Assembly (NCBI GenBank): GCA_029247265.1
Contig: JAQWLN010000057.1
Coordinates: 1 to 53,180 of the forward strand
Direction: 5' to 3'
Length of the DNA stretch: 53,180 nucleotides
From: Fuerstiella sp.
Lineage (GTDB): Bacteria > Planctomycetota > Planctomycetia > Planctomycetales > Planctomycetaceae
Each line of letters starts with the position of its first letter. The first letter of the stretch is position 1. Position numbers and translations under genes: made by a program. Below, piece by piece: positions 1 to 53,180 of this stretch. The notes beneath the pieces are model-generated. The model was not told the DNA's origin, ran no database searches, and saw only the letters and a list, made by a program, of their open reading frames with translations.

Positions 1-62
1 AGGACTTCCGCTTCCCGAAGCTTCTGAATAATCTCTTCTGTCTTGAATCGTTTACGTGGCAT
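1..62 (-). CDS. IS3-family transposase OrfA, N-terminus only
   Basis: Only the first 20 codons are inside the window, starting with ATG at 62: MPRKRFKTEEIIQKLREAEV. This basic start followed by a helix is the classic opening of IS3-family OrfA, whose helix-turn-helix binds the terminal repeats. In the full element it would normally be followed by OrfB (the DDE integrase) through a -1 programmed frameshift, which lies outside the window. A strong Shine-Dalgarno (GGGAGG) sits about 9 nt upstream of the ATG. The family call is firm; the subgroup cannot be given from so little sequence. Confidence 0.8.
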   Translation of the reverse strand, partial: MPRKRFKTEEIIQKLREAEV

Positions 63-138
63 CTGCTGCCTCCCTCTTCTGTGAACAAACCCTGAGTTTA
101 CCACTCAAAGCCTGGTCGCGGTTAGTGGGGGCAGGTCA
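1..138 (-). mobile_element. End of an IS3-family insertion sequence (partial)
   Basis: The minus strand reads TGACCTGCCCCCACTAACC inward from position 138. This is the TG-starting, C-rich terminal repeat expected of IS3-family elements. It is followed about 75 nt later by the start of an OrfA transposase (1-62). The rest of the element lies beyond the window edge, so the second terminal repeat, OrfB and target-site duplication cannot be seen. The outer boundary at 138 is inferred from the terminal-repeat pattern. It also coincides with the point where the neighbouring LamG-like reading frame loses sense. Confidence 0.75.
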
Positions 139-700
139 CCATAATAGCGGCATCTTTCTGCTGCTGAATCGGGCGAACAAGGAGGAAGAGTCCGAATGGG
201 CCATCAACTCGGAAATCGCGGCTCTCAAGTTGTAATTCAAAATAGCACGGTTGCTTATTGTGCTTTTCGCCTTTGCCTGCACCGATGAGTCCACCCCGAA
301 CACAGGGCTTTCCGTTGCATCCGTCGGGAATATATCCAGGGCGGTCATGGTCGTCCTGCCCGATATCCCGGCCGGTCTTGAACTCGCGACTGGGTCTGAT
401 TTTCCTGTCGTTTCTGTACGACGACTGGTCCAGCCACCATCGAACCGTACCGTGCGGAAACCGTTGGTTGTCTGACCAGACCTCTTCGAGGACCGTGTTC
501 TCACCCGTCGTTTCGTAGGCTCGGTTTGAAGTGTTCGTTGCAACAGCCAAACCTTTGACGGATTCAAGAAAAATTTCCGGGTGGTCCAGATCCTGGGGAT
601 TGAATTTTCCGGACTTCGTGGAATCATCCTGTGCCAGCAACCTGCCGCCAATTGATGCCATAAGGATGGACACGGCTGTCAAACTCAAGATCCTTATCAT
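139..700 (-). pseudogene. Secreted LamG/concanavalin-like protein, 3' end cut off by the IS3 element
   Basis: The frame starts with ATG at 700 and has a clear signal peptide (MIRILSLTAVSILMASIGGR, cleavage probably near LLA-QDD). About 165 residues follow with features of the LamG-type jelly-roll domains of planctomycete secreted proteins: an early FNPQDLDHPEIFL segment, a trimmed W-rich region, and a strand reading FGLFLLVRPI. The native sequence stops at about position 139, where the IS3 terminal repeat begins. The remaining codons to the stop at 122-124 are IS sequence. A full LamG domain needs several more strands (roughly 60-100 residues), so the gene is truncated. The original function was probably carbohydrate or surface binding; this is inference. 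Confidence 0.65.
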
Positions 701-1040
701 GTGTCGTCCTGTCGATTGTGAGTGTGACTATTGTACAGGAGGATTCTGACAGACACTCCTGTGCATCTGTGATGCCCTCAATCCAAGAGTCCTCGGACTT
801 CTCCGTCTCCAGCATCGCCTCAACAACGACGTTGTCGATTCCGGCGGAACTGAAGTCGCAGCAGAGCCGGTCTCTACCGGCCATGAAATTCGTCCGGTGG
901 GAACAGGAACTGTTTTTCCAAAATGAACAGATCCGCCAACAGATACATCGAGTCTTCCAAACGCTGCCGCTCTGGTGAAGTCTGCTTCACCCAGAAAATC
1001 TGCGCAGGACAGCAACTCGGGCCAGCACGATTAAGGCTTC
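701..1040. other. Intergenic stretch, nothing recognised
   Basis: This lies between the start of the LamG-like gene and the end of the DUF1552 gene, both on the minus strand. Short open frames exist on both strands, but none has a recognisable domain, a signal peptide or a good ribosome-binding site. The promoter of the LamG-like gene should lie here; I cannot point to convincing -35/-10 boxes. Confidence 0.5.
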
Positions 1041-2438
1041 CTAAACCCGATTCAACGTGCCACTGTACCCGGCGAACGAATCGGTTTCGACGCCAAGCCG
1101 CTGCAGAATTGTGACGAACAGCTGCGCCAGCGGAAGCTCTTCTGCTTCAATTTTGCCTCTCCATCCTGCATCCGTGACGATGCCGGCACCCGCCTGGTTA
1201 TCTTCATTTCCCTGGCCGAATTTGAGATACCGGCCATTCGTGAAGCCAAGGTTTTTACCGCCCGCAGAAATGATCGGGTAGTTGCGTGACAGGTGGAAGC
1301 TGCTGGAAGCAGAGCCATGCATGGCGAACGTGTTGTCCAGCATGTTGCCGTTGCCATTCGGCTCAGGAGTGTCCTTCAATCGCTGAGCAAAACGACCGAA
1401 TTCCTCGGCCTGATAGCGATTATAAGTACCAAGGTTCTTCCAGCCGTCTGGCTTCTTGACTTCATGTGTCAGACCATGAGCACCACCCAGACCGACGGCC
1501 ATCGATAACAGGTCGTGTGGGCCTTCGCCATTTTCCCGTCCCAGCTGAAACGTTGCCACACGAGTAGAATCACTCAGGAAGGCCAGATAGATCAGTTCAT
1601 ACATGGTCTGAAAATAAAGTCTGGCTTCCTTTGGCTCTGCATCCAGATGCAGGTTTCCGGTATCCACGACGGGGGTTGGTGTATCAATCCACTTCTGAGC
1701 CTTCGTCAGCTTAACCTCCGTATCGCGCACTGCGTCAATATACTGCTTGAGCGTTTCCTGATCGTGACCGGAAAGTTGTCGTCTCAGCGAACGAGTATTG
1801 TCAATCAGAAGATCCAGGGCACTTTTGCTTCTGGCCAGCCTGGCAGCAGCGTCTTTGCTGCTGGTCACAAAAAGCGTGTTGAACAGTTGCTTTGGCTTAT
1901 TCATTGCCGGAATCGGCCGTCCTTCGCGGTTGAAGGATTGAGTCTGTGCGCCACGAGGGCCGCCGACACCGCCATTGGTGGACATGACCAGCGAGGAATG
2001 CCGAGTGTATTTTCCTGCGTGTTCCGCATACACCTGATCAAGAGAGATCGAATTCTTATACAGGCCGTGACCTCCTGTTGCTGCACCGGTCAGGTATTGG
2101 TCGGCGTTTGAATGGCCGTGGACTTTTCTTACGGCAGGATGAGACAGACCCGAATAGATCGTGATGTCACTGCGTAGTGGCTCAAGCACTTCGAGGACTT
2201 TGGTCAGTTCAAAATCCGTTTCGCCGCCCTGAGGAAACCAGCTCCAGTCCTTCCATGCCGGATCTGATTTGAGCGGCAGGCCAACACCGTCAGGGTGATA
2301 GATGCTGACAAAACGTTTCGGAGTTTCATCTCCGCCTGAACCATCCGCAGCAAATGTTTCGAACCATGGCATAGCCAGAGCCACACCGGTGCCGCGCAGA
2401 AATATTTTTCGACTCAGCAATACTGACTTGTTGTTCAT
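1041..2438 (-). CDS. DUF1552 family exported protein
   Basis: This is a 465-residue member of the DUF1552 family, common in planctomycetes and of unknown reaction. The N-terminus carries a twin-arginine-like signal (SRKIFLRGTGVALAMPW; RK in place of RR), so export in a folded state is likely. The following body has the family features: FVSIYHPDGVG, the hydroxyl-rich IYSGLSHPAVRKVHGHSNAD segment, and a C-terminal GGKNLGFTNGRYLKFG region. I chose ATG 2438 over the ATG 27 nt upstream because an AGGAA element sits about 8 nt before it. This start leaves 16 nt after the stop of the upstream cytochrome gene. The two genes form an evident operon, and the same pairing recurs at 47074-51102. Confidence 0.88.
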   Translation of the reverse strand: MNNKSVLLSRKIFLRGTGVALAMPWFETFAADGSGGDETPKRFVSIYHPDGVGLPLKSDPAWKDWSWFPQGGETDFELTKVLEVLEPLRSDITIYSGLSHPAVRKVHGHSNADQYLTGAATGGHGLYKNSISLDQVYAEHAGKYTRHSSLVMSTNGGVGGPRGAQTQSFNREGRPIPAMNKPKQLFNTLFVTSSKDAAARLARSKSALDLLIDNTRSLRRQLSGHDQETLKQYIDAVRDTEVKLTKAQKWIDTPTPVVDTGNLHLDAEPKEARLYFQTMYELIYLAFLSDSTRVATFQLGRENGEGPHDLLSMAVGLGGAHGLTHEVKKPDGWKNLGTYNRYQAEEFGRFAQRLKDTPEPNGNGNMLDNTFAMHGSASSSFHLSRNYPIISAGGKNLGFTNGRYLKFGQGNEDNQAGAGIVTDAGWRGKIEAEELPLAQLFVTILQRLGVETDSFAGYSGTLNRV

Positions 2439-2454
2439 CGTCTGTTCCTGACTC

Positions 2455-5079
2455 TTACCTGGCATTGAAGATGTTGCTGCTTATGATCAGGTGAACTAAA
2501 TCGCCCAGGCGATCGCCCTGTGTTCTGAACTGTGTCGTTAGGCTGTCAATGTCAGCATGATCACCAAATGACAGTGGGCGGCCAAGAGCATAAGCCGTCA
2601 TTTTATGCACCATGGCCCGGGCCAATTGATCCTGTCGGTCTGTCAGCAGGTAACGCTTTAGCCCGTCGATCCCGGCCAGCGTCTGACTGTTGAACAGCTG
2701 AGACGTTGCATCCACAGCCTGATTCTTAATTCGGGTGCGGTAGGTTCCCACAGCATCGTATTCTTCAAATGCGATTCCCCATGGATCGATTCTTGAATGA
2801 CACGATAGACAGGCCGGTTTATTCCTGTGATCCGCGATTCGTTCTTTAAGAGTCATTTTCAGAATCTCCGGATCCGTAAGATCGACTTCCGGGACGTTCG
2901 GCGGTGGTGGAGGCGGTGGGTCATGAAGAATACGTTCCAGCATCCACACGCCTCGTTTCAGGGGATGAGAATCCTTGCCATCAGAATTCATCGTCAGCAC
3001 CGCGGCGCATGTCAAAAGGCCACCTCGCTTCGTTTGAGGCTGGATTGACACGTTGCGGAAATGAGGTCCATGAACGCCGGGAATCCCGTAGTGTCGCGCC
3101 AACCGTTCGTTGACCATGGCGAAGTCAGAATGGATAAAGTCGATGATACTGAGGTTGCGTCTCAGGACTTCATCAAAAAATGCGATGGGTTCTTCCTGCA
3201 TCGCTTCTTTTAATGAATCGTCAGTAACGTGAACCACACTATTCAGACCATCCATGCCCAGCCATTGCTGCACGAAATTCTGAGAGAATCGTCTGGAACG
3301 ACGGTCTGCCAGCATGCGATTGATCTGAGCTGACAGGATCTCTGGTTCTCTTAGTTTTCTCTGTTCCGCAAGTGTCAGCAATTCGCTATCAGGAATACTG
3401 GACCACAGAAAAATTGACAGTCGGCTGGCCAGTTCCAGTTCACTGATCGTGTCGGATGTTGCAGCAGCGCCGGAGGCGGCTCTTTGCGTCAGGTAAAGGA
3501 ACTCCGGAGTGGCCAGGGCAGTTGCCAGGACTTCCAGCATGGCATCCTCAAAACTCGAAAATCCTGGCCGGTACTCTGCAAACAGCGTCATGAACTGGTC
3601 TACCTGCTGCGAGGCAACGGGACGACGCCACACTCGTCTCAGGAATCGAGTCAGCACTTCTCGGCCATAGATCCGTTCGTCGCTTCGGTCGCTGTCAACG
3701 AATATGTCAGTATGTATTTTCGGCGGCCATTGCTGGTAGAACGGAGCGCTGATTTCGATGTAGTCGATATGAACCTGGAGAGCTTCGTCTCCGCCACCTG
3801 CATTAGAGACGTTGCGAATGTGCAGGAATTCATCCCGTCGTGGAAACGTTGTGGTCAGCTTCCGGAACGGGTTGCGCTGAATATCACCAAGCGGGATATC
3901 GAAGTGGATGAATTGAGGGTCGTCCGCAGACGCGGTGACGGGGATATCACGTTCACTGACGACCTGTGAGAAGTTGGCGTTGTTGCTGGTGTGGGCACTG
4001 AACACCAGACGCAGGCTTGCATACTCGTCGGCGTTCATAGTCGAACGCCCTGCGCGAATGCGCACGCGCATAATGCCTTCATCGGGCAGAAAACGATCCA
4101 GATTCAGTTTCAACTCATTGTTGCGGGGAACAGCCAGCACGACAGGAGAAACAGCGGGCGATTGCTCCACAACTGCGTCAGGCTGAGGCGTCGATTTGCC
4201 GCTGGAAAAGTGAATGCCCTTGCCGGTCTCTCGATCAAACAGGTGTTGCCGTTTCCTGTTCTTGCTGTAACTCTCATCATTCCTGTCGAATGTCTTGTCC
4301 TCGTTTCCTGAGACCGCCTTATTCATCTGGTCCTGCATGGAAATAATATAGGTGACGGGTTTCGGGCGCTCGCCACTCACGGTGGCTCGTCTTAAAGCCT
4401 TAAGCCCAATCTCACGATAGGTCTCGAATTGCATGGTGGACATCTGCAGCAATTCCGAGCTGTTCTTGAAACCATCCGCTGATGCGGTTTCCGGCGGCAG
4501 ATTATCCGCGAGGGCATAGGGCAGGCGAAGCAGGTCCTGGAGTGCGTAGTTGTATTCGTATTTTGTCAGCCGGCGGAATGACGAGTGTTCCTTGTTGCTG
4601 CGACGTATGACGGACGCTTTGTTCAGTTCGTCGCTGAGCCAGTCCACAATGTTGCCGCGATCTGAATCGGCCAGCGCATAATCGGGTTCATCCTCAGGCG
4701 GCATTTCTGAATTGCTCAGGACGTTGTAGATCTCACGCCATTGCCCGACGTCCGCACCTGTCAGCAGGTCAGGATTCAATTCGTCGATACGAAGTCTTCC
4801 CTCGGACGTTTCGGGACCATGGCAGGCCAGGCAGCTTTTGTTCAGGATTGGTCCCACCGACTTCTGAAAGTAAGCAACGTTTGCCGTTGGAATCGCGGAT
4901 GTGGCTGTCGTATCAGCCTGTGTTTTTTTCAGGAATCTGGACTTCGTGCGACCCGATTCTCTGGCCATTTCCAAAGTCGCAGGATTCTGCTGATCTTCGG
5001 CTGCCAGAACGATGCTGGCGCTGCCGAGTACCAGCAGGATGGTGATGTTCAGGGTCTTCATGGGTGACTTTGTGTTCAT
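2455..5079 (-). CDS. DUF1592/DUF1588-type planctomycete cytochrome c protein
   Basis: The protein is about 874 residues with a signal peptide (MKTLNITILLVLGSASIVLA). Near residues 81-88 is a cytochrome c heme site (SCLACHG), followed by DUF1587 (FRRLTKYEYNYALQDLL), DUF1595 (RFLRRVWRRPVA), DUF1592 (LASRLSIFLWSSIPDSELL), DUF1588 and C-terminal DUF1585 (ending LVHLIISSNIFNAR). DUF1588 contains a PPPPPPPNVPEVD run and a second CLSCH site about 115 residues from the end. The family is presumed to be an exported redox or surface protein; its substrate is not known. The open frame extends to 5487, but that extension is not signal-like, so I start at ATG 5079 (ATG 5061 is an alternative). It precedes the DUF1552 gene by 16 nt. 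Confidence 0.88.
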   Translation of the reverse strand: MNTKSPMKTLNITILLVLGSASIVLAAEDQQNPATLEMARESGRTKSRFLKKTQADTTATSAIPTANVAYFQKSVGPILNKSCLACHGPETSEGRLRIDELNPDLLTGADVGQWREIYNVLSNSEMPPEDEPDYALADSDRGNIVDWLSDELNKASVIRRSNKEHSSFRRLTKYEYNYALQDLLRLPYALADNLPPETASADGFKNSSELLQMSTMQFETYREIGLKALRRATVSGERPKPVTYIISMQDQMNKAVSGNEDKTFDRNDESYSKNRKRQHLFDRETGKGIHFSSGKSTPQPDAVVEQSPAVSPVVLAVPRNNELKLNLDRFLPDEGIMRVRIRAGRSTMNADEYASLRLVFSAHTSNNANFSQVVSERDIPVTASADDPQFIHFDIPLGDIQRNPFRKLTTTFPRRDEFLHIRNVSNAGGGDEALQVHIDYIEISAPFYQQWPPKIHTDIFVDSDRSDERIYGREVLTRFLRRVWRRPVASQQVDQFMTLFAEYRPGFSSFEDAMLEVLATALATPEFLYLTQRAASGAAATSDTISELELASRLSIFLWSSIPDSELLTLAEQRKLREPEILSAQINRMLADRRSRRFSQNFVQQWLGMDGLNSVVHVTDDSLKEAMQEEPIAFFDEVLRRNLSIIDFIHSDFAMVNERLARHYGIPGVHGPHFRNVSIQPQTKRGGLLTCAAVLTMNSDGKDSHPLKRGVWMLERILHDPPPPPPPNVPEVDLTDPEILKMTLKERIADHRNKPACLSCHSRIDPWGIAFEEYDAVGTYRTRIKNQAVDATSQLFNSQTLAGIDGLKRYLLTDRQDQLARAMVHKMTAYALGRPLSFGDHADIDSLTTQFRTQGDRLGDLVHLIISSNIFNAR

Positions 5080-5622
5080 CGTCAGCTTTGGCGTACGATT
5101 TGTATGCGCAGACGAACCCTCGATCGCATTGGAAGGACTTGGGAGGGATAATGGGGAGAGTTTTAGGGGGCGGGGCTGTGGCGAGATTTCTGAACGATTA
5201 TGCTTTGGCGTGGCGTTTTCAAGGATGGCGGCCACTAGGCAATAACCCAGTATAGCAGCACTGAGGCCCCAGCATCGAGCGATTTCAAGAACATTGGGCA
5301 GGACTGACCGATTGTCATTGCCGGTGAAAGAGACGGACGGCTCGTGCGGGACACACCCGCAATTCGCGAACCCGCTTGGCGGCGATCTGCACTCGCTTGA
5401 CACGAACCGCGGTTCGAGACACAGGGGGCGTGCCCAGTCGGTCGATTCACAATAGGTCGGGGAAACGTATTCACAGCCATCTGTCAACCAGCTCCAGTCT
5501 CAGGATTGCCCTGGCTGAATCTGGCGGGAAGTTGAGCACGTCGGTGAGCTAACGGCTTTCCTTTCTGACCTACGAGCCCGACAATGGGGGAGTGCAGAAT
5601 CGCCTTTGGAAAGGAGTGGGCC
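5080..5622. other. Divergent intergenic region with a 14-bp palindrome
   Basis: This 543-nt gap separates the minus-strand cytochrome gene from the plus-strand serpin, so it should hold both promoters. A purine-rich tract lies at about 5130-5175, and a perfect palindrome CGAACCGCGGTTCG at 5403-5416 could bind a dimeric regulator. An extension of the cytochrome open frame crosses much of it, but its translation has no domain features. Confidence 0.45.
5403..5416. repeat. 14-bp perfect palindrome, possible operator
   Basis: CGAACCGCGGTTCG reads identically on both strands. It lies in the divergent promoter region between the cytochrome gene and the serpin. An operator role is only a suggestion; one palindrome of this length can arise by chance in a GC-rich sequence of this size. 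Confidence 0.3.
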
Positions 5623-7122
5623 ATGCGTATGTGTCTCGTTATGTTGCCGATGATTATGATGTGCTTTGGCTGCAACCGTGCCGAGGATGCTCGCCGAAAA
5701 ACCGTTCGGAACGATCTCAAGCAGATCGAACTTGCTCTGAAGAACGACCACGAATCGAATCTGCTATCTGATTCCGAGTTCTCGCAGGTGATCACCGCTG
5801 AGACCGTGTACTACACGACCGGCCCGCAGCAGAGCCGACCACCCGACGGCCAGTTTCCTGCAGGAACACAAGTCAATGTCGTCGAGGAGTCCGGTAGCTA
5901 TGTGTTGGTGAAATCAGAGGGCGGTATTGAGGCCTATGTCGCCGCCGATGCCGTCAGAGAACAGGAGGGTGCAACCGTGGAGGTGTCTGGAATCGTGGAA
6001 GGCGGCAATCGGTTTGCTTTTGATCTGTATCGCCAACTGCGGTCTCAGAAGGGCAACCTTTTCTTCTCGCCCGGCAGCATCTCGACAGCCCTGGCAATGA
6101 CATATGCTGGGGCCGCTGGAAAGACGGAAAATGAGATGGCGAAGACGCTGTATTTCCAGCTGCCAAAGGACCAGCTGCACGAGGGAATGCAAGCTCTGCA
6201 GGCGTATTGGACGACACCGAACAAACAGAAGGGTGTTCGGCTGAATCTGGCGAACCGTCTGTGGGGTAATGAAGGCTACGAATTCCTGCCGAAATTCATG
6301 GCCGTGACACGTGAGAAGTACGCTGCTGAACTGACTCGCCTTGATTTCGGCCAGACCGAAAGAGCACGGCAGACAATTAACGATTGGGTCGAGAACCAGA
6401 CGGAAGACAAGATTGCAGAACTGCTTCCCGCAGGCGCACTCTCACCCGATACGAAGCTGGTGCTAACGAACGCCGTCTACTTTCACGGTATCTGGGCCGA
6501 TCCCTTCAAAAAGGATCGCACGAAGGAAGACACCTTTCACTTGACGGCAACAGACAGCATCACGGTCCCAATGATGCACCGTTCGGACGAGTTTCGTTAT
6601 GGCGCTGTCGATGAATTGCAGATTCTTGAACTGCCATACGGCGACGGCAGTCTGTCGATGGTTGTTCTGCTGCCTAAACAGATCGATGGCCTGTCTGGTC
6701 TGGAATCCCGGCTGACAGTCCAGAACCTTCAGCGATGGATGGCAAGCGTAACATACGAGGACGAGGTCAAGGTTTACCTCCCGAAGTTCCGGGCGACTTC
6801 TCAATTTAAGATGGCCGACCCTCTGAAGGCGCTGGGCATGGAATCGGCGTTCGATCCCAACGCCGCAGACTTTTCCGGCATGACCGGTGGTCGGGATCTG
6901 TTCATCTCGGAGGTGATCCACAAAGCGTTCGTCGATGTGAACGAGGAAGGCACCGAAGCGGCTGCGGCCACCGGCATCATTATGCAACCAACTTCCGCCC
7001 CCTTTGAGGAAGCAAAGGAGCCCCCGGTCTTCCGGGCCGACCATCCATTTGTGTTTATGATTCGCGACAATCGCAACGGTGCGATCATGTTTCTTGGCCG
7101 AATCACAACCCCTTTGGAATAG
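5623..7122 (+). CDS. Serpin (serine protease inhibitor family) with N-terminal SH3-like domain, possible lipoprotein
   Basis: This is a 499-residue protein. The start at ATG 5623 is fixed by AAGGAG 7 nt upstream. A hydrophobic leader ends at CFGC (Cys17), an imperfect lipobox, so outer attachment by lipid is possible. Residues about 55-115 look like a bacterial SH3 domain (AGTQVNVVEESGSYVLVKSE). The serpin fold follows to the end: NLFFSPGSISTALAMTYAGA, LVLTNAVYFHGIW, and the C-terminal DHPFVFMIRD plus FLGRI. The reactive-loop hinge EEGTEAAAATG has the small residues expected of an inhibitory serpin. Counting from it puts the scissile bond near QPT-S, so Thr or the nearby Met may be P1. It would trap a serine or cysteine protease by irreversible loop insertion. 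The target is unknown. Confidence 0.9.
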   Translation: MRMCLVMLPMIMMCFGCNRAEDARRKTVRNDLKQIELALKNDHESNLLSDSEFSQVITAETVYYTTGPQQSRPPDGQFPAGTQVNVVEESGSYVLVKSEGGIEAYVAADAVREQEGATVEVSGIVEGGNRFAFDLYRQLRSQKGNLFFSPGSISTALAMTYAGAAGKTENEMAKTLYFQLPKDQLHEGMQALQAYWTTPNKQKGVRLNLANRLWGNEGYEFLPKFMAVTREKYAAELTRLDFGQTERARQTINDWVENQTEDKIAELLPAGALSPDTKLVLTNAVYFHGIWADPFKKDRTKEDTFHLTATDSITVPMMHRSDEFRYGAVDELQILELPYGDGSLSMVVLLPKQIDGLSGLESRLTVQNLQRWMASVTYEDEVKVYLPKFRATSQFKMADPLKALGMESAFDPNAADFSGMTGGRDLFISEVIHKAFVDVNEEGTEAAAATGIIMQPTSAPFEEAKEPPVFRADHPFVFMIRDNRNGAIMFLGRITTPLE

Positions 7123-7444
7123 CCTCAGGGACGAAGGTGAAATACTGGTGACACCTCAAGTCCACGGAGAAGAACGACCACGACTTTCGGACTGCTCGGC
7201 TGAGTGACGCTCCGCCGCTGGCTGGTCGATGCGGTTAACTCTCGGTAATGAATGTGCTCATGTATTTCTTCCCTGTATTCCAACTCTTCGTGCAGATTTC
7301 TTCAGCGTTCACGTATGGTTTCGCTTGGAAACCAAACTTGATTCGGCCATCTCGCGCGGACCGGCCGAGATGCAGGATGTCCGGAGTTCGTCAGGTTTTT
7401 GCGGCCATTACATTTGAGCCAACGACAATACCAAAGTTCGGATC
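7123..7444. other. Intergenic stretch, nothing recognised
   Basis: This is 322 nt between two plus-strand genes. I see no strong terminator hairpin after the serpin and no convincing small gene. The promoter of the downstream propeller gene may lie here. Confidence 0.45.
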
Positions 7445-8947
7445 ATGAAATACAAAAAGCATACGACCGCGATCGTGACCATGCTGTCCGTCATCGCCGG
7501 CGTTCATCTCCATGCCCAGGAACCGATCAACGTTGGCTCCGACAAACAGCTGTTCCTTGATGACCTGTTCTTTGCAACGTCGAAAGACGTCACTCTGAAG
7601 ATTCAACCTCCTCGCAAGACCGGTGAGGTCATTCTAAGACGCGAACATCGGTGGGAAAGTGCGACGCTGAACTGGTTCAACGTGGTGCAGGACGAGGGAC
7701 GAATTGACGCAATTGCAAAGTACCGCATGTGGTACGAAGCGTACGACGTCGACGGCTGGCCGACTGCCGACGATACATCCTTCTGCTATGCCGAGTCGAG
7801 AAACGGTATACAGTGGACGAAACCCGAGCTGGGTCTGTTCACCTACAACGGCAACAAGCGGAACAACATTCTGTTTCGGCAGATCGGCAGTCAACATCAC
7901 GGCAATCGTTCCCGCGTGCACGGCACGGGCGTCTTCATCGATGCAAACGGCCCGTCCGATCGTCGCTACAAAGCCGTCGGCCAGGGCATCTTTGGAGGGC
8001 GAGAGAAACCGCCACATCGTATTGCCGGAATGTACTCAGCAGACGGGTTGAAATGGTCGCGTCTGTCACAGCCGATCTGCGACGTCTTTGCCGATAGCCA
8101 GTATTCGGGATTCTGGGACTCGTCTCGCGGCAAATATGTCCTCTACGGTCGTGTTGGCGGTCGCGGACGTTCGCTCGGACGGTCCGAGAGTGACCAATTC
8201 GCTCATTTCGATGGGCTGAAACTCATCATGGAGGCTGACGAAGAAGATCCTCCGCAGAGCGATCTCTATAACTCGGCCGTCGTCAAATACCCGTATGCCC
8301 CGAACGTCTACCTGATGTTCCCCAGCCTTTACCAGCACAATCCGGACACATTGGATATCCGCCTAGCGGTCAGCCGCGACGGCGTCCGCTGGTCGCGCCC
8401 GGACCGACAGACTCCGTTTATTGCTCTGGGGAAACGGAATGAGTTCGATACAGGTTCGTTGTACATGGGGCAGGGGATGATCCGGGTGAAAGATGAGTTG
8501 TGGCTGTACTACTCAGCCTCACCGCTGCGACACAACGGTGCGGAACTGGAAACCCTGACGAAGCCGCAGAATGGAAGAACCTATCGCCGAGCCGTCACGC
8601 AGCTCGACCGATTCGTTGCTGCTGTGCCAGGTCCTGAAGGAGGGTTCTTTGTCACACCACCGTTGCGGTTTTCCGGCCATACCCTGAAACTGAACGTTAA
8701 CGTTCAAGACGGTGGCAGCGTGAGAATTGGTCTGCTTAATAAAGACGGTCAGCCACTGCCTGGCCGCTCCGTCGACGACTGCCTGCCAATAATCGGCGAC
8801 TCACTGAGCGTGCCAGTCGAATGGAGATCAGGAAGAGATGTCAGTCTTCGAGGCAACAAGTCCACGCGGATTCGTGTTGAAGCCACCGGCGCCGAGTTAT
8901 TCGGATTTCAGTTTGTCGATTCCGATCCGAATGGTCGCCAACCGTAA
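7445..8947 (+). CDS. Secreted five-bladed-propeller, glycosidase-like protein of unknown function
   Basis: This 500-residue protein has a signal peptide (MLSVIAGVHLHAQ). The body resembles GH32/GH43-type five-bladed beta-propeller proteins. It has DKQLFLDDLFF near the start, repeated Asp/Trp-rich blade motifs (RMWYEAYD, FCYAESRNGIQWTKPELG, GMYSADGLKWSRL, LAVSRDGVRWSRP), and a C-terminal beta domain from about residue 400 (LRFSGHTLKLNVNVQDGG). The SADGxxW / SRDGxxW repeats are typical of secreted planctomycete proteins annotated only as hypothetical. I cannot assign catalytic residues or a substrate. A polysaccharide-binding or hydrolase role fits the neighbouring sulfatases, but that is inference. 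Confidence 0.65.
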   Translation: MKYKKHTTAIVTMLSVIAGVHLHAQEPINVGSDKQLFLDDLFFATSKDVTLKIQPPRKTGEVILRREHRWESATLNWFNVVQDEGRIDAIAKYRMWYEAYDVDGWPTADDTSFCYAESRNGIQWTKPELGLFTYNGNKRNNILFRQIGSQHHGNRSRVHGTGVFIDANGPSDRRYKAVGQGIFGGREKPPHRIAGMYSADGLKWSRLSQPICDVFADSQYSGFWDSSRGKYVLYGRVGGRGRSLGRSESDQFAHFDGLKLIMEADEEDPPQSDLYNSAVVKYPYAPNVYLMFPSLYQHNPDTLDIRLAVSRDGVRWSRPDRQTPFIALGKRNEFDTGSLYMGQGMIRVKDELWLYYSASPLRHNGAELETLTKPQNGRTYRRAVTQLDRFVAAVPGPEGGFFVTPPLRFSGHTLKLNVNVQDGGSVRIGLLNKDGQPLPGRSVDDCLPIIGDSLSVPVEWRSGRDVSLRGNKSTRIRVEATGAELFGFQFVDSDPNGRQP

Positions 8948-9256
8948 CGTACAATCGGCAGCAACTCATGATTGAGATATCGGCACGCGGATCGAGGGGG
9001 CTAATTTGTCTCGTGTTCGGTGGGTGCCACTGGCTTTGCCAGTGCGTCATTGCGATGAAGGGCGTCGGAGTATTGCACTGGGCATAGTGACCTTTCAGCG
9101 TCACGCTCTGAGCATCGATCATGCACGTACATTCTTCGCCCCTGAACCATCCGATAGGGAATATGGATCAGGCCACCCGTCGGTCGATATTCTTCACTTG
9201 CCGGCCATATCGCCGTGGACACAAACCAGTGGCCAGGAAGACCGGGACGGGTGATG
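8948..9256. other. Intergenic region between convergent genes, with inverted repeats
   Basis: This is 309 nt between the plus-strand propeller gene and the minus-strand sulfatase. It contains the short inverted repeat at 9028-9044 and, just after, a related GCACTGGGCATAGTG stretch. Open frames here do not translate into recognisable proteins. Confidence 0.45.
9028..9044. repeat. REP-like inverted repeat CACTGGC-TTT-GCCAGTG
   Basis: A perfect 7-bp inverted repeat surrounds a 3-nt loop, inside the longer TGGGTGCCACTGGCTTTGCCAGTG. It lies between two convergent genes. From memory, stretches like GTGCCACTGGC...GCCAGTGGCAC recur in planctomycete intergenic DNA, so this could be one copy of a dispersed palindromic element. 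I found no second intergenic copy in this window. Confidence 0.45.
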
Positions 9257-11155
9257 TCACCTGCCGGATTCTCCGGACCAGCCGTTGAGTTCAGCGATGC
9301 GGCCAAAGATTCCAATGCCGTAGCGTCCCTGCCGATTGCCTCCCTGACCGATGTACTTTTTCACCAACGGAAGACCTGGTTCACCCATCCAGTCGATCAG
9401 GTTGTGCAGCATCGTTTCATTGGATGCAGGCGACTTGTCGGCGAACAGCATTTGGTCCAGACATTCAAGTGCCGCTTCGGACGTGCCCAGTTTCACCAGC
9501 GTCCATGCGGCCATCATACGAACTTCATGAGAATCGTCGGCAAGAGCCTTATCGAGAACACCGCTGGCCGAAGCGGCTTTGGTTTCCAGCAGATGCAGAC
9601 CAACCACCGCCCACCATCGCATGCCTTCATCGGCGTGAGACATTTGTTTCGTAAGCACTTCCAGGTTGGAGGAGTCTCTGCTGAGTGCCATATCAGCGGC
9701 ATCGAGGTACTGTGCCAGCGGGTAAAGGTTTTTGTCACGGACCATTTGGTAGATGGTCATGTTGTTTTCTGCGGCGCGACGTTCTCGCATTTTTTCCGGC
9801 AGCAGGCCGCTGTCGAAAAGTTCAAGCTGGCGGCGGCGCAGTTCGGCCTTCAGCTTCGCAATCTTTGCCTGATGTCCCGGAGTATCAATGAGGTTGTGCA
9901 CGTTGTCGAAGTCTTTGTCGTTGTCATAGAACTCTTCTGAGACGCGCGGACGAAAGAAACGCCCCGTGATTTCGTCTGTTTTGCCTTCGCGGTGATGCTG
10001 TTCCCATTCGGGCGTGGCAGGCGCCTTCCAAAGATAAGCCAGATGCTGCCCCGCCGGCGCGAAGGGATAATAGTTCTTGTGGTAGGCAAATCGCTCATCA
10101 CGAATCATGCGAACGTGGTCCAGTCGCTCGTCCGCCCGTTCACGAAAACTGAGGTGGTATTCTGGTGCAGACTCGGCATTTTTTCCCAGAAAGATCGTTC
10201 CCTGAAATTGATCGGGGATGTCGGCTCCGGCAAGGCTGAGCCAGGTCTTCGGCATGTCGACGAAACTGACGATGCGATCAACGGTATCACCGGGTTTTTC
10301 TGCCGGGTAAAGGTGCTTGTACTTTTCCGGAACGCGAACGATCAGCGGACAATGCACTCCGCTGGCGTACAGGAACCGCTTGCTTCGAGGCATGACGCCG
10401 CCGTGGTCAGAGTTATGGATAATGACGGTGTTCTCATAAAGCCCGTCTTTCCTGAGCGCTTCGATGGTGTCTTTGACTTTGCCATCCATTCTTTCGACGG
10501 CGGCGGCGTACTTGGCGTAGTTTTTTCGGATGGCCGGCAGGTCGGGGTGGTAAGAGGCCAGCTTCATTTTTGCCGGATCTTTTTCCAGCGTATCAACTTT
10601 GCTGTGTGCCCGGCTTTCGTGACTATCGCCGATGTTGACGACAGCAAAGAACGGCTGACCTTCCTTGCGAAACTTCCAGCCGTACTGTGACTTGCCTTTG
10701 CCGCCTTTGTAGTCCCAGCAGTCTTTGTCTTCGCGACCGCCGATGTTGTAGTCGGTCTTGCCAGGGTTGGATGTGTGGTAGCCGGCCTTACGAAGCAGGT
10801 CGGGATAATAGCGAATCTTATCGTGCGGTATTTCGTTGCGACTACGCATCGGCTGAGTGCCATTACTGATGCCGTACATTCCGGTGATCCAGCACGATCG
10901 CGTGGGAGCACATACCGCGGCGTTGTCGAAGCAGTGCGTGTAGCGAAAGCCTTCCTTTGCCAGCTGGTCGATGGCTGGTGTGTGAGCATTGGTGCCGCCA
11001 TAGCAGCTGACCCACTTGATGCCGTTATCTTCGCTGACGATCCATAGAATATTAGGACGGTCATCGGCAAATGACACAGATGTCCACAGAGAGAAGAGGA
11101 CGCTCAGAAGAAGAGTTGTCGCAATGTGCCGGCGATGAGGGCGATGGGTGAGCAA
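9257..11155 (-). CDS. Sulfatase (formylglycine type) with C-terminal HEAT-like repeats
   Basis: This is an exported sulfatase of the alkaline-phosphatase superfamily that would remove sulfate esters. After the signal peptide (HIATTLLLSVLFSLWTSVSFA) comes the metal-binding PNILWIVSEDN, then the modification motif CAPTR (C-x-P-x-R), in which Cys becomes formylglycine. The segment TVIIHNSDHGG supplies later metal ligands. The last 150 residues contain HEAT-like helices (DADEGMRWWAV-like and SHEVRMMAAWTLVKLG). There is no in-frame ATG near the signal. I chose TTG 11155 because AAAGGA lies 8 nt before it. A GTG at 11224 would give a 655-residue protein. The family is close to heparan N-sulfatase-like enzymes; the substrate is unknown. 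Confidence 0.85.
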   Translation of the reverse strand: MLTHRPHRRHIATTLLLSVLFSLWTSVSFADDRPNILWIVSEDNGIKWVSCYGGTNAHTPAIDQLAKEGFRYTHCFDNAAVCAPTRSCWITGMYGISNGTQPMRSRNEIPHDKIRYYPDLLRKAGYHTSNPGKTDYNIGGREDKDCWDYKGGKGKSQYGWKFRKEGQPFFAVVNIGDSHESRAHSKVDTLEKDPAKMKLASYHPDLPAIRKNYAKYAAAVERMDGKVKDTIEALRKDGLYENTVIIHNSDHGGVMPRSKRFLYASGVHCPLIVRVPEKYKHLYPAEKPGDTVDRIVSFVDMPKTWLSLAGADIPDQFQGTIFLGKNAESAPEYHLSFRERADERLDHVRMIRDERFAYHKNYYPFAPAGQHLAYLWKAPATPEWEQHHREGKTDEITGRFFRPRVSEEFYDNDKDFDNVHNLIDTPGHQAKIAKLKAELRRRQLELFDSGLLPEKMRERRAAENNMTIYQMVRDKNLYPLAQYLDAADMALSRDSSNLEVLTKQMSHADEGMRWWAVVGLHLLETKAASASGVLDKALADDSHEVRMMAAWTLVKLGTSEAALECLDQMLFADKSPASNETMLHNLIDWMGEPGLPLVKKYIGQGGNRQGRYGIGIFGRIAELNGWSGESGR

Positions 11156-11539
11156 GGTTTTGGTCCTTTGAGGGTATCCGAATGCCGTGTGTTGGGGATG
11201 TTGTAACTGCTTTTCAGAGCCCACTTAATCAAAGTGTAGCGACTTCCGCCACCGGGTTCAGCCACTTAGGCCCGGACCTAAAGGAAGAAGTCGGCACGTT
11301 CGGTAACGATTCTCGCGTTGCAATGGTCGATCGAATTCAGGAGTTCGACTTCAGCGTGTTGCAGATCAAACTCGTTGAGCACCAGTTGAGTCAACTAGGA
11401 TGAAACGTCAACGGTCATGACGGATCAGTCTTTCGGACTGGCAACGTAAATTCGTCTCGCAGTCGGCAATCGTCGCTCAGGAAGGATTCGTCTCGGTCCG
11501 GGCCGGCCAGTCCACAGAGAATGTCGAGGCGTCCGCCTC
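11156..11539. other. Intergenic stretch with a possible gene remnant
   Basis: This 384-nt gap lies between two minus-strand sulfatase genes. The only protein-like content I see is a short minus-strand frame at 11278-11394, listed separately. No clear hairpin terminator or promoter was found. Confidence 0.4.
11278..11394 (-). pseudogene. Possible remnant of a TolC-like outer membrane efflux gene
   Basis: A 38-codon frame between two stops contains LNEFDLQHAEVELLNSIDHC followed by NARIVTERADFF. The pattern (Q-AEVELL-xxI-xxNxA) recalls the C-terminal helix of TolC-family proteins. No other part of such a gene is nearby, and the fragment could be chance. A search of this translation against TolC-family profiles would decide. 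Confidence 0.25.
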
Positions 11540-14170
11540 TCAAAGCTTGTTTTTTTCTGTGAGGAAGTTTTGCTGGGCACGCCATGCGGCTGCTCTTTCG
11601 CTCATTTTCTCTTGGAACTCAGGATCGTCATTAAGAGCCGCACGTCTTTTCTTTCGAGCCTCATTGATCTGTTCATTACTGACAAACAACTGCGGGTAGG
11701 ATTTCTCAAGTCGCACCTGTGCTTCATTCTTCGCAGCAACAAGTGCGACGCAGGCCGGATCGTTCTCGAACTCGATTCTTAATCGTTCCAATTCGCGTGC
11801 GCGGCGGCTTTGAGGAAGCTCTGCGCCCCCCTTCTTCTTCGACAGCAGGAATGCTTCGATCTGCCGTTCTGCCCTGTACGTGGAGAAGAGAAGTTCCTTG
11901 AATCGCGGGTCGTTGTCGAGCAGCTGTTTTCTCTGTTCCGAGATCTTCCTGCGAATCTCCTTGTGTGACTGCAGCGCGTCGGGATACAGACGCCTGTTCT
12001 CCTGATCCAGTTCGTCGACCCGTTTCACGAGTGCCACGTATTCCGGACTGCGCTGATAGAACCACTCGTGAGCGTTTTTCTTCTGAATGGCCAGCTGATC
12101 CTGAAGTGTCTTTTCGACGGGATGCGCGCCGGACGCTTTTGCAATAAGTTTCAGATTGTCGGCGTGCCTTTCGTTTTTCGTGGCCGTGAGGACCTGGATG
12201 TTGTCGAATTCAGCCGCGTGCTTATCGACCTGAAAGGCCAGGTACTTTCGTGTCTTGTCCAGGACCGGGTGCTGAGCAAAGGCAAGATGATCATGGTCGA
12301 TGTGAGCGACAAGCTGGTCGCCCAGAAATTCGACCGTCATCGTATACCAACGCTCGGGAACGAAATTAAATGCGCATTCGCCGTGCCTGTAGGGAAAGTA
12401 CGGTCCGCTGCGATCCAGCGCTGTCTGGATGTAAAAATGATCCGGCCGAATGTGGATGACTGCGTTGTAATAACCGCCGCTGCCGGTCACCAGGCGAATG
12501 TCCTGCGATTCGCCTGGTCGGAAGTCGAATCGGATCATCACGTCAGAGTATTCAGCGTCTTTCAGAAACAGCCGCGTGGTGTCCTGGCCTTCTGCCGCAC
12601 CCGTCAATACTCCTCCCTGAGCAGACCAGTCTTTATTAAAGAACCACCGGGGGCTTGCGTTGCCGGATGAAAAGTGGTCTGCGGCATACAGCTTCTTTGG
12701 CGACGTCAGCAGGGGCGGTGACGGAGTGCGAGCGTTGACAGAGTCACGCCACACTCGAAGCTTGTTTAACAGTTTGGCAACCGTTTCGGGGTGTTTGCTG
12801 GAGACATCTTTCTGTTCAGAAAGGTCGTCCGCGAGTGAATACAGCTGTGTTCGCTCCGAATCGAAATGCTCGATGAGTTTCCAGTTGCCATCGCGGACTG
12901 CTCCGGAGGATACCCCACCGAGAAAGTGTGAACGATCGAGTGGATAGTGCCAGTACAGCGTTTCCCGCTCGGGAGCGACATCAGGATTCTTCCATGTCTC
13001 CAGAGTTGTGATTCCGTCAATGATATGAGTTGGATCCGGCGACGATCCTGACGCATCAAGCAGAGTCGGATAAAAGTCAGTATTCACCGTCGGGTGAACG
13101 CAGACCTGACCGGGCGGCGTGCAGTCTGGCCAGCTGACGATCAGTGGAACTCGAATTCCCCCTTCGTACAGCTGGCTCTTTCCGCCTCGCAGCGGGGCAT
13201 TCGAAGTGACGTTGGTTTCGCCGCCATTGTCGCTGGAGAAGATGACAATCGTGTTTTCCCCGAGGTCGAGTTCTTCCAGCTTTGATCGGATCATGCCCAC
13301 GCCGACATCAATGCTTTCCAGCATTGCGGCAAGGTGTGGATTGTGGTCGCCGGCCCAGTGGTGCAGAGCGTCGCCTGACTTGCCGTGATCCTGACAAAGG
13401 TAACAGCGATTGCGGCTGCTCTTTCCGGGCTTGTGCTTTTTCAGATATTTTTCGACCAGATCCGGTCGCCCGTTCAGAATCGTGTGCGGGGCATAGTGAC
13501 TCACATAAAGGAAGAACGGTTGCTTCTGATTCCGTTCGATAAAGTCAACCGCTTCCAGGTTCAGGCGGTCTGTCAAATATTCGTTGTCACCCAGCCGGTT
13601 TGTCGTGATGTCGATCCAGGAAACCGGCTGCGTACGAAACACGTACGGCCAGAAGTTGGCTCCATTGCCGACTCCCTTGACTTCGCTGCCGAAGTTCCAT
13701 GCGAATCCGTGATCCCGCGGGCGGATTTCGTATTCGGCTTCATGGTAGTCGTAGCCTGTCAGATGCCACTTGCCGATCATTCCCGTCGAATAGCCATTCT
13801 TCCGAAGTATTTCCGGGAGCGTCACAAGATCGGTGGATAGCGCATTGGCTGAATTCGGCCGAAGATAATCCAGGATTCCGATTCGAGCCGGATGCTGCCC
13901 CGTTAGCAGAGCTGCTCTGTAAGGTGAACAGACAGGAGCTGCTGCGTAGGCCAGGGTGAATCGCAGTCCATCGTCGGCCAGCGAATCCAGGTTCGGTGTC
14001 TCATTGAAACCATTGCCGTAACAACCAAGCTCTGACCAGCCCAGATCGTCCGCCAGAATGAAGACGATGTTCGGGCGGGCGGGCCGGGTCTCAATGCCGT
14101 CTGACTCGGCGCAGCATAAGACGAACAGCAGGCAGACGCACGTGAATTGCCGATTGCAGGACATAGTCAT
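11540..14170 (-). CDS. Sulfatase with concanavalin-like domain and repeated charged helical tail
   Basis: This exported sulfatase of about 876 residues has PNIVFILADDLGWSELGCYG at 33-52 and the formylglycine motif CSPYR at Cys81, followed by ALLTGQHPARIG. Further sulfatase signatures are GMIGKWHLTG, VIFSSDNGGE and LRGGKSQLYEGGIRVPLIVSW. It resembles arylsulfatase A-type enzymes. After the sulfatase domain (to about residue 480) comes a beta-sandwich region like DUF1080/LamG (about 490-650: FFNKDWSAQGGVLTG, VMIRFDFRPG). The last 220 residues are highly charged and helical, with a duplicated unit of about 53 residues at roughly 708-761 and 804-856. The start is uncertain among ATG 14188, 14170 and 14164. 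The substrate is unknown; the added sandwich may hold it on carbohydrate. Confidence 0.85.
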   Translation of the reverse strand: MTMSCNRQFTCVCLLFVLCCAESDGIETRPARPNIVFILADDLGWSELGCYGNGFNETPNLDSLADDGLRFTLAYAAAPVCSPYRAALLTGQHPARIGILDYLRPNSANALSTDLVTLPEILRKNGYSTGMIGKWHLTGYDYHEAEYEIRPRDHGFAWNFGSEVKGVGNGANFWPYVFRTQPVSWIDITTNRLGDNEYLTDRLNLEAVDFIERNQKQPFFLYVSHYAPHTILNGRPDLVEKYLKKHKPGKSSRNRCYLCQDHGKSGDALHHWAGDHNPHLAAMLESIDVGVGMIRSKLEELDLGENTIVIFSSDNGGETNVTSNAPLRGGKSQLYEGGIRVPLIVSWPDCTPPGQVCVHPTVNTDFYPTLLDASGSSPDPTHIIDGITTLETWKNPDVAPERETLYWHYPLDRSHFLGGVSSGAVRDGNWKLIEHFDSERTQLYSLADDLSEQKDVSSKHPETVAKLLNKLRVWRDSVNARTPSPPLLTSPKKLYAADHFSSGNASPRWFFNKDWSAQGGVLTGAAEGQDTTRLFLKDAEYSDVMIRFDFRPGESQDIRLVTGSGGYYNAVIHIRPDHFYIQTALDRSGPYFPYRHGECAFNFVPERWYTMTVEFLGDQLVAHIDHDHLAFAQHPVLDKTRKYLAFQVDKHAAEFDNIQVLTATKNERHADNLKLIAKASGAHPVEKTLQDQLAIQKKNAHEWFYQRSPEYVALVKRVDELDQENRRLYPDALQSHKEIRRKISEQRKQLLDNDPRFKELLFSTYRAERQIEAFLLSKKKGGAELPQSRRARELERLRIEFENDPACVALVAAKNEAQVRLEKSYPQLFVSNEQINEARKKRRAALNDDPEFQEKMSERAAAWRAQQNFLTEKNKL

Positions 14171-14361
14171 TCTTTGGTTACCATACATGGTCGAAATGCG
14201 GCAGCGGTTGACGCACTCTGGTCGCCAGGAGTTCACTTCGTAAGTTACCCAGTCTTCCGGCCGCTTGTCCAGGAATCCTTTTCCGGATCCGGGGCAGCGA
14301 CGTGTCTGGCGAATTTCCGTTCGTCAGACGTATCCGATTGCCGTCATTTCGTTTTCTGCTT

Positions 14362-15243
14362 CTATGCTGACAGGTGCGACCGTGACCATTCAAGAATGAC
14401 CGCCAGCCATTGCTGTGCCTTTGGGCTGTCGTTTGCAATCGCCGACGAATCAACCATCTCAAGAGCAGCCAGCCCGGCTGCAAGCAGAAACTCCGGCAGC
14501 AGTTCCTTCTCCTGGGTACTCAATGGCCGTTCGCGCTCATAGCCTTGCAGAAACGATTCCAGAAAATCATTCGTATCAGGATGGTGTTTTGCAGCCAGCA
14601 CCGCGGGCCATGTGACATCGAACAGGAAATGTCCCCAGCCCACGTCATCCAAATCAACAATCCAGATCGTCTCACCATCAAAGATCAGATTGTCGCCGTG
14701 AAAATCTGCATGGATCAGTCCGTAGTTCCGGCGGTCCCGTGGTAGTCCTGCACTGATGCGTTTTGTTCGATTGGCGGCTCGTTTCAATATTTACTTATCC
14801 GTCTCACTGACGGGTGAGCTGGAAAGAAATTGGTTCAGCCATTCGTTCTCGGCAGTGACATACACGTCATCCCAGGCACGGAATTTACTTTCATCGGGCG
14901 GATCATACTGCTGCGATCGAACGTGAAGACGGGCCAGCAATTCACCAGACCTTTCGACCTGCCTATCCCTGGCCCTGGGGCCCAGCGTATCGCCGTCAAT
15001 CCATCGAGACATGACCGCCTGCCTTTGCTGTCCGTCAGCGCGAACGCTGGCAAAACGGCATCCTGACTTTGTTGCGATCACTGAAGGGACACTCAATCCA
15101 CCATCACGAAGGAATTCCACAAAATGCAGCCGGGAATTTACGTCCGCAGCCGTGTGATTGCTCACCAGGACCTTCAGGAAGGTTTCGCCTCAAAACGGGC
15201 CAGTTGTTTTCGATGGCAGGTCGTTTCGCAAAGGTTTGTGCTG
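14362..15243 (-). pseudogene. APH-family kinase gene broken by in-frame stops
   Basis: The translation matches aminoglycoside phosphotransferase/homoserine-kinase-like small-molecule kinases. The C-terminal half has the catalytic loop LIHADFHGDN and the metal-binding IVDLDD. The N-terminal half has ETFLKV and GGLSVPSVIATKSG. The two halves lie in the same frame but are separated by TAA at 14791-14793. Further upstream TGA at 15190-15192 interrupts the N-lobe (LPSKTTGPF-stop-GETFLKV). Family members usually run about 300-350 residues without stops. Start codons available after each stop (GTG 15165, TTG 14787) would give only half-domains, so a working kinase is unlikely. The remnant directly follows the PhyH gene in the same frame, suggesting a former phyH-kinase operon. 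The former substrate is unknown. Confidence 0.75.
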
Positions 15244-16011
15244 TTACCTCATGAAGCCGCTGGTGGTGGACACACATTTACTGATGCGATCGTTTTCGGG
15301 ATCGTCCAGCGCCAGCAGGTGGCGCAGTTCCGGCGTGAAGCTGCTTTGTACATCATCGTCAATCAGAGCCTTCTGATACTGTTGTTGCGGTTTGTCGCGG
15401 CGGCAGTAGAATGCATGCAGGGCTCGTCGCGGAATCGTTGACCGATTTTCCACGCCCCCATGCCAGAGATGGGCGTTCATGACGACAATCGTTCCGGCGC
15501 TGCCGGTGACCATGACCTGATCGGGATGATCGGCCAGGGGGTCCGACAGCATCTCCTGAGGCAATTGGCTATAGCGGTGCGTTCCTGGGATCACCCGCAG
15601 CGAGCCGTTTTCCAGCGTGATATCCTGCAGCATCCATAATACATTGCAGACCCAAAAACTCTGCTGGTCGGGTATCGCTGCCATGTCAGCGTGGAGCGGC
15701 TGGCGAACATCACTGCCAGGATCAACGCTTCGCACGTTCAAGCTGCTGAGTTTGAAATCACCCAGTACGTGAGCCACGCGAGGCAGCACTGACGTGCTAG
15801 CGATCACTCTGGTGAATACATCACCTTTGTTCATCAGATTTGCAAGGCGTCGGCAGCCTGGCTCCTGTTTGAACTCCGAGCCCGCACCATCGCCTTCCAA
15901 TGCAAACAGCTCATCGATCCGACTGTTGAGTTCACTTATGAAATCGCGATCGACGGCGTCCGACAGCGTGACATAACCAAGTTCATCGAGCTGTCTTGAA
16001 AGATCGATCAT
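15244..16011 (-). CDS. PhyH-family Fe(II)/2-oxoglutarate dioxygenase
   Basis: This 255-residue protein belongs to the phytanoyl-CoA dioxygenase (PhyH) family, whose members hydroxylate small molecules using Fe(II), 2-oxoglutarate and O2. The metal triad is visible: H107 and D109 in PLHADM, and a distal His (H184) in AHLWHGG. An Arg-rich IPRRALH segment follows and could hold 2-oxoglutarate. ENGSLRVIPGTHR at about 134-146 is typical of the family. I prefer ATG 16011 (MIDLSRQLDELGYV) because the domain normally begins with this helix and strand. A TTG at 16059 would add 16 unrelated residues. It is cytoplasmic, 73 nt after the DUF1499 gene. The substrate cannot be read from sequence. Confidence 0.85.
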   Translation of the reverse strand: MIDLSRQLDELGYVTLSDAVDRDFISELNSRIDELFALEGDGAGSEFKQEPGCRRLANLMNKGDVFTRVIASTSVLPRVAHVLGDFKLSSLNVRSVDPGSDVRQPLHADMAAIPDQQSFWVCNVLWMLQDITLENGSLRVIPGTHRYSQLPQEMLSDPLADHPDQVMVTGSAGTIVVMNAHLWHGGVENRSTIPRRALHAFYCRRDKPQQQYQKALIDDDVQSSFTPELRHLLALDDPENDRISKCVSTTSGFMR

Positions 16012-16084
16012 TCGCGGATGCTGCACAACGGATCTCCGATTGGCACCCCGGTTGGGCAAATTGCGTCGATTTCATGGCAAGTTG

Positions 16085-16555
16085 TCAGGATTCGAACAGC
16101 CTGCGAATCCGTTCCATTCTGGTCCGGTTGACCCCCATGTCCGAGTGCCCCGTGCGCGACGCAGAACGGAAGTGGATCTGTTTTGTTTCGGCGTCAAGGT
16201 AGAATTCCACGTCGTCCACGAATCGGAAAACCTGACTGCGAAATTCAAAGTACAGATAATCAGACCTTGTTTCCACCAGCGTCGTACCGCGCGTTGTGGA
16301 AACGATTTTTCTGACTTTCGCCAGCGATTCGTCAGCGTTGCCATCGAACACCAGTGGCTGGATGCTGTGAAGTTCGTTGGTCGCGTAAGTGGAGACGCAG
16401 TTCGGGGATGACGGAACATCCGCAAGGCGGCCATTGTGAACGCCAAGACCGGATGGCCGACCGGCAGTGAGACTCAGGAAGAAAGTGCCTGCGATTCCGG
16501 TTGCCATGACTCCCGCAAGGACAATAATCAGCGTGTGCATTCTTCGTCGTTTCAT
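16085..16555 (-). CDS. DUF1499 domain protein, membrane-anchored or secreted
   Basis: This is about 156 residues. An N-terminal hydrophobic segment (MHTLIIVLAGVMATGIAGTF) is followed by a complete DUF1499 domain. The signatures are LADVPSSPNCVSTYA near residue 45, then YLYFEFRSQVFRFVDDVEFYL, and the closing RSASRTGHSDMGVNRTRMERI. The family function is unknown; related proteins occur widely in bacteria and plastids. The open frame extends to 16606, but ATG 16555 (MKRRRMHTLI) gives a normal charged start before the membrane segment. It lies upstream of the PhyH gene on the same strand. Confidence 0.85.
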   Translation of the reverse strand: MKRRRMHTLIIVLAGVMATGIAGTFFLSLTAGRPSGLGVHNGRLADVPSSPNCVSTYATNELHSIQPLVFDGNADESLAKVRKIVSTTRGTTLVETRSDYLYFEFRSQVFRFVDDVEFYLDAETKQIHFRSASRTGHSDMGVNRTRMERIRRLFES

Positions 16556-17040
16556 AGGTTGTGGACAAGTTGAGAAGGATTCGAGTTGGTGCCAGCCCTC
16601 ACACACAGCCCTATGGCCATCATAGACCCGCTTGCCGAGACCATCGGATCCACCAATGACAGGCTGTTAAAATGCGGGGTATGCGGGGGCCGGGGTTCGG
16701 CTTTTGTGTTTAAAGCGTTGGTACTGGATTCCAGGTTAAACTTCGATCGATATTCCTACAGCGCGACAGGTGCGCATTGAGAATACCGGTCCGGTCGCGA
16801 ATTCTGTTAGCCTACGTTTGTCCGGTTTTTCAGATTGCGCAGAAGCGGCTGCTTTCGTCGAGAATGTACTGACCTCACCAGTTTCAGCGTTCATATAAAA
16901 CGGAAGCACAGGCTTATCGTGAATCTGAGGGGGCGTCACGTGCCTGTTTCACGGCAACGCCAATTTCTTAAACACCTTGTTTTTAAGTTCGAGCAGCAGC
17001 TCGCATCAGCCGCCGCACGGCGGTTCTGGAGTGTTCACGC
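16556..17040. other. Divergent intergenic region, nothing firmly recognised
   Basis: This 485-nt gap separates the minus-strand DUF1499 gene and the plus-strand GH57 gene. A 67-codon minus-strand frame at 16736-16939 contains VLPFYMNAETGEVSTFSTK but matches no family I know and lacks a clear ribosome-binding site. The GH57 promoter should lie near the downstream end. Confidence 0.4.
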
Positions 17041-19314
17041 ATGGCAGGGACGGTTCGCCTGATTCTGGCGTTTCACAATCATCAGCCGGTCGGTAATTTC
17101 GACGGAGTGTTCGAGCAGTCGTATCAGGAAAGCTATTTGCCATTCCTGAACGTACTGAGTGAATATCCCGATATCCCATTTGCCCTGCATACCTCTGGTA
17201 GTCTGCTGGAATGGATCGAGCAGGCTCATCCGGAGTACGTTGACCGAGTTCGACAGCTGGTTTCGCAGAATCAGATCGAGATCATCGGCGGGGCTTACTA
17301 CGAACCGATTCTGGCGAATATTCCCAGTCGTGATCGTATCGGACAGATCAGCCTGTACACGGAACATCTGGAAAGCCTGTTCGACACGACCGTACGTGGC
17401 ATGTGGATGCCGGAACGCGTGTGGGAACAGTCGTTTACCGGCGACGTTACGGCGGCCGGAATCCGGTACACAATTCTGGACGACCATCACTTCCGCTCCG
17501 GTGGTATGCCCCAGGAAGATTTATTCGGCTACTACGCCACCGAAGACGAAGGGCGCATTCTTTCTGTACTGCCAGGTAGTGAACGACTGCGGTACCTGAT
17601 TCCGTTCCAGGATCCGGAGCAAACAGTCGAATACCTGCGCGACATCGCCAACCGGTATGATGATCCGATTGTCGTGTTTGGTGATGACGGCGAGAAGTTT
17701 GGTACGTGGCCGGACACGCACAAACACGTTTACGAAGATCGCTGGCTGGAAAGATTTCTGCAGGCGCTTCGTGAAAACGCATCATGGTTAAAAGTAACGA
17801 CGCCGTCAGAGGCCATTGATCACGTCAAGCCGCTGGGAACGTATTACATTCCGGATGCCAGTTACCGGGAAATGACAGAATGGGCTCTGCCGCCGGAACG
17901 TCAGGCAGAGCTGCAGCGACTCACTCATCTGAATCGGGAACATGATCCGGACTGGCAGCAGTTGATGCAGTTTTCCAGCGGCGGCTTCTGGCGCAACTTC
18001 CGCGTGAAGTACGCGGAAAGCAACGAGATGTACGCACGGTCGATGGAAGTCAGTTCGCGTGTGGCTCAGCTGGACGCCAGCAGCGAGCTTAACGATGATC
18101 AGCGTGAAATTCTGGAAGACGCACGGCGCTGTCTGTACCGAGCTCAGTGTAATTGCAGTTTCTGGCATGGCGCTTTCGGCGGTCTCTATCTGCCACACCT
18201 GCGTAACGCGGTCTACACGAATCTGATCGAAGCGGACGGCATTCTGGAAGATATCACGCGGAACGTCGACAAATGGGTCGACGTCAGCACGGGTGACTTC
18301 AACCTTGACGCTCGTCAGGAAGTGCGATTAAGCAACCATCGGCTGGTGGCGATGTTCTCACCGGCCTGCGGCGGGCACATGTACGAGCTGGACGTGCGGA
18401 CCTGCCGGGCCAATCTGCTGGCTACATTAAATCGCCGTCCGGAAGCCTATCATCAACGCGTCCTTGACCATGCAAAAAATCTTCGTGAGGCAGCCGAACA
18501 TGGCCATGACCTGCACGAAGACGTTGCCAGTATTCACGACATTGTTCGCTTCAAGCAGCCGGACCTGGACAAGAAGATCGCATACGATAAGTGGCCGCGC
18601 AAGAGTCTGGTGGATCACTTTCTTCAGCCAGGACTGTCGTTTGATGACTTCCATCGTGGTGAGGGGATCATTGGCGATTTCGCGACGTCAACGTACGAAG
18701 CGGCTGTCCGCAAAGGTGATTCGGAAATCGTGCTGGAAATGCAGGGCCGTGGAGATATCGGCGGTACTGATGTCACCGTGCAAAAATCTGTGACCATTTC
18801 TCAAACACAGCCCAACGACATTCGCATTCAATATCAACTGCACGGACTGCCGACGGACGTGCCGCTGCACTTTGCATCGGAATTCAATTTTGCCACGATG
18901 CCCGGTGGCGCGTCCGACCGTTATTTTTACGACACGACCGGCACGCAGTTGGGAACTCTGGATTCACCACAACAACTGGCGGAGTCAGATCGCATTGGTC
19001 TGGTGGACGAATGGCAGGGCCTGGACGCGTCGCTGGAGCTGTCCTCACCGGCCGGAATCTGGACGTTTCCGATCGAAACCATCAGTCAGTCCGAGTCGGG
19101 ATTTGAGCTGGTCCATCAGAGCGTCGCTGTCGTACCGCACTGGGAGTTCGTCGCAGCGGACGACGGTACGTGGTCTGCGGAAATACGATTGGTGCTGGAC
19201 ACGTCATTGGCGCGAGCACGTCAGCTGGCCCAAATCAGTGACGAGCGGAAAGACTGGGACGAAGAGCACTCACAGCAAAGTGAGGTATCCGCTGAAGTCC
19301 CGTCGGTGACATAA
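17041..19314 (+). CDS. GH57 4-alpha-glucanotransferase / alpha-amylase-like enzyme
   Basis: This is a 757-residue cytoplasmic enzyme of the GH57 family, close in layout to Thermococcus litoralis 4-alpha-glucanotransferase, which moves malto-oligosaccharide units. The N-terminal barrel shows the conserved regions: FHNHQP (11-16), IEIIGGAYYEPIL (79-91), WMPERVWE with probable nucleophile E125, and VVFGDDGEKFG with the acid/base Asp at 215/216. The central domain and the C-terminal beta domain (VDHFLQPGLSFDDF to ALELSSPAGIW-like) correspond to DUF1925 and DUF1926. Length and domain order agree with the family. It probably acts in glycogen or maltodextrin metabolism. The gene stands alone and converges on the peroxiredoxin gene. 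Confidence 0.9.
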   Translation: MAGTVRLILAFHNHQPVGNFDGVFEQSYQESYLPFLNVLSEYPDIPFALHTSGSLLEWIEQAHPEYVDRVRQLVSQNQIEIIGGAYYEPILANIPSRDRIGQISLYTEHLESLFDTTVRGMWMPERVWEQSFTGDVTAAGIRYTILDDHHFRSGGMPQEDLFGYYATEDEGRILSVLPGSERLRYLIPFQDPEQTVEYLRDIANRYDDPIVVFGDDGEKFGTWPDTHKHVYEDRWLERFLQALRENASWLKVTTPSEAIDHVKPLGTYYIPDASYREMTEWALPPERQAELQRLTHLNREHDPDWQQLMQFSSGGFWRNFRVKYAESNEMYARSMEVSSRVAQLDASSELNDDQREILEDARRCLYRAQCNCSFWHGAFGGLYLPHLRNAVYTNLIEADGILEDITRNVDKWVDVSTGDFNLDARQEVRLSNHRLVAMFSPACGGHMYELDVRTCRANLLATLNRRPEAYHQRVLDHAKNLREAAEHGHDLHEDVASIHDIVRFKQPDLDKKIAYDKWPRKSLVDHFLQPGLSFDDFHRGEGIIGDFATSTYEAAVRKGDSEIVLEMQGRGDIGGTDVTVQKSVTISQTQPNDIRIQYQLHGLPTDVPLHFASEFNFATMPGGASDRYFYDTTGTQLGTLDSPQQLAESDRIGLVDEWQGLDASLELSSPAGIWTFPIETISQSESGFELVHQSVAVVPHWEFVAADDGTWSAEIRLVLDTSLARARQLAQISDERKDWDEEHSQQSEVSAEVPSVT

Positions 19315-19368
19315 AGTGTGCTATTGCAACATTGTCGCAGGAGTCAGTTTTTCCGACGACAGAGAAAA

Positions 19369-19399
19369 GCGTTACGGACGCTGCGAGCGCCCGTAACGC
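19369..19399. terminator. Strong hairpin between convergent genes, terminator
   Basis: GCGTTACGG and CCGTAACGC form a perfect 9-bp stem. After one A/C mismatch an inner CGCT/AGCG stem closes on a 3-nt loop. The hairpin lies between the ends of GH57 (+) and the peroxiredoxin (-). On the minus strand it is followed by TTTTCTCT, so it should act as an intrinsic terminator for the peroxiredoxin transcript. It lacks a T-run on the plus side, so action on GH57 is less certain. Confidence 0.7.
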
Positions 19400-19412
19400 A
19401 TGGACGCACTGT

Positions 19413-19946
19413 CTATTTCTTCGGGATCTTCAGTTCGGTCAGTTTGGCCACAAGATCCTCGCCGTGACTGCCGGCTTTCACCTTTTTGTCGACGTGCTTG
19501 ATCTTTGCGTCGTCACCAATGATGAACGTCCATCGTTCAGGAACCTTCCGTCCCTCGTGAACGACTCCATAAGCCTCGGCAACTTTTTTGCCGGGGTCGC
19601 TGAGGATCGCGTAATCGAGTTCCAGTTTTTTCGCAAATGCCGTGTTGTCTTCCACGCTGTCACAACTCGCTGTGAAATAGGTAACTTTGAATTCGCGGAT
19701 AGCTTCGCCGTTCGCACGGAACGACAGACACTCTTTGGTTCAGCCACCGGTAAATGCTTTGGGATACCAGGCGATTACGACCGCCTGCTTACCCTTAAAA
19801 TCCGCAAGTTTGTATGTTTTCCCATCACTGCCCTTCAGCTTGAAGCCCGGAGCATCATCTCCGGGTTTCAAATCGGCGGCACTGGACATGTTGATTCCTC
19901 CTGCCAAAACGGTTGCGACCAGACCCAAGGCGAAAAATCGTTTCAT
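19413..19946 (-). CDS. Exported peroxiredoxin with TGA (selenocysteine) at the peroxidatic position
   Basis: Read through one TGA (19740-19742), this is a 177-residue AhpC/TSA-type peroxiredoxin that would reduce peroxides using an external thiol donor. Features in order are a signal peptide (MKRFFALGLVATVLAGGINM, cleaved near SSA-ADL), then LKPGDDAPGF, then VVIAWYPKAFTGG-U69-TKEC. After these come FTASCDSVEDNTAFAKKL, LDYAILSDPGKKVAEAYGV and the closing VPERWTFIIGDD. Other peroxiredoxins have Cys exactly where U69 stands (T-x-x-C), with a possible resolving Cys at C73. The frame is intact on both sides and a SECIS-like hairpin follows. ATG 19946 is preceded by AGGAG. If the TGA is a true stop, the gene is dead. 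The alternative is a Cys-to-stop pseudogene, but the exact position and hairpin favour selenocysteine. Confidence 0.75.
19706..19726 (-). promoter_or_regulatory. Candidate bacterial SECIS hairpin
   Basis: On the minus strand, TGTCGTTC and GAACGGCG pair over 8 bp (two G-U pairs) around the loop CGTGC. There are 21 nt between the TGA (19740-19742) and the loop. Bacterial SECIS elements sit in the coding region just after the UGA, with the apical loop roughly 16-37 nt away and a G among the first two loop bases. Both conditions are met here. The fold was made by eye; energy and covariation are untested. Confidence 0.55.
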
Positions 19947-20180
19947 CCTGGAAATCTCCTGTGTGAAAGAATGCGGCATTGCGCCGCGCGAGGTGTGACT
20001 TGCCCATTGTTGCCAAAGTTCCACCGAAACCGCCACGCTGCCGCAGCGATTGACGCGGACTTTTTGCGAAACCGGCTTCAGCATGCTGAAATCGCAAACA
20101 GCCGGGGCGTATCCAGACAGCGACGGTTTTGGCCCTCTTCATCCACGGACGGCAGCTGTGATGACTGGGCGGACGCGGCG

Positions 20181-21269
20181 TCAATTGACGTTCAGTACTC
20201 GGACGCGGTGGTTGTTGCTGTCACCGATGTAGACGCGACCGTCGGCATCGACAAACACTCCGTGCGGCCGATCAAGGCGGCACTTTGACGCGACTCCGTC
20301 GGGACCATCGCCCTTCATACCGTCACCGACGACAGTTTCGACAATACCTGTCGAGACCCGGATGACACGGATCGTGTGGCTTTCGGTGTCTGCGAAGTAA
20401 ACATCACCGTTAGGTCCCAGGGCAACTCCCTTGGGGCCGGAAAGCGCGGCTTGCCGAGCCGGCCCTCCGTCTCCTGAGTAGCCTTTTTTTCCGGTACCGG
20501 CCAGGTGGTGCAGAGTGTTCGTGTTCAGGTCCATGCGATAGATCGCGTTCCCCTCTCGTAGTGCCAGAATCAGGTTGTGCCGGCCGTCGAAGTCGAGCGC
20601 TCTCGGGCCATTTGTCGGCGTGCCTGCGATGGGTGAGCCATCCGGTGTTGGCCTGCGTTCACCTGTTCCGGCAAAGGTGGAAATGTCGCCCGTTGCAAGA
20701 TCGACCTTGCGCACGCGATGATTTCCAATGTCGCAGATATACAGATTGCCCCTGTTGTCCAGGGCAATGGAATGCGGCCGGCTGAGCTGGGCCTGTGTGG
20801 CCGGTCCGCCGTCGCCGCCGAATCCCTTTGCTCCACTGCCGGCGATCAATTCGATAATGCCGGTGGTCGCATTTACCTTTCGGACGATGTTATTCTGCAT
20901 TTCCACAAAGAACATGTTCCCGTCGCTGTCGAACCGCACTTCGTACGGTTCATTCAGTGCTGCCGCGGTCGCTGGCCCGCCATTTCCGGTGTAGCCTTTT
21001 TGAGCATTGCCGGCGACTGTTGAAATGACGTTGGTTTTCGGATCCACTCGGCGAATCACATGAGAACCGACTTGGCAGATATACAGAGCTTGATCGGGAC
21101 CGATCACAATTCCGAAAGGTTGTGATACCGACGCCCGATCGGCCGTTCCCCCGTCGCCGGAATTGCCGTCGGTGCTGGTGCCGGCGACGGTCGTGACTTC
21201 TGCTGTCACAATAGCTGATGGAGCCCTAGCGGACAGGCATAAGAACAGTGTCAGGCAGGACAACATCAT
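20181..21269 (-). CDS. Exported NHL-repeat protein
   Basis: This is about 362 residues. A signal peptide (MMLSCLTLFLCLSARAPSAI) precedes a six-bladed NHL-type beta-propeller. Blades end in a repeated pattern such as LYICDIGNHRVRKVD, VYFADTESHTIRVIR and VYIGDSNNHRVRVLN. Between them recurs a Gly-rich link, T-V-A-G-x-G-x-x-G-[YF]-x-G-[DN]-G-G-P-A, seen at least four times (NAQKGYTGNGGPA, GAKGFGGDGGPA, GKKGYSGDGGPA). This linker is common in secreted bacterial NHL proteins. The role is unknown, probably binding protein or glycan. I chose ATG 21269 because the longer frame to 21410 would overlap the upstream gene and hide the signal. It lies 79 nt after DUF6580. Confidence 0.85.
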   Translation of the reverse strand: MMLSCLTLFLCLSARAPSAIVTAEVTTVAGTSTDGNSGDGGTADRASVSQPFGIVIGPDQALYICQVGSHVIRRVDPKTNVISTVAGNAQKGYTGNGGPATAAALNEPYEVRFDSDGNMFFVEMQNNIVRKVNATTGIIELIAGSGAKGFGGDGGPATQAQLSRPHSIALDNRGNLYICDIGNHRVRKVDLATGDISTFAGTGERRPTPDGSPIAGTPTNGPRALDFDGRHNLILALREGNAIYRMDLNTNTLHHLAGTGKKGYSGDGGPARQAALSGPKGVALGPNGDVYFADTESHTIRVIRVSTGIVETVVGDGMKGDGPDGVASKCRLDRPHGVFVDADGRVYIGDSNNHRVRVLNVN

Positions 21270-21348
21270 AAGCTTGTGTCGCTTTTGCTGAGACAAATGG
21301 CAGAAGAATCGAGCCGACTCGGCTGGGGCACGGCAGTGTGGGCCACGA

Positions 21349-21918
21349 CTATTGGTCGTCCGCCGATGCCAGCACGGGTTTGCTCTTTTTCGCGAGCAGG
21401 CCACCGTCATCTGTCACGGCAAACGCATTCCACATCGCAAAGAAAACGGGAGCGGCAATCAGGTTGCCCAGTATTGTGCCGCGTGCAAAAGGAATGGCTT
21501 TGACGAAACATTCGACCAGTCCCGCCGCACTGCGAGAATAGGTGTCCGGCCAGATCAGCCACACCCCAAAGTTGCTCAGCAGGAAGTAAATTGCGATTGA
21601 TGCGATGCTGCCGCCGATCACGGCTGTATAGCGTTTGGGGGCAACCTGACGGCCGACAAGAAAAATCAACACGTACGCCGAATAGTCCAGAGGCCAGCTG
21701 GGAAAGAACCCATGTCCGGTTTTCAAATGCAGCAACACGTCCGTGAGCACTCGAACACCCAGTGGCAGCAGGAATGCAACCGGGTGTCGCACGACTGAAC
21801 CGCACAGCAGCGCCAGTGCCACGACCGACGAAAAGTTCAGCAGTGGAGTATCAAGAAAACGCAGCCCGATACTGACACAACAGGCTGCCGCGATAATCAA
21901 AATCTGAGTATGTTTCAT
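21349..21918 (-). CDS. DUF6580-type integral membrane protein
   Basis: This 189-residue protein has about five or six hydrophobic helices: ILIIAAACCVSIGL, FSSVVALALLCG, a central PLDYSAYVLIFLVG, TAVIGGSIASIAIYFLLSNF, and a last one near LIAAPVFFAMWN. The pattern LSNFGVWLIW...Y..S..GL..C...AIPF is typical of the DUF6580 family, which resembles the membrane-embedded substrate-binding subunit of ECF vitamin transporters. The substrate is unknown. It begins only 9 nt after the end of the Sua5 gene, so the two are surely co-transcribed, with the NHL gene probably following. Confidence 0.75.
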   Translation of the reverse strand: MKHTQILIIAAACCVSIGLRFLDTPLLNFSSVVALALLCGSVVRHPVAFLLPLGVRVLTDVLLHLKTGHGFFPSWPLDYSAYVLIFLVGRQVAPKRYTAVIGGSIASIAIYFLLSNFGVWLIWPDTYSRSAAGLVECFVKAIPFARGTILGNLIAAPVFFAMWNAFAVTDDGGLLAKKSKPVLASADDQ

Positions 21919-21927
21919 AGAATCAAG

Positions 21928-22902
21928 TCACACAAAAGCTGCCCGGCGCAGCCGGTCGTTAAGGGCGATTCCCAGCCCGGTGGCTGGAAAACTTCTGGCG
22001 ATGATAACGTCCAGATTCGCTGAGTCGAGACTTCTGAGCGCGGCAAAAAAGTTTGCAGCACACGTTCGCAGGTCACCAGTGTCCGAAAGCTGCTCAATTT
22101 GCTCAAATCCCTGAGGGAACGGATGTTCTCCATGAGTCAGCAAACCGCAGCGTTTGCCTTCGATTGTCGCTGCTGCGTCGTCGATTGGAATGACTCGCAG
22201 CATTGTCGCGGGTGCGTAATGACGGCTTAACATGCCTGGGGCAGGTTGAGCGGCATTGTCCTGCGATGGGTCGCTGACGGCCCGCTGAACCGTGCCAATC
22301 ACGGCTTCGATGTCTTCAATGGGCAATCCACCGGGACGCAGCAGCATCGGCTGGTCTGTCATCAGCGAAACCACAGTCGATTCAAGGCCGACGTCACAGG
22401 GACCACCATCCAGAACACCATCGATCCTGCCGCCCAGACCATCGACAACATGACCGGCTGTTGTTGGACTGACGCCACCAAATGGATTTGCACTGGGGGC
22501 AACGACGGGGCGACCGACCGCTTGCAGCAGTTCAATGGCAAGAGGATGTTTGGGAATTCGCAGGCCGACGCCCGGCAGCCCCGCAGTCACAAGATCGGAG
22601 ATATGAGGCCGCTTGGGTAGCACCAGCGTCAGTGGCCCCGGCCAGAATTCTGCGGCCAGCTTCCTGGCCACTTCCGGAAAATCGGCCACTATCTGTTCGG
22701 CTGCGGCGATGTCAGCCACGTGAACGATCAGCGGATCAAACTCAGGCCGCTGTTTGGATTCAAAGATTCCGGCCACAGAATCCGAATTTGTTGCATCCGC
22801 ACCCAGTCCATAGACCGTTTCCGTAGGGAATGCGACAAGCTGGCCGCGGCGCAGCATCTCGGCTGCCATCAACGCATTGTCACACAATATGGTTTCACAC
22901 AT
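21928..22902 (-). CDS. sua5: L-threonylcarbamoyladenylate synthase (Sua5 type)
   Basis: This is a 324-residue enzyme that makes threonylcarbamoyl-AMP from Thr, bicarbonate and ATP, the first step of the tRNA t6A37 modification. The N-terminal YrdC domain (about 1-200) shows VAFPTETVYGLGADA, FESKQRP, WPGPLTLVLP, VGLRIPKHPLA and the SAN motif in PVVAPSANPFGGVS. The C-terminal region (about 220-324) is the extra Sua5 domain, so this is the long form rather than short TsaC. The transition contains APGMLSRHYAP, the linker that covers the active site in Sua5. It is cytoplasmic. The start is ATG 22902. Confidence 0.93.
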   Translation of the reverse strand: MCETILCDNALMAAEMLRRGQLVAFPTETVYGLGADATNSDSVAGIFESKQRPEFDPLIVHVADIAAAEQIVADFPEVARKLAAEFWPGPLTLVLPKRPHISDLVTAGLPGVGLRIPKHPLAIELLQAVGRPVVAPSANPFGGVSPTTAGHVVDGLGGRIDGVLDGGPCDVGLESTVVSLMTDQPMLLRPGGLPIEDIEAVIGTVQRAVSDPSQDNAAQPAPGMLSRHYAPATMLRVIPIDDAAATIEGKRCGLLTHGEHPFPQGFEQIEQLSDTGDLRTCAANFFAALRSLDSANLDVIIARSFPATGLGIALNDRLRRAAFV

Positions 22903-23320
22903 CAGCGACGGCTATTCACGAGAACCTGATGTCATTATTTCAGGCCCGACACCCAGCGGCAGCGAGCTGCTCATTCCTAACATCTGCACAGACGGCCTGA
23001 AAGGCATAACTATTCCCTGGACGAAAACAGGTTCACAATCACGGCAGGATCGTTCTGACGTGGTCGGACCGATCAATCCAGAGTCACGCGAATCAACATA
23101 CGGGGCGGCCATCGTAGCGAGAATATCAGTGCAGCGTCACCGTGCCACCCGAAGAAAACGGCTGTTCTGTGGACAGAACACGGTCATGAACGAACAATAC
23201 ATCAACAACGATGGTGGAACATTTTGAGGACTTTGTTAATTTCGACATAGTCTGGTCTGTGTGTAGCTCTGAGCGAGAGCTCAATCCTGGGTGCGGCCAA
23301 GCCGCAGAACGGTGAGTATC
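22903..23320. other. Divergent intergenic region, no gene recognised
   Basis: This lies between Sua5 (-) and the NfeD gene (+) and should contain both promoters. Open frames on either strand (for example 22877-23227 plus) carry no domain, signal or credible ribosome-binding site. An AT-richer stretch at about 23195-23250 may hold the plus-strand promoter, but I cannot define boxes. Confidence 0.4.
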
Positions 23321-24040
23321 ATGCCCGACGCAGGTGTGCTTGCAACAATTCTATTGATTGTCGGCCTGTTTCTTCTGGCGCTGGAACTGATGATTCCCAG
23401 CTTCGGTATGATTGGCATCATGTCGGCGATCACCCTGCTGATTTCGGCATGGTCCGCGTGGCAGGCATGGTGGCCCGCGAACCCCGGCTATTTCTGGACG
23501 TACGCGGGGTTCTGGGTCTTGGGTATTCCGTCGGTCCTTGGCGGCATGTTGTTCCTGCTTGAAAACACGACACTGGGGGATCGAATCGTACTGCGCGGTC
23601 CAGGCCAGAGTTCGGGCGATTCGGCGACTGCGGCACAAGGTCGACTGGCCTCGCTTGTTGGCCAAACTGGTCAGGCAGCATCGTTGTTGACGCCCGGGGG
23701 AATGGTCAATGTTGGCGGCGAGCGGTTTCATGCGGAATCGCCGGGCATGCCCATCGAATCCGGCTGCCCCGTCCTTGTGACCGCTGCCAGGGGCAATCGA
23801 CTGGTTGTCCGTGCGATATCGGAGAAGTCTCCAGTAGAAAATACAGCTCAGTCCAATGTATCGTCGCCAGGCGAACCGGCGGCGACAGTGGTGGTCGGAA
23901 CACCAGACGTGGATCCGGACCACCAGTCGTCCGATGGAACGGAACAACAGGACGTGGATGTCACAAAGGGCGGGCAGGACGCCGACGGGGGCAGTCCCCT
24001 TGACTTTGAGATTCCAGAGAACTATACCGGTGATGGTTAG
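23321..24040 (+). CDS. NfeD-family membrane protein
   Basis: This is a 239-residue partner of the flotillin that follows. Three or four hydrophobic helices in the first 100 residues (ATILLIVGLFLLALELMIPS, IGIMSAITLLISAW, YAGFWVLGIPSVLGGMLFLL) match the truncated NfeD architecture. A soluble beta-barrel-like domain follows (LVGQTGQAASLLTPGGMVNV, ERFHAESPGMPI, RLVVRAI), the NfeD C-terminal OB fold. The last 70 residues are acidic and probably disordered. NfeD proteins bind flotillins in membrane microdomains. ATG 23321 is chosen over the upstream in-frame ATG because GGTGAG lies about 7 nt before it. The distance to floA is 207 nt. Confidence 0.85.
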   Translation: MPDAGVLATILLIVGLFLLALELMIPSFGMIGIMSAITLLISAWSAWQAWWPANPGYFWTYAGFWVLGIPSVLGGMLFLLENTTLGDRIVLRGPGQSSGDSATAAQGRLASLVGQTGQAASLLTPGGMVNVGGERFHAESPGMPIESGCPVLVTAARGNRLVVRAISEKSPVENTAQSNVSSPGEPAATVVVGTPDVDPDHQSSDGTEQQDVDVTKGGQDADGGSPLDFEIPENYTGDG

Positions 24041-24247
24041 TGTGGCATGGCCGTCGCTAATCGGGAAAGTGCTGCCTGAATACGGTTTGTTCGTATCCGT
24101 CGATCGCGTGAATTGAAAGATTCGTATTCTGAAGGACGTTGGTCCGGACGAGAGGCATTGACTGCCGTTTTTCCAGGCAATGCATTGCGGTGAGTGTGAC
24201 GTGAAGCAGAGTCATGAGCGTCAGATGACGAATGGAGAATTCTTAAG

Positions 24248-25291
24248 ATGAAGATCATTCCTGCGTTGATGATACTTGCTCAAACCCCGGCCGGCTGGGC
24301 TGGCATCGTGATCATCCTGCTGTTCGTCATTATCTTTCTGGCGTACTTCGCGCAATTTGCGAGCCTGTGGCTGCAATGCAAGATGACCAACGCCGGCATT
24401 GGTCTGCTCGATCTGATTACGATGCGGTTCCGAAAGGTAAACCCGACGGTCATTGTCCGCAGCATGATCATGGCGGTTCAGGCGGGGCTGACGAAGATTT
24501 TTCCGATCACACACAGCAAACTGGAAGCTCATTATCTGGCGGGCGGAAATGTCCCCAATGTCATTCGAGCACTCATTGCGGCTCAGCGAGCAGAAATCGA
24601 TCTGGATTGGGATACAGCCCAGGCGATCGACCTCGCCGGCCGGGACGTGCTGGATGCCGTACGTACCAGCGTCTACCCAAAGGTTATTGACTGTCCGGAT
24701 CCCAAGCGGTCAGCGGGCACGCTGGATGCAGTCGCCGGCGATGGTATTCAATTGTGTGCTCGCGGACGTGTGACAGTGCGAACGAACCTGGCGCAGCTGA
24801 TCGGTGGAGCGACCGAAGAAACCGTCATTGCCCGAGTTGGCCAGGGCATCGTTCAGGCGATCGGTTCCACGGATTCGTACAAGAGCGTGCTTGAGAATCC
24901 CGATAACATTTCCAAGACGGTGCTTGGACAGGGCCTGGAAGGGAACACGGCTTACGAAATCGTTTCCATCGATATCGCCGACATTGATGTCGGCGAAAAT
25001 ATCGGAGCTCGTCTGCAGGCTGATCAGGCTGAAGCCGACATGCGAGTAGCACAGGCGAAAGCAGAACAGCTGCGGGCGGACCAGACAGCTCGCGAACAGG
25101 AGATGATCGCTCGAATTCAGCAGAACCGAGCGAAAGTGGTACTTGCTGAGGCACAGGTGCCGAAAGCCGTCGCTGATGCATTCACGAGCGGAAAACTGGG
25201 ACTGCTGGACTATTACGAACTTAAGAATGTGCAGGCGGATACCAGTATGAGACACTCAATTGCCGGAGCCGGTCCTGCCGGCAGCGATTAG
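24248..25291 (+). CDS. floA: Flotillin-like protein FloA
   Basis: This 347-residue protein of the FloA (UPF0365) family scaffolds membrane microdomains. After a short leader, one membrane helix ([19 protein letters not shown]) is followed by the family-specific [17 protein letters not shown] and [19 protein letters not shown] segments. The PHB-type domain follows, with [21 protein letters not shown], then the Glu/Ala/Gln-rich coiled coil ([20 protein letters not shown]) with [18 protein letters not shown] at the end. Length and order match known FloA. GGAG lies about 10 nt before the ATG. It stands in tandem with NfeD upstream and a membrane protein downstream. Confidence 0.93.
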
Positions 25292-25346
25292 AAATATTCG
25301 ACAAAAATCTCGTCTTGCCCGACACAGTCTCCGGAGCCACGCACAA

Positions 25347-25982
25347 ATGCAGTGGATTGTTATCATCGTTTTTATTGTTCTGCGGATCGTCTTTTCGATC
25401 TCCAAAGCAAATGAAAAGGGGCAACAACAAAAACAGCGTGTACAGGCGAATCCCGGTCGTAAACAGCGCGTGCAGTCTGAGATCGAGGCGTTCTTGTCCG
25501 AAGTCTCCGGAAAGAAGCAGCCTCGTCAGGAAGACGATGAGGAACTTGTAAGACGGCGGCAGAAGCAGCTGCGACGAAAAGCAGAGGCAAAACGCGGCCA
25601 GCGTGAAAAGCAGCCGCAACAGCAGGAAGAACGTGAATCCCGTGGGCGTCGGGAGCCGCTGACATCGTCGTCAAAATCCCGTCGTCTGGGAGAGCGGAAG
25701 GTCGGATCGGGAGTCGCTGCACACGTTGACAAGTTCATTGGTCAGCACGTTTCAGAACATATGAACCACGATGTAGGCGAATATGTTGACGCCACGATTG
25801 TGGACAGCGTAGAAGAACACCTGGGCAACAGAAAACTGGAAATGCCCACAATGGCGACCAGTTCTGCGGAAACATCTTCGGCCGCAGCGGCGGTCGCAAA
25901 AATGCTCAGAAACCCTGAAGGCGTTCGCAACGCCATTATCGTCAATGAAATTCTGTCGCGGCCTCGGCCATTGCGCCGCTGA
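25347..25982 (+). CDS. Small membrane-anchored, highly charged protein following floA
   Basis: I do not recognise this family. It has about 211 residues. An N-terminal membrane helix (MQWIVIIVFIVLRIVFSI) is followed by a long Lys/Arg/Glu/Gln-rich stretch that is probably coiled coil or disordered (residues about 25-120, with runs such as RRRQKQLRRKAEAKRGQREK). A C-terminal region from about 125 (VAAHVDKFIGQHVSEHMNHD) ends in an Ala-rich helix and RNAIIVNEILSRPRP. The start ATG 25347 lies 55 nt after floA. Its position as third gene after NfeD and FloA suggests a microdomain-associated protein; this is inference. Confidence 0.7.
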   Translation: MQWIVIIVFIVLRIVFSISKANEKGQQQKQRVQANPGRKQRVQSEIEAFLSEVSGKKQPRQEDDEELVRRRQKQLRRKAEAKRGQREKQPQQQEERESRGRREPLTSSSKSRRLGERKVGSGVAAHVDKFIGQHVSEHMNHDVGEYVDATIVDSVEEHLGNRKLEMPTMATSSAETSSAAAAVAKMLRNPEGVRNAIIVNEILSRPRPLRR

Positions 25983-26019
25983 TCCCCTTTTGAATCAGCT
26001 CTGGCGGCAGTCGACAAAG

Positions 26020-26895
26020 CTACGACGTGAGGACCTTCCAGCGTTCGTGATTTTCCTTCATCGCTGGCACGATGTCCTGCGGTACAGAACCTTCTTCCAG
26101 CAACGCCCATCCCGTGAATGATTCCGCTGTTGTGTCCTGCAGCAGTGGAAACAATTCTTCCCACGGATACTTGTTATTTCGCAGGTCGTGAATGTGGATA
26201 GTTCCCATCCTATTCTGCAACGACCGATAGTTTGCCGTGAGTCCATCGCCGGTAAGGTCTGTCGGATTACAGTTCCAGCACACCACGACATTCGGATCAT
26301 CGGCGATATCGAAAATTGTCTTCATGTGCGCGATTTCGCTGGTGCCTCGCCCATGAACTTCCACTCGAATCTGAATACCGTGCTCTCCAGCAAACCTGCC
26401 GACTTCGTTCAGCGAACGCCCGATCTGCTCCAGAGTCTGCTCGACGGAACGTTCTTTCGGCAGCCCGTTGGGACGCACCTTCACGCCCGTCCCACCGACA
26501 TCTTTGCATAGTCTGACAAACTGTTTCGTCTCGTCGATATTTTTCTTCAGCACCGCCGGATCCACCGCGTGATACTCGCACGCACTGCCTAGCCCAACCA
26601 GTTCGACATCGCTGTCTGCGAACTGTTTCCGCACTTCTGTTCGTCGGTTTGCATCGATCGTGATTTCGACGCCATGCTTATGAGTACTGCGAAGTTCGAC
26701 TCCGGCAAAGCCCGTTGCTGCGCAATTGCGGATGACTGTCGGCACATCCCATGCTTTACCCCAGTTGTATGTGACCAGTCCCAGCTTAAGCTTGCGGGCT
26801 GTAGCGGGTGTCGCAAAACCGGCGGAAAGAGCTGGCTGAGAAACGGCCGCAAGGGCAGCGGTTGCGGCAAGGAAGTCTCGTCGTCGGATTGTCAT
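26020..26895 (-). CDS. Exported sugar phosphate isomerase/epimerase-like TIM barrel
   Basis: This is a 291-residue protein with a Tat signal (MTIRRRDFLAATAALAAVSQ) and a xylose-isomerase-like TIM barrel. Barrel features include KLGLVTYNWGKAWDV at the first strand, GFAGVELRSTHKHGVE, TGVKVRPNG, IQIRVEVHGRG with a candidate metal-binding Glu/His pair, and IHIHDLRN. Such proteins occur in planctomycete carbohydrate pathways but individual reactions vary. ATG 26895 is preceded by AGGGAA and begins the Tat motif. A longer frame to 26982 lacks that logic. It ends a run of four minus-strand exported genes. The exact substrate cannot be given. Confidence 0.85.
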   Translation of the reverse strand: MTIRRRDFLAATAALAAVSQPALSAGFATPATARKLKLGLVTYNWGKAWDVPTVIRNCAATGFAGVELRSTHKHGVEITIDANRRTEVRKQFADSDVELVGLGSACEYHAVDPAVLKKNIDETKQFVRLCKDVGGTGVKVRPNGLPKERSVEQTLEQIGRSLNEVGRFAGEHGIQIRVEVHGRGTSEIAHMKTIFDIADDPNVVVCWNCNPTDLTGDGLTANYRSLQNRMGTIHIHDLRNNKYPWEELFPLLQDTTAESFTGWALLEEGSVPQDIVPAMKENHERWKVLTS

Positions 26896-26978
26896 AGGAT
26901 AATTCCCTGTTTGTGGTGAATGTGGTGCTGTTGAAGTTGCAGATGACGTCGCGATGATCGTACCAGAATGTTCAGGCA

Positions 26979-29402
26979 TCACTCAATTGGGTCGCCCTGT
27001 TTCGCAGTCACCCACACCGGCGTGGACCAGGCCACGTGACCGTGGGCTGCCATCAGATTGCCTGGCAGAACCGGGGCATCTCGTTCCTGTGTGACACGCC
27101 AGTAATACCAGTGCGTGCCCGTCGGTACGTCGGTATCTGTAAACTCGACACTGAAGTCGCGATCGTCGGATCCGGAAACACGATGTAGTTCAACTCCATT
27201 GCGAATGAGCGTCGCCGATGTGATCGGGCGTGTTCCAACCGCCGCTAACGTCAGACTAACCTGTGATTCGCTTACCGTAACCTCATCGCCCATGAACACG
27301 TCGTTGGCGCGGGAATCGATCAGGATCCGGGAACCATTCGTCGCGAAACAACGACGTTGCCACAGAGCGTCAAAGATAGCCGTGGCGGTCAGTTCTTCCG
27401 CATAGATCCCGGTTAACGCACCGCTTAATCCTGGTGCACGGCGATGAGAATCACCGCACGCAACGAAGCCCATTCGAGCCCCATTGTTCAATGGTTCATG
27501 GAACAGTTTCGGCACGCGAGCGATGTAGTTTCGCCATCCCGATGTCAGTTCCATGCCAACTTCGACGGCATGGCCCGACACTTTGAAGTTGTCGTGCTGT
27601 GTAAACGTCAGGCCTCCCGCCTTTTCAACGGCTGCATTCAGTCGGTTGATATCGTTGCCGACTTCCGGAAAACGAATGATCGGTCCACCCGTGGGCGGAT
27701 ACACCACGCTGCGATGGTTCGGAAACGACCGATTCTGATAGGGAGGCGTCCAGTTACCGGGATCATCATCTCGAGCACCCGCACGGCCCGGGATGCGAGA
27801 CGTCCATTCGTAACCGGGCAGAGCCAGAAAATCGGGCCGAGCATAGAAGCGGGCAAAGTCGTTGCTCAGCGCGTATTCGTATCCCGTCAATGGCGCGTCA
27901 TACAAAAAGTCGTTGTTGGTGAAGACGACAACGTCAAGCTTCGCGCGATCCCGCGCATAATGCATCAGTTCGTCGGGTTCTCCTTCGGCATCGCACGTCA
28001 GACCGCTATGACAGTGCATGTCAGCCCAGAACAGCTGGTATGATTTACCGGCAATCGTAATGTTCTGGCGCGGTGTCAGTTCCTCTCGAATCGGTAGATC
28101 GACAGGTTCCCAGCCGAGCCATTTTTCCTGTTGAAATTCGCTGGCATCTGTCAGGTTCAGATTCAGACATTCATAGATGCGTCTTGAATTGCGAGGCAGG
28201 CGCGAGGCGAGAACTCTGAAACGCCCGTCAGTGACTTCGTCCGAGTGTGGCAGGTGATAGTCGACGAGGCCATGATGCAGCAGAACTGGCTTCTCCCATC
28301 GTCCACTGTGCAGGCGGCGACCAACAAGTTCACCGACGACATTTGGGGTGCTGCCTTTGTGATTCGATTTTCGCTCCCACATTAACCAAATGTCATCTCC
28401 ATTTCTCAGCAGCATGGGTTGCGTCCGCTGACCCAGATAGCCGCCGGTCGCCACGACGCGAGGTTCGATCTGCCCCATCAACCCGTGGGTCAACTCAGCG
28501 GCCGTTGGGTCTCCGTCAGAGTCTGTCACCAGCTGCCATGCACCACCAACGCGGACCGCCGCCTGCAGAATGTGCCACTGGCTGATGACACCCGGCCCAC
28601 CAATCACATCCTGCTTGCTCAGCCACGCCACACACAATCCGTCGGAATTTGCAATCGCAGTTGGTTTCAGACAATGGCGTCCAGCGGGGGAAACCTGCTG
28701 CACAGGCCCGGGTTTTGGCAGCAGGCTTCGACTCTTGATCACGTAAATGCCGTCTTCATACGCATCCCAGAATACTGATGCAGTCCCGCGCTCGTCGGTT
28801 ACGACCGTTGACCGGTAGGCATCTGACTTGCCGTCAGACACTTTAAGCGATGTGCTCCAGACTCCTTTGTCAAAAACGCGAGCCACGATCCGGAAGCCCT
28901 CGCTGGTTTTCTGACTCCATGTGGCCATCACTCTGCCGTCATGAGTCGTGGCGGCCGTGGGGTAAATGGCATCTGACTCGGTGGCTGAAAGGTTGACCGT
29001 TGATTTCCACTTTTCGTTACGATACTCGCGAGCACGAATCTGCCACCCCGCGTCGGATCGCGCTGACCAGATCACGCAGACAGAACCATGTCGCCCTGCA
29101 ACAACAGTGGGAGGACCGGCGATTTCTTCGTTGTTGCTGATGGTTGTCACCGGTTGCGACGTGCCGTCTGCAGAAAACTGACGGACGTCAATGCGGTCGT
29201 GCCCTGCGGAATATGTATGCCACGCGACCCACATGCTACCCGTCGAAGTCACCACCGCGCCGGGATGTGACTGGTACGCAGATTGATCTTCGTTCATCAC
29301 GAAATCTTCTGTCGCACCAGTCGCGTGACCGATGGAAAGGCCTGCCACCAGGGCTGCACACATTGGAAGATTGAATCGATGAACGAATCGGATTCGGAGC
29401 AT
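26979..29402 (-). CDS. Exported propeller plus DUF3604/PHP-like metallohydrolase domain protein
   Basis: This is about 807 residues. The signal peptide (LPMCAALVAGLSIGHATGA) is followed by a beta-propeller of about 400 residues with repeats like VAWHTYSAGHDRIDVRQF, VIWSARSDAGWQIRAREY and ATWSQKTSEGFRIVARVF. From about residue 440 there is a DUF3604 domain, related to PHP phosphoesterases: LFWADMHCHSGLTCDAEGEP (metal-binding His), DVVVFTNND, FTQHDNFK, and GFVACGDSHRRAPG with the last metal ligands. A small beta domain ends the protein. The PHP-like part suggests metal-dependent hydrolysis of a phosphoester or similar bond; the substrate is unknown. It lies 63 nt from the giant gene upstream. 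Confidence 0.8.
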   Translation of the reverse strand: MLRIRFVHRFNLPMCAALVAGLSIGHATGATEDFVMNEDQSAYQSHPGAVVTSTGSMWVAWHTYSAGHDRIDVRQFSADGTSQPVTTISNNEEIAGPPTVVAGRHGSVCVIWSARSDAGWQIRAREYRNEKWKSTVNLSATESDAIYPTAATTHDGRVMATWSQKTSEGFRIVARVFDKGVWSTSLKVSDGKSDAYRSTVVTDERGTASVFWDAYEDGIYVIKSRSLLPKPGPVQQVSPAGRHCLKPTAIANSDGLCVAWLSKQDVIGGPGVISQWHILQAAVRVGGAWQLVTDSDGDPTAAELTHGLMGQIEPRVVATGGYLGQRTQPMLLRNGDDIWLMWERKSNHKGSTPNVVGELVGRRLHSGRWEKPVLLHHGLVDYHLPHSDEVTDGRFRVLASRLPRNSRRIYECLNLNLTDASEFQQEKWLGWEPVDLPIREELTPRQNITIAGKSYQLFWADMHCHSGLTCDAEGEPDELMHYARDRAKLDVVVFTNNDFLYDAPLTGYEYALSNDFARFYARPDFLALPGYEWTSRIPGRAGARDDDPGNWTPPYQNRSFPNHRSVVYPPTGGPIIRFPEVGNDINRLNAAVEKAGGLTFTQHDNFKVSGHAVEVGMELTSGWRNYIARVPKLFHEPLNNGARMGFVACGDSHRRAPGLSGALTGIYAEELTATAIFDALWQRRCFATNGSRILIDSRANDVFMGDEVTVSESQVSLTLAAVGTRPITSATLIRNGVELHRVSGSDDRDFSVEFTDTDVPTGTHWYYWRVTQERDAPVLPGNLMAAHGHVAWSTPVWVTAKQGDPIE

Positions 29403-29465
29403 GATCAGGTGTCCTGAGCGGGTTTCACGGACTGTCCATTCATGAATCTCAGTTTCTGCGGGCAT

Positions 29466-32400
29466 TCATTCCGTTAAGAGATTATTCGCCCGGGAGCGTA
29501 TTTGTTCGACGCTGTGTTCCAGCAGCGATTGACGTTCCTGCGGCTGCAGCACCAGCTTGTTCTGCCGCAGCAACGTCGTCAATGCTGCGGCTCGTTCATT
29601 CGTGCGCAGCAGGCCTTCTATGGCAAGGAAGCGATTGCGACCTTCAAGATAGCTGAGCGATGTTGTCAGAGCGACTATGACTTCCGTTGATTCAACGTCC
29701 ACAAGACCACTCACGGCGCCCATTTGAAGTTCAGGATTTGTGCCTTTGGTCAGATATTTCAACAAGTGTGGAACGGCGTCCTCTTCGTCCATCAAAGCGA
29801 CCATCCGCAGGGCGTCGTACCGTGTACCGGCTCGAACCTGGTCATCGTGGGCCATTGCAGCAGACAGTTGTAACATGGCAGGCCAGCGTGCATTGACCAC
29901 AGGCAAGCCGTCGAGAATCTCGGACAGGCGTCGCTTCGGCCAGAAGCCAAGCTGTGATGCGCCGTTAACAAGTCCGCCGCCAATCACCACAGCCTGCCAG
30001 TCGCGCAGAGAACTGCCTGCTGCGGGGACGCTGGTTTCCAGAACGTCACGGATCTCGCCGCCGTCGTTGCGTTTTCCTACAGCGATGGCGACTCGCCACA
30101 GCCACGGGATGCGTTGGTATTCGTTGTCGACATCACCGGTTTTGATTCCCGCAGCCAACAACGAAATAATACCGGGACCCATGCCAGGTCGCTGGTCGAT
30201 CACTTTCTGGCGGCGTGCCACAGGCTGAGATTCGTCCAGCAGGAAGGGAGTGATCTCCGGCGGATACCGGGGCAACGGTGTTTCCGTGAGACTGGCTGCC
30301 GCAAACCCAGGTTGCATTCCGACCGGAACCAGTCGCACTTCGCGCAGATCAAACAGCGCCTGTTTTACCGGACCATCCGGACGAACGATGATGGCCTGGC
30401 CGCCGGAGTTCAGCCGCGTCGTTCCGATTTTCTGTTGTCGGTATCGATCCCATCCTCCCGTTTCTGCAACTGTACCACTGACCGGTTCAGCGATGCCGTC
30501 GATGCGAAACTGATTGCCAGCTGCCGCCGTGGCGCAGGCTGCGTCGATATAGATGTCGTACTTGCCGGACTTTGGCAGCCGCACTTTCCAGGTTGCCGAA
30601 TCCTCCTGGTGATGCCAATAGCCGATATTGGCAAACGGTGCTTCAAAGGTAATATCGCTTCCGCGAAGCTCAGCAGAAACAGCCGTCAGCAACAGACGGT
30701 CCTGTTCATCCGGGGTGATCGTTTTTGGTTCATTTCCTGGCAGGTGCTTGGGAGGCGCTTCGAAGCTTGCCAGATAGGCAATCACGTCGCTGAAATCCTG
30801 AGCCGACATGTCGCGCTCCAGTCCTTCCGGCATCACAGAACGTTCCGACGAACGAAACTCCTCAAGTTCGCTTCGCGGAATCAGGTGCTCCTTCCCGCCG
30901 GCCTCACGCAGAAGTATCGAATCTACGGATTCTTTGACAATCATGCCGGAAGCCGTTCGTCCGTCGACTGTCACGGCGGTCCACGCCACATAGCGAGCAT
31001 CGACTTCTTTGTTGGGATCAAGGATTGTCGTCAGCAGCCAGCGCGGGTCGCGATTCGTCAGCGCCAGCAAGTCAGGGCCAACGACGTGACCATGGTCTTC
31101 AAGCTTGTGGCATGTGGAACATCGTTTCTTAAAAACGTCCCGGCCACGAGGTGCGTTGCCGTTCATGCTGATCACATCGTCCAACGACTTCAGCACCGCT
31201 GCACGACTCGACGTGCCGGAGGCATTGAATACTCGTTCGGCGGCAGTGCGCACATCCGCATTGGTACTCGACAGCAGTTTACTGTGTCGTGCGGCGTCCA
31301 GGATTTCAGGCCGAATTCTGCCTGATTCGATGGCTGACAGCAGTTCCAGCATGCTGCTGTTTCGGCTCATCAGTTCATCAGCAATCGCCAGACGCGATTC
31401 CGCTCCGACGGCCGCATAGGCGTTCAATAACATCGGAGTGGTGCCACTGGCTGCAGTACTGGACAGGGCCGTGATGGCGGCTCGTTGAATGGCGCCTGAA
31501 TGTCGTGCTGATATCAGTGAGGCAGTGGCTTCAGCACGTTGCGCTGGCCGGAACGTTTCACGACTTGTGTCGTCGTTAACAACTCGCGTTGTCATCAGAC
31601 CATAACTTCGCCCCAACAGGCTGAGAGCTGCCATTTGCACGTCATCCGGCTCATTGGCGTTGGTAATTGTGTCCATGGCCTTCTTATGCAGCTCGCGCAG
31701 GTGTTGAGCCGTGGAAGAGGTGAGCTGTAGCTGAGCCGTCGCCGGCCGCGAGTCCAGGCCGTCCAAAGCTGCGGCCAGAAGTGCTGCGGCTTCGTGTGAT
31801 AGCGATCCATTGTCGAAATTCTGCAGACACACCTGCAACGCTCGCTCGACCGCGGCCGAATCTCCCACACGAACGGCCAGCAACAAAAGGTTGCGGCGAA
31901 TGTTATTCGTTTGTTCAGCAGCAGGGCGACCCAGATAGGCATTCAGAACCGAATTGATGTTGTCTGCACTCACGGAGTTCAGAGCTGCCGAGCGCACATA
32001 TGGGTCGGGTTCTGCCGCGCTGATCAGTGTGCTTAATATTGCGGCGGCGCCCGGAACGGCTTGCCCCGGTCTTCTATTTGCGCCGATTGAAAGAGCTACC
32101 TGGCGTCGTACCCGGACGCTGTCGGCGTGTGCCAGCGCAGCAAATCGGGACTGCAGTTCTGCATCGTTTTTCAGTAAACGTTCGGCAAGTTGCACGGCGA
32201 AACGCACGACTTCGGGTATGTCTGAGTCCAACGCTTTCGCAACATCAGTCGGAAGCAATTGCCCCAGTCCGTCCAACGCCGCCAGAGCCTGGATTTGTGC
32301 CGCGGGCCGGTCCGATTTTTCAGCGACCATTCGGATTTTCGGAGCGATGGATTTCACCGACCGCCAGACCAGCATCTGATGGGCAAGATCGCGAATCGTT

Positions 32401-35063
32401 CCGTTGGCAGAATCCAGTTGTTCTGCAAGTGCGTTTTCAGGCAGGCCGCTGAGGACTGGAATTAAGTCCTGCTTAACTGCGGGCTTTGGACCCTCGCTGC
32501 TTTGTTTGGGCACGACACGATAAATCCGTCCACGTCGTTTTCCGGCAAACACGTCCAGTTCTGCCAGCGTCGATTGAGGAATCCATCGTGAATGTTCGAT
32601 TACGTAGCGGTACATGTCCACCACCCATAGTGCGCCGTCCGGACCCGTCCGTGTCTGTACCGGACGAAACCAGCGATCGGTGGAGCTTAGAAATTCCATC
32701 GATTCTTCACCGGCGCCACGCATACCTGTGAATCCATGACCGTTGCGTGACAGATTAATTCGGTGCACCGACTGATGCACCGGCTCGCACGTGAATGCGT
32801 CGTCCGTGAACTCGGCACCCAGCAGCGAATCGCGATAAATGCCCAGTCCGCACGCCGACGTTGCACGTCCCGGTGCGCCGGAAAGTTCGAAAGTAACCAG
32901 ACTTTCGGGAGGATAAAGCGAATGTGCAGCAGTGTCTGCCACCAGTCCCGGCGGAGACGATAGAGTGGTAAAGGAATTTTGCTGCGCGTACCCGTGGTCA
33001 GATGGGATCGCTCGCAGCAGCGTTCCGTTTGAGCAACCAAACCAGTCGCCCCAGTCGTTACGGTCGCGGCCCTGCTGAGTTCTACCGGATATCGGTTCGA
33101 TGGCTCCTGTGTCCGCGTTCATGCGAAAGTCACGGTTGCTGCAATTGACGGTTTGCCCCGTCAGGTGACTCTTGATCGTGCCGCCGAACAGTCCGCATGA
33201 ACCGTAGATCCAGTTGTCCAGTCCCCAGCGCAGGCTGTTGACTCTGGCCTGAGCGTTGCGGATTTCGAAGCCGGAAAACAGCTTTCGTGTAACGTCCGCG
33301 ATTCCGTCGCCGTCTTTGTCGCGGGCGAACAGAATGTCAGGCGCGTCGCAGATCAGCAGTCCGTCGCGCCACACCTTGACGTCGGTTGGAAACCGCAGGC
33401 CGTCCACAAACGTTTTTGCTTCTTCGAAATAGCCATCACCGTCGGAATCCCGCAGCCACCGAACTCGACTTGTCTGCTCGAACTCCTCATACATGTCTCG
33501 GCCGTAGTCACTCATTTCGGCGACCCACAATCGTCCATCGGGACCAAAGTCGATGGCCACGGGATCGGTCACCTGGGGCTCTGCTGCTGCCAGGCGAACT
33601 TCAAGACTGTCGTGAGTCTTCATGCATCGCAGCGAATCTTCCGGCGTCTTCGGTGCGACTCCCTGAGTGCCTTTGGGCACATGAAAGGCATCCGGTACCT
33701 GACGATGGACCTCGTCAATAATCAACTTCTCCAGGCCCGCCTGCAGCGTTGTCGGCAGTGCGAAGTAGGGCACTTCGGCACCGCCACCGTACCCTCCTTC
33801 TGCCACCAGTCGCTCTGACGGAATGTAGCAGCCAAAGTCATTGCTGTAGGCGTTCAGCCAGAACCGTTCCTGATCGATTTCGGACTTCAGTCGCAGTGCA
33901 TAGTCCACACACACCTCGCCAGCCAGGAAGTTCATGCAGAAACTGTCACCAAAGGACCAGGTTTGAATGGGATAAGCGATTTCAGAAATCAGCTTTTCTC
34001 CGCGATCCAGTCGTGCCAGCTGTGTTGTGGCGTTGTAACGGTCGGTGGCGCGCCCTTTGCCGGTTTGTTCGATCAATCGTTCCCGAGTCGGCAGTTCATT
34101 CAGAGGCAGGGCGATCGTTTGCTGTAGTGCTGTGGGTTTGCCGGAAATGCGTTTCAAACGACCACCCAACAGACGTTCAACCTCGGTGGCAATTTCAACA
34201 CCCTGCTGTTCGGCCGCTGCAACATTGTCGCCCGGGTCGCCGCTGATTCGACTGACGGGGTTCTGATCAGAACCGGCTCCAATGGATACCAGGCCGACGC
34301 AGTCCGGGAAACGTCGTTCAATCATGGCGGCCGCGTGTCCCGCCCAGTCTCCACTGACTTTATTGAAGGACAATGTCACGCAATGACAGGCATACGAAAC
34401 GTAAATCGCTCTTGGATGGCCGGTCTTGACGTCGCGGACAACCAGCACTGGCAAATCGTGATCAACCGGACCGCCGGCGGTACGACGGTTCTTGGCAAAG
34501 CCGGCCTGTCCGACAGCCCATTCCAGTTGCGCCGGCGAACGTCCATCAATCGCCTTGCGGGCCGCCAGCGTAATGTGATCCGTCAGTTCCTGCGTGTAAC
34601 GGTCAATGTGTTTCTGGTGGTCTGCTGAAATTGCTGTGCTGAAAATGTTGTCACTGGCGCCATTGACCTTTGGGGTGCAGTGTGAATGTGAGAACGTCAG
34701 AGCAAGATTCTGTCGCGGAAGCTGGTGTGATTCCTGCAGACGCCGGCCCACTTCATCCACCATCGAAGTTCGCACACCCAGGCTGTCCAGAGTTACCAGA
34801 ACCAGCGGCGCCTGATCACCATGTGAAATGGCGAGGGCTCGCGCGAAAATCCGTTGCGACACGGTTTCCGTTTCTTGGCGACGATTGCCGAAGCCGTTCA
34901 GCCGGATCGGATAGTCCGGAGTAACGTCTACAACAGCGACACCGACGTTGTATTGATCAGCCGGCTGAGCCAGAACGGAGTTGCCTGTGAATACCGATAG
35001 TGACAACAAAAAGAATATGCTGAACAGTTGATGACAACAGGCCGTCTTTGACAGGACCATCAT
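29466..35063 (-). CDS. Giant ceramidase-like / PVC dehydrogenase / cytochrome c / CBM fusion
   Basis: This is an exported protein of about 1865 residues. The signal peptide ends near NSVLAQPAD. Residues about 35-450 resemble the N-terminal domain of neutral/alkaline ceramidase (VGVAVVDVTPDYPIRLNG, LTFSHSHCTPKV, IYVSYACHCVTL, GAGSDQNP). Residues about 480-850 form a PVC-type membrane-bound dehydrogenase propeller (VAIDFGPDGRLWVAEMSDYG, WLRDSDGDGYFEEAKTF). HEAT-like helices follow to about 1290. Then comes a cytochrome c domain with RCSTCHKLEDHG at about 1312 and VGPDLLALTNRD. Then come a beta domain like CBM6/35 (about 1450-1580: ATWKVRLPKSGKYDIYID) and further HEAT-like repeats. The parts usually occur as separate proteins. 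GGAAAG lies before ATG 35063. Confidence 0.85.
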   Translation of the reverse strand: MMVLSKTACCHQLFSIFFLLSLSVFTGNSVLAQPADQYNVGVAVVDVTPDYPIRLNGFGNRRQETETVSQRIFARALAISHGDQAPLVLVTLDSLGVRTSMVDEVGRRLQESHQLPRQNLALTFSHSHCTPKVNGASDNIFSTAISADHQKHIDRYTQELTDHITLAARKAIDGRSPAQLEWAVGQAGFAKNRRTAGGPVDHDLPVLVVRDVKTGHPRAIYVSYACHCVTLSFNKVSGDWAGHAAAMIERRFPDCVGLVSIGAGSDQNPVSRISGDPGDNVAAAEQQGVEIATEVERLLGGRLKRISGKPTALQQTIALPLNELPTRERLIEQTGKGRATDRYNATTQLARLDRGEKLISEIAYPIQTWSFGDSFCMNFLAGEVCVDYALRLKSEIDQERFWLNAYSNDFGCYIPSERLVAEGGYGGGAEVPYFALPTTLQAGLEKLIIDEVHRQVPDAFHVPKGTQGVAPKTPEDSLRCMKTHDSLEVRLAAAEPQVTDPVAIDFGPDGRLWVAEMSDYGRDMYEEFEQTSRVRWLRDSDGDGYFEEAKTFVDGLRFPTDVKVWRDGLLICDAPDILFARDKDGDGIADVTRKLFSGFEIRNAQARVNSLRWGLDNWIYGSCGLFGGTIKSHLTGQTVNCSNRDFRMNADTGAIEPISGRTQQGRDRNDWGDWFGCSNGTLLRAIPSDHGYAQQNSFTTLSSPPGLVADTAAHSLYPPESLVTFELSGAPGRATSACGLGIYRDSLLGAEFTDDAFTCEPVHQSVHRINLSRNGHGFTGMRGAGEESMEFLSSTDRWFRPVQTRTGPDGALWVVDMYRYVIEHSRWIPQSTLAELDVFAGKRRGRIYRVVPKQSSEGPKPAVKQDLIPVLSGLPENALAEQLDSANGTIRDLAHQMLVWRSVKSIAPKIRMVAEKSDRPAAQIQALAALDGLGQLLPTDVAKALDSDIPEVVRFAVQLAERLLKNDAELQSRFAALAHADSVRVRRQVALSIGANRRPGQAVPGAAAILSTLISAAEPDPYVRSAALNSVSADNINSVLNAYLGRPAAEQTNNIRRNLLLLAVRVGDSAAVERALQVCLQNFDNGSLSHEAAALLAAALDGLDSRPATAQLQLTSSTAQHLRELHKKAMDTITNANEPDDVQMAALSLLGRSYGLMTTRVVNDDTSRETFRPAQRAEATASLISARHSGAIQRAAITALSSTAASGTTPMLLNAYAAVGAESRLAIADELMSRNSSMLELLSAIESGRIRPEILDAARHSKLLSSTNADVRTAAERVFNASGTSSRAAVLKSLDDVISMNGNAPRGRDVFKKRCSTCHKLEDHGHVVGPDLLALTNRDPRWLLTTILDPNKEVDARYVAWTAVTVDGRTASGMIVKESVDSILLREAGGKEHLIPRSELEEFRSSERSVMPEGLERDMSAQDFSDVIAYLASFEAPPKHLPGNEPKTITPDEQDRLLLTAVSAELRGSDITFEAPFANIGYWHHQEDSATWKVRLPKSGKYDIYIDAACATAAAGNQFRIDGIAEPVSGTVAETGGWDRYRQQKIGTTRLNSGGQAIIVRPDGPVKQALFDLREVRLVPVGMQPGFAAASLTETPLPRYPPEITPFLLDESQPVARRQKVIDQRPGMGPGIISLLAAGIKTGDVDNEYQRIPWLWRVAIAVGKRNDGGEIRDVLETSVPAAGSSLRDWQAVVIGGGLVNGASQLGFWPKRRLSEILDGLPVVNARWPAMLQLSAAMAHDDQVRAGTRYDALRMVALMDEEDAVPHLLKYLTKGTNPELQMGAVSGLVDVESTEVIVALTTSLSYLEGRNRFLAIEGLLRTNERAAALTTLLRQNKLVLQPQERQSLLEHSVEQIRSRANNLLTE

Positions 35064-35175
35064 GGGGTGAGTCTTTCCATCTGACGACGAACGGGCCAGC
35101 GAGAGATCCGCTCGAAAGTGCACATCTGTTCCGATTTCGCTCTGACCGTGGTCAGACGTATTCTGATCTGTCTGC

Positions 35176-36087
35176 TTACTGTCGATCCGCAGCTTCGGCC
35201 AGGCCCCGAAGCTGTAGCCATTCCCCTGCGCGAGCGGGCCATGTGCCGATTTGCGATCCGGCGACGGCTCTCATGCCATATCCGTGGCCACCGTTTTCGT
35301 AGACGTGCAGTTCGGCAGGGATATTGTGTCGTTTCAAGCCGGCGTAGATCAGCACGCTGCCCAGTGCCGACGACCGGTCGTCGTGGGTGTGCACGATGAA
35401 TGCCGGTGGCGACGTCTTTGACGGTTTGATTTCCGGCAATAGGTCATCGGTCGACTGATCGAAGACGTTCCATGGATAAATCAGCAGCGAAAAATCGGGC
35501 GAGCAATCCTGCTCATCTGTCGCATCCATGGCCTCATACGCCGGTTGTCCTTCAGCGGTATGCAGAATGGAACCAACCTGACCGCCTGCCGAAAACGCCA
35601 GCACACCCACTCGATCAACATTCACATTCCATTGGGCGGCTCGCGTACGAATGATTCGCAGAGCACGCTGAGCATCCTGTAAGGGACGGCGCCACGCTGG
35701 TTCCGTTTTGGGCGTCACTTCATTGGTGCGATATCGCAGGACAAACGTTGAGATGCCAAATTTGTTCAGCCACGGGGCGGCTTCAGATCCCTCCTTGTCC
35801 GGCACGACTTTTCCAAACCCGCCACCCGGCAACACAAGAATGGCTGTTCCGTTGGGCTTGTCGGCCGAAAACACGTCGATACTCGGGCGACGAATTTTGA
35901 TTGTCCGAGTGACCGGCGGAATTTCGCCCGCCCGATTCGGCTGGTTGGTACCTTCGTCCAGCGATGTCTCGCCGGGGGCATGGCCGGGCCACACCATCAC
36001 TCGAGCATTTTCGGCTGCGTCAACATGTGTTGACAGGACAAAAATCGCGAGAGTTGCAAAACAATTAACCGCTGTCTGGTAACGCAT
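35176..36087 (-). CDS. Secreted alpha/beta-hydrolase esterase
   Basis: This 303-residue protein has a signal peptide (CFATLAIFVLSTHVDAAE). It is an alpha/beta hydrolase of the acetyl-xylan esterase/BD-FAE type. The oxyanion segment is LVLPGGGF (85-91). The nucleophile is S166 in AFSAGGQ, the acid Asp probably lies in VHTHDDRSS, and the His in NGGHGYGM near the end. Such enzymes remove acetyl or similar groups from plant and algal polysaccharides. It is the first gene of the minus-strand run that continues into the giant fusion (112 nt), DUF3604 and isomerase genes. Confidence 0.85.
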   Translation of the reverse strand: MRYQTAVNCFATLAIFVLSTHVDAAENARVMVWPGHAPGETSLDEGTNQPNRAGEIPPVTRTIKIRRPSIDVFSADKPNGTAILVLPGGGFGKVVPDKEGSEAAPWLNKFGISTFVLRYRTNEVTPKTEPAWRRPLQDAQRALRIIRTRAAQWNVNVDRVGVLAFSAGGQVGSILHTAEGQPAYEAMDATDEQDCSPDFSLLIYPWNVFDQSTDDLLPEIKPSKTSPPAFIVHTHDDRSSALGSVLIYAGLKRHNIPAELHVYENGGHGYGMRAVAGSQIGTWPARAGEWLQLRGLAEAADRQ

Positions 36088-36365
36088 TATGAAGTCTCCG
36101 CTGGGAAAGCACGGCTGGTGCTGACATATCTTGAGTACTGACTATAACCGAACGCCCGCATGAAATCAGCTGGCAGATCGATATCCCGACAGTCCGCAAT
36201 GGTTTGCTGACTTCCAGTAGGTTGGTTGTCAGATCCTGTGCACTGAATGCAGGGGTCGGAAATGGACTCTTAGTACCGCAGTTCATAGCTGGCAGGTTGT
36301 TATGGTTTGTAACCATGTGGCCGGCATCAATATGACCTGCCATGCCAAACAACAAGGGGCAGATT

Positions 36366-37337
36366 ATGGACAACAGCATTGATCGAAGAATCTTTGCAAA
36401 GCGGACGTCGGCAGCTGTCGGTGCTTTGCTGGCGGGACCGTTGGCCGGAGGCGGAAGACTATTTGGCCAGGCATCCGGCGAGTCCGATAATCGCCTGGTG
36501 CTGCTCGGCCTGAATGCACTGGCTCGCGCTCACGAACTGAATTATTTTACAGACGGTCATCGCGGCGCCAGCTTCATTGCTGCACACTTGATGTGTGTCG
36601 ATAACGAGCTGGACGCCCAGGCCACATCGCGCATTGAAGAATTGTTCAATATCAACTGGGCGTCTTCCGCGCTGTGCAAGCCATTTCCCGACGAAAAGCC
36701 TGACCCGGATGCAGTCGCCAGAATCGGCGAAGAGCTGACTGAGCGTGGAGAGGTGCTTCTTCAGGTCGGTCATAACGCGATTTTCGCCATGCTGGCGATC
36801 AAGGCATTTCGCATGATCCCCAGTGCAGCGACTCCTCAACGAATCGACGGAGTTTGCAAACTGATTCGGTCATTTACGCCGTGGCGCGACGTCATGCCGG
36901 ATGCCGACGTTGACCCACCGCCGTTTGCGGATTCGGCAGCCGCGTCAAAATTCATTCTGCGCGAAGCCAGTGACGCCGTCGACAGGTTCGTGGGATTCGG
37001 GCAGGGGTTCGCCGGTCACATGCTGACCTTTGGCCAGTCGCTTGTTGAGCTGGCAGCGATGGGTGATGAAGCATGGGCCGACAGCTGTCGCACAGCCTTT
37101 CGCAAGTATGTGACCGTCACCCGTCGAGGACCGGAACCGAATGCGAGACGTATCGCGGATCACAAGCCAAGCAAACTGCGGCCGACTGACGCTGTTTACT
37201 GGAAGCAGCGCGGAGATCGTGCTGTGGGTATCGGGCATGTCTTCAAGTATCCGTACAGCTATTACGATCTGTTGGAACGTGCAGCCGACCCTGCCTTGAA
37301 AGGAGACTGGGACGCAAAGGCCTATCACGTTTTTTAG
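36366..37337 (+). CDS. Tat-exported protein of unknown function
   Basis: I do not recognise this family. It has 323 residues. ATG 36366 is preceded by AAGGGG, and the start carries a Tat-like signal (DRRIFAKRTSAAVGALLAGP). The mature part is mainly helical, with LGLNALARAHELNYFTDGHR, FIAAHLMCVDNELDAQAT, VLLQVGHNAIFAMLAIKAF and a C-terminal VGIGHVFKYPYSYYDLLERA. It has no cysteine-rich or heme motif. It stands just before the broken PrpD-cytochrome chimera, on the same strand. Its function cannot be told from sequence. Confidence 0.7.
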   Translation: MDNSIDRRIFAKRTSAAVGALLAGPLAGGGRLFGQASGESDNRLVLLGLNALARAHELNYFTDGHRGASFIAAHLMCVDNELDAQATSRIEELFNINWASSALCKPFPDEKPDPDAVARIGEELTERGEVLLQVGHNAIFAMLAIKAFRMIPSAATPQRIDGVCKLIRSFTPWRDVMPDADVDPPPFADSAAASKFILREASDAVDRFVGFGQGFAGHMLTFGQSLVELAAMGDEAWADSCRTAFRKYVTVTRRGPEPNARRIADHKPSKLRPTDAVYWKQRGDRAVGIGHVFKYPYSYYDLLERAADPALKGDWDAKAYHVF

Positions 37338-37359
37338 AGTCAAGTGATGCCGTCCACGG

Positions 37360-37378
37360 CACCTCAGCACTTGAGGTG
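37360..37378 (+). terminator. Hairpin downstream of the Tat-exported protein gene
   Basis: CACCTCA and TGAGGTG form a perfect 7-bp stem around a 5-nt loop. It starts 22 nt after the stop of the 36366-37337 gene and ends before the next start. No T-run follows, so it may be a weak terminator or a small palindromic repeat. Confidence 0.35.
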
Positions 37379-37407
37379 TCCCACCCACCTACGTGCCTTG
37401 CACCCAT

Positions 37408-38544
37408 ATGCTTAGCCTCCCGCGTCTTACTCTGCTGGCACCGATATTCGTCACGCTTTCCTCTGCATCCATGGCGGCTACGGATGAGTATCTGGACAGT
37501 ATTCTGCCGTACGTTCAGAAGTACTGCGTTGAGTGCCACAACAGCAAAGTTAACAAGGGCGAGCTGGATCTGACTCACTATGTCGGCAGCGATGTTTCTG
37601 CATCCGCCGAAGCGATGGCGACCGCCCGCTATTGCTGGATGGATACCATCGGTTGCGGACTGTACGCGCTGCAATATCCGGCCTGCACCAGGCTGTTGAG
37701 CCCCACCGTTCCAGGCACGGAGTTACGCGATGTCGGTGCCCGGGTGCCGGGGACCGCCTACGAGCTCGATCCCATTCGTGCCGCACGGAATATCGGAGCG
37801 ATGGTACGATGGCTGGATTTCAACGACACCTGACTGGCCGCCGAATGGGGCCAGCCGTCGGACAATCCGGGGGCGATTCTGGCATTGGCGGACTATCAAA
37901 CACGCACTGACGCCCGCTCCCTGACGAGGAAGGATATCCTGATCGCAATGATCAAGGCGCATGAGATCCAGGGAGTGATTGCCCTGGAAAATTCCTTTAA
38001 CCGTGTGGGCCTAGATCATGTCATGCTGGTGCGGATTGCCTCAGCTGCAGTCACCGCAAAAATGTTGGGGTGCCCTCGGGACAAAATCCTGAACGCCGTA
38101 TCCCACGCATGGCTTGATGGTTGTTCTTTGCGAACCTATCGACAGGCGCCCAATACGGGTTCCAGGAAATCCAGGGCCGCCGGTGATGCAACATCGCGAG
38201 GCCTGTTTCTCGCGATGACCGCTCAGCGCGGAGAGATGGGCTATCCTACGGCGATCACCGCCAAAGGCTGGGGGTTTCAGGACGTACTTTTTGGCGGCAA
38301 AGAGTTGAAATTCAGTCAGCCGTTTGGAACCTGCGTGATGGAAAATGTGCTGTTTACGATTTCGTTTCCCGCAGAGTTTCACGCCCAGACCGCTGTTGAG
38401 GCGGCATTAGCGTTGCACACTGACGGCTCCGACTTTTCAGCCGAGATCAGTGGCCGGACACCAAGCGGGTTGAGCCACTCGACCGGGAGACCCCGGATTG
38501 TTGCCGCCCCGGGGCTCGCACAGACCCGTACGGGCTCGCATTAG
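37408..38544 (+). pseudogene. Chimeric pseudogene: cytochrome leader fused to an internal PrpD fragment
   Basis: Codons 1 to about 63 look like the start of a planctomycete cytochrome: a signal (MLSLPRLTLLAPIFVTLSSA), then PYVQKYCVECHNSK with a heme site and KGELDLTHYVG. From about 37596 the translation becomes MmgE/PrpD-family (2-methylcitrate dehydratase of propionate breakdown): YCWMDTIGCGLYALQYPACT, RNIGAMVRWLDFNDT, then TGA at 37831-37833. The same frame continues with [31 protein letters not shown] and [19 protein letters not shown], to about 38430. In E. coli PrpD a Trp sits where the TGA lies, so this is a TGG-to-TGA nonsense change. The first about 40 and last about 150 PrpD residues are missing. 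No working enzyme can be made. Confidence 0.8.
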
Positions 38545-38765
38545 TAAGAGCATAGGTTCCTCGAATCATGGGTTCGCTGCGTATCTGAACAGCCCCTCAA
38601 GGCTAGAGGTGTTTATGAGTCGGAAGGATGCGCAATTACTGCCAAATTCTCACCAAGGCCAAGACCAAGGAAGACATCCCGTAGATAATGTCGCAATCGC
38701 CGCTTGCCTGATGGTACATCGCCACGCGATCCGCCCGCGAGATGGGTCTGCTTGTGAGAAGTCGC

Positions 38766-38794
38766 AGAACTCGTGAAGAACTCGTGAAGAACTC
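38766..38794. repeat. 11-nt tandem repeat (AGAACTCGTGA) inside the methyltransferase remnant
   Basis: Nearly three copies of AGAACTCGTGA follow each other at the place encoding MDEFFTSSSRVL on the minus strand. 11-nt units shift the frame on gain or loss. The present number keeps a sensible C-terminus, so it may be a second slippage site. Confidence 0.7.
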
Positions 38795-39128
38795 GTCCAT
38801 TCCGAGGCCGAGGGTGAACGACTTTTCGACTACCCAGCCGGCTTTCTCCAGCATTTTGCGAAGCGTACATTCGGAATAGTACATCAGGTGGATAGGGTAG
38901 GCGCGGTACCGTTCATCGACTCCGAATCGGCGTGAGAGTAACGGGATTGCCAACCGAGCTCGCAGAGCGCGGACATTCGGGACTTCGATATAGAGGCGGC
39001 CGTCCGGCGCGAGGAACCTGCGGATTTCATCCAGAACCTCAGTCGGATTCGCCAAGTGTTCGAAGACGGCATGTAAGGTTATCAGGCCGAACGCTCCGGA
39101 CGGCAGTTCCGTCAGCTTGTCGGTCACT

Positions 39129-39166
39129 TCCAGACCCCGCTGATCGGCAGGACTCCAGACCCCGCT
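39129..39166. repeat. 13-bp direct repeat at the methyltransferase frameshift
   Basis: TCCAGACCCCGCT occurs at 39129-39141 and 39154-39166, start-to-start distance 25 nt. 25 is not a multiple of 3, and removing one repeat plus spacer joins both methyltransferase frames. A one-base change would also do so. Confidence 0.75.
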
Positions 39167-39566
39167 TGCCGGGCTCGAATCCTTGTACCTGCCAGCCGCG
39201 GTTGCGGGCATAGGTGAGAAACCCTCCACCCCCTGCTCCGTTGTCGAGCAAGGTGGTGGGGGTGCTCGGTGAGAGACATTCTGCAACGCGCTGCATGATG
39301 TAGTCAGCCTTCTTACCTGACGAGGCTGAGCCCGCGAACTCGTGGCAGGAATAAGTGTCACCGGAATAGAAGGCGGACAATTTCGCTCTCGACGGCCGGG
39401 GGGTAATGAAGACGAGGCCGCAACCGCGACACTTGACCAGTCCGATCTTCCCCGACAGATCGCAGAACACCTCCGAGCCGATCCAATGCCCCGGTTCAGG
39501 CAACATCCTCCACGATGTCGAACTACAAAGAGGGCACTCCCTGAGGCTTTCCGTTTCCGCATCCAT

Positions 39567-40137
39567 CGAATTCACCAGCGAGAGCCTCCTGCGCAAAATG
39601 TTGTTACTAGACCGAAACTTCTTCAGAGAGCTGGTTGAGCGACACAACATTAGGACTGGTGACGGCTATCGACGAAAAAATCAAGAGATACTAGCGCGCG
39701 TCGGTGGCCACACTTCAGTCGTTTGCGGCTGCTGCAGCGAGGTATCGAACGATCAGTTTGTACGGCTACATGAAACAGCATTTCTTATCTCATGTGACCC
39801 CCTTTTCCGGCTGGCTTTGACAAAGCACCAGTGCCATGGAGCACGAAGCAGTCGTCCCGGAAAAAGTCGCTGAAGCAGCGACTGCGAATAGAATGAGGCG
39901 AGCACCCAACGTGAGTCCGTCGCGGCCTTCCCCTTTGTGTGTGATGCTTTGTTGAAACAGTTGCTTTCGCTGGGCGATATTCTGAACAGCAATTGTCATA
40001 CGGCGCTTCCGCGTGTTGCGCTACCGCCGTACACTTCCGGACACTAGAATCCCCGGGCTGGCACCCCCTCTCCGCGTCGAACGCCATCAATCAGGCGCGA
40101 TCGACACTGCAGGAAAAATTGACTGCCGCAGCGGATG
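39567..40137. other. Intergenic stretch, nothing recognised
   Basis: This is 571 nt between the methyltransferase start and the end of the DUF3592 gene. Several open frames of 60-100 codons exist on both strands, but none shows a domain, a signal or a plausible ribosome-binding site. Given the decayed genes to the left, this may be degraded sequence. Confidence 0.4.
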
Positions 40138-41334
40138 TCAATCGATGATTGCCAGGGTGTCGATGCACAACACGCGATTGCTGTCCATCGGATCCACCAG
40201 AATGCGAACAGTCTGCCCGCTTTCCATGCAGTCTTTCGCCTGTTCGACGCCGGAATAGATGTTCGTCCGCGTCTTGTGCTCGCTGCCGGCGACGTCGTAC
40301 GTCAGATGCAGGTGATATCTCCTCTGCCCGTTGATCTCAGTGCTGGTCCGTTTGACGGCGGTCACCTGACCGAACGTTAATTCCCCTTCGCAGACGACGC
40401 GGTGTTTGCGGCGACTGCTGCGAATGGAGAAAAACAAAGTTAAGCCCCCGGCGAGCAGGAATACGGCGCCCACAGGAATTCCGAAATAGCGGTCGTTTCC
40501 GCTTAGGGCAAGGGCGACCACGATGGGCAGTGCGATCGCAACGAACAGCAAGGCGATTCCCAATGCGATAAGCGGTCTGGCGTCACCGACGTATTGACGA
40601 CGAAGACCCGTTGGAATCGACATTCTTGGCTTCGGCTGTGCCAGAAACTGATCAATCTCATTGTTCGTCAAGGAAATTCGTTTCAGCGCGTTGCGCAGAA
40701 TACTGCCTGCGATTCCTCCCATCTGCTGAGCGGTTGCCACCGCATCAGCGACCTGCGTTGAACGACCAATCTGTGGTTGTTCATCCAGGCATTGTTCGCC
40801 TTGCCGAAACAACGTGAGCATTTCGAAGGACTCGCTGATAAACGCCGGCTGATCGTCCGGCTTACAGGTCTTCCCCTTCTTGAACACCGCAATCTGACTG
40901 CGGTTGCCGCGAACCGTCCATCCGGGGTGCTGCGCAAGATGATCTCGAACCTCCGGAATGAACAGCGTTCGCACGGCTTCTTCATTCCAGCCTAGGAGGT
41001 GATATTCTTTTGAGAAGTCCGGTGAGTCGTCAAAATTAATGTCCGGCATGTGGCCGACGGCCGACACGATTTTTCCGACGATTCTTTTGAAATGAGGCCA
41101 CAGCGCGAACTGCGGGACTTCAAGAGTATCGTCCTCAAGCATGACACCCGTTTGCTGCACCCGTGTCGATCCGTGAGATGAGTCGCTTGTCGGTAAATAG
41201 CTCATCTCGACAACAGACAGTCTGACTCCATCGCGCTCCTGAGTTTCGACGTTGTTGACGGTTATGTTTTCGTTCAGCAGTTCCGAAAGAGTTTCGGCCA
41301 GCGATTCGGAGTCGTCGACTGTTTCTCGGTTCAT
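40138..41334 (-). CDS. DUF3592-type membrane protein
   Basis: This is about 398 residues. The first about 250 are soluble and acidic, with no family I know (LLGWNEEAVRTLFIPEVRDH, VRGNRSQIAVFKKGK). Two hydrophobic helices follow (PLIALGIALLFVAIALPIVV and YFGIPVGAVFLLAGGLTLFF). A C-terminal DUF3592-like domain comes last: GELTFGQVTAVKRTSTEING, YHLHLTYDVAGSE, QTVRILVDPMDSNRVLCID. That domain recurs in membrane proteins and resembles a small beta-barrel. The function is unknown. I prefer ATG 41334 (MNRETVDD), because the longer frame to 41412 adds a non-conserved start; no strong ribosome-binding site decides it. The next gene is divergent. Confidence 0.75.
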   Translation of the reverse strand: MNRETVDDSESLAETLSELLNENITVNNVETQERDGVRLSVVEMSYLPTSDSSHGSTRVQQTGVMLEDDTLEVPQFALWPHFKRIVGKIVSAVGHMPDINFDDSPDFSKEYHLLGWNEEAVRTLFIPEVRDHLAQHPGWTVRGNRSQIAVFKKGKTCKPDDQPAFISESFEMLTLFRQGEQCLDEQPQIGRSTQVADAVATAQQMGGIAGSILRNALKRISLTNNEIDQFLAQPKPRMSIPTGLRRQYVGDARPLIALGIALLFVAIALPIVVALALSGNDRYFGIPVGAVFLLAGGLTLFFSIRSSRRKHRVVCEGELTFGQVTAVKRTSTEINGQRRYHLHLTYDVAGSEHKTRTNIYSGVEQAKDCMESGQTVRILVDPMDSNRVLCIDTLAIID

Positions 41335-41621
41335 GGTTTGAGAATGCCTGGTGGATTGCGCTGTGGACGTGGCAAGGATCTGCCGTGTCATGTGAGCATA
41401 CCAGATTATCAACTCTCACCAATCAGAGTATGATGATTGGCTGATCGACAGCAACGGCGAAGTGCTTTCCTGTGGTGTTGCCTGCGTAGTTCTCGCCTCC
41501 ATTGGCATGGTCCATTCTCAGTGACTTTCGGCCGCCTTCACCGAACGATTTGCTCCGCCACGGCGGCCGTGTTAGGGTATCCAGCAGTCGTTATTCGCAG
41601 GACTGATCCGGAGCAACAACC

Positions 41622-44600
41622 GTGAAAAACACCGCCCCAATACTGCCCCTTCTGGCTTTGTTGATACTTACCAATCACAGCCAGGCCGCAGACCCGCAGC
41701 GATCGTTTGATTCCATGCAGGAACTGGTGCCGGCCAGCGGTGTCACTGGCGGGCTTGTTGTTCATCTGGCAGACGGTAACGGTGATGCCACTGCGGATCT
41801 GTTCAGTAACGACCACTTTGTCGTTCACGGGCTCTACCGTAATCGCGACGCTGTCGGTCCGGCTCGGCAGCAGATCAAGCAAAAGAAGTTGTACGGCAAA
41901 GTGTCTGTGCAGCATTGGGACCACTCGCATCTTCCATATACCGACAACCTGGTAAATCTTCTGGTCGCCGAAGGACTGGGTGACGTCCCTGTGACAGAAG
42001 TCCTGCGCGTACTGGCTCCAAACGGTACAGCCTTCGTCAAGTCGGGTGGCACCTGGCAGAAGACCGTCAAAGCATGGCCTGCAGAAATCGACGAATGGAC
42101 GCACTACCTGCATGGTCCCGATAACAACGCCGTTGCTCAGGATGACGTTGTTGGCGTGCCCAGACACGTGCAATGGGTCGGCGACCCCAAGTTCGCTCGC
42201 GGTCACGAACAACTGGCCAGTGTCAGTGCCATGGTCTCTTCTGGCGGACGGCTTTTCTCCGTCGTGGACATGGGCGTAACGGCAGATATCCGCATGCCGG
42301 CGCGGTGGCAGCTTGTTGCTCGAGATGCCTTCAACGGCCTGGTGCTGTGGACTCGCAACATCGAGCAGTGGCATAGCCACCTGCATAGTTTTCGCAGTGG
42401 ACCGGCGGACTTACCGTTCCGGCTGGTGGCCGTCGGATCGCAGGTGTACATGAGTACGGGCGACGACAAGCCGGTACTGGCGCTGGATGCGGCCACCGGA
42501 AAAGAGTTGATCACTTATGACGGGACCGAGCAGACTCGACAGATCATTCGTGTCGACGACAAGCTGATCATGCTGGCCGGCACCAGTCAGGTGGAAGTCC
42601 GCCGAAACGGTCCCGACACGGCAAGGCGAACCATCGTCACAGCGAATGCGGAAACGGGCGACATACTCTGGCGCCAGCGAGTCAGCGCCAACACGCTGAT
42701 TCCCCTGGTGGTCTCTGGTCAGAAGGTTATGTATCAGACCGATAAGCATCTGGCCTGTCTGGCGCTGGACACAGGCGACGAAGTCTGGAAGGTCGACCAT
42801 CCTGTTAATCTTGGCAAGAACAAGAAAACAATCTCCTGGGCCAGCCCTACGCTGACAGCTCAGAACGATATTGCGTACGTGGCCGACTTTCGCAAACTGT
42901 CTGCGGTCTCTGTCACGGACGGCAGGATCCTGTGGACGTGTTCTGCTCGTGAAGGATTCAGTTCGCCGCCGGATATCTTTGTCATCAATGGATTGATGTG
43001 GCGGGGCTACACGGGGCAGCGCGGTGGTACGGACTTCGGTGAAGGTCTGAATGCAATTACCGGCGAACTTGAGAAGACACTGGAAACGTCCAAGGCCTGG
43101 GAGTATCCAACCCTCGCACACGCTCGTTGTTATCGCCCGAAAGCGACAAACCGATTCATCCTTGCCAGCCGCTCGGGCGTGGAGTTTATCAACGTCGATT
43201 CCGGCAAGGTGAATCTGAATCACTGGGTCAGAGGCACCTGCCAGTACGGGATCATGCCCTGCAACGGTTTGTTGTATGCCCCTCCACATTCCTGTGCCTG
43301 CAATATCAAGAGTATGTTTCGAGGCATGTCTGCACTGGCTCCAGCCAGTCCGAATCGCTCCGGCACTCCCGAAAACGACGTACGTCTGGAACAAGGTCCA
43401 GCTTTCGGCAAGGTCGCAGCGCTGGGTGCAGCCGCGGCATCGGCAGACGACTGGCCCGTCTTCCGACACGACAACGAACGCAGCGGCAGCACCTCAACGA
43501 AGGTGCCTCGCGAACTGAAACAGTCGTGGCAGGCGAAGATCGGCGGACGGCTTTCAAGTCCTGTCGCCGGCGGCGGTCGAGTTTACGTCGCGGATATCGA
43601 CGCCCATACGATCCATGCTCTCGACGCAGCTGACGGTAAGCCTGTGTGGCAGTACACCGCCGGCGGCCGCATTGACTCTCCTCCCACGGTGTACAACGGC
43701 AAATTGTTCTTTGGCTCGGCAGACGGATGGGTCTATTGCGTGCGTGAAAAAGACGGAGTGCTGGTGTGGCGCTTTCGCGGCGCTCCTCAGGAACGGCGCA
43801 TCATGGTTCGAGGTCAGCTGGAATCTGCATGGCCGATTCATGGCAGTGTTCTTATCGAGGACGGAACGCTTGTTGTGTCAGCAGGCCGTTCGTCCTATCT
43901 GGACGGTGGCATCCATGTCCACCGGTTGGATCCGGCAACGGGAAGTCAGGCTTCGGAAACCATCATCGACAGCCTGGAAGAAAGTGGTGATCAGCCGGCT
44001 GGTGGAGTGGACCTGCGGGGCGTGTTGAACGATGTGCTTTCCGTTTCTGAGGGCAACGTTTACATGCGGCACCTGAAGATTGATTTCGATACGGGTGATG
44101 ATCTGGCAATCGGGCCGCCGCATCTATTCGCACCCACCGGGTACCTGGACGACAACTGGTGGCATCGCACCTACTGGCTGTTCGGGTCTGACGCCGTCTG
44201 CATGCCTCCGGTCAACGAATCCGGCTGGCAGATCTGGCCACGGGTGGGCAATATGCTGCCGTCCGGCCGTATCCTTTCCCTGGGCAAGCACACCGTGTTC
44301 GGTTACGGCCGCGACAAGTATCCGGACGGGCATTCAGGGCAGCGGCGCGGCGGAGAGCAGTATCGGTTATTCGCCGCTGAGAAGCTTGGAGAAACACTAC
44401 CGAGTAACAAAGATGAACAGCATCTTCGCAGTTTCAATTCCGGTCGCCGACGAGGTCTGGAAGTCACTGAACGCGATCGAAAGGGTGGCGGCGAAAGTCT
44501 GAACATTCATCTGTGGAGTCAGACCACACCGATCTTCGTCCGCTCTCTTGTGCTGGCAGACGACACTCTGTTTTTGGCGGGGCCGCCGGAATCAGACGAT

Positions 44601-44819
44601 CTTCGCGGCAACGAATTGACGCTGCTGGACGGAAACAAGTCTGAAGCCGTGTTCCTGGGAAAAGCAGGCGCTTCGCTGTGCGTTGTCGAAGCCGAAAAGG
44701 GTCGCCAGCTGGCCCAGCACGAACTGCCGGCTGCTCCCGTCTTCGACGGCATGATTGCCGCACAGCGCCAACTGTTCCTTTCGTTGCAGGACGGATCACT
44801 GCTGTGTTTCGGCGAATAG
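41622..44819 (+). CDS. Exported PQQ-type propeller protein with N-terminal methyltransferase-like domain
   Basis: This 1065-residue protein starts with GTG at 41622, with GGAG 8 nt before it. The signal peptide (PILPLLALLILTNHSQAADP) is followed by about 120 residues resembling a Rossmann methyltransferase: GLVVHLADGNGDATADLF, VSVQHWDHSHLPYTDNLVNL, VTEVLRVLAPNGTAFV. The remaining 850 residues form two PQQ-type beta-propellers. They contain repeated GxxLWxxR / ALDAATGKEL motifs (LALDAATGKELITYDG, LACLALDTGDEVWKVD, YVADIDAHTIHALDAADGKP, VWQYTAGGRIDSPPTVYNGK). A cysteine pair occurs in PPHSCACNIKSMFRG. Such proteins are found in planctomycetes, possibly binding a cofactor or glycan; no reaction can be assigned. 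Confidence 0.85.
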   Translation: MKNTAPILPLLALLILTNHSQAADPQRSFDSMQELVPASGVTGGLVVHLADGNGDATADLFSNDHFVVHGLYRNRDAVGPARQQIKQKKLYGKVSVQHWDHSHLPYTDNLVNLLVAEGLGDVPVTEVLRVLAPNGTAFVKSGGTWQKTVKAWPAEIDEWTHYLHGPDNNAVAQDDVVGVPRHVQWVGDPKFARGHEQLASVSAMVSSGGRLFSVVDMGVTADIRMPARWQLVARDAFNGLVLWTRNIEQWHSHLHSFRSGPADLPFRLVAVGSQVYMSTGDDKPVLALDAATGKELITYDGTEQTRQIIRVDDKLIMLAGTSQVEVRRNGPDTARRTIVTANAETGDILWRQRVSANTLIPLVVSGQKVMYQTDKHLACLALDTGDEVWKVDHPVNLGKNKKTISWASPTLTAQNDIAYVADFRKLSAVSVTDGRILWTCSAREGFSSPPDIFVINGLMWRGYTGQRGGTDFGEGLNAITGELEKTLETSKAWEYPTLAHARCYRPKATNRFILASRSGVEFINVDSGKVNLNHWVRGTCQYGIMPCNGLLYAPPHSCACNIKSMFRGMSALAPASPNRSGTPENDVRLEQGPAFGKVAALGAAAASADDWPVFRHDNERSGSTSTKVPRELKQSWQAKIGGRLSSPVAGGGRVYVADIDAHTIHALDAADGKPVWQYTAGGRIDSPPTVYNGKLFFGSADGWVYCVREKDGVLVWRFRGAPQERRIMVRGQLESAWPIHGSVLIEDGTLVVSAGRSSYLDGGIHVHRLDPATGSQASETIIDSLEESGDQPAGGVDLRGVLNDVLSVSEGNVYMRHLKIDFDTGDDLAIGPPHLFAPTGYLDDNWWHRTYWLFGSDAVCMPPVNESGWQIWPRVGNMLPSGRILSLGKHTVFGYGRDKYPDGHSGQRRGGEQYRLFAAEKLGETLPSNKDEQHLRSFNSGRRRGLEVTERDRKGGGESLNIHLWSQTTPIFVRSLVLADDTLFLAGPPESDDLRGNELTLLDGNKSEAVFLGKAGASLCVVEAEKGRQLAQHELPAAPVFDGMIAAQRQLFLSLQDGSLLCFGE

Positions 44820-44990
44820 ATCAGCGAAACGCCATCCTGCAATTGGTGATGTCGTACAACCTGAACGTTTCGAACACCTGAAAAAACAAATGATCAGCCT
44901 TCTCGCTGTGACCCGCGCCGAAGGCCCAGAGTACGAACTCAGCCGAACCAGAAACAAAAAATGAACAACCATCACCGGAGAAACCAGTAC

Positions 44991-45794
44991 ATGCACCGAA
45001 TAGTCGTGCTTGTCTGTTCAGCGATCGTTTTTCAGATGGCGACGCCGCTGGGTGCCGCACCGATTAATATCGTCTGGATCGTTATCGAAGACGCTTCACC
45101 GCATATCGGCTGTTATGGTGAAACCGCAATCAGCACACCTGTCATTGATCAGCTTGCGAAAGACGGGATCCGTTGCACCAGCGCCTTTGTGACCGCTCCG
45201 GTCTGTTCGCCCAGCCGCTCGGCCATGGTCAGCGGCATGTATCAAATGACGCTGGGCGCTCACAATCACCGCAGTCAGATTGAATCGGGGAAGGGCGGCG
45301 GCAACAAACGATATTTTGACAGCTACCGTGTGCCGCAGCCGATCAAACTGATTCCGCAGATGTTTGCGGAGGCCGGTTACTATGTCACCAACAAGAAGAA
45401 GACGGACTACAATTTCGTCGCGCCGCGCGAGCTTTATCACGGCAGCGATTGGAAGAACGCGGATGACGACCAGCCCATCTTCGCACAGTTCCAGTTGAAG
45501 GGAGGCAAGAATCGCAACGCTGCCAGCCATGCAGATCCAGCCACTGTCACTCTGCCGCCGTATTACCCGGACGATCCGGTCCTTCGCCAGGACTGGGCGA
45601 AATACCTCGACTCATGGGTGCAGACGGATAAGGACGTCGGCGCGATTCTGGCGGATCTGAAAGCCGCCGGTCGACTCGAGTCCACGGCCGTGTTTCTGTG
45701 GACCGACCACGGTGTCAGTCACCTGCGAGGCAAACAGTTTCTGTATGAGGAAGGCAACGCGAACATCAACAATGTCCCCGTGATAGTCAGGTGA
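44991..45794 (+). pseudogene. Sulfatase truncated in its C-terminal half
   Basis: ATG 44991 is preceded by GGAG and begins a signal peptide (MHRIVVLVCSAIVFQMATPL). Then come the sulfatase features: INIVWIVIEDASPHIGCYGE, the formylglycine motif CSPSR (Cys72), KKKTDYNF, and FLWTDHGVSHLRGKQFLYEE with the second metal site. The reading stops at 267 residues, right after NNVPVIVR, where sulfatases normally go on for 180-250 residues. No other frame continues the family. The catalytic core is mostly kept, but the loss of the last sheet makes activity doubtful. The break coincides with the end of another gene fragment on the other strand. Confidence 0.75.
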
Positions 45795-45887
45795 CTCGGC
45801 GACCCCGACCGTGCCACCAAATGCGGCGGACAATGACATTGCCAACGCAAGACCATGGGTAGCCAGCTTCAACGATCGTGATTTCAT
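45793..45887 (-). pseudogene. Leader (signal peptide) of a lost exported gene
   Basis: The minus strand from ATG 45887 reads MKSRSLKLATHGLALAMSLS, then AAFGGTVGVAES. This is a normal signal peptide with a charged start, a hydrophobic core and an Ala-rich end. After about 31 codons it runs into the antisense of the truncated sulfatase. The mature part of the gene is absent, so this is only a 5' remnant left by rearrangement. Chance hydrophobic translation is possible but this pattern is quite regular. Confidence 0.5.
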
Positions 45888-46175
45888 CTGCTATTCTGCT
45901 TTGTATTCAGCCTGCGAGACTTTGCATCGGTCGGAGACAGCCATTCTGAGATCTCGCTCATCACAACTGCGAGTTCCAGGATGACGCAGATTTTCGCAAA
46001 ACGAATGAACCCTTTGGGGAACTGCTCGTTGTATCATCTGCCGTTCACGGCAGATGACATCCACGCCCGTGAGAGTCACGATACCGTCATCGAAAAACGT
46101 TCTTCGCGGTCACAAGTCAGCGTGAAATGCGTTTGTCTTTTATCTACTCGAACACCGGCGGCGGTTCCATCACCC

Positions 46176-46850
46176 ATGCGAAAACTTCGATTGTCTGAAG
46201 TCGGCCCGAGATATCTGTTGGCTCTCGTTTCTATCGTGCAATTTCTGGGAACCGTAGCGCTGGCGACGATTGCCGGTTACATGGTGATCGGTGGAATTGG
46301 CGGAACTGTCGCGGTGATGGCCGGGGCGAAACAGATCGCCGCTTATCTTCCCGCAGCCGGTTGGGTTCTGGGAGGGATTTTTGGCATCGGCAGTGAATTT
46401 GAACGCCGTCGTCGTTCCAAACGGAAGAAAGCCGCAAGGACGGTGTCTGTCGACGATGGCGACGCCCCGAAAGCCACCGGGACCGGTCGGGCAGACAACG
46501 AGTACGCACTTCGTTTTCGTAAGCCATCCATTGGTCAGCTGATTAATTCGCTTGGGGTCGGTTGCTTCTTCGGCGGCATTGCAGGGTTGGCGCCGACCGT
46601 TTTTCTGTCGGTGCTGCTGATCAGCGTGTCAACAAGTCCGTTCGTTCCGAAGACATGGCGCCCGCAGACTCAGGCGCCGGACCGGGAAGAACTTGACCGA
46701 GAACGCGGGGTCGGCCGTCAGCGAGATGGCGTCCGCACAAACTTCAAGCACCCGATGTTGATGCAGATTGCGTTGTATTCAACGGGATCACTGATTGTTC
46801 TTGGGTTGGTCGGTGGAGCAGCGATGGCGTTTTTCGAAGACGATAAATAG
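46176..46850 (+). CDS. Small integral membrane protein, family not recognised
   Basis: This is about 224 residues. Hydrophobic helices lie at about 15-55 (ALVSIVQFLGTVALATIAGY, MVIGGIGGTVAVMAG), 65-80, 125-155 (LGVGCFFGGIAGLAPTVFLS) and at the end (LYSTGSLIVLGLVGGAAMAF). Between them is an Arg/Lys-rich loop (FERRRRSKRKKAARTVS). I do not recognise the family. ATG 46176 gives a natural membrane-protein start; the longer frame to 45981 adds an unlikely N-terminal part. The gene stands alone before the second cytochrome/DUF1552 pair. Confidence 0.6.
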   Translation: MRKLRLSEVGPRYLLALVSIVQFLGTVALATIAGYMVIGGIGGTVAVMAGAKQIAAYLPAAGWVLGGIFGIGSEFERRRRSKRKKAARTVSVDDGDAPKATGTGRADNEYALRFRKPSIGQLINSLGVGCFFGGIAGLAPTVFLSVLLISVSTSPFVPKTWRPQTQAPDREELDRERGVGRQRDGVRTNFKHPMLMQIALYSTGSLIVLGLVGGAAMAFFEDDK

Positions 46851-47073
46851 TTTGGCAGGCAGGACCCGTGCTGGTGATGATGGCCGTGCCAGGACAGGTC
46901 CTGACTTGCATGGCTTACAGTATTTGCGAGACGAAATTTGGGCACTCGCTGTGAGCATCAAATGTCGATAGAATTGCCGCCTGCCGATTGCTGCTCAAAT
47001 GCCACCACGTGACGACCATATGACGTGCAGCCTGGCGCTGAATTGAAACTGCGGAATGTTGGTGACTTAAAGC

Positions 47074-49632
47074 ATGCGTCCAGCGAATCGAATGCCCAAA
47101 CAGCAACCTGGCGAGAACCTGTCGAGGCTACCCCGAATCCACCGTCACTTTCTGACAGCTTTGTCTGTTGTTGTGTTCGCGTCGTCAGCGTTGGGGCAGA
47201 GCACACCTGATCACTTCGTTATTCCCGACAGCGTGCAGACCGTGCTGGACAATCGCTGCATGGATTGCCATGGCAGCGACGCTGCTGAAGGCGATGTGCG
47301 GTTGGACAATCTTGCGGTGCTGCCACTACCTGAGCGGCTGGAATTGCTCAACAGGGCTCAGGACCAGCTGTTCTTTGGGTTGATGCCTCCAGAGGAGTCC
47401 GAGCAGCCGACCAGCAAGGAGCACACGGCGCTGGCCGTTTGGATGCGCAGCGAGCTGCTGAAACACAGGGCATCGAAGCTGGATGAGAAGCTGCGGCATC
47501 CGGCTTACGGAAACTACGTCGATCATGCAAGACTGTTCAGTGGTAAGATCAGCGATAAACCATTCACGCCCGCTCGCCAGTGGCTGGTGAGTCCGCAGAT
47601 TTTTCATGAGCGTGTCAACGACGTCTTCAGACTGACTGGCCGAGCGCGACAGCGCAGCTTTTATGGCGTCACCAATCCATTCGTTCTGCCGGAGCATTCA
47701 GGCGTTCGTGATTACGATATCACCACATTGGAAGGCGGACACCTGCTGGTGATGCTTAGCAATGCACAGTGGATTTCTCAGAAGCAGATCTTCGCAGCTG
47801 TTCATGCTGGCGCAGACCGCAGACAGGTTGAACATCCAAATCCTAAAGACCGCTGGTATCCTTCGGAATCACCAACCGCTTTTGTGACGATTGTCAGAAA
47901 GGAAACCAGCCCCACAGATCCGGAAATGGTCGCCGCCATCCATGCGCAGTTCGATTGCGTATTGCGACGCGATGCCGGTGATGGCGAGCTGGAACGATAC
48001 CTGCCGCTGCTGCGGTCCACGATTGAAATCGGCGGCAATGCAGAAGGTCTGCGACAGATCCTGGTTAGCGTGCTGCTGGAATCAGAGTTTCTGTACCGGC
48101 AGGAATTTGGCGTGGGGACGCCGGACGAAGATGGAAGAATGAAGTTGTCATCCTTCGAGGCAGCACAGGCAATTTCTTATGCCCTGGGTGATCTTGGGCC
48201 CGATCCTGAATTACAGAAGGCTGTCGCAGAGGGGCGGCTTTCCACGCCGGAAGATTTCAGGCGCGAGGTAATACGACTGCTTGCTGACACGGAATACTAC
48301 AATGGTGCGGTTGATCCGGGACTCAGCGGCAAGAACATGCAGTCCCATGTCACCTCCCATCCGAAACTGGTGCGATTTTTTCGTGAGTTCTTTGGCTATC
48401 CGGGCGCCGTGAGAGTGTTCAAGGACCAGAAACGCAGCGACGGTTATTATCAAAATCCATCCCGTGGCACCGCCGGCACACCAGGCTTTCTTATCAAAGA
48501 AGCGGACCGCATTGTTGATTTGCATCTGCAGCGCGATGAAGCCGTGTTCGAAAACCTGCTCACGACCGAAGAGTATTTTGTATATCACGACAAAGACAAC
48601 GAAACCGGTCGCAGAATCATCGCCGAATGGACGGAAGCCTACGAGCAACTGAAGGACACGGACTGGAAGACGGATCCGGAACGGGTGATCGCTGAGAACC
48701 TTGAATTCATTCAGTCAAGGAAATCGCTCCGTATTCTCGGCGGAAAGCAGAGACGCGAATTCCTGCGGCATATGTATTTCTTCGGCGAGACAATCGGCAA
48801 GGGGCGAACGCCGTTCACCACTGTCTCGTTTGCCCATGGGTACACCTATAATCATTCGCCATTTTACAACCTGCCTCCGACGCCGGGCATCTTTCGCTAT
48901 GGTCGTATTGAACAGAAGAATTTCAAAGGGCTGGATGACATCGAGTTCTGGGACTATCCCGTCGATCAGCCCTTCAAAATTGCCAGTCGCAAAGGCCTTC
49001 TGACTCATCCCGCCTGGCTGATCGCTCATTCTTCGAACTTCCACACTGATCCGATCCGACGTGGTCGCTGGATCCGCGAAAAACTTCTGGCCGGTCACGT
49101 TCCCGATGTGCCGATCACCGTCGACGCACAGGTTCCGGATGATCCTCACAGGACATTTCGCGAGCGAGTCGAAGGCGTGACGCAGAACGATGAATGCCGG
49201 AAATGTCACCAGCACATGAACCCGCTGGGTTTTCCGTTCGAAGTGTTTGACGATTTCGGTCGATACCGGCACAACGAGCCATTGGAACACCCCGAGCAGC
49301 TGATTTCCAAATCGGGCAATCGTGCCGACATTTTTAAAACCAGATCGGTCAGCACTCTTGGCGAACTTCGTGGGACGGGCGACCCTAAGCTGGACGGTAA
49401 AGTACAGGACCCGTTTGGCCTGATTGACAGGCTGGCCCGGTCCCGACGGGTTCGCCAATCCATTATTCGCCACGCGTTCCGATTTTTTATGGGGCGAAAT
49501 GAATTACTTTCGGATTCACAGACTCTGATAGACGCCGACAATGCGTATGTTGACAGTGGCGGCAGCTTTAGAGCAGTTGTCGTGTCATTCCTGACGTCCG
49601 ATTCATTCATGTACCGCAAAGAACTTCCCTGA
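47074..49632 (+). CDS. DUF1588-type planctomycete cytochrome c protein
   Basis: This is about 852 residues. The N-terminus is long and basic before a signal-like core (FLTALSVVVFASSALG). The heme site DNRCMDCHGSD lies at 59-70, followed by GLMPPEESEQPT, the region linking heme to the DUF1592/1595 helices (FEAAQAISYALGDLGPDPEL). DUF1588 holds GLLTHPAWLIAHSSNFHTDP with RRGRWIREKLLAG, then a second CRKCH site in NPLGFPFEVFDDFGRYR. A DUF1585-like end follows (IIRHAFRFFMGRNELLSDSQ). It is the more divergent of the two such proteins in the window. The start may be ATG 47074 or 47092. The DUF1552 gene begins 69 nt downstream, repeating the pairing at 1041-5079. Confidence 0.85.
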   Translation: MRPANRMPKQQPGENLSRLPRIHRHFLTALSVVVFASSALGQSTPDHFVIPDSVQTVLDNRCMDCHGSDAAEGDVRLDNLAVLPLPERLELLNRAQDQLFFGLMPPEESEQPTSKEHTALAVWMRSELLKHRASKLDEKLRHPAYGNYVDHARLFSGKISDKPFTPARQWLVSPQIFHERVNDVFRLTGRARQRSFYGVTNPFVLPEHSGVRDYDITTLEGGHLLVMLSNAQWISQKQIFAAVHAGADRRQVEHPNPKDRWYPSESPTAFVTIVRKETSPTDPEMVAAIHAQFDCVLRRDAGDGELERYLPLLRSTIEIGGNAEGLRQILVSVLLESEFLYRQEFGVGTPDEDGRMKLSSFEAAQAISYALGDLGPDPELQKAVAEGRLSTPEDFRREVIRLLADTEYYNGAVDPGLSGKNMQSHVTSHPKLVRFFREFFGYPGAVRVFKDQKRSDGYYQNPSRGTAGTPGFLIKEADRIVDLHLQRDEAVFENLLTTEEYFVYHDKDNETGRRIIAEWTEAYEQLKDTDWKTDPERVIAENLEFIQSRKSLRILGGKQRREFLRHMYFFGETIGKGRTPFTTVSFAHGYTYNHSPFYNLPPTPGIFRYGRIEQKNFKGLDDIEFWDYPVDQPFKIASRKGLLTHPAWLIAHSSNFHTDPIRRGRWIREKLLAGHVPDVPITVDAQVPDDPHRTFRERVEGVTQNDECRKCHQHMNPLGFPFEVFDDFGRYRHNEPLEHPEQLISKSGNRADIFKTRSVSTLGELRGTGDPKLDGKVQDPFGLIDRLARSRRVRQSIIRHAFRFFMGRNELLSDSQTLIDADNAYVDSGGSFRAVVVSFLTSDSFMYRKELP

Positions 49633-49701
49633 GAATTTTCTGCGACAGGCTTTGGCAATCAACCGTCCCGTGGGCGGACAGGCCTATTTCAAGGAATCAT
49701 C

Positions 49702-51102
49702 ATGACGACCCGACGACGGTTTCTGCAAACTGGATTATGCACTGCCGGTGCTGCGGCACTGGCACCAGGCCTGTTCGCCAATGAAGGTGCAAACAAACCG
49801 CCGACGCGATTCATTTTTATCCACAAGGGGAATGGCTTGTTTCCCAAAGCGATGGTGCCACCCTCCCTCAGCCGGGAGGAAATGGAGAAAGAGGACAGGA
49901 AGGAATCGTTCGAGGTCTCTCTGACCGAGCACCAGTTGCCGGAATGGATGCGTCCTCTGGAGGACCACAAACAGAACATGACGATTCTGCAGGGGTTGTC
50001 CGGTAAAATGTGCACCACCGGGCACCACACATGGCAATCATCACTTGGTGTCTACAAAGCCAACGAACGTCTGAGTTCCATCAAGTGGGCAACCGTCGAC
50101 TTCGAGTTAGCCAGGCTCTTTCCTTCGCCGTTTGAACACATCGAACTGGCCTGCTTTCCCCACGGGGGAGGGAACGCCCGCGGCAATATTAACGGTATCG
50201 AGAAGGGCTTTTCTGCTCGCGGTCCGCAGCGGCCCAACTATGCGTTTGGTTCCCCGAAAGTCGCCATCCAGGAACTCTTTAAATCCGTTTCGCACGACAA
50301 GCGTGATCAGATCAAGTACGAACTGGAGCGACAGGTTCTGGAGTTCGCCTTTGGCGGGCAGTCGAATCGAGGCCGACATCTCCGCGGTGTCGAAAAGTTG
50401 AAAGTGCTGAATTACGCGGACTCTCTTCAGGCGATCCGTGAGCGCAATCAAAAAGTCGACGCCATGGCGGACGTCATTCAGCAGCACGTTCCACAACTGG
50501 AAAAGAAGTTCTTTGCCGACGACATTTCGACAACCGACCGACAGGTCGGCCATACCGAGATCCTTCTGTCGGCTCTGATCTCCGGCATGACCAACGTCGT
50601 CACGTTTACAATCGATGAACTCGGTACTCGCTACACCGGAATCCCGACGATCGAAAACGAGAACGTTAATCTTCACGACGTCGGTCATGGTAAAGGCGTC
50701 GGCTCACTGAAGGCCGAAGAAGTCCGCGAGAAGCTCCGCCATCATCACATGACTCTGGTTGACAAAATGGTGAAGAGACTGAAGAGCGTTCCGGAGCAGG
50801 ACGGCAGCATGTTTGACAACACCGTCCTGCTGTATTTTCCCGATAACGGCGAAACCCATCACAGCCATGGAACCGAATGGCCGTTCATCGTGATGGCAGG
50901 CAATAACGTCCGTCTGGATGTTTCAGGAAAATACATCCGCCTGCCATCTTACGGCCAGCAGGGCCACAAGACTCTGGGGAACTGGTACACCACCATTCTG
51001 AATGCGTATGGTCACCCAATCCCGCATTATGGGGCCCTCGACACCGGCCTGGCCAAGTACGGAATCGACCAGTCGGGGACGATTGAGCAGTTTCTGGCCT
51101 GA
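49702..51102 (+). CDS. DUF1552 family exported protein (second copy)
   Basis: This is 466 residues. A Tat signal (TTRRRFLQTGLCTAGAAALA) leads to a DUF1552-like body with RFIFIHKGNGLFPKAMVPPS, LSGKMCTTGHHTWQSSLGVY, LACFPHGGGNARGNINGIEK and TVLLYFPDNGETHHSHG near the end. Unlike the first copy it has a proper RRR signal and AAGGAA about 6 nt before ATG 49702. The two copies are clearly different in sequence, so they are paralogues rather than a recent duplication. The role is unknown; it is coupled to the cytochrome gene before it. CAGATG...CATCTG at 51108-51128 just after the stop may be a weak terminator. Confidence 0.87.
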   Translation: MTTRRRFLQTGLCTAGAAALAPGLFANEGANKPPTRFIFIHKGNGLFPKAMVPPSLSREEMEKEDRKESFEVSLTEHQLPEWMRPLEDHKQNMTILQGLSGKMCTTGHHTWQSSLGVYKANERLSSIKWATVDFELARLFPSPFEHIELACFPHGGGNARGNINGIEKGFSARGPQRPNYAFGSPKVAIQELFKSVSHDKRDQIKYELERQVLEFAFGGQSNRGRHLRGVEKLKVLNYADSLQAIRERNQKVDAMADVIQQHVPQLEKKFFADDISTTDRQVGHTEILLSALISGMTNVVTFTIDELGTRYTGIPTIENENVNLHDVGHGKGVGSLKAEEVREKLRHHHMTLVDKMVKRLKSVPEQDGSMFDNTVLLYFPDNGETHHSHGTEWPFIVMAGNNVRLDVSGKYIRLPSYGQQGHKTLGNWYTTILNAYGHPIPHYGALDTGLAKYGIDQSGTIEQFLA

Positions 51103-51230
51103 CCCCGCAGATGCAAAAAACTCATCTGAATCCCCGTTAACTGCTGACTCGCCCGTTGCGCCCGATTAAACTCTGCCCAGGCAATGTACCGTTGTCGCCT
51201 GTCACGCCTCTTTGCTGTCTGTCTCTAACG

Positions 51231-53180
<1,950 letters not shown>

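Follow-up and report, generated by a model that had tools for sequence, protein, structure and literature searches.

Peroxiredoxins in which selenocysteine (Sec) occupies the peroxidatic position have been listed, either under the motif TxxU or simply as Prx, in the available text of several papers (PMC1088965, PMC2398784, PMC1794560, PMC9312934 and PMC13188914). The parts seen of these and a related study count 43 Prx in the Sargasso Sea (PMC1088965), 253 in GOS (PMC2398784) and 91 in 78 organisms (PMC5029168), and the available text of PMC9312934 cites a Sec-peroxiredoxin of Eubacterium acidaminophilum. Sec machinery and selenoproteins have also been reported in planctomycetes (PMC4807772, as far as its text was available); the word peroxiredoxin is absent from the main text of that paper, whose selenoprotein table is a supplement.

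Here we describe a gene in a 53,180-nucleotide stretch of DNA (the window, which is the whole of contig C1) from a Fuerstiella sp. genome of 6.53 Mb in 280 contigs, 90.5% complete. Judging from sequence and its comparison among relatives, we are confident that a Fuerstiella-like planctomycete here has an intact selenoprotein gene, encoding a probably exported PrxQ/BCP-like peroxiredoxin in which a SelB- and hairpin-directed UGA would specify Sec69. With the TxxU Sec-peroxiredoxins (COG1225 / PF00578), compared by description in the accessible text, it has in common the AhpC-TSA domain, the T-x-x-U motif (here TGGU), the predicted peroxidatic Sec and an in-frame hairpin past the UGA. The original prediction had stated that Sec at this position is known in bacterial peroxiredoxins, and this agrees with the TxxU family as given in the parts seen of PMC1088965 and PMC2398784; because such proteins are already described there, we regard the gene as a further member of a known family. 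Planctomycetes are not named as hosts in the available portions of the five papers listed first above. PrxU (NCBIfam NF040737) belongs to the same superfamily and is another branch, since the window protein scores 46 bits where the cut-off is 270. The best match in both sequence and fold is to PrxQ/BCP, in the form of Bcp1 of Sulfolobus (3drn), from which the window protein differs by a probable signal peptide, by the predicted Sec in place of Cys and by a second Cys at +4. Less usual here are the size of the clade, the Cys at Sec+4 in all 125 distinct loci and the apparent mark that the RNA signal has left on the protein sequence.

A reading frame crossed by TGA at codon 69

The gene and the features of its first half are as follows.

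19413..19946, minus strand: Sec-peroxiredoxin gene of 177 codons plus a TAG stop, frame read with TGA as U (AhpC-TSA, E 1.2e-32)
19740..19742, minus strand: UGA predicted to be read as Sec69, at the peroxidatic position (TGA 68, TGC 51, TGT 6 in 125 distinct loci)
19878..19946, minus strand: probable signal peptide, residues 1-23, judged by eye from the translation; pLDDT of the structure model is low over residues 1-20

Re-reading the minus-strand frame gave PKAFTGG, then TGA, then TKECLSFR, just as predicted. When the TGA is read through, a profile search places the AhpC-TSA domain at residues 28-151 (112.9 bits, cut-off 26), and codon 69 is the single in-frame TGA between 19946 and 19413. 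A plain ORF scan delivers the gene as separate halves (20084..19740 and 19655..19413), the splitting that had been foreseen for ordinary gene calling. The window has 535 stops flanked both before and after by 25 or more open codons, and of all these the TGA at codon 69 has the best two-sided codon score. An NHL-repeat gene lies upstream on the same strand and a convergent GH57 gene downstream; an Rfam search of the window gave zero matches and a plasmid search (237 records) gave matches below 60% identity only.

We located codon 69 in 140 loci: L001, L025-L049, the best 80 of 159 loci found among genome contigs (L089-L168) and further loci (L169-L202) from those family genomes, 50 out of 170, that gave a match at 1e-40. 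The codon is TGA in 83, TGC in 51 and TGT in 6, and dropping 15 TGA loci with an identical 200-nt window left 125 distinct loci, with TGA in 68. Codon 69 is thus TGA or Cys in every distinct locus and the frame is intact, with no decay in relatives, in accord with the claim that the TGA sits at the peroxidatic Cys position. Four more distant paralogues (L050-L053), which were excluded from the 140, all have Cys there. Two records titled Fuerstiella sp. (L089 and L090) are identical to the two nearest relatives, and the other titles in the set are Planctomycetota, Verrucomicrobiota, Acidobacteriota, Actinomycetota and, for Cys forms, Pseudomonadota.

A single base change separates TGA from TGC or TGT, and the well-supported clade that holds the Sec form of the window also contains Cys forms (G004, G005 and G012), as might be expected if a Cys-to-stop mutation or a sequencing error had made a pseudogene of a Cys peroxiredoxin. 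We hold this to be highly improbable, given the identical TGA in 68 of the 125 distinct loci, a hairpin tied to the TGA (below) and the constraint on the second half of the gene: past the TGA, dN is 0.029 against a dS of 0.49 in comparison with L025, and by this measure purifying selection persists downstream of the codon. The in-frame "stop" codon is instead very likely read as Sec.

On the best tree the Sec/Cys label changes nine times. Bootstrap trees built without the trait columns give 8-9 changes, at least five of them forced by starred branches, and those built with all columns give 8-10, at least three of them forced. Three Sec-Prx genes from records titled Terriglobia and Acidimicrobiia (L098, L101 and L104) form one clade (100/97) beside two planctomycete genes (98/84), which reflects either gene transfer or mislabelled or misbinned contigs.

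Elsewhere in the window we ranked the two-sided coding stops and read 11 of the 25 listed by eye. The stop at 29466 was rejected as a selenoprotein codon, this TGA standing directly before the ATG of the next frame, and none of the rest of the 11 looked selenoprotein-like. A phosphotransferase-like gene (Pfam APH, PF01636; 14365-15189, minus strand) is split by an in-frame TAA at 14791-14793; separate searches with its two halves hit the profile at 25-135 (E 1.2e-5) and 154-232 (E 2.5e-11), and it is either a pseudogene or an assembly error.

The hairpin past the TGA and the selenocysteine machinery

Two lines describe the candidate decoding signal.

19706..19726, minus strand: predicted bacterial SECIS hairpin (present in 64 of the 68 TGA loci and in none of the 57 Cys loci; covariation)
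19719-19726 with 19706-19713, minus strand: stem; loop CGUGC at 19714-19718, with GU at 19717-19716

The window hairpin has eight pairs, of which the outermost (U.G) is unconserved and the other seven are conserved, and a 5-nt loop with G in second place followed by U, separated from the TGA by 21 nt; stem, spacing and loop base are as originally described. The bSECIS model, as given in the available part of PMC13188914, sets a loop of 3-9 nt with a G as its first or second base, an upper stem of 4-16 bp, a UGA-to-loop distance of 16-37 nt and an MFE of at most −7.5 kcal/mol, and the window hairpin (−9.2 kcal/mol for 31 nt, −11.6 for 53 nt) shows no departure in any of these. Its stability is no better than that of shuffled sequences (z −0.17 for 53 nt, −0.03 for 81 nt and −1.36 for 31 nt). 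Of the folding and covariation checks proposed at the outset, only the second came out in favour, and in the TGA set only; the case for the hairpin rests on comparison because single-sequence folding gave it zero support.

A rule asking for a loop 21 nt past the codon, an unbroken run of six or more pairs and GU at the second and third loop bases is satisfied by 64 of the 68 TGA loci and by none of the 57 Cys loci, where synonymous codon shuffling with each gene's own usage leads one to expect 0.49 and 0.06 loci, respectively. The codon for Arg77 is CGT in 63 of 64 TGA loci versus 5 of the 26 Cys loci with Arg there (Fisher 7.9e-15). RNAalifold predicts the same stem from the TGA set, with double changes in four of seven pairs, and no structure from the Cys set. 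Of the cells in the 57 distinct TGA rows, 86.4% are paired, and the covariation score is 0.289 versus 0.138 in shuffled alignments (0/500 as high), with the numbers of double-change pairs (5) and pair types (11) not above shuffles (140/500 and 135/500); the 57 Cys rows have 52.0% paired and a score of 0.112 versus 0.105 (150/500). All these tests ignore relatedness. On the tree built without trait columns, five independent Sec/Cys pairs on well-supported branches are concordant for the hairpin in 4.5 cases and discordant in 0.0 on average, five pairs being too few to reach 0.05. Taken together, these alignments indicate that loci with TGA retain the hairpin, with compensatory change, and that loci with Cys do not.

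Four TGA loci fail the rule: L042 has a hairpin in the usual place that is bulged, L049 has five pairs, L148 has CGG in the loop, and the fourth is L142. At 2708-2767 of L142 the common hairpin is absent and another stem lies nearby, with eight pairs, an 8-nt loop and −21.5 kcal/mol for 60 nt. This relative departs from the bSECIS model as outlined in the accessible part of PMC13188914; its genome has a selB match of 368 bits, and the stem is possibly a second SECIS form.

The genome of the window encodes SelB (315.6 bits, above cut-off; 661 aa with a SelB-wing_3 domain), SelA (435 bits, in a search that covered this genome only), a tRNA-Sec (73.4 bits; called tRNA-SeC with anticodon tca by ARAGORN) and SelD, adjoining the tRNA-Sec gene, so that all four of the components to be searched for, selA, selB, selD and selC, were found. 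An open frame alone does not tell which residue is inserted, and UGA might be read as something other than Sec through an altered genetic code or plain read-through. Against this, the alternative state is Cys in 57 of 57 non-TGA loci, both Trp codons of the gene are TGG with codon 69 its only TGA, and the Sec machinery is complete; we give such decoding very little credence and retain Sec as the predicted residue.

Across the set, selB scores above cut-off for 61 of 68 Sec loci versus 26 of 56 Cys loci (Fisher 1.5e-7), in a hand tally that leaves L164 out of the Cys loci (same bin as L159) and in which some Sec loci represent their genome via an identical duplicate. The seven Sec loci for which selB was not found above cut-off, in draft genomes, are L033, L102, L107, L119, L163, L175 and L190; matches below cut-off occur in G021 (L033), G096 (L175) and G228 (L163). 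A search for tRNA-Sec at 1e-7 found none in two TGA-bearing genomes, G007 and G017, and like the missing selB matches this speaks against the Sec reading. In G248, a genome titled Pseudomonadales whose peroxiredoxin (L158) is a Cys form, a selB-like match of 238 bits, just under cut-off, on contig 5 (63571-64500) contains four TGA and one TAG and is perhaps a decayed selB.

Regarding gene order, in L014 (539-2823) selA is followed by a pyridine nucleotide-disulphide oxidoreductase (Ndh-like) frame that ends soon past the peptide LDDRGFIAT, and the contig with selD (L017, 3-1518) opens with a frame that begins with LDDRGFIAT, ahead of selD and then tRNA-Sec. In 16 of 32 selD-bearing genomes the selD match lies inside an open frame of 741-849 codons, and these frames resemble the Ndh-SelD fusions named in the available text of PMC2398784. 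Because the peptide is common to both ends and selD-bearing genomes have such Ndh-SelD-like frames, selA, ndh-selD and selC probably form one cluster that the assembly has split.

Family, catalytic residues and proposed mechanism

Three further residues enter the argument.

19728..19730, minus strand: Cys73 (Sec+4), candidate resolving residue (Cys in 125/125)
19662..19664, minus strand: Cys95, third Cys (57/68 Sec forms, 19/57 Cys forms)
19533..19535, minus strand: Arg138, probable catalytic Arg (Arg in 125/125)

T66, Cys/Sec69, Cys73 and Arg138, the last of which we take to be the catalytic Arg of peroxiredoxins, are each kept in all 125 distinct loci, and T66-G-G-U69 matches the T-x-x-U motif. 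A structure model built from 41 sequences with the TGA entered as Cys has a mean pLDDT of 91.2. Its best solved-structure match is 3drn (sequence E 5.8e-21, TM 0.76 by query length); in the fold search Bcp/PrxQ chains come top among PDB entries, with AhpE and Prx1 chains slightly lower, and the NCBIfam BCP model NF006960 scores 90 bits, under its cut-off of 140. Since the BCP model stays below cut-off and AhpE and Prx1 chains are nearly as close, we call the protein a PrxQ/BCP-like branch of AhpC/TSA and not PrxQ.

The usual place of the second Cys in PrxQ is +5 from the peroxidatic residue. It is at +5 in the four PrxQ-like paralogues L050-L053 and at +4 in all 125 distinct loci. Not all PrxQ have their second Cys at +5 (PMC5302317, in the part available). 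Sec69 may act without Cys73, as a 1-Cys type or with Cys95 or an outside thiol, a tentative alternative that finds encouragement in the +4 spacing, in Cys95 being present in 57 of 68 Sec forms and in TM-scores of AhpE chains to the model that are similar to those of PrxQ. Cys73, however, is present in 125 of 125 loci versus 76 of 125 for Cys95. The association of Cys95 with Sec (p 7e-9) was set aside because independent tree pairs show no link, averaging 1.6 for and 1.1 against. Cys73 is thus the best candidate to resolve Sec69.

The sequence itself shows the position of the codon, the machinery, the hairpin with its covariation and the purifying selection. In the mechanism that we infer from it, which also covers the insertion of Sec, the export of the enzyme, its substrate and reductant and the residue that resolves Sec69, SelB carrying Sec-tRNA(Sec) would bind the hairpin whose loop starts 21 nt past the UGA, with the loop GU as its likely contact, and the UGA would be decoded as Sec69. 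Sec69 would replace the peroxidatic Cys and reduce peroxides outside the cytoplasm, probably being resolved by Cys73. The original prediction of a working, exported enzyme is in keeping with this scheme.

Residues 76 and 79 and the RNA signal

In the hairpin, columns 22 and 32 of the alignment form a pair between codon 76 (its first base) and codon 79 (its second base), and a switch from C-G to U-A that keeps this pair therefore replaces both residues. Among the 68 Sec forms, residues 76 and 79 are Leu/Ser in 45, Phe/Asn in 21, Phe/Ser in one (L187, an intermediate with a U.G wobble) and Leu/Gln in one, versus 23 combinations among Cys forms. Leu/Ser or Phe/Asn is found in 66 of 68 Sec versus 4 of 57 Cys forms (Fisher 7.3e-28, ignoring relatedness). 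Among Sec rows the pair changes nine times on the best tree; the count of separate events is uncertain because only two independent Phe/Leu switches lie on well-supported branches. We consider it likely, on this evidence, that in this clade the SECIS hairpin determines part of the amino-acid sequence next to the active site, holding Sec forms to Leu76/Ser79 or Phe76/Asn79 and leaving Cys forms free. Apart from PMC4807772, open-licence literature on planctomycete selenoproteins and on covariation or synonymous change in bacterial SECIS elements (titles and the starts of abstracts) yielded nothing on this clade or on coupling of residues 76 and 79.

The gene indicates that Sec-peroxiredoxins of this kind are a large group, found for the most part in metagenome-assembled planctomycete and verrucomicrobial genomes, whose genes a plain ORF scan splits. 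Sec and Cys genes are separated unusually cleanly in this set, 64 of the 68 Sec genes having the RNA signal and none of the 57 Cys genes, and what an in-frame SECIS costs an evolving protein thereby becomes measurable. If the coupling of residues 76 and 79 is real, the approximately nine Sec/Cys changes would amount to natural replicates for studying the constraint that a decoding signal within the frame places on an enzyme.
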